Shown: one piece after another, positions 1 through 64,000 of the stretch | Layout: each line of letters begins with the position of its first letter | How positions within the stretch are numbered: position 1 is the stretch's first letter | From: Sediminispirochaeta smaragdinae DSM 11293 | GTDB taxonomy: Bacteria > Spirochaetota > Spirochaetia > DSM-16054 > Sediminispirochaetaceae | Assembly: GCF_000143985.1 (NCBI RefSeq) | Contig: NC_014364.1 | Location: 372,001-436,000, forward strand | Length of the DNA stretch: 64,000 nt | Reading direction: 5' to 3' | Notes under the pieces: model-generated | Databases searched by the model: none | What the model was told of the DNA's origin: nothing | The model's input: only the letters and a program-made list of their open reading frames with translations | Translations under genes and position numbers: made by a program

Positions 1-571
1 TCCCGGTGATACCGTGAAGGGCATCAACAGCTGCTACCATCTTCTGCATGGTTGTGGTCAGACGATATTCAAGGCCGGATGAGTTGGTAATCTGGTCGAT
101 GACTTCGATGCTGTCTCCGTAAATAACGGCCAGGCCGAGATAGGCACTCCTGCTCTGAAACTGGTCGCTTTTAATCTCCTGTATCTGAACGGGAGCGATA
201 CCGTAGTCGGAGGCACTGCTTTTACTCTCCGCATCATCCATATCGTAGTAGCCAACGGTAAAATCCTTTCCCCCAACCCTGTCATACTCTTCGAGGATAT
301 CCTTCAGATATCGTTCCACACTGTTGTATGGAGCAGGAAGGTCGTGTGAGAAGAAGACCTTGATGGTAAGTGGTGCATCGATTCCCTGCACCAGCTCTTT
401 GCTGATTGGGGAGAGGCTGTAGACATCACCTTTGGTCAGATCGCTTCGTATATAGAGCTGAGAGGCGGCGATGTTGGCAAGCACGATGATAAGCAGATAG
501 AAGAAAAGATCGGAAGCATCCCCGAGAAGCCACTGCTTGGCATGTTGCAGGCGTTCTTTGAATTTCATCAT
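1..571 (-). CDS. GldG-like ABC auxiliary protein (5' part, runs off window)
   Basis: Reading the minus strand from ATGATG at 571-566 gives about 190 residues with no stop before the window edge. They begin MMKFKERLQHAKQWLLG, then one membrane segment (FYLLIIVLANIAASQLY), then a region (residues about 45-190) resembling the periplasmic GldG/ABC_transp_aux fold: an SPISKELVQGI stretch, then FFSHDLPAPYNSVERYLKDIL. GldG partners act with an ABC-2 permease and ATPase in an exporter first known from gliding bacteria; the substrate is unknown here. The start follows the permease stop with no gap, so translation is probably coupled. The 3' end lies outside the window. The family call is from pattern and context. 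Confidence 0.75.
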   Translation of the reverse strand, partial: MMKFKERLQHAKQWLLGDASDLFFYLLIIVLANIAASQLYIRSDLTKGDVYSLSPISKELVQGIDAPLTIKVFFSHDLPAPYNSVERYLKDILEEYDRVGGKDFTVGYYDMDDAESKSSASDYGIAPVQIQEIKSDQFQSRSAYLGLAVIYGDSIEVIDQITNSSGLEYRLTTTMQKMVAAVDALHGITG

Positions 572-1267
572 CTACCTCCTTTCCCTTACCGCTTTTACGG
601 TAAAAAGGAGGAATACCGCTGTCAGCGAGATCAAATAGATGAGACTCCGGCTGTCAAGAAGGCCTCTTGCTATGGTCCTGAAATGGTATTGCGTGCCGAG
701 GAATTCCAATGTGTTTACCAAAGCGGCGGGGACGAGGACAAGCATCTGATCAAAAAAAGTGAACAGAAGGGCGATGGCTGCGGTGACGATGAAGGCAACG
801 ATTTGATTGGAGGTCATGCTGCTGGCAAAGAGCCCCACCGCGGCATACGCGGCTCCCAAAAGCAGTGCCCCAACGTATCCTCCGATAATCGGACCTGGAT
901 CAGGATCCCCGACAAGGGAGATAAGAACCACATATAGCAGGGTCGGTGCAAGCATTACTGCTATGAAGATCACTGCTGCGAAGAATTTTGAAAGAACGAT
1001 TTTTCCACTTGAAACCGGGAAACTGACCAGCGCCTCAAAGGTCCCCGTGCTTCGCTCTTCGGCAAAACTCCTCATGGTTATTGCGGGGACAAAAAAACTG
1101 AATAGGATGGGAAGTAGTTGGAAAAATCCTCGCATTTCGGCTTGATCGTAGATAAAAAAGGTGGGGAAAAAAAGCATTCCCGAGAAAAGAAGGAAGAGGG
1201 CAATAACGATGTAGGCTATCGGCCCTCCGAAGAGCGAGTAGAGCTCGCGTTTTGTCATGCTAATCAT
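572..1267 (-). CDS. ABC-2 type permease, GldF-like
   Basis: An integral membrane protein of about 231 residues with six hydrophobic segments. It carries the ABC-2 signature stretch RSFAEERSTGTFEALVSFPVS between segments two and three, typical of GldF/NosY-like permeases. It would form the channel of an exporter energised by the ATPase at 1260-2195. The ATG at 1267 overlaps the end of the ATPase gene (stop TAG at 1262-1260); a second ATG at 1258 is also possible. The gene is followed without a gap by the GldG-like gene. ATPase, permease and GldG therefore form one minus-strand operon. The substrate cannot be told from sequence. Confidence 0.85.
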   Translation of the reverse strand: MISMTKRELYSLFGGPIAYIVIALFLLFSGMLFFPTFFIYDQAEMRGFFQLLPILFSFFVPAITMRSFAEERSTGTFEALVSFPVSSGKIVLSKFFAAVIFIAVMLAPTLLYVVLISLVGDPDPGPIIGGYVGALLLGAAYAAVGLFASSMTSNQIVAFIVTAAIALLFTFFDQMLVLVPAALVNTLEFLGTQYHFRTIARGLLDSRSLIYLISLTAVFLLFTVKAVRERR

Positions 1268-2195
1268 GGTCGCCTCCGGTGGTGAGCTCACGAAAGATTG
1301 CTTCCAGGGATTGTTTCTCCCTGCTCATTTCGAAAAGCGTCCAACCCTTTTGTGTTACCGTATGGAAGAGGGCTGGTCTGACATCTTCTTCCGTCCCGGC
1401 GGTTACCAGGATCGTAATGAGGCCCTCTTCACCCGGCACCTGGTGCGCTTCCAGAATACCCGGGAGGGTGGAAAAAAACTCTGTGGCCTTTGTTGTATCC
1501 GTGCCCGAAAGAGCCAGACGTACCGTGTAATGGCCGTTTTTAACGGCCCTCAGATTGTCGGTATGGTCGTCTTTAACGATGGCTCCCTTGTTAATGATGA
1601 CCACCCGGTTGGCAATTGCCTCCACTTCCTGAAGGATATGGGTGGAGAGAATAACGGTTTTTGTTTTTCCGATTTCGGTGATAAGGTTTCTGACTTCGAT
1701 GATCTGATTCGGGTCAAGACCTGTTGTTGGCTCATCCAAAATCAGAATCTTTGGATCATGGATGATGGCTTGAGCAAGTCCCACGCGTTGCTTATAGCCC
1801 TTCGACAGCTGATCGATGCGTTTATGCATTACCCCGGTGATACCGCAAATCTCGGCGGTTCGCCTGATAGCTGTCTCATCCGTGATCTTTCTTACTCCCG
1901 TTACGTAACGAAGGTAATCGTAGGTCAACATTTCTCCATAAAGTGGTGGTGACTCAGGAAGGTAGCCGATAATCGAACGTATCGTTTCTGGATCTTTGGA
2001 GACATCGATGCCGTTGACAGAGACGGTGCCTGATGAAGGCCGAAAATATCCGGTAATCATCCGCATGGTGGTGGTTTTTCCCGCACCATTTGGTCCAAGT
2101 AGGCCGGTGATCTCCCCTTCCTTGATTTCGAGCGAAAGATTATCAACGGCTCTGAAGGAGCCGTAATCTTTGCTCACCGAAGATAAGGTAATCAT
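1260..2195 (-). CDS. ABC transporter ATP-binding protein (GldA/CcmA-like)
   Basis: A cytoplasmic ATPase of about 311 residues. Visible motifs: Walker A GPNGAGKTTT, Q-loop region IGYLPESPPLYGEM, signature LSKGYKQRVGLAQA, Walker B ILILDEPTTGLD and switch His in STHILQEVEA. The C-terminal 90 residues form the extension common in drug/exporter ATPases of this class. I chose the ATG at 2195 because GGAGGA lies six bases upstream; an ATG at 2201 would sit inside that ribosome site. It is the first gene of the exporter operon. A divergent gene starts at 2324. Confidence 0.9.
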   Translation of the reverse strand: MITLSSVSKDYGSFRAVDNLSLEIKEGEITGLLGPNGAGKTTTMRMITGYFRPSSGTVSVNGIDVSKDPETIRSIIGYLPESPPLYGEMLTYDYLRYVTGVRKITDETAIRRTAEICGITGVMHKRIDQLSKGYKQRVGLAQAIIHDPKILILDEPTTGLDPNQIIEVRNLITEIGKTKTVILSTHILQEVEAIANRVVIINKGAIVKDDHTDNLRAVKNGHYTVRLALSGTDTTKATEFFSTLPGILEAHQVPGEEGLITILVTAGTEEDVRPALFHTVTQKGWTLFEMSREKQSLEAIFRELTTGGDHD

Positions 2196-2236
2196 GAGCA
2201 TTCCTCCGAAAAGGGGTAGGTTCGTACTAATGTAAA

Positions 2237-2265
2237 AAGATAGCAAAATGAAACCGTATCGCCAA
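2237..2265 (-). promoter_or_regulatory. possible promoter of the ABC exporter operon
   Basis: On the minus strand TTGGCG (2265-2260), 17 bases, then TATCTT (2242-2237) lie about 40 bases before the ATPase start. This is a moderate sigma-70 match found by eye and untested. Confidence 0.35.
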
Positions 2266-2323
2266 GGTTTCTCTTCCTTGATTTGTACGCTCCAAAAAGG
2301 GTACTCTCTTTATGGAGGATGAA

Positions 2324-3214
2324 ATGCGATCATATCTTGACTGTTTCGGCTGCTTTATGGATCAGGGGCTTGATGTTGCCAGACGCTCAGGGGCCGATGA
2401 GGCACAGCAGCGCCTCATTCTCAATGAGATTGCCCGGATGTTTCCTTCTTTTGACCTTGAGACCCGTCCTCCGGTGATGAGCCTGAACATAAATCAGACT
2501 ATTAGAAACATGACTGGGGTTGCAGACCCCTATGCCGATGAAAAAAAGCGATGCAATGAGCTTGCGCTTAAAGCGGTGGGGCTGGTACGGGACAACATTG
2601 CAGCGGCTTCCGATTCCCTTAAGCGGGCGATGGAATACGCTATTGCGGGAAACAGCATCGATTTCGGAGTAAATCACCATCTTGATATCGATGAGACGCT
2701 TACGGATTTGATCAACGGAGAAGAGTCGAAACTGGCAAGCCAGTCCGATTCGACCTTTATGCTGGAGGCCTTTCGAAAAGAGCTCTCGAATGCCCGAAGC
2801 CTGCTCTTTATCTCGGACAATGCCGGTGAGATCGTATTTGATATGCTGCTTATCGAAGCCATTGCGGCTCTCTATCCTGATATCTCCATAACCGTAGCGG
2901 TCAGAGATGAACCGATCATCAATGACGCTACCCTTGAAGATGCAAAGGCGATCGGCCTCAATAATGTGTGTGAGGTGATCTCCAGCGGAAGCCCGGCACC
3001 TGGGACCCCTCTTGATCTCTGTTCAGATGAATTTTTAGAGCGCTTTTTTTCCTCGGATATGGTCGTGGCCAAGGGGCAGGGGAACTATGAGACCCTCAAC
3101 GACGCTCCACGGATGATCTATCTGCTATTTCGGGTTAAGTGCAGAGTGATTTCGCACCATTGCGGCGGTGCTATGGGTGACATCATGCTGATACCTTCAC
3201 AAAGCATCGGCTGA
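2324..3214 (+). CDS. DUF89 / ARMT1-like family protein
   Basis: About 296 residues matching the DUF89 (damage-control phosphatase ARMT1-like) layout. There is an N-terminal CFGCFMDQ motif with two Cys, an all-helical first half, then the alpha/beta core with FISDNAGEIVFDML (metal-site Asp and Asn), AVRDEPIINDAT, and near the C-terminus VVAKGQGNYETL. The family contains metal-dependent phosphatases that remove damaged or over-phosphorylated metabolites; the substrate here is unknown. The ATG at 2324 is preferred because GGAGG at 2314-2318 is correctly spaced; the ATG at 2312 would lie inside the ribosome site. It starts an operon with the alcohol dehydrogenase and histidine kinase downstream. 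Confidence 0.85.
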   Translation: MRSYLDCFGCFMDQGLDVARRSGADEAQQRLILNEIARMFPSFDLETRPPVMSLNINQTIRNMTGVADPYADEKKRCNELALKAVGLVRDNIAAASDSLKRAMEYAIAGNSIDFGVNHHLDIDETLTDLINGEESKLASQSDSTFMLEAFRKELSNARSLLFISDNAGEIVFDMLLIEAIAALYPDISITVAVRDEPIINDATLEDAKAIGLNNVCEVISSGSPAPGTPLDLCSDEFLERFFSSDMVVAKGQGNYETLNDAPRMIYLLFRVKCRVISHHCGGAMGDIMLIPSQSIG

Positions 3215-3252
3215 TCCTTGCAGTTCCTGCGGCGTATAGTTACGCTTTTAGT

Positions 3253-4419
3253 ATGGAGGAACATGTATCGTCATTAAGGAAATTTGTTGCTCCCGAATTT
3301 ATTTTTGGCCCTTCTGCTCTCAAAAAATGCGCTGAATATGTGAAGAATTTTGGTGCTGAGCGAATTCTGCTTGTAAGCGACGATGGCGTGGCCAAGGCAG
3401 GATGGACCGGCAAGGTTGAAGCGGCTCTCAAAGAGGCCGGTGTTGTCTACGAACTTTTTCTTGATGTTTCACCCAACCCTCGTGCCGATGAGGTGATGAA
3501 AGGCGCCGACTACTATAGTCGGGCGAAGTGCGATATGCTACTTTCCGTCGGCGGTGGGAGCCCTATCGATTGTGCGAAAGGTATCGGCATTGTCGTTTCC
3601 AATCATCGCCACATTCTTGACTTTGAGGGGGTGGATAATGTGCCGATTCCCATGCCTCCCCTGCTTTGTATTCCGACCACCGCAGGTTCATCCGCTGATG
3701 TTTCTCAATTTGCCATCATTCTCGATGCTGATACCTCCTCGAAGATCGCTATTGTCAGTAAAGGGGTGGTACCTGATATTAGTTTGATAGATCCCGAGAC
3801 CACCCATACCATGGATCAGGCGTTAAGCGCCGAAACGGGACTCGATGCCCTCACCCATGCTATAGAGGCTTACGTTTCCAATGCCGCCAGTGCCATGACG
3901 GATATGCATGCCCTTGAGGCGATTCGCTATATCTGCCGTTACCTTCCGACGGTGATCCAAAAGCCGCAGGATAGTCATGCCAGAGCCGGCGTCATGATGG
4001 GAAGCCTTCTCGCCGGGCTCGCTTTTTCCAATGCCAGTCTTGGGCTGGTTCACAGCATGGCCCATGCCCTTGGAGGAGTATTTGATCTTCCTCACGGCCT
4101 TTGCAACGCCCTGCTTCTGGAACATGTGATAGCTTTCAATTTTGAGGCTGTGCCGGATCGGTATCGAGTGATTGCTTCGCTGCTTACCGGCAAAGCGCTT
4201 TCTACAGAGTCGCAGAATATGGTGTTGGAGCTTCTCACCGGAGCCTTGGTTCGCCTGCGTCGCCGTGTGCACTTGGGCGAAACATTCGGTGTCCTAAAGG
4301 TTGATGCTACCATGATCAGGATGCTTTCGGAACGAGCTATGTCTGATGTCTGCATGGTGACCAATCCCAGACCCGTGAAGCGGGAAGATATTGAAGGTAT
4401 ATATGGCTGCATCTTCTGA
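3253..4419 (+). CDS. iron-containing alcohol dehydrogenase
   Basis: 388 residues, the usual length of group III (Fe-ADH) dehydrogenases, which interconvert alcohols and aldehydes or ketones with NAD(P). Visible are the dinucleotide-binding GGGSPIDCAKG near residue 100, the conserved IPTTAGSSADVS, and metal-ligand regions TGLDALTHAIEAYV, LVHSMAHALGG and DLPHGLCNALLL. The substrate is not evident. It lies 38 bases after the DUF89 gene, and its last 17 bases overlap the start of the next gene, so the three are probably one transcript. The start ATG lacks a clear in-frame ribosome site; a slightly later start is possible. Confidence 0.88.
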   Translation: MEEHVSSLRKFVAPEFIFGPSALKKCAEYVKNFGAERILLVSDDGVAKAGWTGKVEAALKEAGVVYELFLDVSPNPRADEVMKGADYYSRAKCDMLLSVGGGSPIDCAKGIGIVVSNHRHILDFEGVDNVPIPMPPLLCIPTTAGSSADVSQFAIILDADTSSKIAIVSKGVVPDISLIDPETTHTMDQALSAETGLDALTHAIEAYVSNAASAMTDMHALEAIRYICRYLPTVIQKPQDSHARAGVMMGSLLAGLAFSNASLGLVHSMAHALGGVFDLPHGLCNALLLEHVIAFNFEAVPDRYRVIASLLTGKALSTESQNMVLELLTGALVRLRRRVHLGETFGVLKVDATMIRMLSERAMSDVCMVTNPRPVKREDIEGIYGCIF

Positions 4420-5239
4420 GCCCTATAGCGATGGAAATATCGATCTGGTACGCAGCAAAATCATAGGGCTTGGTGATCGATCCATTCGAAAAAGCTATTA
4501 CCCCCAGCTTCGTGAGACCATCAGGGATCTTCGTGAACAGCGGGAACATCTTATGGAGCTTGTCCGGCTCCTTGAGGAACGGGAAGAAGAACTCGAACAG
4601 CTCCTCGACGAGAAAGATAAGCTTTTACGTGAGGTCCATCACCGCGTGAAAAATAATTTCCAAATTGTTGCGAGCCTTCTCAATCTGGGGATGGATATGC
4701 TTTCGGACGGGGATGAACATGAGATCTTTTACCGTACCAAGCAACGAATCGATACCATGGCACGTGTCTATGAAGAAATTCTCCGGCGTGAAGAATTTTC
4801 GGAAGTCGATCTTTGCGACCTTATTCGTCTTGTTACCGAACAGTATGAGGAAGCCCGGCGTGGAAAGCAGGTCGAACTTTCTCTGGATCTCGACTGTCCG
4901 GGGAGAATGCTTGACTTGGATTTGGCCGTTCCCTTTGCCCTCATTGTAAACGAGGTCGTTGGTAATGCGTTTGAACATGCGTTTCCCGGGGGGGCGGGAC
5001 TTTTATATCTGAGGCTATACCGAAGTGGTTCCGAAGGTGATAAAGAAGGAATCTTGACCTTTGAGCTGACCGACAACGGTCCGAGTTTTGCCAAAAGAGG
5101 GACCAATTCCGAGGCAAAGCGCCTTGGGATTGCGTTGCTCAAGGCCCTTGTCGCACAGATAGGCGGAGCCTTCAGCTATGAGGATCAAGAGACGGGATTG
5201 GGAATACAGTTTATTCTTCGACTCAAACGGCCCACTTGA
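4403..5239 (+). CDS. soluble sensor histidine kinase (HisKA_2 / HATPase)
   Basis: About 278 residues with no membrane segment. An N-terminal coiled coil (residues about 25-75, rich in REQREHLMEL-type repeats) leads to the HisKA_2 phospho-acceptor box LREVHHRVKNNFQIVASLL. The HATPase domain follows, with N-box LIVNEVVGNAFEHAF and G1 ELTDNGPSF. This class phosphorylates its own His and passes phosphate to a response regulator; no regulator is adjacent. The ATG at 4403 overlaps the end of the dehydrogenase gene; a TTG at 4391 is a weaker option. Input signal unknown; a cytoplasmic signal is likely. Confidence 0.88.
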   Translation: MAASSEPYSDGNIDLVRSKIIGLGDRSIRKSYYPQLRETIRDLREQREHLMELVRLLEEREEELEQLLDEKDKLLREVHHRVKNNFQIVASLLNLGMDMLSDGDEHEIFYRTKQRIDTMARVYEEILRREEFSEVDLCDLIRLVTEQYEEARRGKQVELSLDLDCPGRMLDLDLAVPFALIVNEVVGNAFEHAFPGGAGLLYLRLYRSGSEGDKEGILTFELTDNGPSFAKRGTNSEAKRLGIALLKALVAQIGGAFSYEDQETGLGIQFILRLKRPT

Positions 5240-5435
5240 CCCTATCCACCTCTTGTTTTACCATATAGTCCGTAAAAGAGGGAGTAGAAGCGTGAGAATA
5301 GTTCAGGGAAAAAGAAGACAGGATGGTTGTTTTCCGTCTGCGGCGTCTTTTTCCCCGCGATCCTATTCTTGCGGTCTGTACAATTCCATTTGACGGCCGT
5401 GACATTGCCGCTTTCTTATCAAAGGAGGCGCCGTC

Positions 5436-6983
5436 ATGGTGTTCAATCAGCTGCAAATTTCAGCACTCTCATTTTCCTGGCCTGGTATGGTAGAGCCGCT
5501 TTTTACCGATCTCTCGTTTTCGATAGGAGCCGGATGGACCGGGCTTGTCGGAGCGAATGGATCCGGAAAAAGTACCATCCTTTCGATTATTACGGGAGAA
5601 AACCAACCAGATTCCGGTTCTGTAAAAGCCCCCTCCCGGATGCTTCTCTGTCGCCAGGATACCGCACGGCTTCCCGACCAGGCGGACTCCTTTTTTTACG
5701 CCTTTGACGAGCGAAGTGAGGAGATCATGAGAAGGCTCGATATCCAGTACGAATGGTTTTTTCGTTGGGATAGTCTCAGCTTCGGGGAACGAAAGCGTGT
5801 GCAGATTGGGACGGCACTCTATACCGCTCCGGATCTTCTTGCCCTTGATGAGCCGACAAACCATCTCGATGAGGTCAGCCGTGATCGCCTGCTTTCCGCC
5901 CTTGCCGATTATGAGGGGATCGGCATCATTGTCAGCCACGACCGCTACCTTCTTGATTGTCTCTGTGAGCGGACCCTCTTTCTTCGGAATGGCACGGTGG
6001 TCCTCCGTCCTGGAGGGATCACTGTAGGTCTCGAAGAGGCGGCACGGGAGGCGGAAGAAGCGAAAAGGGCTTTACGTACCGCTCAGAGCCGTATGCATTC
6101 TCTCCAGCGCGACCTTGAGCGAAGACGAGGCGTGGCTCGGGAGCAGCAGAAACGAAGATCAAAGGCCGGTTTACCGATCAAGGATCACGATGCCCGCTTC
6201 AAGAAAAATCTTGCCCGTCTTACCGGTAAGGATGGTACCGGAGGAAAACTGCTCCGCCAGCTGGATGGCACCCTGGCGGCTGCCTCTCGGACCGAAGAGA
6301 CAGCCAAGGCCCGCCTTGATGATGCTACTATGCGGAAAGCCTCGGGCCTTACCCTTGGAGGTGAACTGAGCGGAAAGGACCGTCTGTTTATGTTTGGCCC
6401 TGATGAGCTTCAGGTGGGAAACCGGCAACTCTCGTATCCCGAACTGGAACTTCGGCCTGGAGAACGCGTTGCCATAACAGGGGCCAACGGCAACGGAAAG
6501 AGTACGCTTATCCATCTCCTTGTAGAGCATTTTTTTCTACCTAATCAGGATGAACGCTTCCCATGGTTTTATCGTAATGCCGTATTCCTGCCGCAGGAGC
6601 TATCCGAAGCCGACCGTAGGCTGTGTGCCGACCTCGTGGCATCCCTTGATCCTTCGGAGCGGGGAATGCTCATTTCAGCCGTGCACCGCCTTGGTTCTGA
6701 GGTCGAGGGGGTGCTGCACTCTTCCCTGTTGAGTCCGGGGGAGGCGAGGAAGGTCATTATTGCCAGGGCATCGCTCATGGAAACCGAAGTTCTTATTCTT
6801 GATGAACCGACGAACCACTTGGATATCGAATCTATCCTCTTACTGGAGGATGCACTCAAGAAATTCTCCGGAGCCCTTCTTCTGGTTTCTCACGACCGGC
6901 GTTTTCGGGAAGCCTTGACCGACCGGGAGTGGAAAATTTATCAGGAGGCTCCGGGGCGATTGGTGCTGTCGGATGAACCTTAA
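5436..6983 (+). CDS. ABC-F family ATPase
   Basis: 515 residues with two ABC cassettes and no membrane segments, the ABC-F pattern of ribosome-associated translation factors and resistance proteins. Cassette 1: Walker [11 protein letters not shown], signature [12 protein letters not shown], Walker [14 protein letters not shown]. Cassette 2: [10 protein letters not shown], signature [26 protein letters not shown]. The linker (residues about 190-265) is charged and helical, with [17 protein letters not shown]. The start follows AAAGGAGG by eight bases. Its stop overlaps the convergent chemoreceptor stop by four bases. Whether it is housekeeping or antibiotic-protective cannot be decided. Confidence 0.9.
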
Positions 6984-8527
6984 TCTTCCTCCTGCTCTTC
7001 TTCGATGGCGTCGTTCCTGTCGACCTGGAAATAGTCGGTGGCCGCGTGCATCTGTTCTGCCTGGGCCGATAGCTCTTCGGCCGAGGCTGCAAGTTCTTCC
7101 GAGGCCGCCGCATTGTCCTGGACGATGCGGTCGAGTTGTTCGACCCCCTTGCCGATCTGGCTTGCGCTGTTTTCTTGTTCTTCGGTAGCTGCCGAGATTT
7201 CCCTGACAAGTTTACTGGTGTTCATGATTTCGGGAACCAGGTCGTCGATGGCCGTTCCCGCCTGCTCGGCGATTCTTACGCTTGACTCGATCAACTCTCC
7301 AATTTGATTTGCTGCGTAACGACTCCGTTCGGCAAGTTTCCGTACCTCGGCCGCCACTACCGCAAAGCCTTTGCCCGATTCTCCCGCCCTGGCCGCTTCG
7401 ATGGCGGCATTGAGGGAAAGCATATTGGTTTGACGGGCGATTTCCTCGATAAGTGATACTTTTTCCGCGATTGCGTTCATTGCCTCGACCGTTTTCCCTA
7501 CCGCCTTGCCGCTTTCTCCGGCGCTGGTGGCCGCTTTCTGGGCAATGGAATCGGTTGCTTTTGCATTTTTCGCCGTCTGACGCATGTTTGCCACCATCTC
7601 TTCGATGGACGAAGAAATCTCCTCCATTGACGATGCCTGTTCCGTTGTTCCTCTGGAAAGATCCTGTGCAGAATAATTTACCTGATCGCTTCCGATCCGC
7701 ACTTGAGCAGCTGCTTCCTGGACCTCCAGTATGATATTGCCGACCTGCTCGACCATCTGGCCCAAGGCCGAGGCAAGGGTTCCCAATTCGTCATTACGTT
7801 TTAGCGTCGGAACATCTACCAACAGGTCTCCTTCGGCAATGTCCTTGGCTATGGTGGCAAATCGTACCAATGGTCCCGCCATGGCTCGTGAAATAAGATA
7901 AATAAAGATAATGGCAACCAGGAGGAAAATAATCGTGACCCCTGCGATCCTCGTGGCAATCGCAATGATGGTTTTTTCAATGTCATCGATGTAGATCCCT
8001 GTTCCGATGATCCAGCCCCAGGGCTTGAAATCCGCCACATACGAAAGTTTGGGTTCTATCCGCCCTTTTTCGTTGTAATATTGCCAGGAGTATTCTACGA
8101 ACCCCTTACCCGATTGATTTACCACATCGACCATTTTCTGGAAAATAGGCACACCCGTCGGATCTTTTAGTCCCGAAATATCGGTACCATCCAATTCCGG
8201 ACGATAAGGGTGCATCACCATAATCTGCTGCATATTGTTGATCCAGAAGTAATCCATCCTATCTTTTCCGTAAGTAAAGTGGGCCAGCAGCTCCTTTGCC
8301 ATATCCTGGGCATCCTCTCGGCTCAATGCTCCCGATGTCTCTTTTTCTGCTGCATAGTTAATGATACCCATGGCGGCATCGACCAATCGCGTAAGACTTT
8401 CACGTTTTTCTTGATATATGCTGGTACGAAAGGTCCGTATAAACAGGATATCAGAGATGAGAAGAGAGATTAATAAGAGCGTCGAGACTATGATGATTAG
8501 TTTCCAAGCGAAACTCTGCTTTTTCAT
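6980..8527 (-). CDS. methyl-accepting chemotaxis protein, Cache sensor
   Basis: 515 residues. Membrane segment at about 9-31, then a periplasmic single Cache (sCache_2-like) domain to about 185, marked by [20 protein letters not shown] and [15 protein letters not shown] second membrane segment spans about 190-212, followed by HAMP and a methyl-accepting signalling domain with the hairpin tip [20 protein letters not shown] and [16 protein letters not shown]. It would signal through CheA/CheW to flagella; sCache_2 domains often bind small organic acids. Start ATG has AGGAGGAATGC just upstream. The C-terminal tail is acidic ([10 protein letters not shown]) and shows no CheR-binding pentapeptide. 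Monocistronic by position. Confidence 0.92.
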
Positions 8528-8647
8528 GCATTCCTCCTTAGATAATGGTATGAAACCTTGTCGAGAAAATCAAAAAATGAAGGGGAAGAATCCTTGTTGC
8601 AATCTATCTTCTTCTGCTATAAGGGTAGAGAGAGAAGGAGGCTGTGC

Positions 8648-8971
8648 ATGGTTTTTTCACCCCCAATACAAGATGGTGACTCTATTGAAGTTGGCCAAGA
8701 TGAATTGATTGAAGCGCTTACCGATTATGATTTTGACCCCCTTGAAGAGGTCCTGGAAGAAATTCGGGAGGATTTCGAGGTTGATGCTGGCCAGCTTGAC
8801 GAATACGTTGAGGCTCTACGAGAAGAACCAGAGATCTTGGATGCGGTAAGCCACTATATTGCCGATGATTTCATCGAAGAAGAGGACCTTGACTACGATT
8901 ACTATCTGCGTCGTTTTACCGATGATCTGATTGTCTATCTTTTTCAGCAGTGGAGGCCCGAAGAAGAGTAG
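8648..8971 (+). CDS. small acidic protein of unknown function
   Basis: 107 residues, strongly acidic and without a signal peptide or membrane segment. The second half has runs such as DDFIEEEDLDYDYYLRRF. The ATG at 8648 follows AAGGAGG at good spacing, which is the main reason to call it real. Its last 56 bases overlap the convergent histidine kinase gene at 8916-9818. Function not recognised; the charge pattern suggests a small binding or regulatory protein. Confidence 0.6.
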   Translation: MVFSPPIQDGDSIEVGQDELIEALTDYDFDPLEEVLEEIREDFEVDAGQLDEYVEALREEPEILDAVSHYIADDFIEEEDLDYDYYLRRFTDDLIVYLFQQWRPEEE

Positions 8972-9818
8972 ATAGGGTGAGCGTGGCGTAGGTGCCCTTG
9001 TCTGATGGTTCTATCAAAAGTGTACCGGAGATCTGCTTTGCCATTTCTCTGGCTATCGATAAGCCTACGCCCTCTTGTATTGCTTCCGTATCCCAGCCTT
9101 TGCCGTTGTCGGCAACGGTCAGTTTCATGATATCTGCACAAATTTCCAGGCGAATCGTTATCGTTCCCCCTTCTTCGGGAAGAAAAGCGTGGCGAAGAGC
9201 GTTGCTTACAAGCTCCTCGAAGATGATGCCGAATGGTACGGCTTGCTGAATCGATAGTGTATCTTTTTCTTCCATCTCAAGGAGGAACTCCGGGCACCCG
9301 GAATTCCCCGATAGCGAACAAAGAAAGTGAAGGATATCTTGGATGAAACGCCCGACCGATACCTGGGCGTATTGTTCACCGGCAAAGATCGATTCCTGAA
9401 TGGCCGATATTGCAAATACCCTGCCTGCGAGATGCGGGAGAAGATCTGCGGATTTTCCCCTATCTCCCGCATCGGTGAGCCGTATCATGCTTAATACAAG
9501 CTGAAGGTTATTTTTTACCCGGTGATGCAGTTCCCGAATGAGTTCGTTTTTTTCTTCGAGGCCCTCTGCAATATCCCGCTGTCGCATCCTAAGCTCTTCC
9601 AGTGCCCGATCTTTTCGCTGGGCATAGATGCTGAGAAGTATATAGATCAGGATAGTTGTTATGACAACATAGATCCAACCTTTCCAGGTTTGCATGTGTC
9701 GATAGACTTCAGGATGGGGAGCCACTGTTGTTACGATTGTGTCGGAAACGAGGATCCACAGAAAACCAAAACAGAAATAGATTACAGAGATAACGACTGG
9801 CCCTCGATGTAGCTTCAT
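8916..9818 (-). CDS. membrane sensor histidine kinase (HisKA_2 / HATPase)
   Basis: 300 residues. Two N-terminal membrane segments (about 8-27 and 48-66) enclose a short periplasmic loop; a coiled-coil linker follows. The HisKA_2 box is LIRELHHRVKNNLQLVLSMI, and the HATPase domain has N-box IIFEELVSNALRHAFLP and G1 VADNGKGWD. The output partner is not adjacent. Its ATG overlaps the stop of the aminopeptidase gene by four bases (ATGA), so the two are co-transcribed and translationally coupled. The 3' end runs into the convergent acidic-protein gene. Confidence 0.88.
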   Translation of the reverse strand: MKLHRGPVVISVIYFCFGFLWILVSDTIVTTVAPHPEVYRHMQTWKGWIYVVITTILIYILLSIYAQRKDRALEELRMRQRDIAEGLEEKNELIRELHHRVKNNLQLVLSMIRLTDAGDRGKSADLLPHLAGRVFAISAIQESIFAGEQYAQVSVGRFIQDILHFLCSLSGNSGCPEFLLEMEEKDTLSIQQAVPFGIIFEELVSNALRHAFLPEEGGTITIRLEICADIMKLTVADNGKGWDTEAIQEGVGLSIAREMAKQISGTLLIEPSDKGTYATLTLSTLLRASTAEKDRQSDHR

Positions 9819-10933
9819 TCCTTCAAAACCTCGGTAATAAAGGCCCCATCTTTATAAAAGCACTCTCCGTCCGCAGTAATTTCCCCGCCCTGGCGCATGT
9901 CACAGATCATATCCCAGTGGATGACCGACTCATTCTCTCCGCCTGTCTCTTTGGGAGCATCTCCTGCAGCCATATGAAATGTTCCGCCTATTTTTTCATC
10001 GAAAAGGGTGTTGCTGGTAAACTGCTTGATGCCGTAATTGGTTCCGATGGCGATTTCTCCAAAATAGCGGCTTCCCTCATCGGTATCGAGGGCGGAATGG
10101 AGAAAATCTTCTCCCTTTGCGGCATGTGCTTTTACTATCTTTCCCTCTTTGATTTCAAGACGAACATCTTCGACCGAACGCTGTTTATATATTGCAGGAA
10201 AGGTGAACCGTACATGACCATCGACCCCGTTGATAAGCGGGGTCGAGAAAATCTCACCATCAGGAAAATTTTCTGTTCCTGCGCAACTGATCCAACGGCG
10301 TCCGTCTACCCGTACCTTTAGGTCTGTATCGGTAGTCCGAAAATAAAGTTCCTTTTTTCCCTCCAAATAGCGAACCCAACGGTTCTGCTCTTCGTTGATC
10401 TTTTCCCACCGGGCACTTGGATCCTCGCTGTCCAATAAACCGGCGGCATAGACAAAATCTTCGTATTCGCTCAGGCTCATTGCCGCTTCCTGGGCATCTG
10501 CAATGGTTGGGAATTGAGTGCCGCACCATCGCAAATCACCCGTGCCGGTTCGGCCGCTGTAAAGCTTTCTCCATGCCTTGTTGCCTTTCTGTCGCTCCTG
10601 AATTCGCATCGGATCGATGTTGGAGAATCCTTTAACGTTGGAATTTCCCCATCCGAAAAGGAAGACATCGGCTTTTCCCATCATCTGTTCCATAAGAAAA
10701 TTATTCTCACGAAGTTGTTCAATGGTGGAGATTTTCAGAATTTCTTCTTCGATTTCATCGCTAGTGATGAGGCTTTCCGGATGCCCTCCTACACGAAGGA
10801 CTTCCCGTGTTACCGCTTTTATCCATGGTATGGCCACCTCCTGGCCCATAATGAACACAAAATCGCCAGGCTTTACCTTTGTGGAATAGTTAACGAGAAG
10901 CGAGGCGAGCTTTTCGAGTCTGAAATCCTTCAT
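9815..10933 (-). CDS. M29-family (AmpS-like) metallo-aminopeptidase
   Basis: 372 residues, slightly shorter than the usual 400-410 of M29 (thermophilic) aminopeptidases, cytoplasmic enzymes that remove N-terminal residues with two metal ions. Matching stretches are LASLLVNYSTKVKPGDFV at the start, FPDGEIFSTPLINGVDGHVR in the middle, LDTDEGSRYFGEIAIGTN, and the C-terminal metal region VIHWDMICDMRQGGEITADG. AGGAGAACATGACATT precedes the start ATG. It is first in a two-gene operon with the membrane histidine kinase. Confidence 0.85.
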   Translation of the reverse strand: MKDFRLEKLASLLVNYSTKVKPGDFVFIMGQEVAIPWIKAVTREVLRVGGHPESLITSDEIEEEILKISTIEQLRENNFLMEQMMGKADVFLFGWGNSNVKGFSNIDPMRIQERQKGNKAWRKLYSGRTGTGDLRWCGTQFPTIADAQEAAMSLSEYEDFVYAAGLLDSEDPSARWEKINEEQNRWVRYLEGKKELYFRTTDTDLKVRVDGRRWISCAGTENFPDGEIFSTPLINGVDGHVRFTFPAIYKQRSVEDVRLEIKEGKIVKAHAAKGEDFLHSALDTDEGSRYFGEIAIGTNYGIKQFTSNTLFDEKIGGTFHMAAGDAPKETGGENESVIHWDMICDMRQGGEITADGECFYKDGAFITEVLKE

Positions 10934-11073
10934 AATGTCATGTTCTCCTTATAAACTTATGTCAATATAAAAGGGTTTCGAGAAAAATTTCTACTACAAC
11001 AGCTTCTTGCTTTTTTCGAAAAGCTGGACAAGAAAAAGCGGAAGCCTTACAAAGATACAGAGGAGGCGTTTTT

Positions 11074-12642
11074 ATGCGGATCGGGATCATATCGATTCTG
11101 TTGTTTTTGTCCAGTACGATACTTTTGTCTCTTACCGTGCCTGCCTGGAGCCACAGGGATCGGGCGCTCGGTAAATCATTTATTGCTCTGTGCTTATCGA
11201 TTGCAATATACAATTTGGGTTATGGAATGGAGCTCGCTTCCACGAACCTTACAACGCTTATTGTGTGGTCGAAGTTCCAATATCTGGGTATCCCCTTCAT
11301 TCCCACCTTTTTCTTTTTATTTGCGGCGAACTATACGGGGATCCGTGACCGAATACCCCTTCCTCTGGTTTTCTATCTTGTAGGATTTCCTTGCATTACC
11401 ATGGTCCTGCACCTGACACAGGAACATCACAATCTTATGTATATCAATCCAACGATCCACAGGGTATGGAATTTATCGTTTCTTGCCTTTGATAAAGGGC
11501 TTTGGTATAAGATTTCCCGCTGGCATGTTGCCATCATTATCAGTGCAGGTGCTATCCTTTTTTTACGCTTTTTTCTTCGATCTGTCGCGGTTTTTCGACG
11601 GCAAAGTGTTCTGATACTTATCGGGGCACTCTTTCCCTGGGCGGGATGGCTTGTCTATATGTTGGATATTCTTCCCTCAGGTTTCGATCCCACTCCCTTT
11701 GCCCTTTTTCTTGCCTCCCTTTTTTTGGCCACTGCCCTTCTGCGGTATCGTCTTTTTGATGTCTCGCCGATTGCAAAAGAGCAGGTCTTCGAGAGCATTG
11801 ATACCGGCGTACTTGTTTTGGACAGCGAGAAGCGGCTTGTAGACTATAATCATGCAGCGTATCTTGTTTTTCCTGCTTTAAAAAAAGAGATGAAGGGCGT
11901 ACATGGTGAAGATCTTTTCAAGAACATAACATCGGGCAACCGCCTGTTCGAAGAATCGGATAGTGGGGATGTCTCTGTCGATATTCAGATTGCTTCCGAT
12001 GACTCTTTACGGCACTATTGGGCTCGACGATCAAGTATACGGACACCAAAAGGGAGGGTACTCGGGAGTCTCATTCTTCTTGATGATATCACCAATCGGG
12101 TCAGACTGCTGGAAAAGATGGAAACACTTGCATCAAAAGATCCTCTGACCGGGATCAGTAACAGGCGCCATCTCTCCTCGTTTGGCGAGAAGGAGGTGAT
12201 GCGTGCCTTTCATTACGGTACGAATCTTGCTTTAATCATGTTTGATCTCGATCTCTTTAAAAAGGTGAACGATACCTACGGCCATGACGTAGGTGATCAG
12301 CTTCTTATCCATATTGTAGAGATCGCCCGCGGACTTGTCCGTGAGGCCGACCTTTTGGGCCGTTATGGTGGAGAGGAATTCGTCATTCTGCTGCCCCAGA
12401 CATCTCTGTCCGATGCTCAACTCATTGCCGAGAGAATTCGAAGCAGTATTGAAATTTCTCCCTTGGCACTGGAAAGTGGGACCTCTATTCCCATGACGGC
12501 AAGTTTCGGGGTTACCTCTTCCCTTGGAAGTTCCGATTTCAGTTTTGAATCTCTCTGTAAAAAGGCGGATGAGGCGCTCTACCGGGCCAAGGCGGAGGGG
12601 CGAAATCAGGTAGTAACCTTCTTGGAAACGGATAATGAATAA
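11074..12642 (+). CDS. 7TM-PAS-GGDEF diguanylate cyclase
   Basis: 522 residues. Seven hydrophobic segments over residues 1-230 resemble the N-terminal 7TM region found on histidine kinases and cyclases. A PAS-like domain covers about 235-345 (VFESIDTGVLVLDSEKRLVDY). The GGDEF domain follows, with DPLTGISNRRHL and the active-site GGEEF near residue 431. The inhibitory I-site RxxD is present as READ five residues before GGEEF, so product feedback by cyclic di-GMP is expected. It would make cyclic di-GMP in response to a membrane signal. Ribosome site GAGGAGG before ATG. A MITE-like element begins nine bases after the stop. Confidence 0.92.
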   Translation: MRIGIISILLFLSSTILLSLTVPAWSHRDRALGKSFIALCLSIAIYNLGYGMELASTNLTTLIVWSKFQYLGIPFIPTFFFLFAANYTGIRDRIPLPLVFYLVGFPCITMVLHLTQEHHNLMYINPTIHRVWNLSFLAFDKGLWYKISRWHVAIIISAGAILFLRFFLRSVAVFRRQSVLILIGALFPWAGWLVYMLDILPSGFDPTPFALFLASLFLATALLRYRLFDVSPIAKEQVFESIDTGVLVLDSEKRLVDYNHAAYLVFPALKKEMKGVHGEDLFKNITSGNRLFEESDSGDVSVDIQIASDDSLRHYWARRSSIRTPKGRVLGSLILLDDITNRVRLLEKMETLASKDPLTGISNRRHLSSFGEKEVMRAFHYGTNLALIMFDLDLFKKVNDTYGHDVGDQLLIHIVEIARGLVREADLLGRYGGEEFVILLPQTSLSDAQLIAERIRSSIEISPLALESGTSIPMTASFGVTSSLGSSDFSFESLCKKADEALYRAKAEGRNQVVTFLETDNE

Positions 12643-12650
12643 ACTATATC

Positions 12651-12799
12651 TACTGTTCCGAATCCTGGTGGTCAAAGCCTCCCAATTCTTTTTCTTCCCG
12701 TCAATTACAAAAGTGCAGGTACAAAAGATTAAGGAATCCAGGAAACGAAAGGATTTCTCCGGGAGAAACGGCACAAAACCACCAGGATTCCGGACACTA
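12651..12799. repeat. MITE-like inverted-repeat element, copy 1
   Basis: 149 bases between TA dinucleotides. Left end CTGTTCCGAATCCTGGTGG; right end is its near-perfect inverted complement (CCACCAGGATTCCGGACAC). A second copy of the same length and almost identical interior lies at 14864-15012. No transposase is inside. The TA ends suggest mobilisation by a TA-targeting (IS630/mariner-type) transposase; that part is inference. Confidence 0.8.
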
Positions 12800-12834
12800 C
12801 GTAAAATATAAAAGCTTCCTGGCCCTTCTTTCCA

Positions 12835-12848
12835 GTAAACCGGTTTAC
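12835..12848. promoter_or_regulatory. LacI-type operator before the MFS gene
   Basis: A perfect 14-base palindrome, GTAAACCGGTTTAC, with the central CG typical of LacI/GalR operators, 31 bases upstream of the MFS start. A similar palindrome precedes the amidohydrolase at 21504-21517. The repressor is not in this window. Confidence 0.6.
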
Positions 12849-12878
12849 ATATGAGAAAAACCGGGATATCATCCTTTC

Positions 12879-14042
12879 ATGATCACTACGCATACCAAGA
12901 ATCGTCTGCTGCTTTTTCTTACGTTTATAGCATTTGTGAGTCTTGGGCTTCCCGATGGTTTGCTTGGGGTTGCCTGGCCTTCTATTGCGTCTCAGTTTGC
13001 AAGGCCCCTGAGCCGGCTTGCCCTGCTTCAGCTGGCGGCGACCTGCGGTTTCTTTTTTTCCAGTACCAATGCAGGGCGTCTTATCGAACGGCTTGGTGTC
13101 GGTCGTTTGCTGATAGCCAGCAATGTGATGGTTTTCATTGCCTTATCCGGTTTCTCCTTCGCCGATAGGTGGCCGCTGATCGTCGGCTCTATGGTGGTGC
13201 TTGGCATGGGGGGCGGGGCCGTTGATGCCGGACTGAACGCCTATTCTGCCTCACGGTTTACCAAAGAGCAAATAACGTTGATGCATGCCTTCTACGGACT
13301 TGGTGCCATGATCGGTCCGGTAATTATGCGCAGAGTGCTTCATCTTCATGCTCCCTGGCAGAGGGGATATTTGATTACCCTGAGTATGATAGCCCTGCTT
13401 CTCCTTCTTTTTATTGTATCTCAGAAGATGTGGAACGGAGGAGTTTCTCTCTCTTCGGATGCAGACAAGGCTGGCGAGAGTGAGGTGCCGGGGCGGATTA
13501 AGAACATCGGTATGCTGCTCTTTTTTGTCTATACGGGAGTGGAAGTGACCACCGGGGGATGGAGCTTTACCTGGCTGACAAAGGGGCGTGGTGTGACACC
13601 TGAAACAGCAGCCTTTTGGGTAGGTATCTATTGGGGGGCGCTGATGGTCGGACGTTTATTTTTCGGATTTCTCGGCCAGAGATGGCACACCCGCACAATC
13701 CTCTCCCGCATGGTTCTTGTTGTTGCCGCGGGTTGTCTTCTCTTTCTCCAGCCATGGTCCTCATTTATTTCTCTTGTCGCCCTACCGGTCATCGGTTTTT
13801 CCTGTGCGCCACTTTTCCCTCTTTTTGTCAGCTACACCCCAACAGTGGTGGGGCAGGCAGATGCTTCACGTCAGATAGGGCGGCAGGTGGCATGTGCCAG
13901 TATCGGATCTGCGGTGGTTCCTCTCTTGGTTGGCCTCGGTGTGGAGATTACGGCACTTGGGGCCATTCCTGTCATGCTCCTTTTCTTTGCCCTGATTCTG
14001 GTAATTCTCTATAATCGATGGGTTGCAGGACTTGCCGAATAA
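12879..14042 (+). CDS. MFS transporter (sugar type likely)
   Basis: 387 residues with about twelve membrane segments, the length of a compact major-facilitator transporter. Visible features: LPDGLLGVAWPSIASQFA at the end of segment one, a mid-protein charged loop (residues about 187-207), and GVEVTTGGWSFTWLTKGRGV at the start of the second half, a pattern of the FucP/YfkF-like fraction of MFS. The LacI-type palindrome just upstream supports a carbohydrate role, but the substrate is inferred only. No good ribosome site is seen before the ATG. Confidence 0.85.
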   Translation: MITTHTKNRLLLFLTFIAFVSLGLPDGLLGVAWPSIASQFARPLSRLALLQLAATCGFFFSSTNAGRLIERLGVGRLLIASNVMVFIALSGFSFADRWPLIVGSMVVLGMGGGAVDAGLNAYSASRFTKEQITLMHAFYGLGAMIGPVIMRRVLHLHAPWQRGYLITLSMIALLLLLFIVSQKMWNGGVSLSSDADKAGESEVPGRIKNIGMLLFFVYTGVEVTTGGWSFTWLTKGRGVTPETAAFWVGIYWGALMVGRLFFGFLGQRWHTRTILSRMVLVVAAGCLLFLQPWSSFISLVALPVIGFSCAPLFPLFVSYTPTVVGQADASRQIGRQVACASIGSAVVPLLVGLGVEITALGAIPVMLLFFALILVILYNRWVAGLAE

Positions 14043-14081
14043 CCGTTGCCTGGCGATAAACTATCGTTTATGCTGAAAACC

Positions 14082-14849
14082 ATGGAAACAAGAATCGCAT
14101 CTTGGAACGTTAACGGCATTCGTGCCGCACAAAAAAAGGGATTGCTCGAATACATGATGCAGGAACATGCCGATGTGGTCTGCCTGCAGGAAACAAAGGC
14201 CAAGCCCGAGCAGCTTGATGAGCAATTGCTGAACCCCTCTGATTATCGCTCTTATTTTAGTTCCGCCGAACGCGGCGGCTATTCCGGGGTTGCCGTCTAT
14301 AGTCGAAAAAAGCCCCTTTCGGTTTCGCCTCTCGGAATCGCCGAGTTCGATGCAGAGGGGCGTGCCTTGCTTGTGGAATTTTCCGATTTTGTCCTTATCA
14401 ACGGCTACTTCCCCAACAGTCAGAGCGAAGGAGCACGCCTGGATTACAAACTTGCCTATTGCGATGCCATATTGAAACGTTGCAACAGCCTGGTTGGAGA
14501 GGGACGTCATGTCGTTGTCTGCGGCGATTACAATATTGCTCATAAGCCGATCGACCTTGCCCGTCCGAAGGAAAACGAGGGAAATCCCGGCTTTCTTCCT
14601 GAAGAGCGTGCCTGGATGAGTAGCTTCCTTGATGCTGGTTATACCGATACCTTTCGGATCTTCAATAATGAAGGTGGAAACTACACCTGGTGGTCCTATC
14701 GAACAAAGGGCCGGGAACGAAATGTGGGCTGGAGGCTCGATTATTTCTGTACCGATAAAGAGTTCGAGAACCGGGTCAAGAACTCAGAAATCCGATCGGA
14801 GGTGATGGGGTCGGATCACTGTCCTGTAGTGCTGACGATAGCAGAATAG
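14082..14849 (+). CDS. xth: exodeoxyribonuclease III
   Basis: 255 residues from the chosen ATG, matching the exonuclease III / AP-endonuclease family. Motifs: ASWNVNGIRAA (metal Asn), CLQETKAKPEQL (metal Glu), YSGVAVYSRKKP, VVCGDYNIAHKPIDL (catalytic Asp and Asn), WWSYR...NVGWRLDYF, and the C-terminal MGSDHCPVVLTI with the catalytic Asp-His. It repairs abasic sites in DNA. In-frame ATGs at 14046 and 14070 would add residues not usual for the family; METRIASWNVNG is the conserved start. It lies just after the MFS gene on the same strand. Confidence 0.93.
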   Translation: METRIASWNVNGIRAAQKKGLLEYMMQEHADVVCLQETKAKPEQLDEQLLNPSDYRSYFSSAERGGYSGVAVYSRKKPLSVSPLGIAEFDAEGRALLVEFSDFVLINGYFPNSQSEGARLDYKLAYCDAILKRCNSLVGEGRHVVVCGDYNIAHKPIDLARPKENEGNPGFLPEERAWMSSFLDAGYTDTFRIFNNEGGNYTWWSYRTKGRERNVGWRLDYFCTDKEFENRVKNSEIRSEVMGSDHCPVVLTIAE

Positions 14850-14863
14850 ATGTAATAACGATC

Positions 14864-15012
14864 TACTGTTCCGAATCCTGGTGGTCAAAGCCTCCCAATT
14901 CTTTTTCTTCCCATCAATTATAAGAGTGCAGGTACAAAAGATTAAGGAATCCAGGAAACAAAAGGATTTCTCCGGGAGAAACGGCACAAAACCACCAGGA
15001 TTCCGGACACTA
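14864..15012. repeat. MITE-like inverted-repeat element, copy 2
   Basis: 149 bases bounded by TA, with the same ends as the copy at 12651-12799 and only a few differences inside. It follows the exonuclease gene stop by 14 bases. Any short open frame inside it, which reads the same way in both copies, is a by-product of the repeat. Confidence 0.8.
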
Positions 15013-15165
15013 TCAAAGGATAGGCCGAAAGATAGTCACTCTTCCGGCCTATGGCGATGAAATTCCCCCTTTCCCTATTTCCCCCAATCTAACCGGGGCA
15101 TACGGTTGTATGAAAGCCGGTGGATCTCGACATATCTTCGAATTTCCCTCCTTTCTCTCTGATAG

Positions 15166-15193
15166 GTACGTAATAAGTACTTTTTTGAGTACT
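15166..15193. promoter_or_regulatory. GTAC-rich inverted repeats before the sugar operon
   Basis: GTAC, then AGTACT twice (15176-15181 and 15188-15193) spaced by TTTTTG, about 65 bases upstream of the oxidoreductase gene. The symmetry suggests an operator. The rest of 15013-15258 shows no gene. Confidence 0.35.
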
Positions 15194-15258
15194 ATCGTAA
15201 CCTTGTTCGGAGACTTACATGCTCTGATAATGATCTAAAAATCAGAGGGAGAATAACC

Positions 15259-16287
15259 ATGACAATCAATCCTTTACGGTGGGGAATTATCGGAGCGGGT
15301 ACTTGGGGTAAAACCCATGCGGACATCGTTTCTCACCATCTTTTAGCCGATCTGGTAGCTATAGCCGATCTTGACCCGCAACGTGCAGAACGCCTGGCTT
15401 CCGAACATGGGGTGGCTGCCTATGGTGACTATCGTGAAATGCTGGAAAAAGAGGAGCTTGACGCGGTAAGCATTGTAACTCCCGATTTTGCCCATGCTGA
15501 GCCTTTTATTGCATGTTGCGAGGCAGGAAAGCATGTCCTGTTGGAAAAGCCTTTGGCGACGAATCACAAGGACTTGGCAAGAATGAAAGAGGCTCATGCA
15601 AAATCCGGTATCAGATGTATGGTGGATTATCACAACAGGTGGAATCCTCCAATCGCATTGGCATACCAGGATATTCAGGAGGGGAAGATCGGTGATATTG
15701 TTTCCATGTATTACCGACTCAACGACACGATTTTCGTACCCACAGAGATGCTGAAGTGGTCGGAGCAATCATCCATTCTCTGGTTTCTTGGGTCACATTC
15801 GGTGGATACCCTGCGTTTCTTTTGCGGCAGTGAAGTTGATACGGTGTATGCCCTTTCCCGCTCGATGGTTTTGAAGAAGCGGGGAATAGACATACCGGAC
15901 ATATATCAGACGATCATGACCTTTAAAAACGGCGTTGTCGCTACCATGGAAAACGGCTGGATAACCCCGAACACGCATCCCCACTGGAACGACATCAAGG
16001 TAAATGTGACCGGAACCAAGGGGATGTTCAACATGGATTTGACTAACAACCAGTCCATTGAACGCTATCTGGAGGACGCAAGTGACCATCCTGATACGGT
16101 TATCAAGCCGATATTACATGGGAAACCTACCGGCTTCTCATATGAGAGCATTATCGATTTTATCGAGAAAATCTATTACGAAAAACCATTTTTAGTCGAC
16201 TTTCAGGATGCCTACAATGTCAGCAAGGTGATTCTTTCGATTTTCGAATCGGTGAAAGAACATAAGATCGTTACGGTCGAATATTAA
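15259..16287 (+). CDS. Gfo/Idh/MocA family oxidoreductase
   Basis: 342 residues. The N-terminal Rossmann fold begins RWGIIGAGTWGKTHADI, with LLEKPLATNHKDL (the conserved EKP) around residue 95, and the C-terminal alpha/beta dimer domain follows. These NAD(P)-dependent enzymes oxidise or epimerise sugars, sugar acids or inositols. It is the first gene of a five-part run with a solute-binding protein and two permeases, so it probably acts on the imported sugar. AGAGGGAGAATAACC precedes the ATG. Exact substrate unknown. Confidence 0.9.
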   Translation: MTINPLRWGIIGAGTWGKTHADIVSHHLLADLVAIADLDPQRAERLASEHGVAAYGDYREMLEKEELDAVSIVTPDFAHAEPFIACCEAGKHVLLEKPLATNHKDLARMKEAHAKSGIRCMVDYHNRWNPPIALAYQDIQEGKIGDIVSMYYRLNDTIFVPTEMLKWSEQSSILWFLGSHSVDTLRFFCGSEVDTVYALSRSMVLKKRGIDIPDIYQTIMTFKNGVVATMENGWITPNTHPHWNDIKVNVTGTKGMFNMDLTNNQSIERYLEDASDHPDTVIKPILHGKPTGFSYESIIDFIEKIYYEKPFLVDFQDAYNVSKVILSIFESVKEHKIVTVEY

Positions 16288-16302
16288 AACAGGAGGAACT
16301 GT

Positions 16303-17667
16303 ATGAAAAGGAGTAATGTTTGGAAGAAAATTGTTCTGCTATGTTTTTTGCTGATATTTGCAGCAACGGGAACAATCTTCGCCGGCGGTAGCAGCGAAAC
16401 GCTTACGGAATCTGACGATCCGTACATCAATGCTGTCAGGGAAAAGTTACAGGGAACGACCATTACCATTGCCAGTATGTCGCATACTTCCAGCAATGCA
16501 ATGAGGGAAATGGTAGACGAATTTACTGCCGAAACAGGCATTAAGGTTCGTTGGGACATCATGGAAGAGGGGCTGCTACGCGAAAAGATCCTTATGGATC
16601 ATCATGCGGGAACCGGAACCTACGATGTTCTTTTTCTTGATGCATTCAATTTATCGCAGTATTCGGCCGTGGATGTCATGATTGATCTTAAACCGCTTAT
16701 TAATGACAGTGCGTTGACTCCGTCGTGGTTTGATTATGAAGATATTCTTCCCGCCTATCGGGATGGTGTCGGCTCTTACGGCGGGGTTGCATACGGAATC
16801 CCTGTTGCAGGAGAAAGCCGGTTTTTGGCATACAGAAAGGATCTCTTTGACAAGTACGGCAAAACCCCTCCTGCAACGACAGATGAACTTCTTGAAACCG
16901 CAAAATTCTTTAACGAAGAGGTGGATGGTGTCTATGGCATCGCAATGAGGGCCCAGAAAGGTATCCACTTCGCCAGCGGCTGGATGACGCTCATGTACTC
17001 GATGGGCGGGCAATTTCTGGATCAGAAAACCTGGGATGTTTTGGTGGATAGTCCGGCAACGGTTGATTCACTGAAGTACTATGTAGAACTTATGCAGCAG
17101 GGACCTCCGGATATCTCCGTATACACCCATGAAGAGGCCATCAGTGCTTTCATGGCGGGAAAGACGGCCATGTGGATAGATGCAACCGCCATTGCCTCCT
17201 GGATTCTCGATCCTTCCAAGTCGACTATTACCGACAAAGTAGAATTTGCTCCCCTTCCCGCAGGTCCTGCCGGAGCCTATGCACCGCTGGCAGGATGGAG
17301 TGCGGGCATATCGAGCGATGTTTCGGATACCCAGAAAGAGGCGGCCTGGGCCTTTATCGTATGGATGACCGGGAAAAAGCATAGTCTGGAATATGTTCAT
17401 AACGGCGGGGTTATCGTCAGAGAATCCTTGCTGACCAACGGTGAACTGGTAGCGAAAGATAAATCCTTACCAGCACAGCTACTAACCATGAAAGAAGCTG
17501 CCAACCTGGTCAAAGACGGCATCATCTGGATCCCTCCACATCCGAAGGCGATTAAAGTTCTCGAAATTGTTGGGAACTATGGAAACGATGTCCTGAGCGG
17601 CATCTCGACCCCGGAGAAGGCCATGGAGAAGGCTCAGACTGAAGTGGAAATGATCATGAATGAATAG
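16303..17667 (+). CDS. sugar ABC transporter solute-binding protein (family 1)
   Basis: 454 residues. A signal peptide (KKIVLLCFLLIFAATGTIFA) is followed by GGSSE, a mature start common in spirochaete binding proteins. The body has the family-1 layout: TITIASMSHTSSNAMREMV, DVLFLDAFNLSQYS, YGIPVAGESRFLAYRKDLF, and hinge region AFMAGKTAMWIDA. It would capture a sugar in the periplasm for the permeases encoded next. AGGAGG lies before the ATG, 15 bases after the oxidoreductase stop. No ATPase gene is in the operon, so a shared MsiK/UgpC-type ATPase is likely encoded elsewhere. Confidence 0.92.
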   Translation: MKRSNVWKKIVLLCFLLIFAATGTIFAGGSSETLTESDDPYINAVREKLQGTTITIASMSHTSSNAMREMVDEFTAETGIKVRWDIMEEGLLREKILMDHHAGTGTYDVLFLDAFNLSQYSAVDVMIDLKPLINDSALTPSWFDYEDILPAYRDGVGSYGGVAYGIPVAGESRFLAYRKDLFDKYGKTPPATTDELLETAKFFNEEVDGVYGIAMRAQKGIHFASGWMTLMYSMGGQFLDQKTWDVLVDSPATVDSLKYYVELMQQGPPDISVYTHEEAISAFMAGKTAMWIDATAIASWILDPSKSTITDKVEFAPLPAGPAGAYAPLAGWSAGISSDVSDTQKEAAWAFIVWMTGKKHSLEYVHNGGVIVRESLLTNGELVAKDKSLPAQLLTMKEAANLVKDGIIWIPPHPKAIKVLEIVGNYGNDVLSGISTPEKAMEKAQTEVEMIMNE

Positions 17668-17675
17668 GGCGATTC

Positions 17676-17698
17676 GGTCCCCGAAATTTTCGGGGACC
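17676..17698 (+). terminator. stem-loop between binding protein and permease
   Basis: GGTCCCCGAAA and TTTCGGGGACC form a perfect 11-pair stem with a one-base loop, nine bases after the stop. There is no long T-run, so it probably acts as partial terminator or as mRNA 3' protection, which would give more binding protein than permease. Confidence 0.65.
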
Positions 17699-17730
17699 TT
17701 CTTATCTATCTTGGGTATAAAGGAATTGGA

Positions 17731-18612
17731 ATGATGCTGTTTAAGCAACGAGAATACTTGAAGTATCTGCTGCCGGCTTTAATCGTCTTGGCGTTGATCA
17801 ATATTTTCCCTACCTTTTTTTTGTATATCATCAGCCTTACGAATTATGATATTTCTCAGAGGGTTGAGGATCTTTCTTTTGTCGGACTCGAAAATTATCG
17901 CTATCTGTTTTCGATTGATAAAGATTTCTGGAAATCGATATATATTACACTTACCTATACGTTTGTGAGTGTTACTGTCGAATTGGTTCTTGGTTCGGCT
18001 ATTGCTTTATTATTTGATGCCAATACCCGGTTTCGAAAACTGAAATTATCTCTTTTTATCATTCCCATGATTGCGACTCCCTCTATCATTGCGCTGATGT
18101 GGAAGCTGATTTTGAATGCGGAATATGGGGTTCTGAATACCTTTCTCAGGTGGATGGGATGTGCAGGGCGAAACTGGCTAAGTACCGATTTTGCCCTTGT
18201 TTCGCTTATCCTCATCGACATCTGGCAATGGACACCGTACGTGACACTTATGATATATTCCGGTTTGCAAACTGTTCCGCAGGAACCGCTGGAGGCAGCA
18301 GATGTCGACGGTGCGTCTTGGTTCCAGAAACTTGTATGGATTGTTCTTCCTCATATCAGCACCATTGTTTCCATTACGCTCTTACTCAAACTGATTGAGA
18401 ATCTCAAAAGCTTTGATATCGTTTATAACCTCACCCAGGGGGGGCCGGGGAATGCCACCGAGCTACTTAGCCTTCATGTTTTCCGATTGGGCTTTAAGCA
18501 GACGCATTGGTTAGGTCGCGCTAGTGCCTGTGCCGTTATTTTGTTGCTCATTATCATTCCAATTGTTTCAAACTTGGCAAAAAAAATTAGTTATTCGAGA
18601 GAATCTGCATGA
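17731..18612 (+). CDS. sugar ABC transporter permease 1 (MalF/UgpA type)
   Basis: 293 residues with six membrane segments. The EAA motif that docks the ATPase is seen as EPLEAADVDGASWFQKLVWI. The tail region VYNLTQGGPGNATELLSLHVF is the standard MalF/UgpA ending. It forms one half of the inner-membrane channel with the next gene. An AAAGGA ribosome site precedes the ATG. Its last four bases overlap the next start (ATGA). Confidence 0.93.
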   Translation: MMLFKQREYLKYLLPALIVLALINIFPTFFLYIISLTNYDISQRVEDLSFVGLENYRYLFSIDKDFWKSIYITLTYTFVSVTVELVLGSAIALLFDANTRFRKLKLSLFIIPMIATPSIIALMWKLILNAEYGVLNTFLRWMGCAGRNWLSTDFALVSLILIDIWQWTPYVTLMIYSGLQTVPQEPLEAADVDGASWFQKLVWIVLPHISTIVSITLLLKLIENLKSFDIVYNLTQGGPGNATELLSLHVFRLGFKQTHWLGRASACAVILLLIIIPIVSNLAKKISYSRESA

Positions 18613-19421
18613 AGAGAAAAACATCACCAATTATTCCCGTTGTTACGTGGATCATTATTCTTGCTGCACTTGCCCCGGTTTTATGGATGCTGTTGATTTC
18701 CTTTAAACAACGCGTCGATATTATCAGTTTCTCGGTTTTGTTCAAACCCACACTGGAAAACTACAAAACCGTGTTCCAGAAGTATGATTTTCTGCGTTTT
18801 ATCCTGAATAGTACTATCGTCGTCGTGGCGACAACTGCAATTTCTGTGTTTCTGGGGACACTTGCCGCATATGGGCTGGCCCGGTTTCAATTTAAGAAAA
18901 AGGAATCGTTGGCGTTTGGAATCCTTTCTCTTAGAATGCTTCCTCCAATGGCGGTTGTCATTCCCTTCTTTATCATGGCCCGTTATACCCACCTTCTGGA
19001 TACGCAGCTGCTCCTGATTATTGTCTATTTGGGGTTCAATATCCCCTTCACCATATGGATGATGAGGGGATTTATCGAAGATGTGTCCTTGTCTATCGAA
19101 GAATCGGCATGGCTTGACGGATGTACACGTTTGGAAGGCTTCTGCAAAGTGGTATTCCCATCAATTTTTCCGGGCTTAGCTGCCACATCCATTTTCTGTT
19201 TTATCCAAAGCTGGAATGAATTTGCTTTAGCATTTTTCCTAACCAGTTTTAATTCTCGGACGGTTCCTACGATAGTCAACAGCTTCATTTCGGTGCTGGG
19301 GGTTTTATGGGGAGAAATGGCGGCTGTCGGTGTTGTCTCGATCCTTCCGATTGTCATTTTTACCATGTTTGTTCAGAAATATCTGGTAAAGGGCCTAACG
19401 ATGGGGGCCATCAAAGGATAA
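18609..19421 (+). CDS. sugar ABC transporter permease 2 (MalG/UgpE type)
   Basis: 270 residues with six membrane segments. EAA motif: EESAWLDGCTRLEGFCKVVF. The C-terminus KYLVKGLTMGAIKG is diagnostic of the MalG/UgpE half. It overlaps permease 1 by four bases, so the two are translationally coupled. It ends the operon; the stop abuts the stop of the convergent response regulator with no gap. Confidence 0.93.
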   Translation: MKRKTSPIIPVVTWIIILAALAPVLWMLLISFKQRVDIISFSVLFKPTLENYKTVFQKYDFLRFILNSTIVVVATTAISVFLGTLAAYGLARFQFKKKESLAFGILSLRMLPPMAVVIPFFIMARYTHLLDTQLLLIIVYLGFNIPFTIWMMRGFIEDVSLSIEESAWLDGCTRLEGFCKVVFPSIFPGLAATSIFCFIQSWNEFALAFFLTSFNSRTVPTIVNSFISVLGVLWGEMAAVGVVSILPIVIFTMFVQKYLVKGLTMGAIKG

Positions 19422-20099
19422 TTATAGTTGGTCGATATTGGCATCAAGGGCCTTTTTGATTGCGGCATGACGATTATCTACTTCCATTGCCTCATAGATT
19501 CGGCTTGTATAGTTTTTCACCGTCTGTTCTGCAAGGTAGAGCCGGTTTCCGATCTCCTTATTTGTGTATCCCTGGCAGATCAGCAGAAGTAGAGCCCGTT
19601 CCTTGGCGCGTAGGGAGAGGAACCAAGAGGGTAGCGGTTCTTTGTTCAGCATGTTTGTCTTTGTTTGTTCCCACACCTTCTGCCGAGCCAATTTTCCAGC
19701 AATGGAAGGAGACATCTGGAATATACCGTTTTTCAGGGCCATGATGGATGTAATCAGCTCGTTGGGTGGAATGGTCTTAATGATATAACCGATGGCGCCA
19801 TTCTGAATGGCATGGAGAATATATTCGTCGTCATCGAAGGTTGTCAGCATCATGATCTTTATGTCTGAAAATCGTTCATGGATGATTTTGGTTGCTTCCA
19901 CTCCATCCAGAATAGGCATTCTGACATCCATCAAAATGATATCCGGAGCGGTTGATGCCGCAAGGGCAACGGCCTCTTCCCCGTTTTGAGCCAAGCCGAC
20001 AACATCGAATTCTTTCGCTTTCAGTTTCAAAATATTTGACAGGCTTTCGCGAAAGAGTGTCTGGTCATCCGCCAGCACCAGTTTAATACGATCCGACAT
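19422..20099 (-). CDS. NarL/FixJ-type response regulator
   Basis: 225 residues. Receiver domain at 1-125 with acidic pocket ADDQ, phospho-acceptor Asp in DIILMDVRMPILDG, and Lys in YIIKTIPP. The LuxR-type helix-turn-helix at 165-220 reads ALLLLICQGYTNKEIGNRL then AEQTVKNYTSRIYEAM. Paired with the kinase upstream, which it overlaps by 17 bases. Targets unknown; the neighbouring sugar operon is a candidate only because it is adjacent. Confidence 0.92.
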   Translation of the reverse strand: MSDRIKLVLADDQTLFRESLSNILKLKAKEFDVVGLAQNGEEAVALAASTAPDIILMDVRMPILDGVEATKIIHERFSDIKIMMLTTFDDDEYILHAIQNGAIGYIIKTIPPNELITSIMALKNGIFQMSPSIAGKLARQKVWEQTKTNMLNKEPLPSWFLSLRAKERALLLLICQGYTNKEIGNRLYLAEQTVKNYTSRIYEAMEVDNRHAAIKKALDANIDQL

Positions 20100-21384
20100 C
20101 TGATTGCCCCTCTTTGTATGGAATTTCTATATGCAATTCAAACAAATCTTTTTTTGCTTTGATGGTGAGCGTTCCTTTCAACATTCGTAAACGCTCTCGC
20201 ATACCGGAGATACCCAAACCTTCTTCGTAGTGAATCGACCCTTGTCCGTTGTCCCTGATAATAAGAAACAACGAATCTATGCTTTTTGTTAATAGAAAGA
20301 CGATGTTCTTTGCCCTCCCATGATAAAGGGAGTTGGTAAGTCCCTCCTGCGAAATCCTGAGTAAAGCATAACTAACATGATACGGCAAGACAGACGGAAA
20401 GTTTGACGGGAACACCTCTATGCTTATGCCCGTTGCTAAGGAAAAGGTCTCTGTCAGTTTGATGAGGTCCCTGATAAAAGAGCTCTTTCGTTTTTGCTGA
20501 GAACGATAGTTGAGCAATATTTTTCTGACATCCTGATGCGCATTCTTTGCGTGATCCCTGGTTTTGACAATCAAGGTCAGAAGTGCACTCTCATCCTTTT
20601 GCTTGTAGCGGGCGATTGCTTCTTCCATCATTATTGTAGTGTTAACCATGGTATAACCAATGATGTCGTGAAGTTCCCGGGTCATACGCAACCGCTCTTT
20701 TTCCGCAGATACCTCTTCCATGCTCAGGGTGTACTCCTGAATGGAACGATTAGCATTGGTGAGCAGGCCGGCAGTTTCCTCCAGCTGCCTGTTTTTTTGT
20801 CTCAGTTCGATATTATTACTGATGATATCTTTGATAAAGAACATAATGAGAGAGACAAGGAGCAGAACAATTTCGGATATGGTCAGAATTCGCCCTTTGG
20901 CTGCTTCGACCGTATAGCCTAAAAAGCGAAGCTTGAATTGGAATAGGCTAAAGGCCAGAAGAATAAAAGGGACTTTTATCCATGCCACTTGGCTATTGGT
21001 CATGATGATCATGGTGATAAGTGCACAACTGAGGATCATCTCAATAGTGAGATCCTGCCCCATCGGTAGGCCAATGAGTACTAGTGAAACGAATTGTATC
21101 AACTCGGAAAAGAGCAGGCGGGAACTTTTCTGTAGATAGAAGAAAATCTGGGATATGGAAGCACAAAATGATACGGCCATTAACAGGAGAAATTGCCATC
21201 GAAAGGCAACCCAAAGCGAAGCACTATGAGATTGTATACTCCCGTAGTAAAGGGTCGAAGCAAAATGCAGAAGTAGCGAATTACAGAACAAAAAGAGAGC
21301 GATAGTGCTGGCATATGGCAGAGAATGTACTTTGATGGCTATTCGTCTGTGGATCATCTGATGTTCTGTCATAGAAGATTTCAC
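20083..21384 (-). CDS. NarX/DesK-type sensor histidine kinase
   Basis: 433 residues. About six membrane segments in residues 20-190, with little periplasmic sequence; then a coiled coil and the HisKA_3 box MTRELHDIIGYTMVNTTIM, and a HATPase domain with N-box LLRISQEGLTNSLYHG and G1 IRDNGQGSI, G2 GLGISGMRERL. It would sense a membrane or intracellular cue and phosphorylate the regulator at 19422-20099, whose start lies inside this gene. The start may be at 21384 or one of two later Met codons at residues 5 and 10. Confidence 0.9.
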   Translation of the reverse strand: MKSSMTEHQMIHRRIAIKVHSLPYASTIALFLFCNSLLLHFASTLYYGSIQSHSASLWVAFRWQFLLLMAVSFCASISQIFFYLQKSSRLLFSELIQFVSLVLIGLPMGQDLTIEMILSCALITMIIMTNSQVAWIKVPFILLAFSLFQFKLRFLGYTVEAAKGRILTISEIVLLLVSLIMFFIKDIISNNIELRQKNRQLEETAGLLTNANRSIQEYTLSMEEVSAEKERLRMTRELHDIIGYTMVNTTIMMEEAIARYKQKDESALLTLIVKTRDHAKNAHQDVRKILLNYRSQQKRKSSFIRDLIKLTETFSLATGISIEVFPSNFPSVLPYHVSYALLRISQEGLTNSLYHGRAKNIVFLLTKSIDSLFLIIRDNGQGSIHYEEGLGISGMRERLRMLKGTLTIKAKKDLFELHIEIPYKEGQSDVGSY

Positions 21385-21437
21385 GCATTATATCATATAT
21401 CTATAAGGCATTTCTTTTGATTCCTGATTTTTCCGAA

Positions 21438-21459
21438 ACCACCAGGATTCGTAACACTA
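21438..21459. repeat. solo right end of the MITE-like family
   Basis: ACCACCAGGATTCGTAACACTA matches the right end of the elements at 12651 and 14864, but no left end is found nearby. Probably a truncated copy. Confidence 0.55.
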
Positions 21460-21500
21460 CATGTGAGCTAAATCTTTCTTCTAAGTTCGTACTATTTTAC

Positions 21501-21529
21501 TTGTGAAACCGGTTTCAAGGAGCTATAAT
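21501..21529 (+). promoter_or_regulatory. promoter with overlapping LacI-type operator
   Basis: TTGTGA (21501-21506), 17 bases, TATAAT (21524-21529). The palindrome TGAAACCGGTTTCA at 21504-21517 overlaps the -35 box and spacer, so a LacI/GalR repressor bound there would block polymerase. It drives the amidohydrolase and the oxidoreductase after it. The match to consensus is strong; the repressor is not in the window. Confidence 0.7.
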
Positions 21530-21566
21530 CATTCAGGACAATCACAATGACACAAGAGGGGTAACC

Positions 21567-22880
21567 ATGGCCAATACTGTTATCAAAGGTGGCTTTTTGA
21601 TGCTCGAGGAAGGCATTCGAAAGGCGTGGGGTGTACGGGTGGAAGGACATACCATCGTGCAGGTCGGACCCAACGAAAGCCTGACCGTTTCTGCTGGAGA
21701 CAAATATATCGATGCGACCGACAAGCTTATTGCTCCGGGCTTTATTAACGGCCACATGCATATGTATGGTGTGCTTTCCCACGGTATCAGTGCCGATGCG
21801 GTAGTTACCGACTTTACCAGCTTTCTCGAGGATTTCTGGTGGCCCTATGTAGAGAACAGGATTGACCATCGTCTGGTGGAAATCACAACGAAGTGGGCCT
21901 GTGTGGAAATGATCAAAAGCGGTATCACCACCTTCATGGAGGTTCTGGAAGGGCCCAATTCGGTTCCCGGTGCTCTGGATATTGAGAAACGTGTTGTGGA
22001 GTCGGCAGGCCTTCGAGGCATCCTCAGCTTTGAGGCATGTGAGCGAATAAGTCCCGAGAATGGACAGGTCGGTCTAAAGGAAAATATTGATTTTGCCAGG
22101 AACAATAATAAAGCGGGAAGCCTGGTGCAGGGGATGATTTCCATTCACACCCTGTTCACCGCTGGCAAAGAGTACATCATGCAGGCCAAAAAGGCGGCGG
22201 ATGAACTGGGTTGCGGCATCCATATGCATCTTTCCGAAAGCGTGTACGAACCCAATTGGGTCATGGAGAAATACGGTAAGCGTCCCGTTGAATTGTACGA
22301 TGAGTGGGGCTATCTCGGGCCTCACGTCCTTGCAAGCCAGGGTGTGCAAATGAGCCCGAAAGAGATCGACATTCTTGCCGAACGGGGGGTACGCGTGGTT
22401 CATATGCCCCTTTCGAATTGCGAGGTCGGCGGTGGCGTGGCCCCGATTCCGCGTTACCTGGAAAAAGGGGTGACCACCGGTCTCGGTACGGACGGTTATG
22501 TTAATAATTTTTTCGAGGTGATGCGAGGGGCCTTTCTCATCCACAAGGCCTATCATCAGGATCCTCAGGTGATGCCTGCCGCGGCCGTCTATGACACTGC
22601 CACTGCCCAAGGTGCAAGGGCGATGGGTAGAGACGATATCGGGACCATCAAAGAGGGGGCTCTGGCCGATATCATCACCATCGGTCTGGATACACCGACA
22701 CCGATCAATGAGAAAAATGTGTACGATCAACTGATCCTTTTCCGAAACCCCGAGGATGTCTGTGAGGTTATGGTCAACGGCGTTCTTCTCAAAGAACAGG
22801 GAAAACTGCTTACCCTTGATGAGGCGGCGATCAAAGACGAACTGCGCGAGGCAACCGAGACGTTTTGGACCTTTTCATAA
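21567..22880 (+). CDS. TrzA/AtzA/SsnA-type amidohydrolase
   Basis: 437 residues of the metal-dependent amidohydrolase superfamily, which hydrolyses ring or chain C-N bonds (for example guanine, cytosine or triazines). Metal-binding residues visible: HMHMYG after GFIN, SIHTLFT, HMHLSES and GLGTDGYVNN. The C-terminus has GTIKEGALADIITIG typical of the family. RBS AGAGGGG before ATG. It is followed 15 bases later by a DHODH-like oxidoreductase, suggesting a nucleobase or heterocycle breakdown pathway. The exact substrate is not evident. Confidence 0.88.
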   Translation: MANTVIKGGFLMLEEGIRKAWGVRVEGHTIVQVGPNESLTVSAGDKYIDATDKLIAPGFINGHMHMYGVLSHGISADAVVTDFTSFLEDFWWPYVENRIDHRLVEITTKWACVEMIKSGITTFMEVLEGPNSVPGALDIEKRVVESAGLRGILSFEACERISPENGQVGLKENIDFARNNNKAGSLVQGMISIHTLFTAGKEYIMQAKKAADELGCGIHMHLSESVYEPNWVMEKYGKRPVELYDEWGYLGPHVLASQGVQMSPKEIDILAERGVRVVHMPLSNCEVGGGVAPIPRYLEKGVTTGLGTDGYVNNFFEVMRGAFLIHKAYHQDPQVMPAAAVYDTATAQGARAMGRDDIGTIKEGALADIITIGLDTPTPINEKNVYDQLILFRNPEDVCEVMVNGVLLKEQGKLLTLDEAAIKDELREATETFWTFS

Positions 22881-22895
22881 CATCGTGGAGGAAAG

Positions 22896-25403
22896 ATGAT
22901 GATTAATATCAAAGAATTGAAGGGTGCCGATATCAGCTGTGAGCTTTGCGGCATCAGGATGCAAAGTCCCTTTATTCTCTCATCCGGTCCACTCTCCTAT
23001 GCGGCCGAGGGCCTGATCGAGGCTCACAAGGCAGGGGCAGGCGCCGTGGTGACAAAAACCATCCGTCTTAATGCGGCGATCAATCCGACTCCCCATATAG
23101 GAATCGTGAACGAGGATTCGCTGATCAACTGTGAAAAATGGGCGGACTCCCCTCCCGAGGTGTGGTTTGAGCGGGAAATTCCGATGACCAAGGCCGCGGG
23201 GGCGGTTGTTATTGCCAGCATCGGTCATACCCTTCCCGAAGCGGAGGCTCTGGTCAAACGGGCGGAAGCCGCCGGAGCCGATATGATCGAGCTTGTCAGT
23301 TACACTGAAGATACCTTGCTTCCCATGCTTGTTGCCACAAAAGAGCGGGTTTCCATTCCTGTCATCTGTAAACTAAGCGGGAATTGGCCCGATCCTGTCG
23401 GTACTGCCAGGAAGTGCCTTGAAAAGGGGGCAGACGCTATTTCTGCCATTGACTCTCTCGGACCGACCCTGAAGATCGACATCCAAAACGCCCGGCCCGA
23501 AATGAATAGCGCCGACGGCTACGGCTGGCTTTCCGGAGCTGCCATGCGTCCGGTTGCCATGCGTATTGTATCGGAGATTGCGCGAAACGGCTGTAGTCAG
23601 CTTGTCGGTATCGGCGGTATCGGCAAGGCCGAGGACGCCGTGGAATACGTAATGGCCGGTGCCCAGGCCTTAGGCATCTGCTCCAGTCTGATCATCCACG
23701 GAATGGATTACCTCAACAAGCTTTGTCATGACCTTTCGGTTTTGCTTGACCAGCTTGGCTACGCATCCCTTGCCAAGGCGAAGGGTATCGCACTGCCCAA
23801 TTTTCCCACTGCCGAGCGAGTAGCGAAGCTTGAATTCTCCTATGAGCCCTACTATGCAAAGTGCCAGGCAGCCTGTCCTGCCGGGGTTGATGTTCCGCTC
23901 TATCTGGATATGGTTCGGAAAGGTAACTATGTGCAGGCGTATGAAACCATCAGCGTTACCAATCCCTTTCCCGGAATCTGCGGCAGGGTCTGTGATCATC
24001 CCTGCGAGGGCAGTTGCCGACGTTCCCTTTTCGATGATCCATTGCAGATTCGTCTCATCAAGCGGCTTGCCGCGGACAAAACCTATGAAAGCTTCGGAGA
24101 CAAACTGCCGCTTCCCGAGATGCTTCCGAAGAACGGGAAAAAACTTGCCGTTATCGGCGCCGGGCCTGCAGGACTCACCGCTGCCTACTATCTTGCCAGG
24201 ATCGGCTACAGCGTAACGATCTTTGAATCCCTTCCCATGGCAGGGGGGATGCTGGCCGTCGGTATACCCGAGTTCCGACTTCCCAAGAATATCCTCAAAC
24301 TGGAGGTCGATCGGGTCATCCGAATGGGTGTGGAGATCAGAACCGGTATTACCATCGGTAGGGATCTTTCCATAGAGGAGCTAACACAGCAGGGCTACGA
24401 GCGAGTGCTCATTGCCACCGGGGCCCACGGAGATCCTGCGGTCGAGATTCCCGGCATGGATAAAGAGGGTGTCGTCTCCGGCGTCCGTTTCCTGCGGGAT
24501 CTTGCGCTCGGCCGTTTCACCAGCCTTTCGGGCAGAAAGGTTGCGGTGATCGGAGGTGGAAACGCTGCGGTGGATGCGGCACGATCCGCCTTGAGAATCG
24601 GTGCAGCATCGGTAACCCTCCTGTATCGCAGGGAACGGGAAGATATGCCCGCCTACGAGGAGGAGATCAGCGAGGCCGAAAAAGAGGGGGTGCGCTATAT
24701 CTTCCTTGCAGGCCCAGAGAGCATAGAGGGTAACGGCAAGGCTGCGGCCTTTCGCTACACCCCCATGAGTCTTGGAGAAATCGATGAATCGGGACGTCGT
24801 AAGCCCGTCCCCTCCGGAGCTCCGTCGCAAAGCATCGATGCCGACTTTGTCGTTATTGCAACCGGGCAGCGTGTCGATACCGATTTTCTTCCGCCCCTTG
24901 CCGATAGCTCGACCGGCAAGACAAAAAGCGATGGTATCTATGCTGCCGGAGACTGCACCAGTGAGACCGCATCCGTGATCGAGGCCATCGCAGCCGGCCG
25001 GAGAAGCGCCCAGGCGATACATCAAAGCCTCGGCGGAGCAGGTTCGGTTATGGAGACCAAAAGCCAACATCGAAGCTACTTCATCGAGGTGACCGATGTG
25101 GGCAGTGCAAAAGAAGAGAGCCCCATGCTTCCCGTCTCTGAGCGCCTGTCAGGTTTCCCTGAGGTTGAGACCGGCCTCAGCGAGGATGCCGCTCGAAGAG
25201 AGGCCGCCCGCTGCATGCATTGCGGCTGCATCAATTGTCTGCGTTGTGTCGCCGTCTGCCCCTACAACGCAAGAACCCTCGATTTTCCGATCATGAGCGT
25301 GGATCGAGAACTTTGCCGCAATTGCGGCGCCTGTGTCTCGGTTTGCCCCACCGGTGCCCTCACCGCAACGGTAGTGGACGAACTCGCAGAATCACGAATC
25401 TGA
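22896..25403 (+). CDS. fused FMN/FAD/Fe-S oxidoreductase (PreA-PreT order)
   Basis: 835 residues combining parts usually split as PreA and PreT. Residues 1-310 are a dihydroorotate-dehydrogenase-like FMN barrel (IQSPFILSSGPL-type start, KLSGNWPDPVG, VGIGGIGKAEDA). Residues about 320-720 are a GltD/PreT-like FAD-NADPH module with a Cys-rich entry (CQAACPAGVDVP; CGRVCDHPCEGSC), GAGPAGLTAAY and GGGNAAVDAA. Residues about 770-825 hold two 4Fe-4S motifs (CGCINCLRCVAVCP; CRNCGACVSVCP). Animal-type dihydropyrimidine dehydrogenase has the FAD module first, so this order is different. The barrel has VSYTED where a catalytic Cys might be expected. Role inferred: reduction or oxidation of a heterocycle made by the neighbour. 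Confidence 0.85.
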   Translation: MMINIKELKGADISCELCGIRMQSPFILSSGPLSYAAEGLIEAHKAGAGAVVTKTIRLNAAINPTPHIGIVNEDSLINCEKWADSPPEVWFEREIPMTKAAGAVVIASIGHTLPEAEALVKRAEAAGADMIELVSYTEDTLLPMLVATKERVSIPVICKLSGNWPDPVGTARKCLEKGADAISAIDSLGPTLKIDIQNARPEMNSADGYGWLSGAAMRPVAMRIVSEIARNGCSQLVGIGGIGKAEDAVEYVMAGAQALGICSSLIIHGMDYLNKLCHDLSVLLDQLGYASLAKAKGIALPNFPTAERVAKLEFSYEPYYAKCQAACPAGVDVPLYLDMVRKGNYVQAYETISVTNPFPGICGRVCDHPCEGSCRRSLFDDPLQIRLIKRLAADKTYESFGDKLPLPEMLPKNGKKLAVIGAGPAGLTAAYYLARIGYSVTIFESLPMAGGMLAVGIPEFRLPKNILKLEVDRVIRMGVEIRTGITIGRDLSIEELTQQGYERVLIATGAHGDPAVEIPGMDKEGVVSGVRFLRDLALGRFTSLSGRKVAVIGGGNAAVDAARSALRIGAASVTLLYRREREDMPAYEEEISEAEKEGVRYIFLAGPESIEGNGKAAAFRYTPMSLGEIDESGRRKPVPSGAPSQSIDADFVVIATGQRVDTDFLPPLADSSTGKTKSDGIYAAGDCTSETASVIEAIAAGRRSAQAIHQSLGGAGSVMETKSQHRSYFIEVTDVGSAKEESPMLPVSERLSGFPEVETGLSEDAARREAARCMHCGCINCLRCVAVCPYNARTLDFPIMSVDRELCRNCGACVSVCPTGALTATVVDELAESRI

Positions 25404-25440
25404 TTCTCGATTTCGCAATTGATATACTCACTTTCCTTTT

Positions 25441-25481
25441 CGGCCGGAAGCAAAATCCTCCAGCTTCCGGCCGTTTTTCTT
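25441..25481 (+). terminator. rho-independent terminator
   Basis: CGGCCGGAAGC and GCTTCCGGCCG form a perfect 11-pair stem with an 11-base loop, followed by TTTTTCTTT. It lies 38 bases after the oxidoreductase stop. Confidence 0.92.
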
Positions 25482-25538
25482 TCCTCTTCCCGTGTTACAC
25501 TATCGAGTATCTAAATCAAACCTATATGAGGAGAATAT

Positions 25539-25973
25539 ATGAAACGCTTACCGCTCCTTTTTCTGTTGATGCTTATTTCCGTCTCCACGCTCTTTGCTTC
25601 CAAAGAGCTTGATGCCAAGGTCGGAGATTTTTTTCAGGCCCTGAAACAGGAAAAGTATGAAGAAGGGATTACCAATTTGCTTGCCGGTTCATTGCTGGAA
25701 GAGAAAGTCGTGAATGTGACCCAAACACGTAACAACTGGATCGCCCAGTTTAGCCAGATCAAGTCGCTCTACGGAGACTACCTTGCCTGGGACAAGGTCT
25801 CCACCGTCAGCCTCGGAGGGCTTGAGGAAACAACCTATTTTGTCTACTGCAGAGACTATCCGATTAAAATCGTCATCACCGAATACGACAACGGTATGGA
25901 CCGCAAGATTATCAACATGTTCTTCGACGATCAGATCCTCGATACACTCAGAGATCACGGGAGCTATTTTTAA
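25539..25973 (+). CDS. secreted small protein of unknown function
   Basis: 144 residues. N-terminal signal peptide (RLPLLFLLMLISVSTLFA, cleavage after FA likely). The mature part has helices then strands (DAKVGDFFQALKQEKYEEG; TYFVYCRDYPIKIVITEY), a shape like small NTF2/DUF3887-type periplasmic domains; this is a guess from layout. It is preceded by TGAGGAGAATAT before the ATG and stands alone between two terminator-like structures. Confidence 0.7.
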   Translation: MKRLPLLFLLMLISVSTLFASKELDAKVGDFFQALKQEKYEEGITNLLAGSLLEEKVVNVTQTRNNWIAQFSQIKSLYGDYLAWDKVSTVSLGGLEETTYFVYCRDYPIKIVITEYDNGMDRKIINMFFDDQILDTLRDHGSYF

Positions 25974-25978
25974 TTTTA

Positions 25979-26042
25979 TTGGGGGGGAAGTCTCCCCCCT
26001 CGTTTCAGCCGCGCCGCTCCTGCCGTCGCGGAGCGGCGGCGC
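25979..26042. other. GC-rich hairpins after the secreted-protein gene
   Basis: GGGGGGGAAGTCTCCCCCC (25981-25999) is a tight hairpin that may end transcription. Then a second GC stem CGCCGCTCC with GGAGCGGCG (26012-26038). The following 26043-26106 is also very GC-rich without a gene and runs up to a MITE-like element. Confidence 0.5.
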
Positions 26043-26106
26043 AACGCTATCGCTTCCCGGCTCCGTCCCCTCCGCCGGGCGCCGCCTCGCGTCTTCCACT
26101 CCCCCC

Positions 26107-26254
26107 TACTGTTCCGAATATTGGTGATATATTTGCTGTATCTTCTTTCCTCTGTACCATTTGTCCGGTGGCAATAGAAAAAAAAGAGGTGATTGCGTAC
26201 ATGCCTATGGGTAAATGAGATAGGAGGTATGTATCACCAATATTCGGAACACTA
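26107..26254. repeat. MITE-like inverted-repeat element, variant end type
   Basis: 148 bases between TA dinucleotides. The ends are CTGTTCCGAATATTGGTGAT and its inverted complement, sharing the outer bases but differing inside from the 12651 type (TATTGGTGAT against TCCTGGTGG). The interior is unrelated by eye. A solo end of this variant lies at 27657-27678. Confidence 0.7.
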
Positions 26255-26353
26255 TACAAAAGGAACGGGCCCGGGTGCAGAGGAGGGTCTGTGCTGGGGT
26301 CCGGGTCCGTTCCTGGAAAAGCCTTACTTACAAGCTATAGCAGATATGCTCCG

Positions 26354-27511
26354 CTATGCCTTCTTCCATTCTCCGTAGTAGGCAGCCTGGTAGATCGCCT
26401 TAATATCGGCAATCGAAGGTGCGCCGGGATTGGTAAGGGTGCAGGGATCGTTATAGGCGTTCTCACTCATACGATCCAGAACCGCTTTGAATTTTTCTTC
26501 GTTGAAGTCTACTTCATTACAACTTGCAAAACTTGCTGGAATATCAAGAACCCTGTTCAGCCGCCTGATTTCATTTTCAAGGTTGTCGACCTTCAACGCC
26601 TTTTCCGCCAGTGCGTACTTATCCGTCGATTTTTTATTGAATTCGATGATCCAGGGCATCAGAATAGCATTGGCAAGACCGTGGGTGACACCGAACTCTC
26701 CTCCGATCTTGTGCGCTAAAGAGTGTACCAGGCCGAGGGATGCGTTGGTGAAGGCCATGCCTGCCAGGGTGGATGCGTTGTGCATGTGGTAGCGAGCTTC
26801 CATATCGTTACCGTTTTTGTAGGCTTTGGGAAGCCATTCTGCCACCAGGGTGATTGCTTCGAGCGCGTAAGGGTCGGTAAAGCTGGTGGATGCGGTTGAT
26901 ACCAACGCTTCGGTAGCGTGTGCCATAACATCCATGCCGGTGTTTGCGGTGATATGAGCCGGCATCTTTGCGGGAAGAGCCGGATCAAGGATCGCTATAT
27001 CGGGAACCATTTCCGGAGAGACAAGGGGATATTTGATGTGGTTATCGGTATCCGTAATAACGGAAAACGCCGTGATTTCCGATGCTGTGCCACTTGTCGA
27101 GGGAATGGCGGCAAAATGTGCCTTTGTTCTGAGTTTTGGCATGGTAAGTGGGGTAACAATGTCTTCAAAGGTAAGTTCGGGATGTTCGTAGAAGCACCAC
27201 ATCACCTTTGCCGCATCCAGGGCGGAACCTCCGCCGATGGCCACGATCCAATCGGGCTGGAAAGCGATCATCGCTTCGGCGCCTTCCTTTACCGTTTTGA
27301 CCGAAGGGTTTGGTTCAACTCCGTCTATCACGGCTGTTTTCATGCCCGCTTTTTCGAGGATATTTTTTGCCTGATCAAGAAAGCCGAACCGTTTCATTGA
27401 GCTTCCGCCGGTTACCAGCATCGCCTTTTTCCCTTCCAGCTCTCCAAGTTTATCCAGGGCCTTCTCGCCATATACAATCGTCCTTGGAACCGAATAGTTC
27501 ATGACTGCCAT
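26354..27511 (-). CDS. iron-containing alcohol dehydrogenase
   Basis: 385 residues, Fe-ADH family, about 30 percent similar by eye to the enzyme at 3253-4419. Nucleotide site AIGGGSALDAAKVM; PSTSGTASEITAFSV; metal ligands in TGMDVMAHATEAL, LVHSLAHKIGG and GVTHGLANAIL. C-terminal NPGAPSIADIKAIY is typical of butanol/ethanol dehydrogenases of fermenting bacteria. It would reduce aldehydes to alcohols to reoxidise NADH, or the reverse. AAGGAGGCACGTT precedes the ATG on the minus strand; an interrupted inverted repeat lies just upstream. Confidence 0.92.
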   Translation of the reverse strand: MAVMNYSVPRTIVYGEKALDKLGELEGKKAMLVTGGSSMKRFGFLDQAKNILEKAGMKTAVIDGVEPNPSVKTVKEGAEAMIAFQPDWIVAIGGGSALDAAKVMWCFYEHPELTFEDIVTPLTMPKLRTKAHFAAIPSTSGTASEITAFSVITDTDNHIKYPLVSPEMVPDIAILDPALPAKMPAHITANTGMDVMAHATEALVSTASTSFTDPYALEAITLVAEWLPKAYKNGNDMEARYHMHNASTLAGMAFTNASLGLVHSLAHKIGGEFGVTHGLANAILMPWIIEFNKKSTDKYALAEKALKVDNLENEIRRLNRVLDIPASFASCNEVDFNEEKFKAVLDRMSENAYNDPCTLTNPGAPSIADIKAIYQAAYYGEWKKA

Positions 27512-27531
27512 AACGTGCCTCCTTGGTATCG

Positions 27532-27567
27532 TTATCTAATTACCGATATAAATATATCGATAGATAA
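27532..27567. promoter_or_regulatory. interrupted inverted repeat before alcohol dehydrogenase
   Basis: TTATCTA and CGATAT on the left mirror ATATCG and TAGATAA on the right, over 36 bases just upstream of the dehydrogenase start. A regulator site is plausible; the nearby TetR protein is one candidate. Confidence 0.4.
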
Positions 27568-27656
27568 TAAAACAGTCAATCCTTTTGCGAAAATTATGGC
27601 CGAATTGGGGCAATAAGGTGTGGAGAATAATCAATCTTCAGCTTTCGAGGTGTCTG

Positions 27657-27678
27657 ACCACCAATATTCGGGACACTA
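27657..27678. repeat. solo right end of the MITE-like family, variant type
   Basis: ACCACCAATATTCGGGACACTA matches the right end of the 26107-26254 element. No left end is seen before it. Confidence 0.5.
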
Positions 27679-27696
27679 TCTGCTAGGCTTTGCCCT

Positions 27697-28308
27697 TTAC
27701 GGCTGCGAAGCAGGAAAGAGGGTCCATATCAAGTTCTCAACATACGCATCCCTTGTCGCCTTATCAGACAGTTTCACATTGCTAAAGGGCTCCAACAGCT
27801 TCGGCATCAATCCCGGATATATCATGGTTGCGCTGGTGAGATAGACAAGTTTCGTTCGCACCTCTTGTTGTGTATAGGAATTGCTGCTTGCCAAGATTTC
27901 TGTTTCGAGTGCGGAAAGAAATGCATTTATGTGTTCTACTCCCGGAGTTTCGTAGTTCCCTTCGATGAAGGGCTCATAAAAATGGGCCCGGCTGATGCCT
28001 GGAAATTTGAGGGCTCCTTCTATCAGAAAGGAGAAAATATGAGTAAGGCGTTCCTGCACCGGTTTCCCGACGGAATCACTGAAATCGTTTAGATCAAAAG
28101 CATTTTCAAGTGTCCGCTCCATTGCCACTTGCAGGAGATGCTCTTTGCTTCGAAAGTAGTAGCTGATGGCGGCGCTATTGACTCCTGCTCTCTGAGCGAT
28201 TCTTCGTATTGTGGCTCCGTGGATGCCAAAGGTTTCGATACATTCGATGGTGGCAAGAATAATCTGTTCCTCATTCTCTGCCCGTGTGTCCTGTTGTGTC
28301 TTCATCAA
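27697..28308 (-). CDS. TetR-family transcriptional regulator
   Basis: 203 residues. N-terminal helix-turn-helix (residues about 14-60): ATIECIETFGIHGATIRRI then AGVNSAAISYYFRSKEHLL, the canonical TetR pattern. The C-terminal ligand domain is helical. Its ATG overlaps the stop of the SDR gene at 28305-29180 by four bases, so the two are one operon. It probably controls the divergent SDR genes through the palindromes at 29226-29295. Confidence 0.92.
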   Translation of the reverse strand: MMKTQQDTRAENEEQIILATIECIETFGIHGATIRRIAQRAGVNSAAISYYFRSKEHLLQVAMERTLENAFDLNDFSDSVGKPVQERLTHIFSFLIEGALKFPGISRAHFYEPFIEGNYETPGVEHINAFLSALETEILASSNSYTQQEVRTKLVYLTSATMIYPGLMPKLLEPFSNVKLSDKATRDAYVENLIWTLFPASQP

Positions 28309-29180
28309 TCAGGCTCCTTTTCCTGTTCTATGCCGCACATGCGTTCCGAGATTTGCCACAATCGTTCTGCCGCCGTTTGGTTGAGTGCCAAGGGATCTGG
28401 AGCAAGTGGCATGTTATTCCGCCAATAAAGCTGTCCGCTGTTATAAACGGTAGGATCTGTTGCAAGAAATACCGATGTTTCCGCACCTTCTCTAGGCGGA
28501 CGGCCTTGCGCCATCCTGACTCTCCACACCAACTTTGCCAAGCCACCACTTGATTTTAAGCCAATTTCGGTGCGAACCAGGCCAGGATCGGCCACAAAGG
28601 CTTGTATGCCGGTTCTTGCCGCATATCGTCTGTTGAACTCTGCGGAAAAAAGCACATTGGCGAGCTTTGTTTGTTTATAGGCACGAAGCCCGCTGTAATG
28701 TTTGCGGAGCTGGATATCGTTCCAACGAAGATGGGTGTGGCGGTGTGAGGCGGAGCTCACACTTATTATTCTGGGCTCAGAGGCCTTTGAGAGTGCCGGG
28801 AGCAATGCAAGGGTGAGAAGGAAGTGGGCAAGATAGTTCACTGCAAATTGTAACTCTATGCCATCCTCTGTTTGTATAAACCAGTTGGAAAAGGTTCCTG
28901 CATTGTTGATCAAAACATCAAGTGCTCCCCGATCCCCATTCTGCGCCATCATCAGCATAATCTCTTTTGCCGCTTTTTTGACCTGCGTCAAGGAAGAAAG
29001 ATCGGTAACGGAAAATTCACAACCGGATGCACCGGCCTTTTCTATCGCAGCCTTTGCCTGGGCGCAGCGTTCTTCGGATCTTCCTATGCCGATTATGTAC
29101 CACCCCTGTTGTGCAAGAGCCTGTGCCGTGGCCAAGCCGATTCCCGATGTTGCTCCCGTTATTACCGCAGTTTTATTCAT
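28305..29180 (-). CDS. short-chain dehydrogenase/reductase (retinol-dehydrogenase-like)
   Basis: 291 residues. Rossmann motif ITGATSGIGLATAQAL, NNAG in LDVLINNAGTF, Ser in IISVSSASH, and catalytic pair in YKQTKLANVLF. The mid region resembles WW-oxidoreductase/retinol-dehydrogenase-type SDRs. Substrate unknown. First gene of the operon with TetR; transcribed away from the SDR at 29310. Confidence 0.9.
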   Translation of the reverse strand: MNKTAVITGATSGIGLATAQALAQQGWYIIGIGRSEERCAQAKAAIEKAGASGCEFSVTDLSSLTQVKKAAKEIMLMMAQNGDRGALDVLINNAGTFSNWFIQTEDGIELQFAVNYLAHFLLTLALLPALSKASEPRIISVSSASHRHTHLRWNDIQLRKHYSGLRAYKQTKLANVLFSAEFNRRYAARTGIQAFVADPGLVRTEIGLKSSGGLAKLVWRVRMAQGRPPREGAETSVFLATDPTVYNSGQLYWRNNMPLAPDPLALNQTAAERLWQISERMCGIEQEKEPD

Positions 29181-29225
29181 ACATCACCTCGCGTATATTT
29201 CATCATATCCCGGATGGGTTTTGTA

Positions 29226-29295
29226 GTCAATCAATTGATTAAAACATATGATTGACATTTTCCTATTAATCAAATAATTTAATCATATGATTAAA
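29226..29295. promoter_or_regulatory. divergent promoter region with palindromic operators
   Basis: GTCAATCA (29226) and TGATTGAC (29249) form one inverted repeat; TTTAATCATATGATTAAA at 29278-29295 is a perfect palindrome. Between them TTGACA (29252-29257), 17 bases and TAATTT (29275-29280) form a plus-strand promoter for the SDR at 29310. The adjacent TetR protein is the obvious binder. Confidence 0.6.
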
Positions 29296-29309
29296 TTAAG
29301 GAGTCATAT

Positions 29310-30113
29310 ATGATTTCTGTTTTTCTGACGGGAGCTACGGGCGGACTTGGTAAAGCTTTTGCTGTGGAATGCGCTTGCCGGGGGTGGAATCTATTTCTTA
29401 CCGATAGGCAGACAGCGTCTTTAAGGATACTTGCCGAATCACTGCAACGCCAATTTTCTTGTAGTGTTGAGTATTACCCCTGTGACTTGACCGATACGAG
29501 ATCACGGGAGGAACTATATCATTATATAAAGGGTGAGGGGCTCCAATTCAACATGTTAATCAATGTGGCTGGGCTGGATTATGAAGGCCCCTTTCTCGAA
29601 CGCAGCGGAAGCGAGGTTAGAAATCTTTTGCGCCTCAATATCGAATCATCACTTGAAACAACAGCAGAGCTGTTTCGGTTGCGAGAAGAGGGCAAGCCTT
29701 TTCGAATTATCACCGTGGCAAGCTTGGCTGCGTTTTACCCAATGCCGATTAAAGCGATGTATGCTGCTTCGAAGCGTTTCCTCCTTAATTTCTTTGTGGC
29801 ATTCCGAGAGGAGATTCGTGATGCGGGAGGTTCTGTGACAATTCTCTGCCCCGCTGGGATGCCTACACGGCCGGATCTCATCGATTCTATTGAATCGCAG
29901 GGGATCATGGGGCGGATAACTACCCGGAATGTGGGAATGGTGGCCTCAAAAACCATCGATTCGGCCTTAAGAAACCGGCTCATATATATTCCTGGAAGGA
30001 TCAATAACGTGCTTCGCTCTTTGGGCCTGCTTATGCCAATGCAACTTGTGGCTGCGGTGATTGGTTCCCGTTGGAAAAACCGCCGTGCAAAGCGCAACAT
30101 GGCGTTCTTATAG
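29310..30113 (+). CDS. short-chain dehydrogenase/reductase
   Basis: 267 residues. FLTGATGGLGKAFAVEC start, DLTDTRSR, NVAGLDYEGPF, Ser in ITVASLAAF, and catalytic YAASK. The C-terminal region is basic (RWKNRRAKRNMAFL), possibly for membrane contact, with a hydrophobic patch before it. Substrate unknown; may be lipid-linked like related DltE-type SDRs. AAGGAG before the ATG. Controlled from the shared palindromic region. Confidence 0.88.
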   Translation: MISVFLTGATGGLGKAFAVECACRGWNLFLTDRQTASLRILAESLQRQFSCSVEYYPCDLTDTRSREELYHYIKGEGLQFNMLINVAGLDYEGPFLERSGSEVRNLLRLNIESSLETTAELFRLREEGKPFRIITVASLAAFYPMPIKAMYAASKRFLLNFFVAFREEIRDAGGSVTILCPAGMPTRPDLIDSIESQGIMGRITTRNVGMVASKTIDSALRNRLIYIPGRINNVLRSLGLLMPMQLVAAVIGSRWKNRRAKRNMAFL

Positions 30114-30145
30114 AGCCTGTTTTTCTGTGACCCCGTGACTACCTG

Positions 30146-31263
30146 TCAGAAGTCGAGGGGGTTTATGACGCTCAATTTATTCTTTTCTGCTATATGGGTG
30201 TAGATCATTGTCGTAGATACATCTGAGTGCCCCATCAATTCTTGTATCGATCGAATATCATAGCCATGTTCTATAAGATGTGTTGCAAAACTGTGGCGCA
30301 GGGTGTGAACGCTCGCATGCTTTTGTATTCCTGCACGGTCCAATGCCTTTTTGAAACTTCCCTGGAGTGTAGACGAGTAGATATGATGCCTGCGTACTAT
30401 TCCACTCATAGGATCGATGGAAAGCTTTGGGGACGGAAAAAGCCAAAACCACTTCCACTCTTTTCCTGCAAGCGGGTATTTCTGCTCTAAGGCAAAAGGC
30501 AGCATGACCCCATTTCGATGTTCTGCCCGATCATCCTCATAGAGGAAATGATTCTACACATAAGTTTGTGCAGGGCTGGGAGACACAAAAGTGCAGCATC
30601 GATTTCCTTTTTCGATAGTACGACGGGAAGCCGTTGTGGGATTTTGGAAGCGACTGTTCCGCTTAGGTCTTCAATGGGAATTGCTAAAACGTAACGATAG
30701 AAATAGAGGAGGGCATTAAATGCTTGCCGTTGTGTTGCTACTGCAACTTTTCGATCGACAGCCAGATACGAGAGATACTTTTTAACATGTTGCTCTGTCA
30801 GTTTATCGGGCATTAGGCGAGTCCACTGGGCAAACCGCTCAACCCATCCAAGATAAGTTTTTTCAGTAGCGTAGGATTTGTGTTGAATCCTGAGGCTTTG
30901 TCGCATTATCCTGGTTGCTTCGTCCCACAGGCGTATAACCGATGATGCTTTTTGTGCCTGAGGTTTGGGATCTTCTGTATTTTTGACTTTTGCTTTATAT
31001 GGGAGAGTCGGTTTATACGGAGTATCGTGTGTTGGGAGTTTACCTGTAAAGCGTAAGTAAAGATAGACCGCTTCCTTTGCCTGTAGAATCTGCCATGGTT
31101 CAAAACGGGCGGAAAGCATTGAAAGATAATCCGCTACAGAACCAGAAGGCCGACCTTTTTTGAAGGCATGATACTTTGCTACCCAGTTTTGCAAATATGT
31201 TGCCTTTTTCTCATTGTAGCGTAGCCTTTCTGTAAGGTAACTATAAAAACTGTTATCTTGCAT
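30146..31263 (-). pseudogene. intI: integron integrase, internally deleted and frameshifted
   Basis: The N-terminal part (from 31263) carries the SAM-like core-binding domain (KTYLGWVERFAQW, HVKKYLSYLAV) and reaches [28 protein letters not shown]. In intact IntI proteins this is followed by the box I Arg region and the catalytic Lys hairpin. Here it jumps at about 30540 into another frame reading [20 protein letters not shown], then RRHHIYSS (in the IntI-specific part), [25 protein letters not shown]. Roughly 50-60 residues, including the first catalytic Arg, are missing and the frame is broken. The remaining His, Arg, His and Tyr are intact. The protein cannot be active as read. It lies divergent from the cassettes, the classical arrangement. 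Confidence 0.9.
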
Positions 31264-31375
31264 GATTTCTAACAGTATAAACGCAGAAATCTCCTGAACT
31301 ATTCAACATTGGAAGTACTATTGTTGATATCCAGATGAATTGGAGGACTGTATGTAAATTCTGGAAGCACTATCT

Positions 31376-31523
31376 ACTGTTCGGAATCCTGGTGATTGAA
31401 AGGAGACAATTTCTTCTCTCGCCGTCAATTGAAAGTTAAACCATGGGAGAAAGTATGCACCGGCATAAAAGAAAGGTGTCTACTTCCTAAACGGCATGTG
31501 CACCACCAGGATTCCGAACAGTA
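31376..31523. repeat. MITE-like inverted-repeat element inside the integron head
   Basis: 148 bases bounded by TA with ends CTGTTCGGAATCCTGGTG and its inverted complement. Same family of ends as 12651-12799, but a different interior. It sits between the integrase start and the first cassette, where attI and the cassette promoter would be expected. Confidence 0.75.
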
Positions 31524-31842
31524 AGTAAAGTTTACCTATTTCATGAAAAATTTGCAGAAAAGGCAAAAGTTAGTGTAAAGTATATGACAGCTGGTTTTGG
31601 GGCAGCTATTAGACAATATGTAATCAATGTTCCCACTGGCATCATGGCGCTGGGACTAAACTGGTGTGGCCGGTTATGCTCACTGGGTATATCTCTATTG
31701 TGTAGCACGTTATGACCATTGTTGATAAGAATAATGTATGTATGAGGAAGTTATATGGCCATAGGTAATGTGCTAAGCGGTTTATGCGGAAGAAGAGAGA
31801 AGGTATTATGTTATATACATATTGGAATAAAAGGAGATAAAA
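31524..31842 (+). other. integron head region: possible attI, no gene
   Basis: No gene is seen. GTTATG occurs at 31673-31678 (in GGCCGGTTATGCTC) and again at 31709-31714, either of which could be the attI/first-cassette junction. No convincing second attC arm pairs with them. The attI position is therefore not fixed. Confidence 0.35.
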
Positions 31843-32571
31843 ATGCCTATTGTAAATCGCGATAATATCAGTAAGTTGACTTGTGGAATAAGATATGAAA
31901 AGACTTTTCGCATTAGTGATATTGCTGGAAGCTTATTTGATACGGTCCTCCATCATAGATCATCCCCATTCGGAACAGAATTTTTCCCCCGTTATCAAGA
32001 GCTGAATAGTCAGGATAGAGCATTGATTAACTCTGAGAGGGGATACTATTTTCGGATAACTACTAGCGATGTAATATTCCAGTATACACTACATCCTGAA
32101 AAACAGGATCTATCCGATGAAATAGAATGGTTTAAAAATGATGCAAGCCAATTTATCATTAATGAAATTCTAGAAAAGAACAGCATTAAGAATATAATGA
32201 GATTTGGGTTCATGATAACTCATGAGATTGATGGAGAGAATTTAGGCGGCAATGTACTTGATCAGCTGACAAATGGAGAGATAAGGAATGCTGATCAATT
32301 TACTTTCCGATTCGGTAACAAAGATACTACTAAGGAAGCATTGATCCGGAGAGACGTCAATGACTATATAAATAAAATAACTACTATAAAGCAAATAACT
32401 GAATCAAAGTATGAAGTAACTCTCGATTTTCAATATTATTTCTCACCAGAACTCACGAGCATAAAAGACTGGAACACTGAATCTTTTTATACGAAAGCCT
32501 TCTATTCCTTAGATAATAGTTTTTATGACATGATAAATCCTTTAGTTAGTAAATTAGTGGAAACTGTATGA
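31843..32571 (+). CDS. cassette 1 protein A, unknown (TIGR04255-like pattern possible)
   Basis: 242 residues, soluble, AT-rich gene. RBS AAGGAGAT before the ATG. The layout, an N-terminal LTCGIRYEKTFRISDIAG, a central FRITTSDVIFQY and a long C-terminal strand-rich half, is reminiscent of the TIGR04255 group that often lies near phage or defence genes. I cannot confirm this. It overlaps the next gene by four bases (ATGA), so the two travel and act together. Confidence 0.7.
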   Translation: MPIVNRDNISKLTCGIRYEKTFRISDIAGSLFDTVLHHRSSPFGTEFFPRYQELNSQDRALINSERGYYFRITTSDVIFQYTLHPEKQDLSDEIEWFKNDASQFIINEILEKNSIKNIMRFGFMITHEIDGENLGGNVLDQLTNGEIRNADQFTFRFGNKDTTKEALIRRDVNDYINKITTIKQITESKYEVTLDFQYYFSPELTSIKDWNTESFYTKAFYSLDNSFYDMINPLVSKLVETV

Positions 32572-33002
32572 GCGATCCAAGAAAATCACATGTTTCAAAA
32601 TCGCGTTGGGAAAAAGAACAGTATGTCAATATGTTGAAGTCACAACACGCCGAAGACCCAACTTTTGAATTTCATGAAACTGAATCCACAAATTCTGTAG
32701 TAGTTGATGAAGCTGGTAGCAGTTCAATTGCTAGGCCAGAATTAAAAAATTATGAGCCAGATAATAAAAGATTAAACAAGGAGATTCTATATGGAATAAT
32801 AGTTTTTGGAATTACTTCCTTATTATTTTTATTTGGAATGTCTTTGAATCGAGAGATTGGAGTCTTGGACGAACGAACCAATACGACAAAAGATAGTATT
32901 GAGACTGTTGAGATTAATGTAAAACAAATGAATGAACAGATGAAAGAGATGGCAATTGAACAGGAAGTAATTAAAAGAATATTTGAAACGACGGCAAAAT
33001 AG
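32568..33002 (+). CDS. cassette 1 protein B, membrane-anchored coiled-coil protein
   Basis: 144 residues. A polar N-terminal 65 residues, one membrane segment (ILYGIIVFGITSLLFLFGMSL, about 72-92) and a C-terminal coiled coil (VLDERTNTTKDSIETVEINV onward). Translationally coupled to protein A. Function not recognised; with A it makes a two-gene cassette of a soluble and a membrane part. Confidence 0.7.
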   Translation: MSDPRKSHVSKSRWEKEQYVNMLKSQHAEDPTFEFHETESTNSVVVDEAGSSSIARPELKNYEPDNKRLNKEILYGIIVFGITSLLFLFGMSLNREIGVLDERTNTTKDSIETVEINVKQMNEQMKEMAIEQEVIKRIFETTAK

Positions 33003-33004
33003 TA

Positions 33005-33175
33005 TATAACCAGCAATTGGAGCGGACGTGGCTATTGTCATGGTTTGTGCTACTGGTTCCAGGAATAGGTTAGATTGAAAAGTAACAATGCGAGTTGAAT
33101 TGGTGATATACTGTTGGTTGGTAGCAGCACAAACGCATGCCAACTTAACGCCACGCAGCTCAATTGGATGTTATG
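33005..33175 (+). repeat. attC site 1
   Basis: Outer boxes ATAAC (33006-33010) and GTTAT (33170-33174); arms CAGCAATTGGAGC and GCTCAATTGGATG; inner arms GGACGTGGC and GCCACGC. The long loop holds TGATATACT at 33104-33112. Recombination cut expected between G and TT at the right end. Confidence 0.92.
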
Positions 33176-33192
33176 TTGATAGGAGTTAAATT

Positions 33193-33876
33193 TTGATAGA
33201 AGCAATCCTTAATAAAAAGATTAGGCAAAACAAAAGATACTGGGAAGATGTTATTTTTTCATCTGTATTTGGTATGCTTAAATATTTGAACAAGGGAATC
33301 CTTTATGATGTACTAAAGAACGCTAAAACTCTAAATGAGAAAGAAAATAAATTTTATTATTTAAAAGATCAACTTAATTTTATTGATAGTGATAATATCA
33401 ATTATGAATTCTGGAAACATCTACAGCTAAAGGATTGTAAAAGATGTGAACCTGATTTGATTATAGAGGGCCCCAATTCAATTGTATGTATTGAAGCAAA
33501 GTATAAATCAGGTAAGAGTAGTAAAAAAGATAATAGTAATGTTCCTAATGATCAATTAGCAAAAGAATATGATAATCTTTCATATTACAAAGGGAAAAAA
33601 CAACTATATTTAATATATTTAACTAGTAGTCTTAGATATCCAATAGAAGATATAAAAGAATCAATAGATGAATATAATAATAAAAGAAAATTACCAATAA
33701 CAATATATTGGTTAAATTGGAATAAAATATACTGTCAATTAGATAAATGCAGACATAATAAAAGAATAATTGATGATATTTGTTTAGTTTTAGAATATTT
33801 TTATTTAGATTACTTTACTCATTTCAAAATAAGTTCTGATAAAGAATATAAAAGAATAGACTGGAGGTTTAGATGA
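33193..33876 (+). CDS. cassette 2 protein A, PD-(D/E)XK-like nuclease
   Basis: 227 residues, starting at TTG with AGGAG seven bases before. A PD-(D/E)XK core is visible: CEPDLIIEG (Asp88), then VCIEAKYKSGKSS (Glu101, Lys103). The C-terminal half has YKGKKQLYLIYLTSS and a helical end. This fold is used by many restriction and defence nucleases. It overlaps the next gene by ATGA. Whether it cuts DNA is inferred from the motif only. Confidence 0.72.
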   Translation: MIEAILNKKIRQNKRYWEDVIFSSVFGMLKYLNKGILYDVLKNAKTLNEKENKFYYLKDQLNFIDSDNINYEFWKHLQLKDCKRCEPDLIIEGPNSIVCIEAKYKSGKSSKKDNSNVPNDQLAKEYDNLSYYKGKKQLYLIYLTSSLRYPIEDIKESIDEYNNKRKLPITIYWLNWNKIYCQLDKCRHNKRIIDDICLVLEYFYLDYFTHFKISSDKEYKRIDWRFR

Positions 33877-34436
33877 ATGATGTTATAGGAATTGTTGAGA
33901 ATATTGAACAGATGAAATCGATACTGATGAGTTTGAAAAAGATGACAAAATATATAATCAATGATTTTGAAGAAAAGAATTGGGAGTTATTAGAAGAAAA
34001 ATATATTTCCGATTGTATGCCAAATAAGAGAAAAGCAAATTATGAAGAACAATTTGATTTACTATTTAGTATGCCAACTGAATTATTTCACGTATTCAAA
34101 TATAGAAGTAGAAATAAAAAGTTTTTTCCATTTATTAATATATTTTTGAATAGTATTAACAATATTAATCAACCAGTTGTTATATATGGAAAATTCATAC
34201 CTAAAGATAAAGTTAAAAAGGATAAATATTGGGAAGAATTTCAGTATGATGCTTCAAAATTAATATTAAATAACGCAATAGAGAAAACAAGTGGTGGGAT
34301 AATTCTGGTAGATGACTTAACAGAAGAAGAAAAGAATGAATTTTATTATATTAAAAAAATAGAGTATAGAATAATTAATCTATTTGAAGTAGATAATGAA
34401 ATTCTGAGTAAATTGATAAAAGAAATAACAACATAA
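33873..34436 (+). CDS. cassette 2 protein B, unknown partner of the nuclease
   Basis: 187 residues, soluble, mixed helix and strand, no motif recognised. Coupled to the nuclease-like gene by a four-base overlap. It could be an inhibitor, sensor or second subunit. Its stop codon lies inside the attC left box (CATAAC), so the cassette has no spare 3' sequence. Confidence 0.65.
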   Translation: MNDVIGIVENIEQMKSILMSLKKMTKYIINDFEEKNWELLEEKYISDCMPNKRKANYEEQFDLLFSMPTELFHVFKYRSRNKKFFPFINIFLNSINNINQPVVIYGKFIPKDKVKKDKYWEEFQYDASKLILNNAIEKTSGGIILVDDLTEEEKNEFYYIKKIEYRIINLFEVDNEILSKLIKEITT

Positions 34437-34607
34437 CAAGCAATTGGAGCAGACGTGGCTACTGTCATGGTTTGTGCTTGAGATTGGGTGAAGCAGAGCT
34501 TGATTTGAAAATGAAAACTCAGATTTGTGAAAGATATGGTATAATGCATGAAGGAAAGAGCACAAACACATGCCAGTGAACGCCACGCAGCTCAATTGGA
34601 TGTTATG
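34432..34607 (+). repeat. attC site 2
   Basis: ATAAC (34433-34437) and GTTAT (34602-34606) with the common arms. The loop of about 95 bases contains TGGTATAAT at 34537-34545. Confidence 0.95.
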
Positions 34608-34635
34608 TTTCAAATGGTTCACTTAATGAGGGCAG

Positions 34636-36267
34636 ATGGAAATAATTGAAAAATTCATAGATGAAATAACAGCTCATTTAGATATTAAGAAATTTCTTCA
34701 TATAAATATGGAAATGAGTAATCAGTACCATTTTCATAATTCAATTAATGAGAATAACTACGATTATATTTTAAAAAACAATATTTATAGCTTTGAAAAA
34801 GATGAGCTCTCAAGAAATTATGATCTAATATTTGGAGTACTACCATTTGGTATTAAGGATTTTAAACAATATCAAAAATATAAAATACCAGTTAATTATG
34901 ATGTAATAATCAATACATTGGAAAAATTAGAGAAAAATGGTCTTGGTATATATACCGTTGAACCTTCTTTCTTTTGGTCTACTAGGGGTAAAGTCTTTAT
35001 TGATCTACTTGAAGAGAAATCTTATTTTATAAATTTCTGTATTGAAGCGCCAAAGGGAATAATACCATATACAAATATTCGACCTTATTTAATAGGTCTT
35101 AGCAAAGAGAAAACAGAACTGTTTATAGGTTCACTTAATGAACTCAATAATGTCAGTGTTTTAATTGATAATTATTTTAATAATAAAAGTTCAAATAATA
35201 TAGATTTTGGAAAACTCGTCGATATAAATGATTTTACAAGTATATCAAATGAAGAGGTTAAAAAAGAGGAGCAGATTTTACTTCAACATTACAAGAATGT
35301 AGAATTTAAAGTAGTCAAAGATATAATTAAAAGCATCACCCCTGTCAAAGATTCAGAGGATTTTAGTAATAGCGAAAATGAAATTTATATAACAAAGCAA
35401 GGAAATCTACCAAGTAAAATAAATCATAAGAACTTCAGTAATCTATTAAAGATAGATGTAAATCATAATTTAATTAATCCTAAATACCTTGAAATATATT
35501 TCAGATCTAGTCTTGGACAGATTTCATTAAAGTCAATACAACTTGGATCTTCAATCCCTTATATAAGAAGAACTGATTTACTTAAAATCAAGATACCAGT
35601 ACCACCTCTCATAGAGCAAAGTGATATTGTAGAAGTTAATGAGAAGTTAAATGAATTAAAAGAAAGAATTGCAAGCCTTGAAAACGAGTTTTCTTTAAAT
35701 CTATCAAGTTCAAAATTTATTTCTGAAAAAATAGAGACTACATTAAATCAAATTAGTCATGATTCTATAAATGACAGAATTATTCATTGTTTAAAAACTG
35801 GCGAAAATAAGAATATTGAATATAAAGAATCATTTTCTCTTAATGTAAAAGAAAAAGAGAAAAACCCTAGAAAAGATAAAGCAATTGAATTATCTGCATT
35901 GAAAACTATTGTTGGTTTCTTAAATTCTAATGGAGGCTATTTACTTATTGGTGTAGATGATAATGCTACAATTTTTGGTATTGAGGATGAACTAAAAATG
36001 TTATTCAAAAATAATAATGATTCCTATCTTCTATATATAAAGGACAAGATAAAAAATAAAATAGGAGTAGAATTCTTTCAATACATTAATTACCAAATTA
36101 CAGATTTTAATGGCACCAAATTATTATTTATAGAAGTTGATAAATCTCCATTGCCTTGTTGCTATGAGAAAAAGGATTTTTATTTACGATTAAATCCAGC
36201 AACTGAAAAATTAGAAGGGAAAGAACTTATCGAATATATATTTAGAAGGTTTCAAAATGAAACATAA
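34636..36267 (+). CDS. cassette 3: degenerate methyltransferase-TRD-AlbA_2 fusion
   Basis: 543 residues in three parts. Residues about 40-170 look like an N6-adenine methyltransferase fragment: YDLIFGVLPFG is where NPPF would be, followed by GLGIYTVEPSFFWSTRG and PYTNIRPYLIGL; no SAM-binding glycine motif precedes it, so it is probably inactive. Residues about 225-350 resemble a type I S-subunit half (SIPYIRRTDLLKIKIPVPPL then IEQ and a coiled coil). Residues about 385-535 are an AlbA_2/Schlafen-type domain (NKNIEYKESF, SNGGYLLIGVDD, DFYLRLNPATEKL). It would recognise a DNA sequence and act through AlbA_2. This domain order suggests a single-protein defence factor; that is inference. Stop lies within attC. 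Confidence 0.75.
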   Translation: MEIIEKFIDEITAHLDIKKFLHINMEMSNQYHFHNSINENNYDYILKNNIYSFEKDELSRNYDLIFGVLPFGIKDFKQYQKYKIPVNYDVIINTLEKLEKNGLGIYTVEPSFFWSTRGKVFIDLLEEKSYFINFCIEAPKGIIPYTNIRPYLIGLSKEKTELFIGSLNELNNVSVLIDNYFNNKSSNNIDFGKLVDINDFTSISNEEVKKEEQILLQHYKNVEFKVVKDIIKSITPVKDSEDFSNSENEIYITKQGNLPSKINHKNFSNLLKIDVNHNLINPKYLEIYFRSSLGQISLKSIQLGSSIPYIRRTDLLKIKIPVPPLIEQSDIVEVNEKLNELKERIASLENEFSLNLSSSKFISEKIETTLNQISHDSINDRIIHCLKTGENKNIEYKESFSLNVKEKEKNPRKDKAIELSALKTIVGFLNSNGGYLLIGVDDNATIFGIEDELKMLFKNNNDSYLLYIKDKIKNKIGVEFFQYINYQITDFNGTKLLFIEVDKSPLPCCYEKKDFYLRLNPATEKLEGKELIEYIFRRFQNET

Positions 36268-36368
36268 CAATCGAATGAACCAGATTTTCCTATGTCAAGA
36301 ATCCTGCTTATCTGCATCGCAGGCAGGATTCTCGCCATGTACGGAAAACTGGTTATTCGGGCGTTATG
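36263..36368 (+). repeat. attC site 3, divergent sequence
   Basis: ATAAC (36264-36268) and GTTAT (36363-36367). Arms TCGAATGAACCAG and CTGGTTATTCGG pair with one extra base on the left; inner arms TTTTCC and GGAAAA. A central hairpin AATCCTGC and GCAGGATT fills the loop. Unlike its neighbours in sequence, so this cassette came from another source. Confidence 0.85.
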
Positions 36369-36461
36369 TTGATACAGTGATGTCCCAGATAGTAAACGGG
36401 GATAATATAATGGTAACTTGATTATTTTTACTGTGTGCAATAACTAAAAATAGAGGAACAT

Positions 36462-37388
36462 ATGAAAACTATTGAGTTGTTTTTTCGAAATCTTTCTGAG
36501 AAAAAGTACAAAGAATCAGATTTTTCGGATATTATTGCATCGTTATGCAATGCAAGTGAATCTTTTACAAGAATTTTTATAGATTATTTATTCGATAATA
36601 AATATCATGAGGTTAAAGGTTTATCCGTGTACAGAGAATTTACTTCTGAAGATAAGAAGAGTACGATAGATTTCAAGATTGAAGATGAAAATGGTTGTAT
36701 TGTTTGTCTTATAGAAAATAAAATAAACGATAAAGATGATCATTTTGAAAAGTATATGAAAAGTTTTAGGAATGAAATAGGATTTATTGCCAATTACAAA
36801 ATTGAAAATAAGAAAGACCATTACAAATACTCAAAGACATGGCCTGGGTTTTATAAGTATATCGAAGAGAAATTAGACAATTTTAACGATTGCGACCGTT
36901 TGTTAATAAATGGATTCAGAAAATATATACAAGGGGTGTGTGGAATAATGAACGATATAGAAAAATTTAACTTGTCGGATATAGGATCTCTTGAAGATCT
37001 ACATTCTTATTTAAGATCATTAGTGCAACAAAAAGATGGCTGCAAAATTAATACAAATAAGAAATCAATTACTGAATACCGGCATGGAATTGATTTTGAA
37101 TATAAAAACACCGAATTGTGGTTTGGTGTTTACACTGCAAGTTATTCTAAAAATCTTCATATAGGTTTTAAAGCTGAATCTAATATAAATCTTACAGAAA
37201 AATTCAAAAAAGCTTTGTTAGAAGAGGGGGAATATTACGTTCAACCATATTATGAAGAAAATGGCAATGAGTGCTGGTTCGAGTTAAAAGATGAATATTA
37301 TGAAACCTTAGTTAATGATAAAGTCCCTACAAAGCTAAAACTTGAAATAATAAAGAACTTTTTTGATGAGGCATTGTCTTTAATATAA
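36462..37388 (+). CDS. cassette 4: PD-(D/E)XK nuclease family protein
   Basis: 308 residues. The N-terminal domain has the PDDEXK_4-like core: STIDFKI (Asp70) and VCLIENKIND (Glu85, Lys87), then HFEKYMKSF. Residues 200-308 form a second alpha/beta domain with ELWFGVYTAS and CWFELKDEYYE. Similar proteins occur near mobile elements and defence islands. Single gene. GAGGAACAT before ATG. Target unknown. Confidence 0.75.
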   Translation: MKTIELFFRNLSEKKYKESDFSDIIASLCNASESFTRIFIDYLFDNKYHEVKGLSVYREFTSEDKKSTIDFKIEDENGCIVCLIENKINDKDDHFEKYMKSFRNEIGFIANYKIENKKDHYKYSKTWPGFYKYIEEKLDNFNDCDRLLINGFRKYIQGVCGIMNDIEKFNLSDIGSLEDLHSYLRSLVQQKDGCKINTNKKSITEYRHGIDFEYKNTELWFGVYTASYSKNLHIGFKAESNINLTEKFKKALLEEGEYYVQPYYEENGNECWFELKDEYYETLVNDKVPTKLKLEIIKNFFDEALSLI

Positions 37389-37986
37389 TGAATAGACATC
37401 TATACTATCTAAAACAGGTATCTGTTGGAATGCATTTTATAAGAGAGTAATGAACTTTGGATGCTTTCTTCGTGTAGATTTTTGCATTACTGTTCTATTT
37501 TTCTAAATAAACTTGTCGCGATTCTGGTATATAAAATTCGGATAATCGATCATGAAAATAAAAAGGGGAAGACTTATCATACTATGAATGTATGGTTTAA
37601 AAAGATTATAGAACGTAGTTATAAGCGAAAATCTGCAAAATAGGTTTCTGAGCAACTGTTATACAATAGGTATAAAGACATAGATGATCGAAAAATGAGA
37701 TTTGCTGTAGATTGGATAAGAATGAGTATAGAAAAAATATGCTAAACACATTGCTACACATTTTTGAATAAGATTTGAGATCATAAATTATGGAATGCTA
37801 AGACCATCTGATTTTCATAGCTTGACTGAATTCATAAGAATATACTATGGATCACCATCTTATTATGTTAAGTATTAATGATTTTAATTTGAGAAAATCG
37901 AATTTGAAATTGAGATACTCATGAAAAGGATACCAATTGAAATCTGTTAATAAAGAAGCTAACATAAATAGACAAAAATTGTACAA
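37389..37986 (+). other. 600-base gene-poor tail of cassette 4
   Basis: AT-rich sequence between the nuclease gene and attC 4. A 60-residue frame (37461-37643) has no ribosome site and no recognisable motif. GTTATA at 37658 could mark an old, fused cassette boundary, but no attC arms accompany it. I see no real gene. Confidence 0.5.
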
Positions 37987-38162
37987 CATAACAAGCAATT
38001 GGAGCAGACGTGTCTACTGTCATGGTTTGTGCTTTGGATTGGGTAAAGAAGAGCTTGGGTTAAAAGTGGAAGCACTAATCTATGAAAGATATGGTATAAT
38101 GCATGAAGGAAAGAGCACAAACACATGCCAGTGAACGCCACGCAGCTCAATTGAATGTTATG
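37987..38162 (+). repeat. attC site 4
   Basis: ATAAC (37988-37992) and GTTAT (38157-38161), common arms, long loop with TGGTATAAT at 38092-38100. Confidence 0.95.
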
Positions 38163-38186
38163 CAGACAAAAAAACTGGAGTAATAA

Positions 38187-38729
38187 ATGTCACGACATAG
38201 AGTATTTATAAGTTATCATCACCTGAACGATCAACAATATAAAAATCAGCTCGAAGGCATATTCAGATCATCATATGAAGTCGCATTGTCAAATAGTGTA
38301 CAAATTGGAGATTTGAATCCAAATTTACCTTCAGACCGATTACGTCAATTGATAAGAGATAAGTATATAAGGGATGCTACTGTTACAATAGTATTAATTG
38401 GAACTGAAACTTGGAAAAGAAGGCATGTGGATTGGGAAATTGGTTCATCAATTCGTAAAACTGAATATAATTCTCGCTGTGGATTAATTGGTCTTCTTCT
38501 CCCTACCCGCAGCGACTATTACAGAGATTCTTTTTATCCATATACTATTCCTCCTAGGCTTTATTTGAATGCAAAAAATGGATATGCCAAAATTTACAAC
38601 TGGACAACAAATTTCATGAATCTAAAATACTGGATAGATGAAGCTTTCGATAGACGAAATGTAATAATACCTGATAATTCATTTCCAAACTTTGTAAATA
38701 ATAGAAGCGGAGATCGATGGTATGAATGA
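38187..38729 (+). CDS. cassette 5 protein A: TIR-like (ThsB/DUF1863-type) protein
   Basis: 180 residues. The start SRHRVFISYHHLND is the first TIR strand and loop; VTIVLIGTETWKRRHVDWEI holds the conserved Trp and candidate catalytic Glu84; CGLIGLLLPT and a C-terminal helix complete the fold. ThsB-type TIR proteins of Thoeris defence make NAD-derived signals after phage infection. Here no ThsA-type SIR2 gene follows; the partner is a membrane protein overlapping by eight bases. The TIR call is firm; signalling is inferred. Confidence 0.85.
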   Translation: MSRHRVFISYHHLNDQQYKNQLEGIFRSSYEVALSNSVQIGDLNPNLPSDRLRQLIRDKYIRDATVTIVLIGTETWKRRHVDWEIGSSIRKTEYNSRCGLIGLLLPTRSDYYRDSFYPYTIPPRLYLNAKNGYAKIYNWTTNFMNLKYWIDEAFDRRNVIIPDNSFPNFVNNRSGDRWYE

Positions 38730-39363
38730 AGTTAAACTTATGTTAATAGAAATTGTCGGTGATGAGCTAAGAATTGATATTAGTTTAACTACTTTATTAA
38801 TACTAATTGTTACTATTATTCTAATAACTATACTTTTGAAAAAACAAAAAAATAAAGGAGCTATATTTAAAAAAACTGTTCCTGTAAAAATGCAATATTC
38901 AATTGGTGGACAAACTATTGAATATGAAATTCTTAGAAGTTATAGAAATATAGAAATTGCTCACAGGGTTTTTATTGAAATTATGACTCGCAAAGCTGGT
39001 CAGCCATTTGATCATGAGAACGATGTTATTGTTGAAATATACAACTCATGGTATGAGATGTTTTCCTTGATTCGGAATGAAATAAAGGATATTCCAGGGA
39101 ACTTAATAAAGGGAAATGAAACAACAAAAAATCTTGTAAGTTTACTTATGGATGTACTGAATAAAGGACTTAGACCACATTTAACAAGTTATCAAGCAAA
39201 GTATAGGAAATGGTGGTTATCCCACGAAAAGGAAGAAATATCCCCACAAGAATTACAAAAGAAATATCCAGAGTATGAAGAACAAGTTAGTTCGATACGT
39301 GAAGTAAATATGATGCTTGTTAAATACTGTGAGCAATTAAAGAAGATAATATATGACAAATAG
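38722..39363 (+). CDS. cassette 5 protein B: membrane protein, partner of TIR
   Basis: 213 residues. One strong membrane segment near the N-terminus (TTLLILIVTIILITILL, about 22-38), then a cytoplasmic helical domain with RNIEIAHRVFIEIMTRKAG and YEEQVSSIREVNMM. Not recognised. Its start overlaps the TIR stop (ATGAATGA), so the two are coupled. A plausible membrane effector or receptor for a TIR-made signal. Confidence 0.7.
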   Translation: MNEVKLMLIEIVGDELRIDISLTTLLILIVTIILITILLKKQKNKGAIFKKTVPVKMQYSIGGQTIEYEILRSYRNIEIAHRVFIEIMTRKAGQPFDHENDVIVEIYNSWYEMFSLIRNEIKDIPGNLIKGNETTKNLVSLLMDVLNKGLRPHLTSYQAKYRKWWLSHEKEEISPQELQKKYPEYEEQVSSIREVNMMLVKYCEQLKKIIYDK

Positions 39364-39376
39364 AAACGTTATGCTG

Positions 39377-39475
39377 CATAACCAGCAATTGGAGCAGTCG
39401 TGGCTACTGTCACGGTTCTTGCTTGCGCAAGAACTCGCGCCAGCTTAACGCCACGCAGCTCAATTGGATGTTATG
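39377..39475 (+). repeat. attC site 5, short type
   Basis: ATAAC (39378-39382) and GTTAT (39470-39474), common arms, but a compact loop: TTCTTGCTTGCGCAAGAA forms a tight hairpin. About 99 bases; no TATAAT in the loop. Confidence 0.93.
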
Positions 39476-39571
39476 TACAAAGATTAGTGTTTGAATATCA
39501 TTATTCGCCTAATATTGGGTGAAAAGCATAATTTATAAAAGGATAAAACAAAAAAGATTATACAGTTTTAG

Positions 39572-39607
39572 TTGTCTTTACGTATGAATTGTGGTATATT
39601 TATACGT
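39572..39607 (+). promoter_or_regulatory. promoter with operator for toxin-antitoxin cassette 6
   Basis: TTGTCT (39572-39577), 17 bases, TATATT (39595-39600). ACGTAT (39580-39585) and ATACGT (39602-39607) flank the -10 box as an inverted repeat, a likely autoregulatory site for the ribbon-helix-helix antitoxin. The same arrangement recurs at 52787-52822. Confidence 0.7.
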
Positions 39608-39619
39608 AGGAGGGCTAAG

Positions 39620-39874
39620 ATGAATAAGAAACTAACACTTTCAGTTGATGATTCAATAATCGAAAAAGCAAAAGCATATGCAGAAGACAAAAATGAATCA
39701 TTATCCCAATTGGTTGAAAACTACTTTAGATTATTAACAGCAGATAGAAGAGCTAAAGAAAAAGAAATTTCTCCCTTAGTGAATGACTTAATGGGGACGA
39801 TTACTGTCCCTGAAGACTTTGATTATAAAACAGCAAAATTAGAATATTTGGAAAGTCGGTATTTGAATGATTAA
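39620..39874 (+). CDS. cassette 6 antitoxin, DUF6364/RHH-type
   Basis: 84 residues starting MNKKLTLSVDDSIIEKAKAY, a ribbon-helix-helix strand and first helix, then NESLSQLVENYFRLL. The C-terminal part (TITVPEDFDYKTAKLEYLES) would bind the toxin. TAGGAGGGC precedes the ATG. It overlaps the toxin start by eight bases. It should repress its own promoter and neutralise the PIN toxin. A near-identical copy is at 52835-53089. Confidence 0.85.
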   Translation: MNKKLTLSVDDSIIEKAKAYAEDKNESLSQLVENYFRLLTADRRAKEKEISPLVNDLMGTITVPEDFDYKTAKLEYLESRYLND

Positions 39875-40292
39875 GTTATTTATAGATTCAGATATAGTTT
39901 TAGATTTATTAATAAAAAGAAATGAGTTTGAAAGTTCCGCAATATTATTTACACAAATTGATAGAAAAGAATTTCAAGGATTTACATCACCTATTGTGTT
40001 TGCAAATGTACACTATATAATGACAAAATATGCAGGAAAAGAGAAATCGATATTAAATCTAAGAAGAATAAGAAAGATACTATCTCTATTAACCATAAAT
40101 GAAGAAGTAATTGATGAGGCATTATATTCTGATGCGCCAGATCTTGAAGACTCAATTCAATATATAGCATCAGAGAAGAATGGAATAGACTTTATAATTA
40201 CAAGAAATAAAAAAGATTATAAAGGAAGTAAAATACCAGCTTTAAGTGCAACAGAATTTCTTGAAATGAATATAGGAAATGAAGAAATATAA
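39867..40292 (+). CDS. cassette 6 toxin, PIN-domain ribonuclease
   Basis: 141 residues. PIN motifs: IKLFIDSDIVLDLLIKR (first Asp), a central Glu-containing helix, and GIDFIITRNKKDYKGSKIP (acidic end). PIN toxins cleave RNA. Paired with the antitoxin in the VapBC-like way. A near-identical copy is at 53082-53507, and the two copies differ at only a few residues. Confidence 0.88.
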   Translation: MIKLFIDSDIVLDLLIKRNEFESSAILFTQIDRKEFQGFTSPIVFANVHYIMTKYAGKEKSILNLRRIRKILSLLTINEEVIDEALYSDAPDLEDSIQYIASEKNGIDFIITRNKKDYKGSKIPALSATEFLEMNIGNEEI

Positions 40293-40306
40293 GAAGAAAA
40301 TTTGTA

Positions 40307-40482
40307 CATAACCAACAATTGGAGCAGACGTGGCTACTGTCATGGTTTGTGCTTGAGATTGGGTAGAGAAGAGCTTGATTTAAAAGTGGAAGCACTAATC
40401 TACCAAAGATATGATATAATTTATGAAGGAAAGAGCACAAACACATGCCAGTGAACGCCACGCAGCTCAATTGGATGTTATA
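40307..40482 (+). repeat. attC site 6
   Basis: ATAAC (40308-40312) and GTTAT (40477-40481), long-loop type with TGATATAAT at 40412-40420. Nearly identical to attC 17 after the duplicate cassette. Confidence 0.95.
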
Positions 40483-40659
40483 AAGACAAAATTTTTTATC
40501 TTAGTAATGGCACCAATATAGTTGGACTGATGATACATCTACGTGGCCGGTTAGAATGTAAGGGACAGTTATTACCAGCAAGGATTACGTATAAATTGTT
40601 GTAATGCAATAAAATAAAACCTACTATCCAAAACCTAAATGATCGACTAAAATAACTGT

Positions 40660-41004
40660 ATGAGTACGGTTTCATCGATCGAATACCTTACTGAAACAGT
40701 AGAATCTCTAAAAACTCTAAATCCGCTTAAGGTTGTTTTGTTTGGATCCACAGCACGCGGTGAAACCCATGAGTGGAGCGATTTAGATATTCTCGTTGTA
40801 TTGGACGAAGATAAAGTTCCTCAGTCTTATGAAGAAAAAATGAAACTTAAACTAGTCGTTCGAAAAGCAATACGCGAGCAAAGTTATAAAGTACCAATAG
40901 ATCTTCTCGTATATACCCGGCCCGAATATGATGCATTAAAGGCTCAAAACAGTTCTTTTATTAGAGAAATCAGCTCAGAAGGCAAGACTCTGTATGAAAG
41001 ATAA
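40660..41004 (+). CDS. mntA: cassette 7: MNT-type nucleotidyltransferase (antitoxin)
   Basis: 114 residues with the minimal nucleotidyltransferase motif FGSTARGETHEWSDLDILV: Gly-Ser and two Asp. MntA antitoxins AMPylate the HEPN toxin to silence it. No ribosome site lies before the ATG; TAAAAT 7-12 bases upstream suggests a leaderless start. It overlaps the HEPN gene by 11 bases. The 177 bases between attC 6 and this start hold no gene. Confidence 0.87.
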   Translation: MSTVSSIEYLTETVESLKTLNPLKVVLFGSTARGETHEWSDLDILVVLDEDKVPQSYEEKMKLKLVVRKAIREQSYKVPIDLLVYTRPEYDALKAQNSSFIREISSEGKTLYER

Positions 41005-41389
41005 GGTGAAAGAATGGGTAAAATACGCAGATTTAGATTATAAATCTGCCTTGAAGTTGAATGAAGACGAATATTTGACATCCTCAGCTGCTTTTCATTG
41101 TCAACAAGCTGTAGAAAAATATCTTAAAGCATTGATTGAAAACTTAGATATGGATGTACCAAGAGTACATACACTCTTAGTTTTAATGAACATTGTAATG
41201 GAAAATTATAAAATTGATTTTGATAGGGATGTATTAGATCAAATTAATGAAGTTTATATTGATACACGATATCCATCCTCAACAGGATTAATTCCAGACG
41301 GGATTCCGCAAAAAGGAACAATAACTCTTTTCCTTTCATTTGTTGAAGATATAAAAATAAAAGTAGAGAAATTGCTGAAAACAAACTGA
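40994..41389 (+). CDS. hepT: cassette 7: HEPN-domain toxin
   Basis: 131 residues, helical. HEPN pattern VKYADLDYKSALKLN, SSAAFHCQQAVEKYLKALI and VHTLLVLM. The short C-terminal YIDTRYPSS may hold the Arg of an RNase-type site. HEPN toxins cleave tRNA or mRNA. Coupled to the MNT gene, forming the HEPN-MNT toxin-antitoxin pair common in integrons and islands. Confidence 0.87.
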   Translation: MKDKVKEWVKYADLDYKSALKLNEDEYLTSSAAFHCQQAVEKYLKALIENLDMDVPRVHTLLVLMNIVMENYKIDFDRDVLDQINEVYIDTRYPSSTGLIPDGIPQKGTITLFLSFVEDIKIKVEKLLKTN

Positions 41390-41395
41390 TTGCTT

Positions 41396-41580
41396 TATAA
41401 CCAGCAATTGGAGCAGACAAATCCTATTGTCATGGTTTTTGCAAAAGGTTTAACCCTGGCAAATTGTAATAAAAAGGCTTCGAGGGCCAAAGCTGTTGTA
41501 TAATGGTAAACATCAGGCAGCAAAAACACATGCCAATGCCGCTATCGCGGCCCGATTTTGCAGCTCAATTGGATGTTATA
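41396..41580 (+). repeat. attC site 7
   Basis: ATAAC (41397-41401) and GTTAT (41575-41579), outer arms as the rest, inner region differs, with ATTTTGCAGC on the right. Contains TATAAT at 41509 but without the preceding TG. About 185 bases. Confidence 0.88.
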
Positions 41581-41835
41581 CAGACATTTTTTTAGGGCTT
41601 CGAAAAAGGCAAGGAAAAGGGAATTCGATAACGAAAGCCAATCGTTTTGAAACACTAAGGCCGAGCGCTGGCCCGCGCCTGTCCGCGCAGCCGCACAAAG
41701 GCCTGCACACATCCCAACGCTATTAATGCCCACGCTACGGCCAAGGCTCTTTTCCTTTGAGACTATTTATCATGGTTCGAGGGAATTCTCCTCATGGTTC
41801 GAAAAATGGTTCTTATGCTTGGAAGCCAAACGCTG
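41580..41835 (+). other. ORF-less body of cassette 8
   Basis: 256 bases between attC 7 and attC 8 with no convincing frame. The middle part (about 41660-41730) is markedly GC-rich, unlike other cassettes. Imperfect inverted copies of AGGGCTTCGAAAAAGG and CTTTTCCTTT frame it. Cassettes without genes are known; this one may carry a promoter or an RNA. Confidence 0.55.
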
Positions 41836-42004
41836 TATAACCAGCAGTTGGAGCAGACAAACCTACTGTCACAGTTTGTGCGATGGTTAAGAAATACGGA
41901 ACAATAGTTTTGCATTGTTCTATCGTATTGGTGGAGTTATACTGTTTATGAAAGTGGCACAAACAGCGCCAGCTTCACGGTTTGCAGCTCAACTGGGCGT
42001 TATG
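41836..42004 (+). repeat. attC site 8
   Basis: ATAAC (41837-41841) and GTTAT (41999-42003). Arms CAGCAGTTGGAGC and GCTCAACTGGGCG, a compensatory variant of the common arms. The loop holds TATACT near 41940. Confidence 0.9.
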
Positions 42005-42086
42005 TACACATGGGTAATAATTGTTTGAGATGAAATTATTAAGTGTTGTGGAAACAGAAGGTGATATTTGTAGAATGGGGTAAATA

Positions 42087-42989
42087 ATGAAAACAGTTAT
42101 CTTTAGTAAACCTTTATCAGCACAGTGGTCAGAATACTCCAAGAATTATAAAAAATATAAAGAAACCACCTTGCAATATTTTAAGCGAAAGAATAGAAAC
42201 ATTCTAACGAATCCTTTATTAACCCCAGAAAGAAGACAAATAGATACTTTTTGCTTAGATCTATGGGCTGCAGACGCAAATAAAAAATTATTACATCTAT
42301 ATTTTGTAGACCGTTCATTATATGAGTTTTTAGAGAATGTAAAACTACCGGATTTAAATGGAATAATTGAATACATAAAAGACAATGGTTTTTCTTCAAA
42401 GCAAAAAATTTTATTACCAAATGGAAAACCTCTAACTGTTTCAGAAGAAGAAACAAGTTATTATTCATTTGGAATACATATCCCAAATGTGAGTAAAGAA
42501 AGTGGATATGCTTTTAGTTTTATGATGAATAAAAATAAAGAGATTGCTTTGATTTGGGTTATTGGAAGAGATCGGGGTTGGTGTCCGATAAAAAAATATA
42601 AAGATTTATTGAAAGAAGAATCTAAGAATTCAAAAGAGATTGTTAAAATTATTCAATTTGCTGTAAATACTGTCGCCTATATGAATACGTTCCCTGGTTG
42701 CGTCATTGATGGTGTTCCGGAGATCATTAAAAAACAACCGTTTTACAATGATAATTCATTATACGTAGATATATCAGATAAAATTGTTGATTATAGTGAA
42801 AATACTAACATTGGCAAAAAAGTATCGCCACACTTTAGGAGAGGTTATTTTAAAAGATTGACAGCAGAAAGATATACAAAAATGAGAGGAAAATTGATTT
42901 TTGTTCATGAAACAATGGTAAATGGTAAGGCAAAAACAATTTATACTTCAGATGAACTTGAGAAAATGGAACAAATAGATGGTACATAA
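42087..42989 (+). CDS. cassette 9 protein, unknown
   Basis: 300 residues, soluble, alpha/beta. The C-terminal section SPHFRRGYFKRLTAERYTKM followed by FVHETMVNGKAKTI is a notable basic motif, shared as a general pattern (pHxRRGHFR) with phage-related and anti-CRISPR-like AcrVA2 relatives. I cannot confirm that link. The stop codon TAA lies in the left attC box. AGAATGGGGTAAATA precedes the ATG. Confidence 0.65.
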   Translation: MKTVIFSKPLSAQWSEYSKNYKKYKETTLQYFKRKNRNILTNPLLTPERRQIDTFCLDLWAADANKKLLHLYFVDRSLYEFLENVKLPDLNGIIEYIKDNGFSSKQKILLPNGKPLTVSEEETSYYSFGIHIPNVSKESGYAFSFMMNKNKEIALIWVIGRDRGWCPIKKYKDLLKEESKNSKEIVKIIQFAVNTVAYMNTFPGCVIDGVPEIIKKQPFYNDNSLYVDISDKIVDYSENTNIGKKVSPHFRRGYFKRLTAERYTKMRGKLIFVHETMVNGKAKTIYTSDELEKMEQIDGT

Positions 42990-43083
42990 CCAGCAATTGG
43001 AGCAGTCAAACCTACTGTCACGATTCTTGCTTGCGCAAGAATACGCGCCAGCTTAACGGTTTGCAGCTCAATTGGATGTTATG
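42985..43083 (+). repeat. attC site 9, short type
   Basis: ATAAC (42986-42990) and GTTAT (43078-43082), common arms, compact hairpin loop like site 5. No -10 motif. Confidence 0.93.
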
Positions 43084-43133
43084 TGTAATGAAGATTTGAG
43101 CTAAAATTAAAAATATAAGGAGATTTTAAAGTA

Positions 43134-44135
43134 ATGAGATTTAATTATTATTTTATTTTTAATAATAATTCCTATGTGAAAACCGCTAATCCACAAAAGG
43201 ATATTTGGGATTATTTTCTTAAGATATCAGATGTTCCTTTTTTAAAGAGGACATGGCCAGAAACTAAGATTGAAACGATAAAAAAGGTTTCAACACATAT
43301 AAAACAAGCTTATGAATATTATATTTCAAGTCGTAATGTTACTTTATTAACAAAACCAGTTTTAATATATTATAGCCTACATAATTTAACTAAAGCATTT
43401 ATTGAATTAAGAGGAAATGAAGATGATTTAAATTATCATGGTTTATGTAATTGTGAAATAGGAGAAACCATTTTAGAAACAAAAGCTTATGCAAATGATG
43501 GTGTATTTCAGAGTTTGGCTAAATGCTTCAATTATGAATTTGATAAAAAAGAAGAATTATTAATAACGGATTTTATTTATAATACTGTTGAAGGGAATAA
43601 ATTGTTGGTAGATTATTATGGTTTAAACAGCAATTTTATCAATGTCAGATGGAAAGGTAATTATGAGGGAACTGTAGAATTAGAATTAATAAATTGGAAG
43701 AATATAACTGATTCTTATGATAATTTGAGTGAAATTATTATAAACAACACAAAATTATTAAATGATTTCGAACTATTTGAAGAGAATGAAAAAGTTTGCT
43801 TAAGAAGTAAGGAAAAACAACAAGGTTCAGAAATGAATAAGCTTGCTAATTCTCTTGCAAATAAGTATTGCGTATATAAAATTAATGAGGAAGAACCAAA
43901 TTGGATAAATATTATGAAAAGTGATAAGAAATTTTGTCCCTCTTTAGGATATTATGGTATCAGTTATATTCTTAGTTCAGTTGTAAGATATAATCCGGAA
44001 GCAGTAGAAAAATATATAAAAATACCTGAAACTAGCAATGAATTTTTCATAAATAAGCTTTTAGAATATTGTGAAAGAATTTTACCCAATTTATATATAA
44101 ATAAAATAACTAATATGAATTTAATATATGGATAG
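43134..44135 (+). CDS. cassette 10: YaaC-like protein
   Basis: 333 residues. The N-terminal third matches the YaaC pattern: HIKQAYEYYISSRNVTLLTK then PVLIYYSLHNLTKAF and YHGL. The rest is alpha/beta with NFINVRWKGN. YaaC proteins are poorly characterised and recur next to mobile and defence genes. TATAAGGAGAT ribosome site. Single gene. Confidence 0.75.
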   Translation: MRFNYYFIFNNNSYVKTANPQKDIWDYFLKISDVPFLKRTWPETKIETIKKVSTHIKQAYEYYISSRNVTLLTKPVLIYYSLHNLTKAFIELRGNEDDLNYHGLCNCEIGETILETKAYANDGVFQSLAKCFNYEFDKKEELLITDFIYNTVEGNKLLVDYYGLNSNFINVRWKGNYEGTVELELINWKNITDSYDNLSEIIINNTKLLNDFELFEENEKVCLRSKEKQQGSEMNKLANSLANKYCVYKINEEEPNWINIMKSDKKFCPSLGYYGISYILSSVVRYNPEAVEKYIKIPETSNEFFINKLLEYCERILPNLYINKITNMNLIYG

Positions 44136-44141
44136 AATACA

Positions 44142-44316
44142 CATAACAAGCAATTGGAGCAGACGTGGCTACTGTCATGGTTTGTGCTGGGGATTGGGTA
44201 AAGAAGAGCAGAATTTGAAAGCGAAAGCCTAATCTATGAAAGATATGGTATAATGCATGAAGGAAAGAGCACAAACACATGCCAGTGAACGCCACGCAGC
44301 TCAATTGAATGTTATA
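44142..44316 (+). repeat. attC site 10
   Basis: ATAAC (44143-44147) and GTTAT (44311-44315), long-loop type, TGGTATAAT at 44246-44254. Confidence 0.95.
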
Positions 44317-44324
44317 TTGATAAA

Positions 44325-45358
44325 GTGAAAAGGGGGCAAGTTTTGCCATTAAACACACACAATAAGAATTCAATGATTATTGTTACAATTTCTATTGGTT
44401 TGTTCCTTATTGCATTGTCTATAGTAGCACCATACTTACTTACAAGACCATCGTCGAATATTTCTTTCTCAAATACTGGCCAGATTGGTGATACTATTGG
44501 TGGACTTACAGCCCCTGTCTTAGCCATACTTGGTTCGTTTTTAACATTTATGGCTTTTTATATTCAATACACGGCCAATAAAATACAAATAGATAATATT
44601 GAAGTACTAAGAAAAAAAGATCAACTTGAAGCTTATGAAAATAAAGTTTTATCAATGCTACAAATGCATCGAAAAAATGTGGAAGAGTTATATTTAGATA
44701 CAGGAAAAGACACACCACCTATTCGGGGTCAAGAATTTATACTATTTATACGTGATCAACTTGAAGAGATTTATAAAATTCTAAAATATGACAATGAACT
44801 AAATAAAAAAGAAAAAACACAACTATGCTATTTGTATATTTTCTATGGAAATTCTTTAGTAACAACTCTAACTTGTACAACAGCTATAATCAGTTTTTTC
44901 ACAATAAAATTGACCTACAGAATGGCGTGTTATATTCGAATGAGTTTGACTACAGTGGTTGGTATTTTGATTTACGCTTTTATAATTATGGTTATGGATT
45001 ATTACTTTCCAGATATTTTAGATTCCAATTTCAAATAGTCAAGTTTATCGATGAATACCAATTTAATAAAAATGATTTTTCCAACGAAGAAATTAGAGAA
45101 ATAAAATATCAATCCGCTAAATTATTTCGCTCTCAATTAACAAACAATGAACAATTATTACTTTATTACAACTCAATAACACCTTTAGGTGGTGATTGGA
45201 ATATTAATAACTATATCAGGAAGTACAAATTGATAAAGAATATTATTTTACCGCAAGTTTTCGGTTATTCTCCAGTTGAGTGGGTAAGAAATGATCTATC
45301 TATGGATCCAATTGAAGAAATAGATTTTTTCGAATTTAAAGATAAGATATATGGGTAA
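44325..45358 (+). pseudogene. cassette 11: putAbiC-like abortive-infection gene, frameshifted
   Basis: The first frame (44325-45038) gives two membrane segments, GQIGDTIGGLTAPVLAILGS (a conserved loop of the family), ANKIQIDNIEV and ends in out-of-frame sequence after about residue 180. The second frame (44825-45358) continues with YFRFQFQIVKFIDEYQFN and FRSQLTNNEQLLLYYNS, the C-terminal half of putative phage abortive infection proteins. One shift near 44840-44890 joins them. GTG 44325 or TTG 44343 (after AGGGGG) is the start. It is either a decayed gene or a sequencing error. Confidence 0.75.
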
Positions 45359-45367
45359 TGTTTACAA

Positions 45368-45543
45368 TATAACCAGCAATTGGAGCAGACGTGGCTACTG
45401 TCATAGTTTGTGCTTGAGATTGGGTAAAGAAGAGCAGAATTGAAAAGTGGAAGCTCTAATCTGTGAAAGATATGGTATAATTCAGAAAGGAAAGAGCACA
45501 AACGCATGCCAGTGAACGCCACGCTGCTCAATTGAATGTTATG
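45368..45543 (+). repeat. attC site 11
   Basis: ATAAC (45369-45373) and GTTAT (45538-45542), long-loop type, TGGTATAAT at 45473-45481. One inner-arm base differs (GCTGCTC instead of GCAGCTC). Confidence 0.94.
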
Positions 45544-45621
45544 TAGATTCAAAAATTCACTCTTATTATAATGAGGATACGATAAATGATTTGATTACTT
45601 TCATGTTTATAGGAGGACATA

Positions 45622-46287
45622 ATGGGAGAAATGGCTCTCGGGTACGGAAGCGAATTTCATCTACTACGTTGGATTGGACGACATAGAAATTTATTTGATA
45701 ATAAGATAAATGAATTACTAAAAATCAATGATATAAATTGGTTGGATTTCAATTTTAATAAAAATAAAAGCATACCAGATGATGAACTAAAAGGCTTTGA
45801 ATTCGTTCCACTCAATAGTATTGTTAGAGACACTTTCAAAAAAGAATGGCCACAATCCGGCAATGTAATGAACTGGGATTTGGTTGGATATTCTAAAAAA
45901 ACATCTACTTGGATTTTGTGTGAAGCCAAGGCTCACATAGGTGAGTTGAAGTCTAAATGCGGGGCTTCGGAAGGAAGTAAAAAACAAATAATAGATGCTT
46001 TAAATAAAACAAAAGAATACTTGAAGATATCAAAAGAAAATAATTGGACAGAACCGTATTATCAATACGCAAATCGATTATATTCTGTATGTCTACTAAA
46101 AAGATTAAACTTTAATGCAATTCTATTGAAAATATACTTCATTGGAGACATGGTACAAAAAAATGTTAGGAATTCACCTCAAAATATCATAGAATGGGAT
46201 ACAGCAATAAATGAAATGAACAATATCATGGGATTGAATGAGGAGTTGGATTTCGTAAAACATCTATACTTGAATACCTTTGAATAA
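45622..46287 (+). CDS. cassette 12: PD-(D/E)XK-like protein
   Basis: 221 residues. Begins MGEMALGYGSEFHLLRWIGR; the core MNWDLVGY (Asp86) and WILCEAKAH (Glu101, Lys103) is a PD-(D/E)XK pattern. The C-terminal half is mostly helical with YQYANRLYSVCLLKRL. RBS TAGGAGGACATA. Likely a nuclease; target unknown. Confidence 0.72.
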   Translation: MGEMALGYGSEFHLLRWIGRHRNLFDNKINELLKINDINWLDFNFNKNKSIPDDELKGFEFVPLNSIVRDTFKKEWPQSGNVMNWDLVGYSKKTSTWILCEAKAHIGELKSKCGASEGSKKQIIDALNKTKEYLKISKENNWTEPYYQYANRLYSVCLLKRLNFNAILLKIYFIGDMVQKNVRNSPQNIIEWDTAINEMNNIMGLNEELDFVKHLYLNTFE

Positions 46288-46307
46288 ATGGTTGAATAAT
46301 AGAACTA

Positions 46308-46483
46308 CATAACCAGCAATTGGAGCAGACGTGACTACTGTCATGGTTTGTGCTTGAGATTGGTTAAAGAAGAGCTTGGGCTAAAAGTAGAAGCACTAAT
46401 CTACCAAAGATATGGTATAATTCAGAAAGGAAAGAGCACAAACACATGCCAGTGGACGCCACGCAGCTCAATTGGATGTTATC
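46308..46483 (+). repeat. attC site 12
   Basis: ATAAC (46309-46313) and GTTAT (46478-46482), long-loop type, TGGTATAAT at 46413-46421. Confidence 0.95.
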
Positions 46484-46562
46484 CAGACTAATTGTCGATT
46501 ATTATACTTTTACAGCGAATAATTACTTGTATTAATGTGTTTTTTGCGATAAAATATTTAAT

Positions 46563-47750
46563 ATGATTGAAGCATTATCTCAATATAATCCCTGGTGGAG
46601 TGGAGAAATCCCTCTTGAAGGCATAATTCCACGAGAAAAGTACTTAAAAAAGTTAGTTTCATATCTTGATAATGAGCAAATAATCTTTCTAACTGGTTTG
46701 CGTCGGATTGGTAAAACAACCTTAATGAAACTTGTTATAAAAGAATTAATAGAAAATAAAGGCATAAATCCAAATCATATTTTATATGTAAGTCTTGATG
46801 ATTACGTATTTAAAGAAAATTCTATATTAGATATTTTGGAAGAATATAGAAAGCTTCATAGAATCTCTGTTGATGATAAGGTTTATTTATTTCTTGATGA
46901 AATCATATATCAAAAAGATTATTACCAACAGTTAAAAACAATTTTTGATAGACAGAATACAAAGATTTATGCTACTTCATCATCCAGTATAAAATTAAAA
47001 GATACAAAAGCTTTTTTAACAGGAAGATCGTATTTGGTCGAGATTAATCCTTTGGATTATAAGGAATATTTGTATTTCAAAAATATAAAAATACCATTGA
47101 AAGATTTAAAGTTAAATGAACCTTATTTTCAAGATTACCTAAAATCAGGAGGAATTCCGTATTATGTTCTGAAAGAGGAAAGAGAATTTCTTATAGGTTT
47201 AGTTGATGATATAATATATAAAGATATTATAAGTGAGCATGGAATAAAAAATCCTCAGATCATTAAAGACTATTTTCTATTACTCATGGAAAGGAGTGGA
47301 AAGCAGTTAAGTATAAACAAGATAGCTAATATTCTAAAAATATCAGTTGATTCATCAAAAAAGTATTTGTCATATTTTAATGATACCTTTTTGATTCGTT
47401 TGTTATCACGGTATGGTACTACGAACGAAAAATTATTGTCGCCCAAAAAGATATATTGTAGTGATCTGGGGATAAAATTTAGTTTTACGGGATTAAGAGA
47501 TCTTGGAAGTTATTTTGAAAACTATATTTATCTACAGTTAAAACAGAATGACGTATATTATCTGTATGAAAATGGAATAGAAATAGATTTTTATGTAAGA
47601 GATATAGATACATTGATAGAATTAAAATACAATTCGAAAATGAATGAAAAACAAGAAAGATTATTTGAAGATTTTAATGCCAGTAATAAAATGGTGATTG
47701 ATTCAGTATATTCATTAGAGGATTTGAATGAGTTAAATCTTAAATTTTAA
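46563..47750 (+). CDS. cassette 13: AAA_14/DUF4143 ATPase
   Basis: 395 residues. N-terminal P-loop GLRRIGKTTLMK, Walker B VYLFLDEIIYQKDY, then AAA_14. The C-terminal DUF4143 part has DLGSYFENYIYLQLK and IEIDFYVRDIDTLIELKY, which resembles a PD-(D/E)XK-like fold. These ATPases are widespread and their role is unclear; some lie in defence loci. TATTTAATATG gives no good RBS. Single gene. Confidence 0.85.
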   Translation: MIEALSQYNPWWSGEIPLEGIIPREKYLKKLVSYLDNEQIIFLTGLRRIGKTTLMKLVIKELIENKGINPNHILYVSLDDYVFKENSILDILEEYRKLHRISVDDKVYLFLDEIIYQKDYYQQLKTIFDRQNTKIYATSSSSIKLKDTKAFLTGRSYLVEINPLDYKEYLYFKNIKIPLKDLKLNEPYFQDYLKSGGIPYYVLKEEREFLIGLVDDIIYKDIISEHGIKNPQIIKDYFLLLMERSGKQLSINKIANILKISVDSSKKYLSYFNDTFLIRLLSRYGTTNEKLLSPKKIYCSDLGIKFSFTGLRDLGSYFENYIYLQLKQNDVYYLYENGIEIDFYVRDIDTLIELKYNSKMNEKQERLFEDFNASNKMVIDSVYSLEDLNELNLKF

Positions 47751-47759
47751 GAATAGCTG

Positions 47760-47934
47760 GATAACCAACAATTGGAGCGGACGTGGCTACTGTCATGGTT
47801 TGTGCTTTGGATTGGGTAAAGAAAAGCTTGGGCTAAAAGTAGAAGCACTAATCTACCAAAGATATGGTATAATTCAGAAAGAAAAGAGCACAAACCACGC
47901 CAGTAAACGCCACGCAGCTCAATTGAATGTTATA
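47760..47934 (+). repeat. attC site 13
   Basis: ATAAC (47761-47765) and GTTAT (47929-47933), long-loop type, TGGTATAAT at 47865-47873. Confidence 0.94.
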
Positions 47935-47996
47935 TCGAATTAGGTAATATTACAGATTGCTGAAATTTTGTTAAGCTTTATGAAAAAAGGGGTAAA

Positions 47997-48905
47997 ATGA
48001 AACAGTTAAAGATACAATCACGAAAGCGCTATAAACAAGGTTTTCATCTTGATGCAATAGAGTTGGAAAGAATTTACTCTATCATTAAAGAACAAATGAG
48101 CAAGATTGAGTTGGGAGATAATGAGAAAATATTTAATTCTTTTCATATAAAATATAAAAATGGTGTTAGAAAAGTTACAAATGAATTAGAAGAAGTTGTA
48201 GCTGAAGAAAATTTTGGTACATTTCTTATTGAAAGAATTGAAATTAATTCATATATATCAAGCAAGGATGAAGAATTAGCTGATTATAGACAAATCTATA
48301 TGGATGACGATGAAGAAGGAATTTCAATAATTTTCGAAAAAGAAATAGGTAAAAGCTTTTTCAATGATAATAATATAAGTTTGATTATAAATGGAAAAGA
48401 ACGTGACTGGGTGATGGTAACAGAATCATTAATTAATGACAGGATAAATTTAATAAAAAGAAATAAATTAGAAATTCTTACCAAACCAAGCTTGAGTTTT
48501 CTATTCGTCATAATAACATTCTCTTTAATGATTTCTATGTTTGTAACATTATATAATTATATCGCGCCTTCAGCGTATATAGATGAAATAGAACAAAAAT
48601 GGATCTCTGGAGTTATAACAGACCCGGTTGAAGTAATTATTAAACTAGAAAAAGAAAAATATGCTAAAGAATTTGGTGTGTCAGTTATAAGTTATATACC
48701 TGCAATTATCGGAGGATCGATAGCTGTTTTGTTATTGATTATTAAAGTCGTAGTCAAAAAATTATATCCTGTTTGTGTTTTTTACTGGGGTGATTACATA
48801 AAATACTTTGATAAAATTGATGGAATTAGAAAAACTATTGTTACTGTAATAATTATTGGGTTTTTAATATCATTAGCTGCTGGTCTTATTGTGAAATATA
48901 TTTGA
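47997..48905 (+). CDS. cassette 14: membrane protein, unknown
   Basis: 302 residues. Soluble N-terminal 165 residues with acidic IYMDDDEEGISIIFE, then three membrane segments (about 165-187, 230-252 and 280-300), separated by a loop with EKEKYAKEFGV. Not recognised. It could be a membrane effector. AAAAGGGGTAAA before the ATG. Confidence 0.7.
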   Translation: MKQLKIQSRKRYKQGFHLDAIELERIYSIIKEQMSKIELGDNEKIFNSFHIKYKNGVRKVTNELEEVVAEENFGTFLIERIEINSYISSKDEELADYRQIYMDDDEEGISIIFEKEIGKSFFNDNNISLIINGKERDWVMVTESLINDRINLIKRNKLEILTKPSLSFLFVIITFSLMISMFVTLYNYIAPSAYIDEIEQKWISGVITDPVEVIIKLEKEKYAKEFGVSVISYIPAIIGGSIAVLLLIIKVVVKKLYPVCVFYWGDYIKYFDKIDGIRKTIVTVIIIGFLISLAAGLIVKYI

Positions 48906-48911
48906 AATCGA

Positions 48912-49087
48912 TATAACCAGCAATTGGAGCAGACGTGGCTATTGTCATGGTTTCTGCTTGAGATTGGGTAGAGACAGGTAGAATTTGAAAGAGAAAGCTT
49001 TAATCTATGAAAGATATGGTATAATGCATGAAGGAAAGAGCACAAACACATGCCAGTGAACGCCACGCAGCTCAATTGAATGTTATA
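48912..49087 (+). repeat. attC site 14
   Basis: ATAAC (48913-48917) and GTTAT (49082-49086), long-loop type, TGGTATAAT at 49017-49025. Confidence 0.95.
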
Positions 49088-49115
49088 TTGCCAGAAATAA
49101 GAAAGGAGGTAAAAA

Positions 49116-49517
49116 GTGAATTTAATACACAACGATATAATTTGGTGGCAGATTTCTTTGTTTCAATTAATGAATGCCTGGTTTCCTGGAATTTCTGCAT
49201 TTTTGTTAGGTATGCTATTTAATAAAATAATTGAGAAAAATAAACTTAAACAATCATTGAAAAACACTTTATTAGAAATATTCATTCCAATATTTAATGT
49301 TGGGAAAGAAATTAGTAAGGAATTAGCTATTAAAACAAAGGATCAATTGAGAAATACATTAAACACTTATTCACAAATATATCCATCATTATTCAAAAAA
49401 GAAAAAATCAAAGAATTGAATGATATTCTAAAGCTTGATCTAATTGAAAAAAGTGGTAAACTTAATGAATATTTTAATAACCCAACAAGAATAATAAAAT
49501 TGATTGAATCTTTATGA
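49116..49517 (+). CDS. cassette 15 protein A: small membrane protein
   Basis: 133 residues from GTG with AAAGGAGG seven bases upstream. One membrane segment (about 18-38, WFPGISAFLLGMLFNKII), then a helical tail. Not recognised. Overlaps the next gene region by 14 bases. Confidence 0.65.
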   Translation: MNLIHNDIIWWQISLFQLMNAWFPGISAFLLGMLFNKIIEKNKLKQSLKNTLLEIFIPIFNVGKEISKELAIKTKDQLRNTLNTYSQIYPSLFKKEKIKELNDILKLDLIEKSGKLNEYFNNPTRIIKLIESL

Positions 49518-49533
49518 AAGTTTTGGAATCAAG

Positions 49534-50013
49534 ATGAAAAATAATAATAAACAAAATAATAAAGAAGATGGTGAAAACAATTTTAAGATTATTGAGAGGG
49601 AGTTAGAATTAAGTCATAGTTTTCTAAGGGTTGAACAATTTTTTAATCCAAAAAGAATACCATTTGAATTCGTTTTTACAAATCCGTTTTCTACCACTTG
49701 TTGTTATTTCACGATTAAGATATCAAGTATTTACTTTAAAGATTTAGTTTCAGATTCAGAGGAATTAATGTTTACAAAAATTAAAAGTGAAAATAATCAA
49801 ATATTGGTATTTCAAAGTACGAAAGAGAAAAAGATTCATAAGAATGAGCCTGTAAATTTTAAAGCATATGCAATCTTAAGAAGTGATTCATTTTATAGAG
49901 GTACTTTTAATAAAGAATCTGCAATAAAAGATCAAAGACATTGGATGCAGTTATCAATATTTGATGATATTGGAGAAATCTCGTGTAGAATTGTAAGAGA
50001 AATATCTGAATAA
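49534..50013 (+). CDS. cassette 15 protein B, unknown soluble protein
   Basis: 159 residues from the ATG at 49534 (a TTG at 49504 would add ten and overlap protein A). Polar N-terminus (KNNNKQNNKEDGENNF), then a beta-rich domain with SHSFLRVEQFFNPKRIP and FKAYAILRSDSFYRG. Not recognised. With A it makes a two-gene cassette of membrane plus soluble part. Confidence 0.6.
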   Translation: MKNNNKQNNKEDGENNFKIIERELELSHSFLRVEQFFNPKRIPFEFVFTNPFSTTCCYFTIKISSIYFKDLVSDSEELMFTKIKSENNQILVFQSTKEKKIHKNEPVNFKAYAILRSDSFYRGTFNKESAIKDQRHWMQLSIFDDIGEISCRIVREISE

Positions 50014-50031
50014 GAGAAAAAAATCTGGCAA

Positions 50032-50172
50032 TATAACAAAACGCTGGACTTGACCCGTCTATTGTCACAGTTTTTGCAGAAGACGTTTCGGGACTAATCG
50101 TCCCTTCACGCAAAAACTGCGCCAATACTTTCGCTTTGCTCAAGCCGCCGGGCAAGTCAGCTCGACGTTATC
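50032..50172 (+). repeat. attC site 15, divergent
   Basis: ATAAC (50033-50037) and GTTAT (50167-50171). Arms CTGGACTTGACCCG and CGGGCAAGTCAGCTCG pair with bulges; the loop holds TTTTTGC and GCAAAAA plus GACG hairpins. A different lineage from the common type. Confidence 0.85.
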
Positions 50173-50206
50173 TGGTTAATATATAAAGTCTAATAAGGAG
50201 AAAGCG

Positions 50207-50860
50207 ATGTATGAAGGAATACCAAGAGTAGTAATGCCTTTAGGGAGAGTTGGACCAAATGGTGTTAATCTTTTAGGTACATGTTTTTTATTACCCAATA
50301 GAGGTTGGTTTGCTACAGCTAGTCATGTAACTGAAAATGACGATAGAAATCTTGTTGTATTAATACCAGAAGAAGAAAGCTTGTCTAATTACCAGGATAC
50401 AACAAAAAAAGATGTAAAAATGATAAATGCAAAAATAATTAAAACTGATCCAATTCATGATACTACAATCATAGAAATAAATGCGGATGTAAATTCAACA
50501 ATTAAAATAGGAAGTTTAGACAGCGTTTCTGTTAATGAAAACGTTGTTCTCTTTGGATATCCTCATGCAAATCATGGAAGAAAAGTATTAACTAGTCAAA
50601 CAACAACAATTGGAGCAAAGATATTATTAGACAATAGTGGAATAAAAAGCAAACATGCAGTTGTTAATATACAAACGAAGCCAGGTCAATCTGGATCTCC
50701 AGTTTTTAGTATTAGAAATAGTTCTATTGTTGGAATATTAATTGGATCTTATGCTCCCCAAAAAAGTGGAGGCATTAGTATAGGTGGAATTGATCCTCAA
50801 ACCCTACACCAAACTTCACATATGGTGTCAGCTGAATACATTCTGAGGATGATAAAATGA
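50207..50860 (+). CDS. cassette 16 protein A: trypsin-like serine protease
   Basis: 217 residues. Triad: FATASHV (His40), DPIHDTTIIE (Asp85), KPGQSGSPVFS (Ser162). No signal peptide, so it acts inside the cell. TAAGGAGAAAGCG before ATG. Its end overlaps the next gene by ATGA. Cytoplasmic trypsin-like proteases are partners or activators in several defence systems, for example for gasdermins; the link here is by context. Confidence 0.87.
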   Translation: MYEGIPRVVMPLGRVGPNGVNLLGTCFLLPNRGWFATASHVTENDDRNLVVLIPEEESLSNYQDTTKKDVKMINAKIIKTDPIHDTTIIEINADVNSTIKIGSLDSVSVNENVVLFGYPHANHGRKVLTSQTTTIGAKILLDNSGIKSKHAVVNIQTKPGQSGSPVFSIRNSSIVGILIGSYAPQKSGGISIGGIDPQTLHQTSHMVSAEYILRMIK

Positions 50861-51276
50861 GTTATAATAATTTAGAAATTTTTAATGAGGAAGAACTTTT
50901 TAATACCCTGGAAGATTATCAAAAAGAAATTATAAATGAGATAGGTTATTCAGAAAAAGATTCCGAAGAAATCGCTGAAATATGGCTTAATGCATCAACC
51001 TCTAATACTGTAGCATTTGGTACGAGAACCGGAAAAAAGATTTTTTATGAAAATATAAAAAAAGAAGTAATTAGGTTTATATGTGATGAAAATTCATATG
51101 TTAACGAAAGACAAAAACTATTTTCAAAATCAGATATTACACATGCATTTTTTATCAATATATTGACAACCGCTATAGCTCCAGTTGTAGGTACATCAGC
51201 TACTTTTTTAACCCCAGTAATAGTATTATTTTTAATTTCAGTAGGTAATGTAACTAAAAATGCTTTCTGTCTATAA
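50857..51276 (+). CDS. cassette 16 protein B: small protein with C-terminal membrane segment
   Basis: 139 residues. Acidic helical N-terminus (DYQKEIINEIGYSEKDSEEI), then a hydrophobic C-terminal stretch (residues about 105-131, ILTTAIAPVVGTSATFLTPV and IVLFLISVG). Coupled to the protease by ATGA. An IS3-family element has inserted exactly at the stop codon, changing TAG to TAA, so the protein is unaltered. A protease-triggered membrane effector is a possibility; not recognised. Confidence 0.7.
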   Translation: MSYNNLEIFNEEELFNTLEDYQKEIINEIGYSEKDSEEIAEIWLNASTSNTVAFGTRTGKKIFYENIKKEVIRFICDENSYVNERQKLFSKSDITHAFFINILTTAIAPVVGTSATFLTPVIVLFLISVGNVTKNAFCL

Positions 51277-51336
51277 TGGACCCGTGATTTTGGACAACAG
51301 ATTAAGTTTGTTGTACCATGAAACACGGAGCATGAA

Positions 51337-51643
51337 GTGTCCAAGAGAAGAAGAAAATTTACCAGTGAACAAAAGTTCCAGATTGTAATAGAAGCAATCA
51401 AAGGCGAACGGCAAATTTCTGAAATCGCAGCGCAGTATCAGGTTCATCCCAACCAGATCAGCAACTGGAAGAAGCAATTCTTGAAAAGGGAGCAACTGTT
51501 TTAATACAAAGGCAGATGATTCCAAGAAGATTCTGGAAGAAACACAGGAAGATCTTTTCAAGAAAATTGGCCAGCAGCAATACGAGATCGAGTGGTTAAA
51601 AAAAAACTTGAAACTTGTGGAGTCCTGGAGAAAAGAGAAATGA
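51337..51643 (+). pseudogene. IS3-family OrfA, frame-damaged
   Basis: GTG start, SKRRRKFTSEQKFQIVIEAI and a helix-turn-helix (ISEIAAQYQVHPNQISNWK), then the frame breaks at TTGAAAAGGGAG (51481-51492) and again near 51500, resuming with ADDSKKILEETQEDLFKKIG. Two single-base losses probably disabled normal transposition. Confidence 0.75.
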
Positions 51644-52455
51644 TATCACCTGATGAAAAGCTATCGATATCACGGCAGTGCAAGCTGGTGTCTCTGAATC
51701 GCAGCTCCCTCTATTACAAGAGCATGCCTGTTAAAGGCGAGAACATAGAACTCATGAAAAGGATTGATGAACTATATACCGATAATCCCGACTTTGGTAG
51801 TCGCCAAATACGCAACAGCCTGCGTCGAGAAGGAAGGAAAATCAACAGGAAAAGAGTGCAGCGATTGATGCGCGACATGGGAATTATGGCGATTTTTCCT
51901 GGAAGAAACCTTTCAAAACCCGGTATAGGGTCAGAGCATAAAGTCTATCCGTACCTCTTGAGAAAGCTGAGTATCAGCCGACCAAACCAAGTGTGGGCTA
52001 CAGATATTACCTATATCCGGCTTGCTCATGGTTTTGTCTATCTGGTCGCGATCATTGACTGGTATAGCCGGAAAATCCTCAGTCATGAAATCTCTACCAC
52101 TATGGATCAAGAGTTCTGTATCTCTGCATATCGAAGGGCGGTAACTCAATATGGTAATCCGGAAATCTTGAACTCCGATCAGGGGAGCCAATTTACCTCA
52201 AAAGAATACAGAAAATTAGTCTTGGGTTCCGGGGCTACATTCAGCATGGATGGCAAAGGAAGAGCATTGGACAATATTGCAATAGAAAGGTTCTGGCGAA
52301 CCCTGAAATATGGAGAAGTGTACCTCAAGGAATATGAATCAGTTAGGGAGGCAAAAGACGGTATAAAAGCGTTCATTGAAAAGTATAACAGCAGGCGTCC
52401 GCATACCAAGCATGGTATTTCCACGCCGGATGAAGTATTTGGAGTGGCAGCATAA
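51592..52455 (+). CDS. IS3-family OrfB transposase
   Basis: 287 residues read from GTG inside the A-rich slippery TTAAAAAAAAAC; normally made by -1 frameshift from OrfA. HTH_21-type start and the DDE core: WATDITYIRL (Asp), LNSDQGSQFTS (Asp), NIAIERFWRTLKYGEVY (Glu). Intact as read. Confidence 0.92.
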   Translation: MVKKKLETCGVLEKREMISPDEKLSISRQCKLVSLNRSSLYYKSMPVKGENIELMKRIDELYTDNPDFGSRQIRNSLRREGRKINRKRVQRLMRDMGIMAIFPGRNLSKPGIGSEHKVYPYLLRKLSISRPNQVWATDITYIRLAHGFVYLVAIIDWYSRKILSHEISTTMDQEFCISAYRRAVTQYGNPEILNSDQGSQFTSKEYRKLVLGSGATFSMDGKGRALDNIAIERFWRTLKYGEVYLKEYESVREAKDGIKAFIEKYNSRRPHTKHGISTPDEVFGVAA

Positions 52456-52551
52456 ATCTCATTAAGATTTTCTAAATGCTGTCTTGACGAAGGGGTCCAC
52501 TATAGTCAGACAAATAAGGAATATATAGAATAGGATGAATAAAATTAACCA

Positions 52552-52690
52552 GATAACAACCACTTGGAGTTGACCTGGCGGTGAATATGGCAAAGTTTTT
52601 GTTGATATGGAAAAGTGGGGTTACAATGGTTAATGCGAGTGAGCTAAGGCGTAACAGTAACAGCGCCAGGCAACTCAAGTGAACGTTATG
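52552..52690 (+). repeat. attC site 16, divergent
   Basis: ATAAC (52553-52557) and GTTAT (52685-52689). Arms CACTTGGAGTTGACCTGG and CCAGGCAACTCAAGTG. It belongs to cassette 16; the IS lies between it and gene B. Confidence 0.88.
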
Positions 52691-52786
52691 TACAAAGATT
52701 AGGGTTTGACTATCATTATTTGTTTAATATTGGGTGAAAAGCATAATTTATAAAAGGATAAAACAAAAAAGATTATACAGTTTTAG

Positions 52787-52822
52787 TTGTCTTTACGTAT
52801 GAATTGTGGTATATTTATACGT
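52787..52822 (+). promoter_or_regulatory. promoter with operator for toxin-antitoxin cassette 17
   Basis: TTGTCT (52787-52792), 17 bases, TATATT (52810-52815), with ACGTAT and ATACGT on either side, identical to the copy at 39572. Confidence 0.7.
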
Positions 52823-52834
52823 AGGAGAGCTGAA

Positions 52835-53089
52835 ATGAATAAGAAACTAACACTTTCAGTTAATGATTCAATAATCGAAAAAGCAAAAGCATATGCAGAA
52901 GACAAAAATGAATCATTATCCCAATTGGTTGAAAACTACTTTAGACTATTAACAGCAAATAGAAGAAATAAAGAAAAAGAAATTTCTCCCTTAGTGAATG
53001 AAATAATGGGGACGATTACTGTTCCTGAAAATTTTGATTATAAAAGAGCTAAATTAGAATATTTGGAAACCCGGTATTTGAATGATTAA
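52835..53089 (+). CDS. cassette 17 antitoxin, DUF6364/RHH-type (duplicate)
   Basis: 84 residues, MNKKLTLSVNDSIIEKAKAY; differs from 39620-39874 at about eight residues, mostly in the toxin-facing half (NRRNKEKE, NEIMGTITVPENF). Same promoter, RBS region and overlap with its toxin. Confidence 0.85.
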   Translation: MNKKLTLSVNDSIIEKAKAYAEDKNESLSQLVENYFRLLTANRRNKEKEISPLVNEIMGTITVPENFDYKRAKLEYLETRYLND

Positions 53090-53507
53090 GTTATTTATAG
53101 ATTCAGATATAGTCTTAGATTTATTAATAAAAAGAAATGAGTTTGAAAGTTCCGCAATATTATTTACACAAATTGATAGAAAAGAATTTCAAGGATTTAC
53201 ATCACCTATTGTGTTTGCAAATGTACACTCTATAATGACAAAATATGCAGGAAAAGAAGAATCGATATTAAATTTAAGAAGAATAAGAAAGATACTATCT
53301 CTATTAACCATAAATGAAGAAGTAATTGATGAGGCATTATATTCTGATGCGCCAGGTTTTGAAGACTCAATTCAATATATAGCATCAGAGAAGAATGGAA
53401 TAGACTTTATAATTACAAGAAATAAAAAAGATTATAAAGGAAGTAAAATACCAGCTTTAACTGCAACAGAATTTCTTGAAATGAATATAGGAAATGAAGA
53501 AATATAA
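53082..53507 (+). CDS. cassette 17 toxin, PIN-domain ribonuclease (duplicate)
   Basis: 141 residues, differing from 39867-40292 at about five positions (for example HSIMT for HYIMT, EESIL for EKSIL, PGFED for PDLED, LTATE for LSATE). Acidic PIN residues are kept. Presumably active with its own antitoxin. Confidence 0.88.
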   Translation: MIKLFIDSDIVLDLLIKRNEFESSAILFTQIDRKEFQGFTSPIVFANVHSIMTKYAGKEESILNLRRIRKILSLLTINEEVIDEALYSDAPGFEDSIQYIASEKNGIDFIITRNKKDYKGSKIPALTATEFLEMNIGNEEI

Positions 53508-53521
53508 GAAGAAAATTTGTA

Positions 53522-53697
53522 CATAACCAACAATTGGAGCAGACGTGGCTACTGTCATGGTTTGTGCTTGAGATTGGGTAGAGAAGAGCTTGATTTAAAA
53601 GTGGAAGCACTAATCTACCAAAGATATGATATAATTTATGAAGGAAAGAGCACAAACACATGCCAGTGAACGCCACGCAGCTCAATTGAATGTTATG
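53522..53697 (+). repeat. attC site 17
   Basis: ATAAC (53523-53527) and GTTAT (53692-53696), long-loop type, TGATATAAT at 53627-53635. Last intact attC of the array. Confidence 0.95.
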
Positions 53698-53787
53698 TTG
53701 ATAAAGGTATGACCCGATAGCATTATTAGCAGTTATCTAAAGTAGCGGTTTACAATTATGACATAGAATTCTTAAAAGGAGGATACT

Positions 53788-54868
53788 GTGCCGTTTATGG
53801 AGATGACCGTTGTGGACAATAGAAAAGAGTCATTCTGCACTGGAAAACAGATCAACAAAACTTCAGCTCGCTGTGTAACGATTTCGGATAAGCCGGCCGA
53901 CAGGGTACAAGTGGGTTGAAAGGTACAAAGAAGGCGGCATGGAAAACCTCGAAGATCGAGATCCTTCTCCGCATGAAATCCCAAACAAAACACCACCCAA
54001 AATAGAACAAGCGATTGTAGAAATACGCAAAAGGCATAAACTCTTGGCCCCAAGAAGATCCGAAAACTGATGGAGACAGAGGGTGTATACAGCCGGATAC
54101 CGGCAGCATCTACAATTAGTCTTATTCTGAAACGAAACGGGTTAATCAAGGAACGTAAAAAGCGTAAGCACGTGGAACAGCAGAAACCCATCTTTGATCC
54201 GGATAGCGGCAACCAGGTATAGAGTGCCGATTACAAGGGTAAGTCCAAAATGGAGAATGGCCGGTACTGTTATCCCCTTACAATTTGCGACAGCTTTTCC
54301 AGGTTCATCCTCGCAATTAAGGGACTGCATAATCCTAATTTTGAAGAGACAAAACCGGTATTTATCGATGTATTCAAGGATTATGGACTTCCTGTACAAC
54401 TGCACACGGATAACGGTTCACCTTTTGCGAGTATCAGGTCTTTGGGACGAATAACAAAGTTTGCTGTATGGCTGATGGAGTTGGGAGTTCAGCCAGTGTA
54501 CAGCGATCCGGCGTCACCGCAGCAGAATGGCCGACATGAACGAATGCACCGAGAATTGAAAGCAGCAGCCTGTACTAATCCTGGGAAAACCCTACAGGCA
54601 CAACAGCGGAAAATGAATGAGTTCATGCGTGAATACGACGAAGTACGACCACATGAAGCACTGGGAATGGGAATGTGTGTTCCAGAAAAAGTCGTTGAAT
54701 ACCGATATCTACAGCACTATCGCACTATCCAACAATAATATCGGGCTTGAAGAGTTAGGTGAAGGGATCTTCAGGATCTGGTTCAGGGATTTTATCTTAG
54801 GATACTTGGACGAATCAGACCTACGGGTGTATGATATTTATGAGTTTCAGTATGTACCAAAACTGTAA
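53788..54868 (+). pseudogene. IS481-like transposase, several frameshifts and a stop
   Basis: GTG after AAAGGAGG begins MPFMEMTVVDNRKE. Continuing across at least three frame changes gives GYKWVERYKEGGMENLED, PRKIRKLMETEGVYSRIP, a TAG where Trp of QVWSADYKGK is expected (54220), then CDSFSRFILAIKGL, QLHTDNGSPFASI, and QQNGRHERMHRELKAAA (catalytic Glu). A last shift near 54720 leads to LEELGEGIFRIWFRDFILGY. An inactive integrase-core transposase. Confidence 0.85.
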
Positions 54869-54929
54869 ATGGGGATCTTGGATAATTGTCTATGAGGTGC
54901 CGAACAGTACATCAAAAATGGCATAATCA

Positions 54930-55907
54930 GTGGGGGCATTATACAATAAGATGCGTATGGAATCAGCTTCATCTGCCAGAAGCACAATAGTACCGATTAC
55001 ACGGAAGGCCTATAGAGCAAATTTCTATCTGGATCCGATTGATGGGCAAGTGAACAATGCGACATATTCACTCCGGAATATTTATTATCATCCACTAAAA
55101 AAAACAATCTCTCCAGATGGAAGTCAGAAGTCACATGCTGGATCGTTGAGTCTATTCAGGGCATTTTCCCGTACTGCGTGGCTCAAAACCTTCCGGGCGG
55201 ATGCGTTTGAATACACTGTGGGCGATACATCAATTCGATTACTTTGGAATCCCACCCCGTTACATAATGCAAAAACCCAACTCACCTATACGTTCTCAGA
55301 CCAAAACTATATTGACATCCACATCTCCATCGAGTGTTATGGCTACTACCCCGATTATGAGCTTGTCTTTTCCAATTACTTAGCGGAAGGATTCAACAAC
55401 ACCGTACTAGTTCGTGATTTCCAAGATGGTGTGAGACAAGCCGCCGTGCATCTATCGCCGGTTTTCAAGGATACTTTTGTGTTTTTTCCGCGCGATGAAC
55501 AATCAATTCATACGATGACGGACGGTCGCCACTTCAAGGGGCACTGGTATTGGAACTGTTCGTACGGCCGGGAATACGCGGTTCCGCTGGTTGCCTCTAT
55601 GGACAAAAACCTTGAGGTCGTTCTTATGGGGTTGGAGAAAGACGTTCACGCAGTAGGGGCAACGTATTCGACGGAGGATGGATATTCAGACGATGTACTC
55701 GAACACCACGCTCAATATCTACGATTGTTCGGTGAAGACTTTACTCCCGGGATGGGGCGGCAGACATACATTCGATGTTTCTTCAGTCAATCGCTGGAAA
55801 CCATCAGGGATTATCAAGCCCTCTATGCAGATTTTGAGAAGGATTACAAAAAAACCGCCCGGCGTTTTGAATTACCACCGACGTCACCTCACTATGAAAC
55901 TGAGTAA
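54930..55907 (+). CDS. unknown protein next to IS481 remnant
   Basis: 325 residues from GTG 54930; an ATG at 54951 is an alternative. More GC-rich than the cassettes. Beta-strand-rich throughout (QNYIDIHISIECYGYYPDYE; HLSPVFKDTFVFFPRDEQS), no signal peptide. The pattern suggests a carbohydrate-related or sandwich-fold protein, but nothing specific was recognised. The 5' end may have been trimmed by the IS. Confidence 0.55.
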   Translation: MGALYNKMRMESASSARSTIVPITRKAYRANFYLDPIDGQVNNATYSLRNIYYHPLKKTISPDGSQKSHAGSLSLFRAFSRTAWLKTFRADAFEYTVGDTSIRLLWNPTPLHNAKTQLTYTFSDQNYIDIHISIECYGYYPDYELVFSNYLAEGFNNTVLVRDFQDGVRQAAVHLSPVFKDTFVFFPRDEQSIHTMTDGRHFKGHWYWNCSYGREYAVPLVASMDKNLEVVLMGLEKDVHAVGATYSTEDGYSDDVLEHHAQYLRLFGEDFTPGMGRQTYIRCFFSQSLETIRDYQALYADFEKDYKKTARRFELPPTSPHYETE

Positions 55908-55930
55908 CAAATCGTTAAGGTCGAATGTGA

Positions 55931-56539
55931 ATGAATAAATCAAACAAGAGGTTAACTGTAATGGCCAATATGTCGCTAATAGGCGAAAAGGTATATTTAA
56001 ATCCTACACATGAAAATGACATACCTTTTCTCGCTAACTTTATGAATGATGATCACATAAAATACTTCGGCAGAAATTGCGGTTCTGCTATCTATGAAAC
56101 GAAAATGAAAACGCATTTTGAAGAAAACAAAGAAGATGAAAGATATACTATTTTCAGAAAAGACAATAACGAAATCATTGGTGATATCAGCATTAATTCA
56201 ATTGATATTTATAATAGAGCGGGATCACTAAGCGTTATAATATATGGCAAAGAAAACAGAGGAAAAGGATTTGGGAAAGAAGCCATTCTGTTAATATTAA
56301 AACATGCATTTATTGATTTAAATTTAGAAAATATTGATCTTGGTACATGGGAATATAATAAAGCAGCAATACATGTATATGAAAAGATAGGTTTCAAATT
56401 AATTGGTCGACGAAGAAACCGTAGAATTGTTGGAAATAGTTTTTATGATGAAATTATTATGGATATGATCTCCGATGAGTATTTTAAATTATATGGTAAT
56501 ACTGAACTAGAAAAATACAAAACAAAAACAGAGCTGTGA
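55931..56539 (+). CDS. GNAT acetyltransferase (RimJ/RimL type)
   Basis: 202 residues. RimJ-like start LIGEKVYLNPTHENDIPFL, GDISINSIDIYNRAGSLSVI, acetyl-CoA loop NRGKGFGKEAILLIL, and C-terminal NKAAIHVYEKIGFKLIGRR. Acceptor unknown (protein N-terminus or small amine). AT-rich like the cassettes. No attC immediately follows, so its former cassette end may be lost. Confidence 0.85.
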   Translation: MNKSNKRLTVMANMSLIGEKVYLNPTHENDIPFLANFMNDDHIKYFGRNCGSAIYETKMKTHFEENKEDERYTIFRKDNNEIIGDISINSIDIYNRAGSLSVIIYGKENRGKGFGKEAILLILKHAFIDLNLENIDLGTWEYNKAAIHVYEKIGFKLIGRRRNRRIVGNSFYDEIIMDMISDEYFKLYGNTELEKYKTKTEL

Positions 56540-56573
56540 TTTTATCCTTATTTTAATAGAATGAGGTATAGCT

Positions 56574-57248
56574 ATGAATAAGAACAAAAAACATCGTTAC
56601 GACACAAAATTCAAAAAATTACAATCACTGTCTCAAGAGTTTGGAAGATCTGCGAGCAGTGGTGATCACTAAGACCCTGAAAGATATAATGATTTTACCA
56701 CAAAAATTATTATCTGGAGGACGAAGTAGTCACCGACAAGACAGTAGCACAAAAGGCTGCACGAAGAAAGATGAACCTGCTGGACTTCTTGATAGAATCC
56801 CGGGTACTAAGAATCCCCATCCAAACAGATTATCAGAAGAAATAGAAAAAGCTATTCTGGATTATTCACTGAAGAACCCATCACACGGATGTGTGAAAGT
56901 ATCTTAATAGAGGAAAGAAGACAGACCTCACAGAGGAACAGATTAAACTTCTGGAAGCGGTTTTATCCCGAGTTCCGGGAACGGCATATAAAAACAGAGG
57001 TCCGGAGACAACAGAGTAACGGTTTCGTGGAAAGAATGCACCGGACTTTGCTTGATGAACATTTCAGGATAAAGGGCCGTGAAAAGTTCTATGAGGCCAT
57101 CAGTGAAATGCAGGAAGATCTGGAAGTATATCTGAAATACTACAACGAAGAACGTATTCACCAGGAAAAGAATATGAATGGCAGGACGCCAAAACAAGCC
57201 TTCCTTTATGGAATACGAAAGAAGAAGAAAAGCGGCAATGTCGCTTAG
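56574..57248 (+). pseudogene. IS481-family transposase remnant A
   Basis: Broken frames with IS481 features: RLSEEIEKAILDYSLKNPSH (helix-turn-helix region), then NGFVERMHRTLLDEHFRIKG and YNEERIHQEKNMNGRTPKQ (C-terminal Glu region). The middle with the first two catalytic Asp is missing. The end repeats at 62218-62470. Confidence 0.8.
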
Positions 57249-57321
57249 GTAAATCTGAATGCCTTTCGGGGTTAATGTGTAAGGTCAATACTATACCGAT
57301 ACAAAATAGAGTATGTAAAAT

Positions 57322-58680
57322 TTACATCAACCGGTATTTTTCCCATTTATTTGAAAGAAAATAAATGAATCCCGGAATACCTGTTCCGTAAACAGCAATA
57401 CTATATCCGAGGAAATAACCGTAAAGACCTAATCCGCAGACGGAGCCCAGAAACCAGCTGCAGCCGATACGAAAAATAAATGCATCCATAAGGCCAAAAA
57501 TCAGACCTAATCGAGCATTTCCGACTCCCCGAATAATGCCGTTTGATGCACGCATCAGAATCATTCCGGGAAAGCTCCAGACAATTGCAGTAACGTAGGT
57601 TCTCGACAGATCAAGGACATGTACATCGTTAGTGAATATACTGAATAATTCCCGCGCAAGGGTAAGGTATATTAATGTAAAAAAAGCATAACAGACGGCC
57701 TGATACAGGATTGTTACATACACAATTTTTTTTGTTCTTCCGAACTCTTTCGCGCCTATATTCTGGGCACACATCGTGGAAGTAGCAAACCCGATTCCCA
57801 GTGTTATTTTATTGATAATATCATCTATTTTCATGCCGACACCAAAGGTCGCAGAAGGATAAACACCCAGACTGTTTACAAGCGCATTAACAAAAAGCAT
57901 TGAAATGTTTATTGCACAGCTCTGTACAGCAAAGGGAAGTCCGAGTTTTACCAGAAGTCTCCTGGCTTCTGCATCTATACGAAAACTTCTTAATTTAAAA
58001 TCGAAACCGAAGGATTCCTTTCTTTTGTATAAATAGATTACGGCAAAGATGAATGAAACGGTCTGTCCGATAATTGTTGCAAGGGCAGCTCCTGCAGCCT
58101 GCCATTTGAATACACCAATAAAAAGCAGATCCAAAAAAATATTCGTCACAGAAGCAATAAGGATAAAGATAAAGGGATGCTTCGAATCCCCCATCCCCCG
58201 GAGAACAGCAGATAAAGCATTATAGCCAAAGGAAAACAGTACACCGATACTGCAGATAAGAATATAATCTGCAGCCATTGCGTATGATTCCGCCGGAGTA
58301 TTAAGCAGCTGTAGAATTGATCTGGAAAACAGAAGACCGACAACCATCATAAAAATCCCGATTATAAAAAGGATTGAAAAAAGTGTCCCTATGATGCTGT
58401 TCAGCTTCTCTTTCTGATTCGATCCGACATACTGAGCGATGAGAACCTGTCCTCCGTTCGAGAATCCGATACACAACATAACCATAAACATGAAGACCTG
58501 ACTTGCTATGGAAACAGCGGAAAGGCCCGCACTACCGACAAACCGGCCGACAATTATCATATCTACAAGGCTGTACAGTACCTGCAGCGCATTCGACAGC
58601 ATAAAAGGAAAAGAAAATTGTATAAGCTGAGTCCAGATATTTCCCGATGTATAGTTATTAATTATTTTGCTTTCTGCCAT
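57322..58680 (-). CDS. MATE-family multidrug/Na+ antiporter
   Basis: 452 residues from ATG 58680 (MAESKIINNYTSG), preferred over an upstream ATG at 58740 because the conserved MATE N-terminus begins here. Twelve membrane segments; MATE repeats QFSFPFMLSNALQVLYSLVD and LGLPFAVQSCAINISMLFVN. Exports drugs or metabolites using Na+ or H+. Opposite strand to the array and more GC-rich, so it is not a normal cassette gene. Confidence 0.92.
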   Translation of the reverse strand: MAESKIINNYTSGNIWTQLIQFSFPFMLSNALQVLYSLVDMIIVGRFVGSAGLSAVSIASQVFMFMVMLCIGFSNGGQVLIAQYVGSNQKEKLNSIIGTLFSILFIIGIFMMVVGLLFSRSILQLLNTPAESYAMAADYILICSIGVLFSFGYNALSAVLRGMGDSKHPFIFILIASVTNIFLDLLFIGVFKWQAAGAALATIIGQTVSFIFAVIYLYKRKESFGFDFKLRSFRIDAEARRLLVKLGLPFAVQSCAINISMLFVNALVNSLGVYPSATFGVGMKIDDIINKITLGIGFATSTMCAQNIGAKEFGRTKKIVYVTILYQAVCYAFFTLIYLTLARELFSIFTNDVHVLDLSRTYVTAIVWSFPGMILMRASNGIIRGVGNARLGLIFGLMDAFIFRIGCSWFLGSVCGLGLYGYFLGYSIAVYGTGIPGFIYFLSNKWEKYRLM

Positions 58681-58886
58681 GCAAAGCAGTATATCACCAG
58701 AATGATTTAAGAAGAAGCGACTGATAATATATAAAATCAATAGTATAATGATAGGAAAAGTTATATTTTCTATTAGGTTTATGTAAAAGGAATCCCTATG
58801 CGTATCTGAAATGTTTATTTGATAAAGCTCCTATGCTACAAAAGACTGAAACGCTGGAATCTTTACCTCCATGGAATTGTAAGCAT
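58681..58886. other. gap between MATE gene and degenerate attC
   Basis: No gene is seen in this AT-rich 206 bases; with the attC-like site and the leader of the next gene, the gene-free stretch is 58681-59096. Confidence 0.5.
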
Positions 58887-58996
58887 GATGAACCAACAAT
58901 TGGAGCAGACGTGGCTATTGTCATAATTTGTGCTGGCGGGTGACAATTTTCATGACAAGCCTGCGGCACGGTTTTACGACTCAAATTGGTGTTATC
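58887..58996 (+). repeat. degenerate attC (site 18)
   Basis: Left box ATGAAC instead of ATAAC, arms CAACAATTGGAGC and GACTCAAATTGGTG imperfect, right box GTTAT (58991-58995). Likely a decayed attC of the common lineage. Confidence 0.65.
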
Positions 58997-59096
58997 AACA
59001 ATTTAATAGAGATATAATAAAAGTGATAGAATTTTACAGTTTTTGAGGTCGGATCAAAAAATATTGGATATAATGTGAGAAATAGGCTGTATAAAG

Positions 59097-60038
59097 GTGA
59101 TAGAAATGCTTAAAACTAAGCAGATAAAAAATGATGATGTTCCATATGAATTAATCTATCTTGCAGATGAAGATGATGACCAAATCAATAAATATAAAGA
59201 TACATCAACCTTTCTAGCAACAATGGATGATGAGAAAATCATCGGAATTATCGGAATAAATGAAATAAATGAAGAATCAACAGAAATTGTATGTGTTGCT
59301 GTAGATGAAGCATATCAAAACAAGCGAATTGGGACAAATCTAATTGAAAAAGCGATATCATATTCGAAAGATAAGAAATATAAGGAACTAATAATAAAAA
59401 CAGGAAATTGTGGAATAGGGCAGTTATATTTGTATCAACGCTGTGGGTTTAGATTTGATTCTGTTAATAAAGACTATATGATAAAAAATTATAAAAATCC
59501 AATATATGAAAATGATATTCAATGCTTTGATCAGATTGTTTTGAAATATAGGATATTTTCCGAGAAAGAATTAACAAAAATAATTGAAGAATATTGGAAT
59601 AGATTTATAAAGAAGAATAAAGAATATGAAAAATCAAAATATGAAGTATGGTCTTTTGGATATAGTGAAAATCTCGCTAACAAATTGATTGGATATGTAA
59701 AAGAAGGAAAGAAAACTGGAACATCATCAGCATTAGAAATGTATGATATTGATGAAAAAGTTCCTGAAGAAGGTGATATATCGATAATAACATACGGAAA
59801 TGGATTACCTGGATGTATAATAAAAACAGAAGAGATGCGGAAGAAGAAATTTAGAGAAATTACAGAAGAAGAGGCAAGATTAGAGGGTGAAGGAGATCTT
59901 TCATTGGAATATTGGAGAAATGCTCATGAGCATTTCTTTCGATTAGAATATGAAGAGCAAGGAAAAAAATTTTCAGAAGAAATTCCTGTGATATTTGAGA
60001 GATTTAAAGTGATATACGATGAGGACAGAAAAATATAG
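59097..60038 (+). CDS. GNAT-ASCH fusion protein
   Basis: 313 residues. Residues about 1-135 GNAT: VCVAVDEAYQNKRIGTNLIE is the acetyl-CoA loop, LYLYQRCGFRFDSVNKDYM the C-terminal part. Residues about 175-313 ASCH: VWSFGYSENLANKLIGYVKE, GDISIITYGNGLPGCII, AEG-EGD as LEGEGDLSLEYWRNAHEHF and IFERFKVIY. ASCH domains bind or cut nucleic-acid-related ligands (some deaminate/hydrolyse modified nucleosides). A modified nucleotide is the joint substrate is a guess. Ends in or before a possible attC. Confidence 0.87.
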   Translation: MIEMLKTKQIKNDDVPYELIYLADEDDDQINKYKDTSTFLATMDDEKIIGIIGINEINEESTEIVCVAVDEAYQNKRIGTNLIEKAISYSKDKKYKELIIKTGNCGIGQLYLYQRCGFRFDSVNKDYMIKNYKNPIYENDIQCFDQIVLKYRIFSEKELTKIIEEYWNRFIKKNKEYEKSKYEVWSFGYSENLANKLIGYVKEGKKTGTSSALEMYDIDEKVPEEGDISIITYGNGLPGCIIKTEEMRKKKFREITEEEARLEGEGDLSLEYWRNAHEHFFRLEYEEQGKKFSEEIPVIFERFKVIYDEDRKI

Positions 60039-60156
60039 ATAACAAGTAGATCAAGCAGACGCCGTATAGAACACTACGGTGCTAATAGCACCTATGTTCT
60101 AAAATCGCGCCAATTCCCCGAAGACGGGGAACGATTTTGCTACCTAAATCGTTGTC
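60036..60156 (+). repeat. possible attC (site 19), non-canonical
   Basis: ATAACAAG at 60039 starts a set of hairpins (TAGAACA with TGTTCTA; TTCCCCG with CGGGGAA) and ends near GTTGTC (60151) instead of GTTAT. The arms pair poorly. It may be an attC of another type or a terminator set. Confidence 0.35.
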
Positions 60157-60167
60157 ATGTGCACGTA

Positions 60168-60217
60168 TTGTACATGAAGTGCTTGTAATGTACAAATAAT
60201 GTGATATAATGTACATG
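60168..60217 (+). promoter_or_regulatory. promoter with TGTACA repeats before Fic gene
   Basis: TTGTAA (60183-60188), 16 bases, TATAAT (60205-60210). TGTACA-type boxes at about 60169, 60189 and 60210 flank both hexamers. The -10 ends only nine bases before the ATG, so the mRNA would be leaderless. Confidence 0.6.
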
Positions 60218-60218
60218 A

Positions 60219-61304
60219 ATGAATAGTAGTGAAAAAAGACCAAACAATGAACTTCCCTTACTGCCACCGAATGCTGATATAGAAACGAAAAAAATATTGA
60301 ATCAAGCAATTCGTGCGAATCGTGAGTTGGCGATACTAAAAGGCTATTGTTCGCTGTTACCAAACGATTCAATATTGCTAAGCGCAATTATTCTAAAAGA
60401 AGCTAAAACGAGCTCAGAAATAGAGAATATTGTAACAACACAAGATGAACTGTATAGAGCGTTAGCCACAACAGTAAAAGAAATTGATGTAGAAACGAAG
60501 GAAGTCTTAAATTACCGATCAGCAATCTGGAGAGGATTCCGGCAACTGAAAGAAAAAGGGTTTCTTTCGACGAATATACTGATAGAGCTACAAAGCGAAC
60601 TGGAAGGAAATAGTGCGGGGATTCGCAAATTACCTGGAACGGCTTTGGTAAATGAGCGAACGGGAAAAGCAATTTATATACCGCCAGACAATGAAGAAAA
60701 GATATTGGAATTGCTGAAAAACTTAGAGAAGTACATAAATGAAAGAGATGAAATTGATCCGCTGATAAAGATGGCGGTGATACACTATCAATTTGAATCT
60801 ATCCATCCCTTTTATGATGGGAATGGACGGACAGGAAGGATAGTAAACGTATTGTATTTGATATTGCAAGGATTGCTAGATAAGCCGATATTGTATCTTA
60901 GTGAATATATAATAAAAAATAAGAGTGAATACTATGAACTGCTTCAAAAAGTAAGAGATGAAAAGGGATGGGAAGAGTGGATAGTATATATGCTAAAAGC
61001 AGTGGAGATAACATCAATAGAAACTTTAAAGCTGGTTTCTTCGATAGTTGAGTTATTGAATAAGACAACAGAAGTCTGCCGAGAGAAATTACCCAAAACA
61101 ACATATTCAAAGGAATTGATAGAGTTGCTGTTTGAACAGCCATATACGAAGATAGAATTTCTGGTAAATGCAGGGTTAGCAGAAAGGAGAACAGCAAGTA
61201 AGTATTTGAAACAGCTTGAAGAAATAGGAATCTTAGAATCGTTTAAATCGTGGAAAGAGAGAATCTATGTGAATAAGAGATTGTATGAAGTGTTAAAAGG
61301 ATGA
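60219..61304 (+). CDS. Fic-family AMP transferase, class II
   Basis: 361 residues. Fic motif HPFYDGNGRTGR (His196) and flap before it; inhibitory helix SSEIEN at 65-70 (Glu69) lies N-terminal, making it a class II self-inhibited Fic. C-terminal winged helix (KIEFLVNAGLAERRTASKYL) probably binds DNA. It would transfer AMP to a protein. No ribosome site; likely leaderless. Confidence 0.9.
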   Translation: MNSSEKRPNNELPLLPPNADIETKKILNQAIRANRELAILKGYCSLLPNDSILLSAIILKEAKTSSEIENIVTTQDELYRALATTVKEIDVETKEVLNYRSAIWRGFRQLKEKGFLSTNILIELQSELEGNSAGIRKLPGTALVNERTGKAIYIPPDNEEKILELLKNLEKYINERDEIDPLIKMAVIHYQFESIHPFYDGNGRTGRIVNVLYLILQGLLDKPILYLSEYIIKNKSEYYELLQKVRDEKGWEEWIVYMLKAVEITSIETLKLVSSIVELLNKTTEVCREKLPKTTYSKELIELLFEQPYTKIEFLVNAGLAERRTASKYLKQLEEIGILESFKSWKERIYVNKRLYEVLKG

Positions 61305-61311
61305 AGAGGCA

Positions 61312-61355
61312 CATAACCAGCAATTGAATCAGGCGTGTCTCAATTGGATGTTATG
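61312..61355 (+). repeat. shortened attC (site 20)
   Basis: ATAAC (61313-61317), CAGCAATTGA, a loop of 14 bases, then TCAATTGGATG and GTTAT (61350-61354). The inner arms and loop are deleted; only the outer stem stays. Confidence 0.8.
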
Positions 61356-61564
61356 TTGGCAAAGGTATAAGCAACAGAGAAATTTTTATAAATAAATATG
61401 AATTTATTTCATTTCTGGAGCCGTACATGCATATGAAAAAATAGTATAGGAATATAGAAACTATTTTTTTAGATAAAATTTATCAGTATCGATTTAGCTG
61501 AACTACTTTAATCACTGCAATAAGCGTAGTGTTATTAAAAAATATTTGCATGTGAGGAATTTAA

Positions 61565-62089
61565 ATGAAACGATCCATTAGCTTATTTTTTATTGTTCCA
61601 ATCATTGTTAGTTGTGTTCAAATCCCATACGACCCAGATATTGATTATCCTGATAAATATGAGGTAATTCTAGAATTATCGAATATGCCTAAAAATGAAA
61701 TATTTTTGAAAGCAAATAAATGGTTTATTTCAAATTTTTCGAGTGAGAATTCAATAATTTTAATATCAGATAAGGAATACGGTTATATTATTGGTACTAT
61801 ATTTGATAGCTTCGTTGACGTGAACACCTTTTATCAGATGAAATTTGATGTCAACATTGAAATAAAGGGAAATAGGGTAAGAATGACATTTGAAAATCCT
61901 CATGAGAAATATACTGGTACTATATATGGTACAATTAGTACCATGATGGGTGAAACCGATGATGGAAATGATTACAAGCCAGATTTTCGTCGAATGACAA
62001 GTAATAAGCACCTCGCTGAAACAAATAGAAGATGGAGAAAAAATGCTGAATCGTTCAATCTTTTTATGGCTACAGAAGATGATTGGTAA
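61565..62089 (+). CDS. DUF4468-like lipoprotein
   Basis: 174 residues. Lipobox IIVSC after a short signal peptide. Residues 30-150 resemble DUF4468: NMPKNEIFLKANKWFISNF and ISDKEYGYIIGTIFD, a TBP-like fold. Outer or inner membrane lipoprotein; function unknown. TGAGGAATTTAA before ATG. Confidence 0.75.
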   Translation: MKRSISLFFIVPIIVSCVQIPYDPDIDYPDKYEVILELSNMPKNEIFLKANKWFISNFSSENSIILISDKEYGYIIGTIFDSFVDVNTFYQMKFDVNIEIKGNRVRMTFENPHEKYTGTIYGTISTMMGETDDGNDYKPDFRRMTSNKHLAETNRRWRKNAESFNLFMATEDDW

Positions 62090-62103
62090 TTATGAAATAG
62101 CAA

Positions 62104-62160
62104 CATAACCAGCAATTGAATCAGACGTGTCTACTATCATGGTTTCTGCTGAGTATTCAG
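62104..62160 (+). repeat. half attC (site 21), truncated
   Basis: ATAACCAGCAATTGAATC and GACGTGTCTACTATCATGG are the left half of the common type. The right half is missing; IS481 remnant B follows. Confidence 0.75.
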
Positions 62161-62217
62161 GTAAGCACAGACGGCGTCAGAGGCGTCTGGCAGCGTCATA
62201 AACTGGAAACAAAGTAC

Positions 62218-62475
62218 TTTGCTTGATGAGCATTTCAGGATAAAGGGCCGTGAAAAGTTCTATGAAGCCATCGGTGAAATGTAGGAAGATCTGGAAGCAT
62301 ATCTGAAATACAACAACGAAGAACGGACTCACCAGGGATGGAATATGAATGGCTGGGCGCCGAAACAAGCCTTCCTTTATGGAATACGAAAGAAGAAGAA
62401 AAGCGGCAATGTCGCTTAGGTAAATCTGAGTATCTTTCGGGGGTAAGGTGTAAGGTCAATACTATACCGATACAG
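62218..62475 (+). pseudogene. IS481-family transposase remnant B
   Basis: Nearly the same 260 bases as 57050-57306 (LLDEHFRIKG, then a TAG stop, then KQAFLYGIRKKKK). A truncated C-terminal piece; Glu region kept, no start. Confidence 0.8.
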
Positions 62476-63127
62476 AGAAAACCCTACAGGGAATTGGCAG
62501 AACAATAAGAAGTTCATCCAAAACAGATCAGTGTCTGGAAGAGGCAACCGCGCCAAGGTGCACCGGCTCTCTTTGAGAGAAAGAACCAAAAGGACCAGGA
62601 GCTCGATCAGGTGAAGAAACGCGAATAAGAACTCTATAAGACACGTGTCCAACGACGGGCTGATATCGAAGAAATGATAAAGCTTAACGAGCTGTTCATA
62701 TTCGACGACTTATGCGTGAATTGGGTTTGAAAGCTTTATCGCCAAAGTCTATTCCTAAGACGGAACATCCAGTGTATTCATAGTTGGTGAGAGGCAAGAG
62801 GAACTCACTCTCCATGGATGCATATTTTTGTGTTGAAGCGTTAAAGGAGGCCTTGAAGGAATATGGAACCCTTGCAATCTTTAACACAGGCCAAGGCAGT
62901 CAGTTTACCTTCTATGGATGTATGTAGAGCGGTTTTGTCAAAGTCTGAAGTATGTAGATATTTACTTGAAATCCTATGAATCGATATGTGAGCTGAAGGC
63001 TGACTTTATCTGGTACCTTCAGTTCTATAACAGCCGAAAATTTCACCAGAGTCTGGATTACCGGACACCAGAAGAGATGTATGAGTCATTCCAGGTAAAA
63101 GGGATAAGAGCTGCTGCTTAACCAAGC
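62476..63127 (+). pseudogene. IS3-family remnant
   Basis: Fragments of OrfA (QISVWKRQPRQGAPALFER-type) and OrfB, ending with VERFCQSLKYVDIYLKSYES and YNSRKFHQSLDYRTPEEMY (62918-63121). The two catalytic Asp motifs are broken or missing except ICNTGQGSQFT-like at 62877. Not functional. Confidence 0.75.
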
Positions 63128-63426
63128 AACTACTGGAGGTTCCACCTTAACGTGCTGGAAAACTGTTTGACAAAAGTTAGCGTAGAGTGAGACGGTAAAA
63201 CAGAACCGAACAAATCCTAATGTCTCTATTTTAGAAAAGTCTTTGAAATGGCTATGGCTCCACCGACGCCAAACTACGAAAGCTTGAAAAGCACTGCTTC
63301 CTTGGAACGTCGATCTTTGGTTTTTTCATGCGGTGTGGTTTATTTGACGCTTACACAGCAACTCTCCAGTTGTGTGGGGAGCATCTGTGATTGTAAAATT
63401 TCTAGATACTATAGGGATCTATCGGT
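63128..63426. other. intergenic end of IS3 remnant, no gene
   Basis: TGGAAAACTGTTTGACAAAAG at 63157-63177 looks like an IS3-type terminal repeat. The remaining 250 bases show no supported gene. Confidence 0.45.
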
Positions 63427-64000
63427 TTATGCTTGGCACTTGATATGATTGTCGAGGATTTGAACCACCGCCATGTCCTTTCTGCGTATTCCGTCCAGAA
63501 GTTGCCGGTGTTCCTCCTGTAGTCTTGAATGATCCTGCGTCGGACAGAAGGCTTCAGCACGTCGAATGAATGGTTCCTTAACGAGTTCGTAAATTTGCGA
63601 TAGGATAGAATTGTTCGCCAGATGCACAATCTGACGGTGAAAATCAAAATCCAGCTCCTGGAAGAGAGAATAATCGGAGATCCCAAGCGCCTTATCCATC
63701 CTTCTGACGATGATGTACAATTTTTGGGGATCCGTTATCCTATCCGAAGAAATGTAGGTCCGCAGGGCATATGTCTCCAAGAGAGCTCTTGTCTCCATGA
63801 TCTGGCGATAATCCTGCATATCCAATTTTACGAACCGACTCAACACAGATGTACTGATACTTTCAAGAAAACTGGAAATCGAAGTTTCATTAATGATGCA
63901 ACCATATCCTTGGACTGTATGTAATAATCCGATACTTTTGAGTTTGCTGATCCCCTCTCGTACACTTGTTCTTCCGATACGGAAACACTTGGCAAGTTCT
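63427..64000 (-). CDS. GntR/FadR-family regulator (3' part, runs off window)
   Basis: About 191 residues from the window edge. The first residues ELAKCFRIGRTSVREGISKL are a GntR winged helix, GYGCIINE its wing. The rest is an FCD ligand domain: ETRALLETYALRTY, DFDFHRQIVHLANN and the metal His region HSRLQEEHRQLLDGI. FCD regulators usually answer to small organic acids. The 5' end lies beyond the window. Confidence 0.9.
   Translation of the reverse strand, partial: ELAKCFRIGRTSVREGISKLKSIGLLHTVQGYGCIINETSISSFLESISTSVLSRFVKLDMQDYRQIMETRALLETYALRTYISSDRITDPQKLYIIVRRMDKALGISDYSLFQELDFDFHRQIVHLANNSILSQIYELVKEPFIRRAEAFCPTQDHSRLQEEHRQLLDGIRRKDMAVVQILDNHIKCQA

Follow-up and report, generated by a model that had tools for sequence, protein, structure and literature searches.

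A cassette-borne protein of Sediminispirochaeta smaragdinae joining a methyltransferase remnant, a single target recognition domain and an AlbA_2/Schlafen domain

Results

A single-gene cassette in an integron array

The window analysed here is a stretch of 64,000 nucleotides from the genome of S. smaragdinae DSM 11293. It contains an AT-rich array of gene cassettes, with a left flank of 49% GC, located next to an integron integrase gene (intI). The integrase is split into two overlapping ORFs and the part of the profile between them is missing, indicating that the gene is interrupted or mis-sequenced. The protein of interest (P0001) is encoded by the sole ORF of one cassette, which lies between two attC sites that fold as single strands (Table 1). 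The attC site of the P0001 cassette falls outside the resident repeat family, which suggests that the cassette came from elsewhere.

The coordinates of the ORF and the motifs quoted from it by the first-pass annotation are exact. The GC contents of the three codon positions (0.365/0.225/0.173) are typical of a coding AT-rich gene. An in-frame TGA is located shortly 5' of the ATG, ruling out a longer N-terminus supplied by the cassette. By sequence, P0001 is a methyltransferase remnant, a single HsdS-like target recognition domain (TRD) and an AlbA_2/Schlafen domain in one chain. This three-part order, read earlier from the sequence alone, is real, and the occurrence of relatives that share it supports a design rather than an ORF artefact.

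Table 1 Features of the P0001 cassette and its surroundings (positions in the window).
Feature	Position	Strand	Evidence
Integron integrase, two overlapping ORFs	30146..31263	-	TIGR02249, E=2.7e-26 and 3.8e-53
Left-border attC, from the preceding cassette; about 178 nt, of the resident repeat type	34431..34608	-	Single-stranded DNA fold -31.4 kcal/mol, z=-5.6; repeat families D1-D4
Integron gene cassette holding P0001	34603..36363	+	GTTATGT core sites at 34602 and 36363; attC-like repeats; folds
Possible ribosome-binding site, GAGGG	34628..34632	+	Close to P0001 start; read from sequence
P0001 ORF, 543 aa	34636..36267	+	ORF and quoted motifs re-read from sequence; codon-position GC
N6-methyltransferase remnant, residues 57-160, C-terminal half of Rossmann fold	34804..35115	+	HMM and shuffle tests; AF2/Foldseek
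Motif IV position, GVLPFG, residues 67-72 (expected N/D-PP-Y/F)	34834..34851	+	Alignment with HsdM and relatives
One compact TRD, residues about 220-345, PPLIEQ at 323-328	35293..35670	+	Pfam, PADLOC and PDB matches; AF2
Helical linker, residues 346-388, like S-subunit spacer helices	35671..35799	+	AF2 helices 325-352, 359-373, 375-388
SLFN_AlbA_2 domain, residues 390-526	35803..36213	+	Pfam E=7.7e-18; SLFN structures by sequence
E390, equivalent of SLFN13 E205	35803..35805	+	ExxxxE spacing; PMC5862951
E395, equivalent of SLFN13 E210	35818..35820	+	ExxxxE spacing; PMC5862951
D442, equivalent of SLFN13 D248, second D of GVDD	35959..35961	+	Alignment to 5yd0; PMC5862951
attC of the P0001 cassette	36264..36369	-	Single-stranded DNA fold -28.2 kcal/mol, z=-8.5; not in repeat families D1-D4

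Several other cassettes of the array carry genes of defence-like type. The preceding cassette (33193-34436) encodes a NERD-type protein matching the candidate system PDC-M15A, followed by an ORF without a Pfam match. A ThsB-like TIR protein (Pfam E=1.3e-18) is encoded in the cassette at 38187-39363; the ORF after it has no family above cut-off, and the two are possibly a Thoeris-like pair. Part of a DUF6364-PIN toxin-antitoxin-like cassette is present twice (39449-39748 and 52664-52963, about 95% identity). Further cassettes at 44825-50860 encode a putative AbiC (PF16872), a PDC-S01 AAA ATPase and a PDC-M35A trypsin-like protein, and the array also carries a PIN toxin pair, an MNT-HEPN pair and a Fic protein. 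This context suggests a defence content of the array.

The methyltransferase part is a remnant

The N-terminal part of P0001 on its own has no Pfam match in the protein scan. An HMM built without P0001 matches residues 57-160 with E=9.5e-6 (best of 2,000 shuffles, 2.1), and residues 1-200 match the relative P0005 with E=1.5e-10 (best of 2,000 shuffles, 0.016). In an AF2 model of residues 1-214, pLDDT reaches 70-80 only around residues 91-160. The Foldseek matches listed for this partial model are SAM-dependent methyltransferases, nearly all of them N6-adenine DNA methyltransferases, and include CamA, EcoR124I M and BrxX. Because HsdM rows stood in the model's alignment, we take this match as supporting evidence only. 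The AlbA_2 part is modelled at low confidence.

Aligned with HsdM proteins, P0001 is matched only from just before motif IV onwards. Motif I (DPxxGxG), which an active N6-adenine methyltransferase has, is absent rather than mutated, and motif IV (N/D-PP-Y/F) is replaced by GVLPFG. The earlier reading of GVLPFG in place of NPPF, with no SAM motif, agrees with both the sequence and the alignment. The same reading had assumed a dead methyltransferase domain. The loss of the catalytic motifs stands, and the completeness of the domain does not: with motif I and the upstream parts absent and an in-frame stop before the ATG, a complete methyltransferase with dead motifs is ruled out, and the domain is an N-terminally shortened remnant.

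A single TRD and a helical linker

The S-subunit-like half with PPLIEQ, also noticed earlier, is confirmed by profile and structure databases. Pfam Methylase_S matches residues 233-341 with 19.5 bits in the protein scan, against a cut-off of 22, and with 23.6 bits, above the cut-off, in the genome search. The PADLOC profiles Specificity_I and mad5 match the TRD with E about 1e-11 to 1e-12, and the region matches S subunits in the PDB. AF2 pLDDT is about 70-82 for residues 271-350; the full-length model, built from a thin alignment, is of low confidence outside the TRD.

A type I HsdS has two TRDs and spacer helices, whereas P0001 has one compact TRD, shorter than the usual S-half. Although the TRD resembles both HsdS and MAD5 of the MADS system in that it matches both profiles, no MADS partner genes are seen beside P0001, and membership of MADS/MAD5 is ruled out by an equivalog score of 45.8 bits against a cut-off of 400.

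The AlbA_2 domain keeps a carboxylate triad

The AlbA_2 domain recognized by the first-pass annotation is clear in Pfam (65.6 bits against a cut-off of 25.3). The RNase activity of SLFN13 requires E205, E210 and D248 (PMC5862951). P0001 has all three carboxylates (E-E-D), with the exact ExxxxE spacing and GVDD. As judged from sequence, the kept triad fits a nuclease without proving one. P0001 shares the AlbA_2 family and the triad with SLFN13, but SLFN13 is a two-lobed pseudo-dimer without a methyltransferase or TRD, whereas P0001 has a single AlbA_2 match and so lacks the two-lobed pseudo-dimeric core of animal-type Schlafens. For many AlbA_2 domains the annotation goes no further than nucleic-acid binding.

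Relatives carry interchangeable C-terminal modules

Five relatives share the front half of P0001: one with an AlbA_2 end (P0002) and four with a HEPN-like end. Four of the five (P0002, P0005, P0006 and a Gordonia protein) sit among type I restriction-modification (R-M) genes. The search for homologues of the same order and their neighbours, proposed with the first-pass annotation, thus yielded P0002, in a type I R-M locus.

P0002 (WP_089369358.1, annotated 'N-6 DNA methylase') is encoded on a plasmid of P. nigrifaciens (Pseudoalteromonas). Like P0001, it consists of an altered N6-methyltransferase (DPSFCIG at motif I and FPPI at motif IV), one TRD and an AlbA_2 domain with the triad, and the two proteins are 27% identical over the TRD and AlbA_2. 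It differs from P0001 in its length of 783 aa, its full-length methyltransferase domain and its position among hsdM, hsdS and hsdR. The locus also has a separate AlbA_2-HATPase protein. The gene directly upstream of the relative (L036:3527-4462) encodes an Mrr-like endonuclease matching PDC-S02.

P0005 and P0006 come from two genomes of the host's phylum, both from type I R-M loci. P0005 has a motif-I-like DPWAGFG and SVLPFG at motif IV. Since VLPFG also occurs in this untruncated protein, motif IV probably changed before P0001 was truncated. Homologues with complete SAM motifs had been named beforehand as evidence against the first-pass reading, and this applies only in part: P0006 keeps DPTCGSG but has DPPL at motif IV, and motif IV is altered in the other compared relatives. 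Where P0001 has AlbA_2, P0005 and P0006 carry a C-terminal module about 300 residues long that contains an MRNxxxGH motif. This module, found in P0005, P0006 and P0007 and without a Pfam match, is read as HEPN-like by its motif. Proteins encoded on Streptomyces and Gordonia plasmids match it; the Gordonia gene is beside a type I restriction gene, whereas the Streptomyces protein (WP_327425440.1) is outside a type I R-M locus, unlike P0005 and P0006. The output domains differ on a shared front half, with AlbA_2 in P0001 and P0002 and a HEPN-like module in P0005, P0006 and P0007.

Across 393 genomes of the phylum, and in pattern scans that were not exhaustive, no protein closely homologous to the shortened form turned up, and the sister species (G001) lacks the gene. 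Genome-wide pattern scans returned nothing or ordinary S subunits. A phage origin was rejected: a search of 50,697 phage records gave no match, and IMG/VR, searched with P0001, A2, A3, A4 and P0002, gave no confirmed one. L066 (genome G333) is an ordinary HsdM-TRD fusion with NPPF. Several other AlbA_2 matches, in Spirochaetota-type relatives (L003, L004, L012 and L013), are apparently membrane-anchored AlbA_2 proteins without a methyltransferase.

The host has no detectable HsdM or HsdR

The host genome (4.65 Mb, one contig) was searched by profile. It has no match to PF02384 (N6_Mtase), PF04313 (HSDR_N) or PF07669 (Eco57I), all of which match in control genomes. With PF02384 and PF04313 unmatched, no set of hsdM, hsdS and hsdR is detected in this host. 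Other methyltransferase families (PF01555 and PF02086) are present, as are one further Methylase_S gene and one further AlbA_2 gene. The description of P0001 as stand-alone is supported, both by gene position and by the lack of a detectable HsdM or HsdR in the genome.

An orphan 441-aa single-TRD protein is encoded next to a purB-like gene (L075:9080-10402, minus strand; G000:C1:2550079-2551401). It is 95% identical in G001 and has a VFPFG motif in its N-terminal half. It was rejected as a second dead-methyltransferase protein, its N-terminal part having no match to the methyltransferase profile.

Discussion

The likeliest reading, which we propose tentatively and with somewhat less than even confidence, is that P0001 belongs to a modular group associated with type I R-M and represents it in stand-alone form on a cassette. 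It would be an offshoot of a type I R-M accessory protein in which a non-catalytic DNA reader carries a swappable output, probably of RNase type. The methyltransferase remnant and the single TRD, parts assigned by homology, would form a non-catalytic platform that docks on DNA. The C-terminal output would be kept inactive until the platform encounters its target on invading DNA or the docking complex is disturbed, and would be freed at that point. The freed output would then cut RNA, possibly tRNA by analogy with SLFN13, halting growth or phage replication. Because no HsdM was found in the host, self-protection would depend not on cognate methylation but on a rare target, low expression or a second trigger. 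The first-pass annotation had proposed a sensor of unmodified DNA. This part is unsupported: P0001 lacks the SAM pocket and NPPF and with them any obvious means of sensing adenine methylation, and the host search turned up no HsdM that would protect self. For the possible new defence type of the same annotation, the strongest support is contextual: the integron is rich in defence-like genes, and relatives sit among type I R-M genes.

The association with type I R-M also permits a regulatory role, in which AlbA_2 only binds nucleic acid and P0001 tunes the expression or assembly of R-M enzymes acquired occasionally. The relatives inside type I R-M operons and the separate AlbA_2-HATPase protein in the P. 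nigrifaciens locus speak for such a regulator or assembly factor; we consider it unlikely, as no HsdM or HsdR was found in the host and the full carboxylate triad is kept. The lack of a type I system detectable in the host is, on the other hand, what would favour a decoy for anti-restriction or immunity, a half-M/half-S platform that poisons incoming type I complexes and so permits DNA uptake or confers resistance to selfish R-M elements. Being built of M and S parts, such a protein might plausibly be incorporated into the M2S assemblies of type I enzymes. This role would, however, leave an AlbA_2 domain with an intact triad without a function, and the relatives coexist with R-M genes; we regard it as very improbable.

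P0001 might instead be the product of a 5'-truncated gene, captured in a cassette, whose function is lost. Compared with P0002, P0005 and P0006, P0001 lacks motif I together with all the sequence that precedes it; the gene is absent from G001, and no close homologue was found that would allow a test of selection. Against this, the ORF is intact over 543 codons with coding-type codon positions, all three domains are recognizable with the AlbA_2 triad kept, and the change at motif IV, common to untruncated P0005, probably predates the truncation. We judge a relic to be unlikely.

Within the proposal of a DNA reader with a swappable output, a more specific version can be formulated, in which P0001 is a one-gene, integron-mobile immune device: its Schlafen RNase would be gated directly by the dead methyltransferase-TRD platform, in a host without a type I methyltransferase. 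P0001 would then represent one form of a modular class of 'dead methyltransferase reader plus swappable RNase', with AlbA_2 or a HEPN-like module as the RNase, that arose from accessory proteins of type I R-M. We consider this version rather doubtful as yet.

Our limited search of the open literature found no description of a dead methyltransferase-TRD-Schlafen fusion. Single-chain enzymes such as 7eew, PglX/BrxX and type IIG also combine a methyltransferase and a TRD, but they are complete methyltransferases, whereas P0001 is without motif I and NPPF. The nearest known arrangements are WP_089369358.1 and the methyltransferase-TRD-HEPN-like proteins described above. In BREX-type loci, according to a 2026 survey, Schlafen and HEPN RNases serve as stand-by effectors (PMC12839542). 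A 2025 preprint by Taboada et al., as cited in that survey, places bacterial Schlafens in phage defence; to the extent of that citation, these proteins would resemble P0001 in having a Schlafen effector in a bacterial immune context. According to a 2013 survey, HEPN domains in R-M systems join nucleases, helicases and ATPases, and not methylases (PMC3710099). The occurrence of AlbA_2 and HEPN-like modules on methylase-TRD scaffolds with altered methylase motifs indicates that this rule may become 'not to working methylases'.

Taken together, the architecture suggests a one-protein alarm against foreign DNA. Should this prove right, a restriction enzyme's DNA-reading half would have been reused as an RNase-triggering sensor that can be moved as a single integron cassette, and P0001 makes it testable how such a sensor spares self without a matching host methyltransferase.
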